Source: an uncultured Bacteroides sp.
GTDB lineage: Bacteria > Bacteroidota > Bacteroidia > Bacteroidales > Bacteroidaceae
Assembly: GCA_959606905.1 (NCBI GenBank)
Contig: CAUHML010000097.1
Coordinates: forward strand, 1-12,398
DNA length: 12,398 bases
Reading direction: 5' to 3'
Shown here: positions 1 through 12,398 of the stretch, piece by piece
Layout: the number at the start of each line of letters is the position of its first letter
How positions within the stretch are numbered: position 1 is the first letter of the stretch
The notes under the pieces: model-generated
Seen by the model: only the letters and a program-made list of their open reading frames with translations
Told to the model about the DNA's origin: nothing
Databases searched by the model: none
Position numbers and translations under genes: made by a program

Positions 1-26
1 CGGTTCTATTGTTTAACTTTTAATTT

Positions 27-46
27 TTCGGTAAAAATTTACCGAA
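27..46. repeat. Perfect inverted repeat at the break point of the GT32 gene
   Basis: Nine-base arms TTCGGTAAA (27-35) and TTTACCGAA (38-46) are separated by AA. The repeat covers the stop codon and last codons of the truncated glycosyltransferase at 39-299. On the minus strand the stem is followed by A-rich rather than T-rich sequence, so it is a poor intrinsic terminator. It may be the end of an inserted or rearranged segment, or a chance AT-rich palindrome. Confidence 0.6.
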
Positions 47-299
47 GTATTATATCCATGTATATTCCACCGTAATTATATACTGCATAAAGACGTATAT
101 AATCAGCAGCAAAAGCATATTTCTTAGCTTCGAAAGCCTGTTTTACCCATAAAGACCTATTCAAATCAAAACGGTTTAAATCCCATAGTATAAATTCATA
201 ATCATAAAGCTTTTCTTTCCAACTCTTCATGTATTTTTTTAAGTCTTTAGGGATAGGGTCATTACTTAACCAACAGTAATGTATTATTTTAGGAATCAT
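39..299 (-). pseudogene. GT32-family capsule glycosyltransferase, truncated at the DXD motif
   Basis: The 86 residues match the N-terminal half of GT32 (Gly_transf_sug, OCH1-like) glycosyltransferases. Visible signatures are the family start with IHYCW at residues 6-10, a W at 39 in a DYEFILWD stretch, AFAADYIRLY at 62-71 and GGIYMD at 77-82. The first Asp of the metal- and nucleotide-sugar-binding DXD motif should be D82. The expected second Asp is missing: the frame reads IILR and stops at TAA (39-41). Family members are normally about 230-260 residues. Neither other minus-strand frame restores a recognisable continuation in the 38 bases left in the window. The product would lack the catalytic metal site and is probably inactive. 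The ATG start lies 44 bp after the GT4 gene, in the same operon. A sequencing frameshift is less likely, because the downstream frames also close quickly. Confidence 0.7.
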
Positions 300-343
300 A
301 TTATAAATATAAGGCTAAAGATTTATGTATAATTCTTTTCATA

Positions 344-1504
344 TCAAAAAATAGAGAGCCATTGTTTCACTACTTGCTCTGCAGAAAAACGTTGTACTTT
401 CTTTATGGCACTCTCGGCAAGCCTATTACGTGTTTCCGAATCAAGCATCATATTTCTTACAGCTTCCACATACAAATCCATTCTGTCATTCTTTACGGTT
501 ATGCCATTTACATTATTTTCTATAACCTCATGCAAGCTCGGATAACTGTCGAATGCAACGGGAACTACCCCGAACTGTTGTGCTTCCGTAATGGTCAGCC
601 CCCAACTTTCCAATGCTGAGGTCATGAGAAAAACAGATGCTTTTTGATAATATGGAAGAGGATTTTTATTTCCTTCGAAATATATATTCTTTATATCATT
701 TTCAGCCACATAACTTTTATAGTTATTCTCGTCACTTCCGCTCCCTACAATAACCAACTTCCAATCCGCCAACCTGTCATCACTCATAAGTTCTTTCCAA
801 CTCCTTAGGGCAAGAGAAATTCTCTTAGGGTTCTCTACAAGCCTCGAAACAATAAGTACTACTTTTTCTTTTTCATAGATTTTCTCAAAAGGAAAGAATA
901 TATCGAACGAGAGAGTATTGGGTATCACACTGAACTTATCCGTATCCTTTATATGTCCGAAAGCTGTAAAAGGTTGTATCAATTCAGACGACAATAGAAC
1001 CACTTTGTCCGAATAGTCATAGGTATCTTTATATTTCAAAGGAAGCGCATATAAATGCTTTACTTTCAATATCGGATAAGCCGTCAACCTTAACATATTC
1101 GCCATAAGCCCCCGGCTTTTCCAACATTTAAGTACACTATTACTCCACGAAACATCTTCCCGCTCTACGCCAGGATAAAGGTGATGCGCAAATATTATCT
1201 TTATCTTCTTTCCGATTGCCTGCCTTATGCCTTTTGCTAATCCTAACTGCCCCTGAAGCAATACTACATCTATATCTTTCTTTACTATATAATCAATCAA
1301 AAGCGCCACATTCTTCCTGCTTCCAAGACATAGTCTTCCATCAAAAACAGTCTTCTTATAAAGGCTGTCTATCCCTTCATAATAAGCTAAATAACATCTA
1401 CACAGACATCTCTTCCTAAACTCCCTGCACAATGTATCGGTAATTCTCTCAGTTCCTCCCAAAAAGGGACTGACATCAAATGTATTTACAAAAAGAATAT
1501 TCAT
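344..1504 (-). CDS. GT4-family (GT-B fold) glycosyltransferase, capsule assembly
   Basis: This 386-residue protein should transfer a sugar from a nucleotide-sugar to the growing lipid-linked capsule repeat unit at the cytoplasmic face of the inner membrane. The N-terminal acceptor half starts MNILFVNTFD and has a Gly-rich GGTER at 16-20. The C-terminal Glycos_transf_1 half contains VIPN at 193-196, the strand VVLIVSRL around 215-222, KLVIVGSGS at 249-257 and the GT4 E-x7-E motif, E299 and E307, in ESWGLTITE. Length is typical. I start at ATG 1504 rather than the TTG one codon upstream. That ATG shares its A with the TGA of the preceding gene (TGATG), so translation is probably coupled. No signal peptide or membrane segment is evident. 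Donor and acceptor sugars cannot be read from sequence. Confidence 0.88.
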   Translation of the reverse strand: MNILFVNTFDVSPFLGGTERITDTLCREFRKRCLCRCYLAYYEGIDSLYKKTVFDGRLCLGSRKNVALLIDYIVKKDIDVVLLQGQLGLAKGIRQAIGKKIKIIFAHHLYPGVEREDVSWSNSVLKCWKSRGLMANMLRLTAYPILKVKHLYALPLKYKDTYDYSDKVVLLSSELIQPFTAFGHIKDTDKFSVIPNTLSFDIFFPFEKIYEKEKVVLIVSRLVENPKRISLALRSWKELMSDDRLADWKLVIVGSGSDENNYKSYVAENDIKNIYFEGNKNPLPYYQKASVFLMTSALESWGLTITEAQQFGVVPVAFDSYPSLHEVIENNVNGITVKNDRMDLYVEAVRNMMLDSETRNRLAESAIKKVQRFSAEQVVKQWLSIF

Positions 1505-2421
1505 CAATCAAAAAAGCCAAGTCCAAACTTCTTATCCAACCTTAACAATCCACCCCTCCAAAAATCAGGCTTTATATGTAATCCATCTATCACACACCAG
1601 TTGTCCGAAAAGTTAATAGTATGCAAGCCATCAGGATAGTTGCTTCTCGGCTGAGGATATAAAACTGCTACTTCTGTTTCTTCATACCTGTCCAAAGATA
1701 CAGAATCAACACACCAGATAACCGTACCTGCTCCATAATGTTCCAGACAATCCTGCGAAGGTCTATACAACTGACCGTTTACTCTAAAAAAATCACCTGC
1801 CATACGACTACCTCTAAGGCCCTTCTTCACACAGACTCCCTCCTTGGGATAGTAATTCCCCCAAATATTATCATCAGAACACCATAAATATAATTCTTCC
1901 TGATCACAGCCTTTTTTTCCACCGAACAACCAATATTTCCCGTTTTCATAAACGATGTTGGGATCGGATACCGGCATATCCAACAACGTTTTCACGTAGA
2001 TGCACTCTTCCCTTACCTCATCATAGCAATACAGTTTCAGTTTATCCGATGCTATATTTTCAGGAAGTATGTAGACTTTATCGTTCCAACGAAGAATATA
2101 CGGATATGACAGATGGCTTTTTATGGACAGTATTTTCTTTCTCCTTACTAATTGAAACGTTTTAGTACAAACAGTCAGTTTTACCAAAGTTGCCGCTCCC
2201 CCAAGAAATAGTGCTTCCTCTGCAAGAATTTCCAATGTGTCGTCCGTCTCTTTCAAAATAAAAGGATCAGCAAACATTCTATCACGATACTTATGCTTCA
2301 GCCAATGCACACTACATAAATCAAAATTTCCGAAGATGACATCCGTAGGCGTCGCTTTTATAAGACCTATGTTATAATCATAAATCTTATACCGTTGGGA
2401 TAATTGTTTTATATTTATCAC
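1504..2421 (-). CDS. GINT1-N-like (GH43-like beta-propeller) protein in capsule operon
   Basis: This 305-residue protein resembles the domain at the N-terminus of plant glucosamine inositolphosphorylceramide transferase 1 (GINT1-N), a five-bladed propeller related to GH43/GH32 folds. In bacteria it appears in glycan loci, sometimes fused to formyltransferase-like domains. Visible marks are FADPF at 50-54, HLSYPY at 103-108, ILPE ending at E121, SDPN at 152-155, RGSRMAGD at 203-210, GLHTIN at 265-270 and DGLH at 279-282. Acidic residues in ADP, PE and SDP occupy positions like those of propeller glycosidases, but activity is unproven. The start is GTG at 2421, preceded in frame by TAA four codons upstream. 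The next in-frame ATG is residue 49, inside the domain. The TGA overlaps the ATG of the GT4 gene. A sugar-modifying or glycosyl-transfer role is inference from context. Confidence 0.65.
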   Translation of the reverse strand: MINIKQLSQRYKIYDYNIGLIKATPTDVIFGNFDLCSVHWLKHKYRDRMFADPFILKETDDTLEILAEEALFLGGAATLVKLTVCTKTFQLVRRKKILSIKSHLSYPYILRWNDKVYILPENIASDKLKLYCYDEVREECIYVKTLLDMPVSDPNIVYENGKYWLFGGKKGCDQEELYLWCSDDNIWGNYYPKEGVCVKKGLRGSRMAGDFFRVNGQLYRPSQDCLEHYGAGTVIWCVDSVSLDRYEETEVAVLYPQPRSNYPDGLHTINFSDNWCVIDGLHIKPDFWRGGLLRLDKKFGLGFFD

Positions 2422-2461
2422 GATTACTTGAAGTTAAGAGAGTCAAATTATACATACTTGC

Positions 2462-3979
2462 TTATTTTCTCAAAATTATTCTTTTCAAAGCTTTTCTCTC
2501 TTCTAAATTAAATCCGAACATAAGACTGATACCACAAAAGCAAAGAACATTTATCAGTATCGGCAGGATACAATAATACGCAGTATATTCGTAGGAATTA
2601 TAAATAATATTTATCAAATATGAACAAAAACACATGCAGAAGAAAGTATAAAAAAACGGCACAAAAACCTTTTTTACATAAAGTTCTAAATCAAAACGCC
2701 CTATCCTTTTCGCTATATAAAGAATAATGAAAAAATTTATAAATTCAACTATCGCCATTATAATAAATACACTATATAGTGGTAAAGATGTATATTTCAG
2801 AACAATATAAGATAAAGGGAGTGCAGCACCTAATACAATAAATTCCGTTATCTGGTAAACTTTCAACTTGCCAATAATCATATAAAATATATCTATCGGT
2901 TCGTGAAAAGAGCGAATGGCAAGATAGATTAATATAGTCCGTACAAAAGCAATCGTATGCTCAGGAACGGTAGTCAGCCAAATAGATAGAATATCTTCTA
3001 TGTAAAAATATACAGGAAAAGCTATAGACAAATAAAAGAAAACAACCACTCGAGCTCCGACAAATAACATTTTGAAAAAGCTATTGAATTCACCCTTTGC
3101 ATAGAGTTGTGTAGCCTGCGGCTGAATTGCCAACATCACGTTGTATAACAACGTGGTTATTGCATTCTTTATTTGATATGCGATAGTTCGGGCAGCATTC
3201 ACCACAACTCCACCGAAAAGGTTCAGTACAATATTAAGTCCCTCGTTAACATATGAATAGGCAAAACTTCCTGCAAAATTCCATCCGGCAAAACTTCCCA
3301 TTTCTTTGAACAGACTCTTATTCCAATAAAATTTATATTTGCACTCTTCGAAATTTACTTTACAATAGATAGAGCACAACAGCCTCATCAGTAAAGACAC
3401 TGCCAATATCAGCATTGAGTATAACTGTAACTTATCCATTGCAAAGAAAGGAAGAATAAGAATGGCTCCCAACCTCAGAAAGGCATTCAATATAGATATA
3501 AAGGCATAGAACGACATACGTTCATGAGCTATTATCACAGCATCAAAAGGTATAGTCATGATTGAAACCATAGATGCCAATATCGAGAGGTGAAAAACCC
3601 AATGGGCGGATACCATGCGGGCGGAATCTATCACAAGTTTATTATTCAGGAACCATAACCCGATACCCTCTGCTATTATACAAAAAACTAAACTTATAAT
3701 GACATTGATGAGTATGCTCATATTAAAGACTTTCTGTAGAGCCCCTATATTGTCATTACCCATTTCGTAATTAAGAAACCTTTGGGTAGCAGTAGCAAAC
3801 AAGCCACGCAAAGAAGAAAATATGGCAACAACCCCTCCTACCAATCCATAAATACCAAAATCTGTAACGCCTAACTCCTTCAATAAAACCCGAGAACTAT
3901 AGAATGATATTAACATCAATACCAACATTCTAAAGCATAGAAAGATTGTATTTACAGCTATTTTCTTTGTCTTATCCAT
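2462..3979 (-). CDS. Wzx-type polysaccharide flippase (MOP/PST superfamily)
   Basis: This 505-residue, highly hydrophobic protein has about a dozen predicted membrane segments, typical in size and pattern for Wzx or O-antigen flippases. These move undecaprenyl-diphosphate-linked repeat units across the inner membrane for polymerisation. The N-terminus begins with MDKTKK, then a first helix, then the segment SSRVLLKELGVTDFGIYGLV, common in this family: a short charged stretch after helix 1 and a Gly-rich helix 2. Charged loops and a basic C-terminus follow. I start at ATG 3979 rather than the TTG three codons upstream. It is the first gene after the 331-bp gap that follows the initiating transferase, and it lies 40 bp before the GINT1-like gene. 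Codon use and base composition are strongly AT-rich, as often seen in exchanged capsule cassettes. The gene name wzx is avoided because identity to a named allele cannot be shown. Confidence 0.85.
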   Translation of the reverse strand: MDKTKKIAVNTIFLCFRMLVLMLISFYSSRVLLKELGVTDFGIYGLVGGVVAIFSSLRGLFATATQRFLNYEMGNDNIGALQKVFNMSILINVIISLVFCIIAEGIGLWFLNNKLVIDSARMVSAHWVFHLSILASMVSIMTIPFDAVIIAHERMSFYAFISILNAFLRLGAILILPFFAMDKLQLYSMLILAVSLLMRLLCSIYCKVNFEECKYKFYWNKSLFKEMGSFAGWNFAGSFAYSYVNEGLNIVLNLFGGVVVNAARTIAYQIKNAITTLLYNVMLAIQPQATQLYAKGEFNSFFKMLFVGARVVVFFYLSIAFPVYFYIEDILSIWLTTVPEHTIAFVRTILIYLAIRSFHEPIDIFYMIIGKLKVYQITEFIVLGAALPLSYIVLKYTSLPLYSVFIIMAIVEFINFFIILYIAKRIGRFDLELYVKKVFVPFFYTFFCMCFCSYLINIIYNSYEYTAYYCILPILINVLCFCGISLMFGFNLEERKALKRIILRK

Positions 3980-4310
3980 ATAAAACAATGCTTATAACCT
4001 TTATATTATTGAGGAAATTGCATTTATATATTATTTATGAAACATTACAAGTTACCCGTTTATTTTTAACTCTTGACAGTTTGAGAAGATCCAAACACAT
4101 TAAAAATAATGTAAAGTTCAAGATGTAATAATTAGGAAATTCTTTAATGATGCCTCATACATCATTGCCACCTCACTTGTCATCTGCTTTTCCATGTTAC
4201 GATCTTCACATGGTTTGATACTACTAATAATTTACTTATTATCAATTAATGAGCACTAAAAGATGGAGATTTCTGAAATTGAATTTTCCCTTTATCTTGA
4301 TGAAAAAATC
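3980..4310. other. 331-bp gap inside the capsule operon; possible gene remnant
   Basis: No convincing gene lies between the initiating transferase and the flippase, although other genes in the operon are separated by 53 bp or less. On the minus strand a short ATG frame, 4195 to 4118 (25 residues, rich in Met and Glu, beginning MEKQMTSEV), is the best candidate. Its frame stays open for some 12 codons upstream of the ATG without a further start. It has no clear ribosome binding site and I recognise no family. I also see no consensus promoter or terminator. It may be decayed sequence at a cassette junction. Confidence 0.5.
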
Positions 4311-4946
4311 TTAGAATTTCTTCCCGAACGCAATATTCATAAACGTCATAAAAAGTATCTTGGTATCAAAACCCCAGGAGCGATGCTCCAAATAGAATAA
4401 ATCATAACGCAGACGACGAATCATTTTCTCCAAAGTATCGGTATAGCCATTGTAAAGTGTAGCATACGAAGTGACTCCCGGACGAATCTGGAATAAATAA
4501 CGATAACGAGGATCCACCTCCATAATCTGGTCTATAAAGAACTTACGTTCGGGACGGGGGCCGATAAAGGCCATATCACCACAGAATACATTCCAAAGCT
4601 GGGGAAGTTCGTCCAGATGATGATCGCGAAGAAACCTGCCGACTTTCGTCATGCGGGGATCTTTTGCACCGGCGTAGAGAGCAGGGCCATACTTCTCTGC
4701 GTCCAGCTTCATGCTGCGAAACTTATAGATATTAAAAGGACGGCCGAACCTACCGATACGCTCCTGCTTGAAAATAGCAGGACCTCCATCTTCACTTTTC
4801 ACGGCAATATAACAAATCAAAAATAAAGGAGAAAAAACAATAAGTGCACCAAGGGCAAGAAAACAATCACCTATACGTTTCACATTGCGCTCGAAAGCAT
4901 TCATTCCGTCAGGAATAAAATGATCATCTTTCTCAATCGGTTCCAT
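4311..4946 (-). CDS. Initiating phosphoglycosyl transferase (bacterial sugar transferase, PglC/WbaP type)
   Basis: This 211-residue protein should start each capsule repeat unit by moving a phospho-sugar from a UDP-sugar to undecaprenyl phosphate at the inner membrane. It is the minimal monotopic form. A single hydrophobic re-entrant helix with an internal Ser-Pro (about 24-50) is followed by the catalytic PF02397 domain. Key motifs are FKQERIG at 59-65, KFRSM at 75-79, LDELPQLWNV at 111-120 with the catalytic Asp112-Glu113 pair, GPRPE at 129-133 and RPGVTS at 155-160. The large N-terminal membrane domain of full WbaP is absent. The ATG lies 53 bp downstream of upxZ. Many capsule operons have this gene last; here it directly follows the regulators. 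The substrate (for example GalNAc/FucNAc type or hexose) cannot be told from sequence. Confidence 0.93.
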   Translation of the reverse strand: MEPIEKDDHFIPDGMNAFERNVKRIGDCFLALGALIVFSPLFLICYIAVKSEDGGPAIFKQERIGRFGRPFNIYKFRSMKLDAEKYGPALYAGAKDPRMTKVGRFLRDHHLDELPQLWNVFCGDMAFIGPRPERKFFIDQIMEVDPRYRYLFQIRPGVTSYATLYNGYTDTLEKMIRRLRYDLFYLEHRSWGFDTKILFMTFMNIAFGKKF

Positions 4947-4999
4947 AAAATAAAAAGTCTTAGTTTAGATAGTTGAATAGTTTAGGTTGGTGAATGAAG

Positions 5000-5461
5000 T
5001 TATTCTATCACTTCATAAGGGTATTGGTTTTCTTCAAAACTCTTTAGCTCTTCTATTATATCCACTTGCTCCAAAGTTAATTCTGCCTTATCCCAAGTGG
5101 CAATAATGCTATGAGCTTGCCTTGACAGTTCTTCATCATAAACTTCGCTATAACAATAGACAAGAAGTTGAACTTTGAGCAAAGATGCAGACAGTTTAGG
5201 AAGGACTTCCCAACTACGGTCCAATACTCGCTGAATGTATTGCTGCTTATGACCATTATCGTAAATAGTAGCGGCAAAAGCTGCTAAAAGGCCAAGACAA
5301 AGCTCAGCTTCGGACTCAACAGTCTTGCCGCGAGTGCCATAAAGCTCCAATGCCTGCTCGTAAACTTCACGGTTCAAACGTGTAAATTCGTCTACATAGA
5401 TAGGACTCCCGTCAAGCCCGTAAGTGAGAAGACGATGGGCTAAGGAAAATAATGAATCCAT
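5000..5461 (-). CDS. upxZ: UpxZ-type inhibitor of heterologous UpxY antiterminators
   Basis: This 153-residue soluble, mostly helical acidic protein begins MDSLFSLAHRLLTYG and has LNREVYEQALELYG at 29-42, as UpxZ proteins do. It lies directly after upxY (46-bp gap) as the second gene of the operon, which is the defining UpxZ position. In B. fragilis, UpxZ proteins block UpxY antiterminators of other capsule loci, so that one polysaccharide dominates per cell. The same trans role is inferred here. A 14-bp tandem duplication lies immediately upstream of the ATG, where ribosomes would bind. Identification rests on position plus family resemblance, because there are no catalytic motifs. Length is close to the usual 150-160 residues. 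Confidence 0.85.
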   Translation of the reverse strand: MDSLFSLAHRLLTYGLDGSPIYVDEFTRLNREVYEQALELYGTRGKTVESEAELCLGLLAAFAATIYDNGHKQQYIQRVLDRSWEVLPKLSASLLKVQLLVYCYSEVYDEELSRQAHSIIATWDKAELTLEQVDIIEELKSFEENQYPYEVIE

Positions 5462-5463
5462 TA

Positions 5464-5491
5464 ATTTGTGAATTATGATTTGTGAATTATA
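5464..5491. repeat. 14-bp tandem direct repeat before upxZ
   Basis: ATTTGTGAATTATG (5464-5477) is followed directly by ATTTGTGAATTATA (5478-5491), matching in 13 of 14 positions. The pair ends two bases from the upxZ start codon at 5461-5459, within the upxY-upxZ gap. Copy-number change by replication slippage could alter the spacing or structure of the upxZ initiation region. Confidence 0.75.
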
Positions 5492-5507
5492 ATGCTTTAA
5501 AAAAAGG

Positions 5508-6143
5508 TTACTCTTTTATGGGTTCTACCAAAGAAGGCGGAATAAAGGTAGTAGCTACAGCCATGACACCCTCTATATTAACCACCACACGACGGTCGTG
5601 GCGGATTCGGACAAACTCACCGATTACTCCCTCAAAAACACCACCGGTAATACGTACTTTCTGTCCCTTAACCAAATGCAATTCGGCCGGCTCTACATAA
5701 AGAACCGCTTCGTCACAATTGCCTGCCACCAAAATAAAGCTACGCATTTGCGATTCGGGAATTACAACCGGACGACAATGCTCACGATTCATAATAAAAC
5801 GTATAGGCATGGACGATTCAAGCCTGTCTTTCAAAGTATCTATACGTTTACGGGTAGAGTAAACAAAAACAAGATTGTGAATAGCCGGAAGCAGTTTACG
5901 GACGCGCTTCCCCGATTTCATGATATACTCATAACGCATCGGGATGAAATTCTCAATATTCTCGGCATCCAGAATTGCTTTTAACGCTAATTCACGGCTA
6001 TAAGAAACACGAATCGCAAACCAACAATTACTTCCTTCATTTTCAGCCGGTAATTGCATATCGGGTTTACATTGTAACTCGGATGATTTATTTACTGATA
6101 AACGGGACATTAATCTGTGATAATGCAAGATTTGGAATAACAT
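5508..6143 (-). CDS. upxY: UpxY-type NusG-like transcription antiterminator of the capsule operon
   Basis: This 211-residue NusG/RfaH paralogue should let RNA polymerase read through termination in the leader of its own capsule operon. The NGN domain spans about residues 38-140, starting with the family's aromatic NCWFAIRVSYSRE at 39-51 and including ENFIPMRYEY at 64-73 and LLPAIHNLVFV at 84-94. A C-terminal KOW domain follows at about 157-190, with VKGQKVRITGGVFEGVIG at 158-175. An unusual 37-residue polar N-terminal extension precedes the NGN domain. I keep ATG 6143, which has AAGG four bases upstream; ATG 6110 (residue 12) is a possible alternative without such a site. It is the first gene after the invertible promoter, the usual UpxY position. 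In this DNA orientation that promoter faces away, so expression should be low. Confidence 0.93.
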   Translation of the reverse strand: MLFQILHYHRLMSRLSVNKSSELQCKPDMQLPAENEGSNCWFAIRVSYSRELALKAILDAENIENFIPMRYEYIMKSGKRVRKLLPAIHNLVFVYSTRKRIDTLKDRLESSMPIRFIMNREHCRPVVIPESQMRSFILVAGNCDEAVLYVEPAELHLVKGQKVRITGGVFEGVIGEFVRIRHDRRVVVNIEGVMAVATTFIPPSLVEPIKE

Positions 6144-6153
6144 GAAGCCTTGT

Positions 6154-6178
6154 AAAAAGGGTGTTCTTTAGGGACACC
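6154..6178 (-). terminator. Candidate leader terminator or attenuator before upxY
   Basis: Read on the minus strand, GGTGTCC and GAACACC form a seven-base stem with one C·A mismatch and the loop CTAAA. It is followed by C and then TTTTT (6158-6154), ending 10 bases before the upxY ATG. The stem plus U-tract resembles a weak intrinsic terminator, a plausible stop that UpxY would overcome. The mismatch and the short U-run make it weak, and it may instead affect translation. Confidence 0.4.
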
Positions 6179-6300
6179 GGAGTAGCGTAATACTTACCGA
6201 TCAAGTCATGTAATGCAGTTATTTCCAATAGTTTAGTTAGCATTCATATTGTTTTAGAACTTCCTACCATCACGGAAAAAGAAGTCGAAAAACAGTTATG

Positions 6301-6333
6301 TTAGTTTTTAGCTTATAAAAAGCTGAGAACTAA
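6301..6333. repeat. Inverted repeat (hairpin) in the capsule leader
   Basis: TTAGTTTTTAGCTT (6301-6314) and AAGCTGAGAACTAA (6320-6333) face each other around the loop ATAAA. As plus-strand RNA all 14 positions pair (two G·U). As leader (minus) RNA 12 of 14 pair, with two C·A mismatches. It would lie about 40-70 nt after the ON-state start site, a position where an RfaH/NusG-type factor could be recruited at a pause. No T-tract follows, so it is not an intrinsic terminator. Confidence 0.55.
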
Positions 6334-6355
6334 TAATCTAAAAAGAGAAAGTATC

Positions 6356-6372
6356 TTTTAGACGTTCGTTTA
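6356..6372 (+). repeat. Left inverted repeat of invertible promoter segment
   Basis: TTTTAGACGTTCGTTTA is the left arm, matching the reverse complement of 6561-6577 at 16 of 17 positions (only G6361 differs). It contains AGACGTTCGT, which fits the ARACGTWCGT core that I recall for the B. fragilis capsule promoter inversion sites acted on by the Mpi serine recombinase. Confidence 0.88.
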
Positions 6373-6521
6373 AAAGACACTCTTTTTAATGAGAAGTTCA
6401 ATAGACGTATTTATATAAATAATAAAATAGTAATGAGGTCTTTTGAAGCGTGGATAATAAATTGATTTAAAGTAATTTGTCTAAAAAATAGTTTCTGTTT
6501 GGAAATATTCTTATTAAACAT

Positions 6522-6553
6522 TTTGCCCGTTAAAAAAATAGGTTGTATCTTTG
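6522..6553 (+). promoter_or_regulatory. Consensus Bacteroides promoter inside the invertible segment
   Basis: TTTG (6522-6525) is followed after exactly 20 bases by TATCTTTG (6546-6553), matching the sigma-ABfr consensus TTTG, N19-21, TAnnTTTG. Transcription would start near 6558-6562, at the edge of the right repeat, and run right into a region without a known gene and then antisense to manA. After inversion it would serve upxY. Confidence 0.85.
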
Positions 6554-6560
6554 CGCACAA

Positions 6561-6577
6561 TAAACGAACGTTTAAAA
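6561..6577 (-). repeat. Right inverted repeat of invertible promoter segment
   Basis: Read on the minus strand this is TTTTAAACGTTCGTTTA, the partner of 6356-6372. Its core is AAACGTTCGT. It lies directly downstream of the -7 box of the promoter in the present orientation. Confidence 0.88.
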
Positions 6578-7077
6578 AACATTTTCCCTTTTTTGGCATA
6601 GTATATTATGCTACTATCACATTACCTCTTCATACACCTCTACCAAAGGAAATACATAGCTTGATTTGTTGGTGTATATCACCGATAAAAATGATTTTCA
6701 GGATTAATTGTTTTTCATCATTAATCATCATAAAGCATAAAACAAAACTAAGAAGATGATGAAAAAGTCATAACGGAAGAAAGAAGTCTCGAAAAGATGT
6801 TTCCGCTACCCGCACTGGGACATGCCAACAATAAGCAAACGCACAATTATGGCAAACCTATATTCACCTTACTGCAAATGAGAATTATAAATTCCAAAGA
6901 AATCAATGCTATTTCGCGGTTATCCGGCTATAAAAAATTAAATGGTTGCACATGGTTAAAGAATACACACCACATGCTGTAGTGAAATCGTAGCCAAAAG
7001 GAAACATCCTATTACGGCATTTGCCAAAGAGAAGAAAAAGACAGAAGTTTAATATCTGGAAATTAAAAGAACATATC
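6578..7077. other. 500-bp gap between capsule switch and manA terminator; no confident gene
   Basis: The stretch is AT-rich and lies downstream of the promoter in its present orientation. The best frame is 6797-6982 on the plus strand: 61 residues beginning MFPLPALGHANN and ending KNTHHML. It is open from about 6746, has no clear ribosome binding site and I recognise no family. A start-like MMKKS frame at about 6756 stops after five codons. I see no T-rich terminator for the rightward transcript. The region could specify a non-coding transcript in the OFF state, or be decayed sequence. Confidence 0.45.
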
Positions 7078-7120
7078 AAAAAAAAGAAGTTAACACCATT
7101 GGCTACATGATGTTAACTTC
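7078..7120 (-). terminator. Intrinsic terminator of manA
   Basis: On the minus strand a 10-bp perfect stem, GAAGTTAACA (7120-7111) with TGTTAACTTC (7095-7086), closes a 15-base loop. Eight T residues (7085-7078) follow immediately. It lies 22 bases after the manA stop codon and separates manA from the capsule switch. On the plus strand no T-run follows, so it should not stop rightward transcription efficiently. Confidence 0.82.
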
Positions 7121-7142
7121 ATTACAGTAATAATATCAACTC

Positions 7143-8117
7143 TTACACGTAAGTCTCAAGCAGTTTCACCCGCTGGCCTTCCGGTACGATTGTTACTTCC
7201 TGAACAGCAGCAGGCAAAAGAACCGTTTCGCCGGCACGCAAGGTAATCTCATTCTGATTGTCATCCGTCAGACGGCAAGAACCTTCCACACAGATAAAAA
7301 TAACAAAAGAATCCAGTTCCGAATAATCACAAGTAATCTCTTCCGTCATGTCATATACAGAAGTAGTGAAATAAGGACTCGCTACCATCTCAACGGGTTC
7401 ATTCTGTACACGTTCGTATTCGGTACGGAAATCGTCTTGCACATCGGAAAAGTTAATGGCATCCATTGCCTGACTGGTATGCAATTCGCGGGATTTACCG
7501 TCCTTATCCTTACGATTGTAGTCGAAAATACGATAAGTTATGTCAGAAGTCTGTTGAATTTCCGCAACGAATGCTCCGGCGCCAATGCCATGTACACGAC
7601 CGGCAGGGACGTAAAACACATCTCCCGGCTCTATGGCGCAAGTTTGAAGCACTTCGGCAAATGTTCCATTGTGCACCCGGTCTTTATATTCCTTCGGAGT
7701 TATCTCCTCGGCAAAGCCGGAAATCAATTTTGCACCTTTATCGGCAGCAATGACATACCACATTTCATTTTTACCGAAACTGTTATGGCGTTTCTTTGCA
7801 AGTTCGTCACCCGGATGCACCTGAATGGACAAATCCAGCTTTGCATCAATAAACTTTATCAGTAGCGGGAATTTATTTCCAAACCGTGCATAGTTCGCTT
7901 CGCCCACCAACTCTTCTTTATATTTACGAACCATTTCGGGTAAAGTATACCCTTTGTCCGCACCATTGGCAACTACAGATTCACTACCTTCTACTGCTGA
8001 AACTTCCCAACTCTCACCTACATTCGGCAGAGTTTCATTCAAGTGTTTGAATGGGATAATCTTGTCGCCACCCCAAAGTGTCTGTTTCAGGATGGGCTCA
8101 AATTTTAGAGGATACAT
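7143..8117 (-). CDS. manA: Mannose-6-phosphate isomerase, class I (cupin, zinc-dependent)
   Basis: This 324-residue cytosolic enzyme interconverts mannose-6-phosphate and fructose-6-phosphate. It thereby feeds GDP-mannose and GDP-fucose synthesis for surface glycans, or allows growth on mannose. It is the short class I form, like Bacillus ManA (about 315 residues). The N-terminus PLKFEPILKQTLWGGDKI is characteristic. Zinc ligands are visible as Q99 and H101 in IQVHPGD, E118 in GKNEMWYV and H176 in VPAGRVHGIG. The likely catalytic Arg is R196 in TYRIFDYNR. A C-terminal cupin half follows, with RAGETVLLPAA at 294-304. The ATG has only an A-rich upstream region, normal for Bacteroides. It is a single-gene unit with its own terminator, divergent from the galactose genes. 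Confidence 0.93.
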   Translation of the reverse strand: MYPLKFEPILKQTLWGGDKIIPFKHLNETLPNVGESWEVSAVEGSESVVANGADKGYTLPEMVRKYKEELVGEANYARFGNKFPLLIKFIDAKLDLSIQVHPGDELAKKRHNSFGKNEMWYVIAADKGAKLISGFAEEITPKEYKDRVHNGTFAEVLQTCAIEPGDVFYVPAGRVHGIGAGAFVAEIQQTSDITYRIFDYNRKDKDGKSRELHTSQAMDAINFSDVQDDFRTEYERVQNEPVEMVASPYFTTSVYDMTEEITCDYSELDSFVIFICVEGSCRLTDDNQNEITLRAGETVLLPAAVQEVTIVPEGQRVKLLETYV

Positions 8118-8175
8118 TTGTTGTTTTTAATTAGTACAATTCAATACTGTTACAATACTTTTTAGATTAACGCGA

Positions 8176-8183
8176 CAAACATA
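8176..8183 (-). promoter_or_regulatory. Candidate -7 box for manA
   Basis: Read on the minus strand, TATGTTTG fits the TAnnTTTG consensus and lies 58 bases before the manA ATG. The only nearby TTTG (at 8216-8213) is 29 bases upstream rather than 19-21, so the -33 element is poor. This is a partial match. Confidence 0.5.
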
Positions 8184-8234
8184 CAAAAAATATCAATTTG
8201 TATTCTAATTGTCAAACGCTAAACTTTCATAAAA

Positions 8235-8271
8235 TGTTCCCCATATTTCCTCTCAATTACTTGGGGGAACA
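8235..8271. promoter_or_regulatory. Inverted repeat in the manA/galM divergent region; candidate operator
   Basis: TGTTCCCC (8235-8242) and GGGGAACA (8264-8271) form a perfect 8-bp dyad with 21 bases between. It is GC-rich within an AT-rich 195-bp intergenic region and lies 42 bases before the galM start. Half-site spacing of about 29 bases (nearly three helical turns) suits a dimeric regulator. It is not followed by a T-run on the plus strand. No consensus promoter for galM was found; TTTATTTG at about 8284-8291 is a one-mismatch candidate. Confidence 0.4.
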
Positions 8272-8312
8272 AAAGAATTTCTCTTTATTTGCAAGAAAAT
8301 TTAAATAATACC

Positions 8313-9416
8313 ATGAATATGACAGACACAACTCCGACAGAAAGTAACTTGTCCGGTTTGGACAGAAAAGACTTTCAAAAGAATATAAACAGCAGGAAAA
8401 CAGATTTATATATCCTCAAAAATGCTCAGGGCATGGAAGTGGCGGTAATCAACTACGGTTGTGCAATTCTTTCGATTATGGTGCCCGACAAAAACGGAAA
8501 ATTTGCCAATGTCATTTTAGGACATGACAGCATAGAACACGTAATAAACAGTCCCGAACCTTTCTTGAGCACCACGATAGGCCGTTATGGAAACCGAATT
8601 GCCAATGGGAAATTCACTTTATATGGCGAGGAACACCAATTGACTGTCAACAACGGTCCCAATTCACTGCACGGCGGACCAACCGGTTTCCATGCCCGCG
8701 TATGGGATGCGGTTCAGCCCAATGAATCGACCGTCATTTTCAATTATACGTCTGCCGACGGTGAAGAGGGCTTCCCCGGTACTTTAGAAATAGAAATGAC
8801 ATATCGTCTGGAAGATGAAGCAAATGCCTTGGTTATAGAATACCGGGCCACAACCGATAAAGCTACAGTTGTAAATTTAACCAATCACGGTTTCTTTAAT
8901 CTCGCTGGTATTTCCAACCCCTCACCTACTGTTCTGAATAATATCCTTACCATCAACGCCGATTTCTATGTACCTATTGATGAGGTATCTATTCCTACGG
9001 GAGAAATCCTGAAAGTAGAAAATACACCTATGGATTTCCGTACTCCCCATGCCATCGGCGAGCGTATTGACGATAAATTCCAGCAACTGGTAAACGGAGC
9101 CGGATATGACCATTGCTATGTGTTGAATAAAGCGGAAAGCGGTGAACTGAGCCTTGCCGCCACTTGTACAGAACCCGTAAGCGGGCGCACAATGGAAGTA
9201 TATACTACAGAAAACGGCCTGCAACTTTATACGGGAAACTGGCTGGGAGGATTCACCGGTGCTCACGGGGCAACATTCCCCGCAAGAAGCGCTGTATGCT
9301 TTGAAGCACAATGCTTCCCCGATACTCCCAATAAGGCACATTTCCCATCGGCAGTATTGCTCCCCGGAGATGAATATCAGCAGATAACCATCTATAAGTT
9401 CGGTGTACAAGAATAA
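8313..9416 (+). CDS. galM: Aldose 1-epimerase (mutarotase)
   Basis: This enzyme of 367 residues converts beta-D-galactose (and glucose) to the alpha anomer that galactokinase uses. Family marks are GRYGNRIANGKF at 90-101, NSLHGG with H120, TNHGFFNLAG with the catalytic acid H192, GYDHCYVL at 264-271 with D266, and the catalytic base E331 in VCFEAQCFPD. The beta-supersandwich fold and length agree with GalM (about 340-350) plus a polar N-terminal extension of some 20 residues. No signal peptide or lipobox is seen, so it is probably cytosolic. I start at ATG 8313; a TTG eight codons upstream and an ATG at 8319 are alternatives. It is the first gene of the galactose operon, 46 bp before the transporter. 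Confidence 0.92.
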   Translation: MNMTDTTPTESNLSGLDRKDFQKNINSRKTDLYILKNAQGMEVAVINYGCAILSIMVPDKNGKFANVILGHDSIEHVINSPEPFLSTTIGRYGNRIANGKFTLYGEEHQLTVNNGPNSLHGGPTGFHARVWDAVQPNESTVIFNYTSADGEEGFPGTLEIEMTYRLEDEANALVIEYRATTDKATVVNLTNHGFFNLAGISNPSPTVLNNILTINADFYVPIDEVSIPTGEILKVENTPMDFRTPHAIGERIDDKFQQLVNGAGYDHCYVLNKAESGELSLAATCTEPVSGRTMEVYTTENGLQLYTGNWLGGFTGAHGATFPARSAVCFEAQCFPDTPNKAHFPSAVLLPGDEYQQITIYKFGVQE

Positions 9417-9462
9417 AAGAAATAACTAACCTGATTATAAACTTAATAAACAATTATTAACC

Positions 9463-10773
9463 ATGACACAACAAAAACAGAATGGGAATATCGTTGCCAT
9501 TATTGTGATGATTTTCTTATTTGGTATGATTTCATTCGTAACCAATTTAGCCTCACCAATGGGTGATATCCTGAAATTTCAATTCGGAGTACCTAATTGG
9601 ATGGGAACTCTCGGCGTATTTGCCAACTTCATCGCATATGCAGTAATGGGATATCCGGCAGGTAATATGTTGCAAAAAATGGGATATAAAAAGACTGCAC
9701 TCATTGCCATTACAGTAGGATTTATCGGTGTGGGTATCCAAACGCTTTCAGGAGTAGCGGGCAGTTTCGGCATTTATCTGTTGGGAGCATTCATTGCCGG
9801 TTTTTCCATGTGTTTACTTAATACGGTAGTAAACCCGATGCTCAACACACTTGGCGGTGGCGGTAACAAAGGTAACCAGCTTATCCAGCTCGGTGGTTCG
9901 TTCAATTCATTGGCAGGAACCTCCGTTATCATTCTTACGGGTATTTTAATACCTTCCATTACCAATGCAAAAATCAGTGATGTGTTTCCATTGATGTATG
10001 CGGCTCTGGCTATTTTTGCATTCGCATTCATTGTCATCTTCTTCTCCACTATTCCGGAAAAAGAAAAGCAGGAAGTTAAAATCGACACCACTCCTTCTCA
10101 GTATGGTCCTTTATCATTCCGTCATTTCATCTTCGGAGCAATCGGTATCTTTGTATATGTAGGTATTGAAGTCGGTGTACCCAATGTTCTGAACAAATGG
10201 TTACAAAATCCCGACTTGGATGTACTGGGTGTAAATGGAGCAGGAGCAGAAGCTATCGCCGGTTCAGTAACAGCAACCTATTGGTTACTGATGTTGGTGG
10301 GTCGTCTCATCGGCGCCAGTATCGGCAGTAAAATATCAGCAAAAGCCATGTTGGGCACAGCTTCCGTTATAGGTATATTCCTGGTTATCTCTGCCATGTT
10401 TGCACCAACCGATCTCATGGTAAACATGCCGGTATTCAAGAACAGTGCCGAAGAAATGTTCGGACTTGTCAATGTACCTGTCAACGCTATGTTCTTGGCG
10501 TTAGTCGGACTCTGTACATCCATCATGTGGGGCGGTATCTTTAACCTTGCAGTAGAAGGACTGGGCAAGTACACGGAAAAGGCTTCCGGTATTTTCATGG
10601 TACTTGTATGCGGTGGCGGTATTCTGCCGTTGTTACAAAATGCCATTGTCGACTGGAATGACGGAATCGGCTACTTAACAAGCTACTGGTTGATTGTAGT
10701 GGCTCTTGCCTACCTGCTTTATTATGCGCTGATAGGTTGCAAGAATGTAAATAAAGACATTAAAGTTGATTGA
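9463..10773 (+). CDS. FucP/GluP-type sugar:H+ symporter (MFS), probably glucose/galactose
   Basis: This 436-residue inner-membrane protein has about 12 membrane segments and belongs to the FucP-like branch of the major facilitator superfamily. Typical marks are a helix-1 region with NLASPMGDILK around 28-38, an MFS motif-A-like loop GNMLQKMGYKK at 67-77, and NTVVNPMLNTLGGGGNKGNQ at 120-139. The Asn-Pro and Gly-rich loop at 120-139 is shared by glucose/galactose and fucose permeases of Bacteroidetes. It should import a monosaccharide with a proton. Lying between galM and galK (46 and 49 bp gaps), galactose is the likely substrate, with glucose also possible. Length is typical (about 410-440). 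The start ATG is preceded by an A-rich region. Confidence 0.9.
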   Translation: MTQQKQNGNIVAIIVMIFLFGMISFVTNLASPMGDILKFQFGVPNWMGTLGVFANFIAYAVMGYPAGNMLQKMGYKKTALIAITVGFIGVGIQTLSGVAGSFGIYLLGAFIAGFSMCLLNTVVNPMLNTLGGGGNKGNQLIQLGGSFNSLAGTSVIILTGILIPSITNAKISDVFPLMYAALAIFAFAFIVIFFSTIPEKEKQEVKIDTTPSQYGPLSFRHFIFGAIGIFVYVGIEVGVPNVLNKWLQNPDLDVLGVNGAGAEAIAGSVTATYWLLMLVGRLIGASIGSKISAKAMLGTASVIGIFLVISAMFAPTDLMVNMPVFKNSAEEMFGLVNVPVNAMFLALVGLCTSIMWGGIFNLAVEGLGKYTEKASGIFMVLVCGGGILPLLQNAIVDWNDGIGYLTSYWLIVVALAYLLYYALIGCKNVNKDIKVD

Positions 10774-10822
10774 TAATACATATTATAGGTAATTAGATTT
10801 ATTCACCTTAAAAAACAATATC

Positions 10823-11977
10823 ATGGATATAGAATACGTAAGAAGCCGTTTCATCAAGCATTTTGACGGAACAACAGGAGCAGTCTATGCTTCTCCGGGA
10901 CGCATTAATCTAATCGGTGAGCATACCGACTACAACGGTGGTTTTGTATTCCCCGGCGCAATTGACAAAGGTATGATTGCGGAAATAAAACCGAATGGCA
11001 CAAATACAGTAAAGGCCTATTCCATTGACTTGAAAGACTACGTAGAGTTCGGTTTAAATGAAGAAGACGCTCCCCGCGCCAGTTGGGCAAGATATATTTT
11101 CGGTGTATGCCGCGAAATGATTAAACGCGGTGTAGAAGTAAAAGGATTCAATACCGCTTTTGCAGGCGATGTGCCTCTGGGTGCAGGAATGTCCTCTTCC
11201 GCAGCTTTGGAAAGCACTTATGCTTATGCGTTGAACGATCTGTTCGGCGACAATAAAATCGACAAATTCGAATTGGCCAAAGTTGGCCAGGCTACGGAAC
11301 ACAACTATTGTGGCGTCAACTGCGGTATTATGGACCAATTCGCTTCCGTATTCGGCAAGAAAGGCAGTCTCATCCGTTTAGATTGCCGTTCATTGGAATA
11401 CCAGTACTTCCCGTTCGAGCCGAAAGGTTACCGTCTGGTACTGGTAGATTCTGTGGTAAAACACGAACTTGCTTCGTCGGCATACAATAAACGTCGCCAA
11501 AGTTGCGAGGCTGCTGTTGCCGCTATCCAGAAGAAACATCCGCATGTAGAATTCCTGCGCGACTGCAACATGGAAATGCTTGAAGAAGCCAAAGCCGAAA
11601 TCAGTGCAGAAGACTTTATGCGTGCAGAATATGTGATTGAAGAAATCCAACGCGTACTCGATGTTTGCGATGCTTTGGAGAAAGGCGATTACGAAACGGT
11701 AGGTCAAAAGATGTACGAAACACACCAGGGCATGAGCAAACTGTATGAAGTAAGCTGCGAAGAACTCGACTTCCTGAACGACCTTGCTTTTGATTGCGGT
11801 GTAACCGGTTCGCGCGTAATGGGCGGAGGATTTGGCGGTTGTACCATCAACCTCGTTAAAGAAGAGCTTTATAGTACTTTCGTTGAAAGAGCCAAAGAAG
11901 AATTCAAGAAGAAATTCAACAGAAGTCCGAAGATTTACGATGTTGTAATCAGCGATGGTGCACGCAGATTGGAATAA
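10823..11977 (+). CDS. galK: Galactokinase
   Basis: This 384-residue GHMP kinase phosphorylates alpha-D-galactose to galactose-1-phosphate with ATP, the first committed step of the Leloir pathway. The galactokinase signature is at 26-44 (GRINLIGEHTDYNGG within it), with R27 and the sugar-contacting E33, H34 and D36. The ATP-binding GHMP motif PLGAGMSSSAALE is at 118-130, the catalytic Asp is D171 in GIMDQF, and the third motif MGGGFGGCT is at 333-341. Length matches bacterial GalK (about 380-390). It is the last gene of the galM-symporter-galK operon, 22 bp before a strong terminator. The uridylyltransferase and UDP-galactose 4-epimerase needed for the rest of the pathway are not in the window. 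Confidence 0.96.
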   Translation: MDIEYVRSRFIKHFDGTTGAVYASPGRINLIGEHTDYNGGFVFPGAIDKGMIAEIKPNGTNTVKAYSIDLKDYVEFGLNEEDAPRASWARYIFGVCREMIKRGVEVKGFNTAFAGDVPLGAGMSSSAALESTYAYALNDLFGDNKIDKFELAKVGQATEHNYCGVNCGIMDQFASVFGKKGSLIRLDCRSLEYQYFPFEPKGYRLVLVDSVVKHELASSAYNKRRQSCEAAVAAIQKKHPHVEFLRDCNMEMLEEAKAEISAEDFMRAEYVIEEIQRVLDVCDALEKGDYETVGQKMYETHQGMSKLYEVSCEELDFLNDLAFDCGVTGSRVMGGGFGGCTINLVKEELYSTFVERAKEEFKKKFNRSPKIYDVVISDGARRLE

Positions 11978-11996
11978 AAATAATTCGATTTATAAT

Positions 11997-12032
11997 AAAA
12001 AAGACGCTTTCTGTGAAGAAGGCGTCTTTTTT
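11997..12032 (+). terminator. Strong intrinsic terminator of the galactose operon
   Basis: AAAAAAGACGCTTTCT (11997-12012) pairs with AGAAGGCGTCTTTTTT (12017-12032) around the loop GTGA. All 16 positions pair, with one T·G wobble. The six T residues end the structure 55 bases after the galK stop codon. A T-run also follows on the minus strand, so it may work in both directions. Confidence 0.93.
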
Positions 12033-12247
12033 ATTAAACCGACCTTCCTGTCATCTATACCGGACAAACTCCTCGGCAGCCGGTATTGTTCCATTTCCGG
12101 CAGAGAAATAAATAACTCCCAACAACGACAACACACCTCGTTTACCTTCCGGCAGACAATCCTAAACCCACCAGTCAGCAGTGAACAGTTATTGTATTCA
12201 AAACAGGAAGCAGGTTATACAGGCAAGAAAAAAGAGCAGCTTTCTAT
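12033..12247. other. Intergenic region between galactose operon and transketolase; no gene seen
   Basis: The plus-strand frame open at 11955-12254 begins inside galK, crosses the terminator and has no family resemblance, so it is not called. A 6-bp inverted repeat, TACCGG (12058-12063) and CCGGTA (12080-12085), is present but not followed by a T-run. Nothing else is recognised. Confidence 0.6.
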
Positions 12248-12278
12248 ATTGTAAATTGCACATAAAGAGTTATCTTTG
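12248..12278 (+). promoter_or_regulatory. Promoter of the transketolase gene
   Basis: ATTG (12248-12251) is followed after 19 bases by TATCTTTG (12271-12278). The -7 box is a perfect TAnnTTTG and identical to that of the invertible capsule promoter; the -33 box has three of four bases. Transcription would start near 12285, leaving a leader of about 65 nt. Confidence 0.75.
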
Positions 12279-12348
12279 TCCTGGTAAAACAACAAGCAAG
12301 AATTCAATTCACTTACAGAATATTCAAATAACAATTATATTTTATAAT

Positions 12349-12398
12349 ATGAACGACAAGAAACTTATGAACCTTGCAGCGGACAACATCCGTATCCT
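12349..12398 (+). CDS. tkt: Transketolase, N-terminal fragment (cut by window edge)
   Basis: Only the first 16 codons are present, reading MNDKKLMNLAADNIRI. This strongly resembles the start of Bacteroidetes transketolases, where a helix with AADNIRIL leads to the thiamine-diphosphate-binding Pyr-partner region. The enzyme moves two-carbon units between sugar phosphates in the pentose phosphate pathway, using thiamine diphosphate and Mg2+. The promoter about 70 bases upstream and the A/T-rich start region support the start codon. The call rests on a short match, and domains cannot be checked because the gene runs out of the window. Confidence 0.75.
   Translation, partial: MNDKKLMNLAADNIRI

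Follow-up and report, generated by a model that had tools for sequence, protein, structure and literature searches.

Gene content of the capsule locus

The window (the whole stretch of DNA that was analysed, 12,398 nucleotides) holds a capsule operon on the minus strand, headed by upxY and upxZ (both identified by profile matches over the cut-offs), with manA to the right of the switch and likewise on the minus strand. The features on which the analysis rests are as follows (coordinates are those of the window).

2462-3988, minus strand: polytopic membrane protein, presumably a polysaccharide flippase (ORF judged by eye)
4311-4946, minus strand: bacterial sugar transferase, third capsule-operon gene (PF02397)
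5000-5461, minus strand: upxZ, antiterminator antagonist (PF06603, over cut-off)
5508-6143, minus strand: upxY, NusG-like capsule antiterminator, first operon gene (NF033644, 171 bits against a cut-off of 100; PF02357; likely start 6110)
6144-6355, minus strand: operon leader, from the switch to upxY (94% to B. clarus over 6100-6372)
6356-6372, plus strand: left inverted-repeat arm TTTTAGACGTTCGTTTA; 6360-6369 is its core, AGACGTTCGT, and 6365-6366 the central TT, the presumed crossover
6373-6560, no strand: putative invertible segment of 188 bp between the arms
6522-6553, plus strand: promoter of the Bacteroides type, TTTG-N20-TATCTTTG, directed away from upxY (OFF)
6561-6577, minus strand: right inverted-repeat arm TAAACGAACGTTTAAAA; core AAACGTTCGT at 6564-6573 on the minus strand, centre at 6567-6568
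7086-7120, minus strand: terminator-like hairpin behind manA (14-pair stem and 8 T)

As the hairpin at 7086-7120 follows manA, transcription of manA would be kept out of the capsule operon. No recombinase was found among the seven window genes searched (upxY, upxZ, the sugar transferase, manA, galM, MFS and galK; the ORFs at 39-3988 lay outside this search). An Rfam search of the window returned nothing above the gathering score, the one SNORD74 match (18.3 bits against a gathering score of 41) being dismissed as chance, and a plasmid collection gave no match.

The leader at 6144-6340 is better conserved against B. clarus than the segment (84%), holds a GGTGTTCTTTAGGGACACC hairpin and is related to sequences at other loci, including one in the nearest genome (G001) where the paired motif is absent (L043). 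A conserved ORF within the leader (MLTKLLEITALH...) was considered as a leader peptide and set aside; elsewhere this stretch forms, in a different frame, the beginning of upxY, which makes an RNA or DNA element for UpxY likelier, and 6144-6340 is possibly the element on which UpxY acts.

Anatomy of the switch

The arms are complementary at 16 of 17 positions around the 188 bp, exactly as the sequence-only reading of this DNA had described them, and a weaker similarity between them extends to 33 nt at 85% (6340-6372 / 6561-6593). This arm pair is the only 17-mer inverted repeat in the window with at most one mismatch and a loop of 150-250, and any such repeat arose in only 1 of 60 Markov-1 shuffles. 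The motif ARACGTWCGT has exactly two matches in the 12.4 kb, one in each arm and on opposite strands. Both arms have dyad symmetry about a 2-bp centre, and in the left arm the dyad itself can be followed over 6337-6364 / 6367-6394 around TT (71%).

The segment contains one TTTG-N20-TATCTTTG promoter, with 18 nt from the end of its -7 to the outer end of the 8-bp core of the arm. Since this promoter lies on the plus strand and upxY on the minus strand, it points away from upxY, as that reading had also proposed. Taken alone, the promoter pattern is not above chance (at least one match in 108 of 200 shuffles).

The paired motif across the genus

The paired core with a gap of 170-200 bp was present in 21 of the 149 genomes sampled from the genus, with 90 pairs summed over genomes, while the control pattern, read backwards, matched in 2 of 149 genomes, once in each. 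The strict pattern had no match in G001, because a single base is changed in one arm of the pair there and the remaining pair spans a shorter distance, 184 bp core to core. Both G001 pairs were recovered when the core pattern was relaxed (control matches in 1 of 3 and 2 of 9 genomes). The shorter one (L038, 4415-4598) lacks a match to the promoter pattern, and no upxY was hit within 1.5 kb of it.

For a closer comparison 63 pairs were examined, comprising the window, the two G001 loci and 60 of the 90 strict pairs, hand-picked rather than random (G074, G081, G086, G104, G135, G168 and G173 were left out entirely, and G163, G164 and G165 in part). Many of the 63 are orthologous, and 33 are non-redundant. 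The outer ends of the 8-bp cores are 208-211 bp apart in 51 of the 63 pairs. When the promoter pattern was relaxed slightly, 60 of the 63 matched it, each with 17-19 nt between the end of the -7 TTTG and the core's outer end, and the other three had no match.

The two central bases were identical between the arms in every pair (63/63; 53 TT/TT and 10 TA/TA), whereas the R base, four positions from the centre, differed between the arms in 22 of the 63; among the 33 non-redundant pairs the centre was matched in all 33 and R in 22. The search pattern fixed the first base of the centre as T but allowed A or T at the second, separately for either arm, which left room for mixed pairs to be detected. 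Serine recombinases make a 2-base staggered cut and require identical central bases for religation, and the matched centre is therefore what such an enzyme would maintain. The ten loci with TA in both arms instead of TT are L093, L106, L110, L117, L121, L127, L129, L134, L139 and L142; as TA is self-complementary, the centre cannot set direction in these ten switches. A matched-centre rule was not found in the literature searched, which was searched largely by terms other than its own, and the rule may well be in print.

Orientation of the segment in related genomes

The nearest genome, G001, encodes UpxY and ManA proteins 99.5% and 100% identical to those of the window, and there the segment is 97% identical and in the same (OFF) orientation, with one further base change in the right arm. 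B. clarus YIT 12056 (G032/L035/L044) aligns collinearly with the window through the left flank (94%) as far as the left arm reaches; its segment is 84% identical to that of the window when inverted against 50% when compared directly, and collinearity resumes in the right flank at 79%. The breakpoints fall within the arms, and the promoter of this genome is directed toward upxY. Among the six genomes checked for the manA-flanked locus (window included), four were OFF (window, G001, B. gallinarum and B. propionicigenes) and two ON (B. clarus and G156). Both orientations between collinear flanks thus exist across species, the segment being inverted in B. clarus and not in G001 or B. gallinarum, which is direct comparative evidence, at the level of species and not of a single culture, that the segment has been inverted between these arms. 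Conservation of the repeats in relatives, on which the sequence-only reading had been made to depend, was found, together with the inversion.

A chance inverted repeat next to a chance promoter is extremely improbable in the light of this inverted counterpart in B. clarus, of the regular geometry among related pairs and of the shuffles, none of which (0/200) reached the two motif matches of the window, even granting that the promoter pattern by itself is expected by chance in so A+T-rich a window.

An upxY gene could be assigned to 37 of the 63 related loci, of which 26 were OFF, 10 ON and one ambiguous (a second, weak promoter match, with the main promoter OFF). OFF is therefore the commoner state in related assemblies and the window is ordinary in its orientation. 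This bears on whether the locus might be a former switch, now locked, in which the repeats persist and the operon is permanently off in the lineage. The window and G001 are indeed both OFF, the window arms match at 16 of 17 positions and the right arm of G001 carries its further change; against this, the 8-bp cores and the central TT are intact in both arms, mismatches at R are common (22/63), the segment and UpxY are 97% and 99.5% identical to those of G001, the frames of upxY and upxZ are open, as is that of Mpi in G001, and OFF is the usual state of such loci. We consider a locked switch very unlikely.

Recombinase candidates

The search for an Mpi-like recombinase that the sequence-only reading had suggested was made in G001, and such an enzyme is present. 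G001 encodes three resolvase-type proteins, two of them over the curated cut-off of the Mpi family. One, of 198 aa (NF009949, 291.9 bits against a cut-off of 272), is 81% identical to the Mpi of G106 (taken as B. fragilis NCTC 9343); the other, of 202 aa (348.8 bits), is 46% identical to the first. Judged from this nearest genome, the genome of the window itself probably also encodes an Mpi.

With subfamily membership set at 65% identity or more, the subfamily of the 198-aa Mpi was present in 19 of the 21 genomes with a strict pair, against at least 8 of the 128 without one (Fisher p ~9e-16, uncorrected for kinship), and the two strict-pair genomes lacking it are 74% and 60% complete. Among the matches listed, in which weaker second hits may be missing, 48 genomes had an Mpi-family hit over the cut-off and 44 were classified; the unclassified genomes (G022, G088, G105 and G136) have no strict pair, and loci L209 and L213 were dropped from the classification for want of a protein. 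One of the at least eight genomes with Mpi and no strict pair is G001, with its two looser-pattern pairs. Seven genomes with the capsule-type Mpi (G036, G067, G068, G072, G082, G098 and G112) had no pair even by the looser pattern, which shows that the enzyme can occur without the site; these seven may use other sites.

The presence of a second Mpi-family protein in G001 means that the 202-aa protein could be the actor, and more generally a real invertible capsule promoter might be flipped here by an enzyme other than the 198-aa Mpi, be it this second serine recombinase of the family or some tyrosine recombinase. Two G001 proteins do exceed the Mpi-family cut-off, and Tsr19 and Tsr0667 are reported to flip other B. 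fragilis promoters (PMC4747536). The repeats of the window, however, match the Mpi core exactly, and the matched 2-bp centre of the arms fits serine recombinase chemistry. Moreover, a strict pair was found in just 4 of the 16 listed genomes with the 202-aa subfamily (at least 65% identity), or 5 counting G001, and the 202-aa gene in G001 (L008) adjoins a gene that resembles, by eye, a restriction-modification specificity protein. Another recombinase is, on these grounds, very unlikely.

Comparison with known switches

Capsule promoters of B. fragilis lie between inverted repeats with the core ARACGTWCGT and are flipped by the Mpi serine recombinase. The window shares with them the ARACGTWCGT arms, a promoter near one arm, a segment of about 0.2 kb and, where it can be assigned, an upxY gene behind. 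The six strict pairs of G106 measure 197-211 bp core to core, and that of the window 210. The differences lie in the species and the capsule locus, in a recombinase (that of G001) 81% identical, and in an upxY 27-63% identical to the four assigned in G106. In Salmonella, the hin/hix switches combine a dyad site around a 2-bp centre, a serine recombinase and a promoter on the segment; the window resembles them in the dyad site with its 2-bp centre, the promoter on the segment and the candidate serine recombinase, but differs in that no recombinase gene lies on the segment, the gene for the candidate enzyme being at a distant place in the G001 genome. A likeness of the B. fragilis repeats to the hin/hix type is already announced in the title of Patrick et al. 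2003.

Mpi of B. fragilis inverts 13 regions, seven capsule promoters among them (PMC4747536), and the capsule promoters of B. intestinalis lie on invertible stretches of 183-186 bp bounded by GTTCGTTTAA, a repeat that its authors describe as overlapping that of Mpi, ARACGTTCGTN, both orientations having been quantified from reads and RNA starting inside the proximal repeat (PMC8375218). PVR7-12 of B. intestinalis resemble the window in length (183-186 against 188 bp) and in repeat (GTTCGTTTA of GTTCGTTTAA is present in both window arms), and that genome, as described there, has at least two Mpi homologues; inversion in B. intestinalis was measured by reads and RNA-seq (PMC8375218), whereas that of the window is seen only in the comparison between species. 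A survey of a defined community reports that upxY genes near invertons consistently have the orientation that suits inverton control (PMC11892184). The window agrees with published capsule switches in the features tested, and as a new example of a familiar type of switch it is well supported.

Proposed mechanism

The locus is very probably an Mpi-type site-specific invertible promoter controlling the capsule operon of a Bacteroides close to B. clarus, probably B. stercoris. The claim of the sequence-only reading that it is the same type of switch as the Mpi promoters of B. fragilis is largely supported by the anatomy, the inversion in B. clarus, the Mpi of G001 and the co-occurrence of enzyme and paired motif.

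In the proposed mechanism, an Mpi-family serine recombinase encoded elsewhere would bind both arms, cut at their identical central TT and religate the segment inverted. In the sequenced orientation the promoter would read to the right, toward the 3' end of manA, leaving the upxY-upxZ operon without the switch promoter; in the inverted state, transcription would start at the left arm and run through the leader into upxY, and the leader would be transcribed from the switch in the ON orientation only. We infer that Mpi acts on the switch here, that both orientations coexist in the strain of the window and that in the OFF state this locus yields no capsule; that most of the population is silent follows only from the orientation of the consensus.

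The far side of the switch

In B. clarus and B. gallinarum two genes lie between the switch and manA and are read in the OFF direction; a profile search identified those of B. clarus as WYL_2 and Lin1244_N. The Lin1244_N gene is intact behind WYL_2 in B. clarus and, by its look, also in B. gallinarum. Of these the window retains only a remnant of the Lin1244_N (DUF4373-like) gene, located within about 6772-7126 and 75% identical to the region of B. clarus where that gene ends. On the far side of the 37 assignable loci, at least 12 have a Lin1244_N-type gene, toward which an OFF promoter would read, and another two probably do; in most cases a WYL_2-type gene precedes it. These calls rest on first residues only, and many of the 37 loci are mutually orthologous.

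Counting ORFs of 90 aa or more, the first one on the far side runs with the OFF promoter at 21 of the 37 loci and against it at 15, and is absent at one. Both relatives checked have a -7-like box belonging to the module itself, about 130 nt upstream of it, and a weak terminator-like hairpin is present on the plus strand of the window (6665-6689). In view of these mixed directions, of the box and of the hairpin, the OFF promoter is at most an unlikely driver of the module. On a broader conjecture, which we rate as unlikely, OFF would not be silent: the ancestral switch would have been a two-way toggle between capsule and the Lin1244_N module, the window having a decayed module and a promoter left facing the 3' end of manA, and the switches would fall into TT and TA classes. 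Were this so, the OFF promoter could make antisense RNA against manA, and there would be two crossover classes, TT (directional) and TA (self-complementary), unmixed in the 63 pairs examined.

Implications

The Mpi-type reading of the locus extends a known capsule switch to the B. clarus group, with both states found at one chromosomal address in sister species. The comparison also yields a testable rule: the W base of the core is part of the presumed crossover dinucleotide and matched from arm to arm in all pairs examined. With this rule, functional switches could be picked out of assemblies by a simple check of W.
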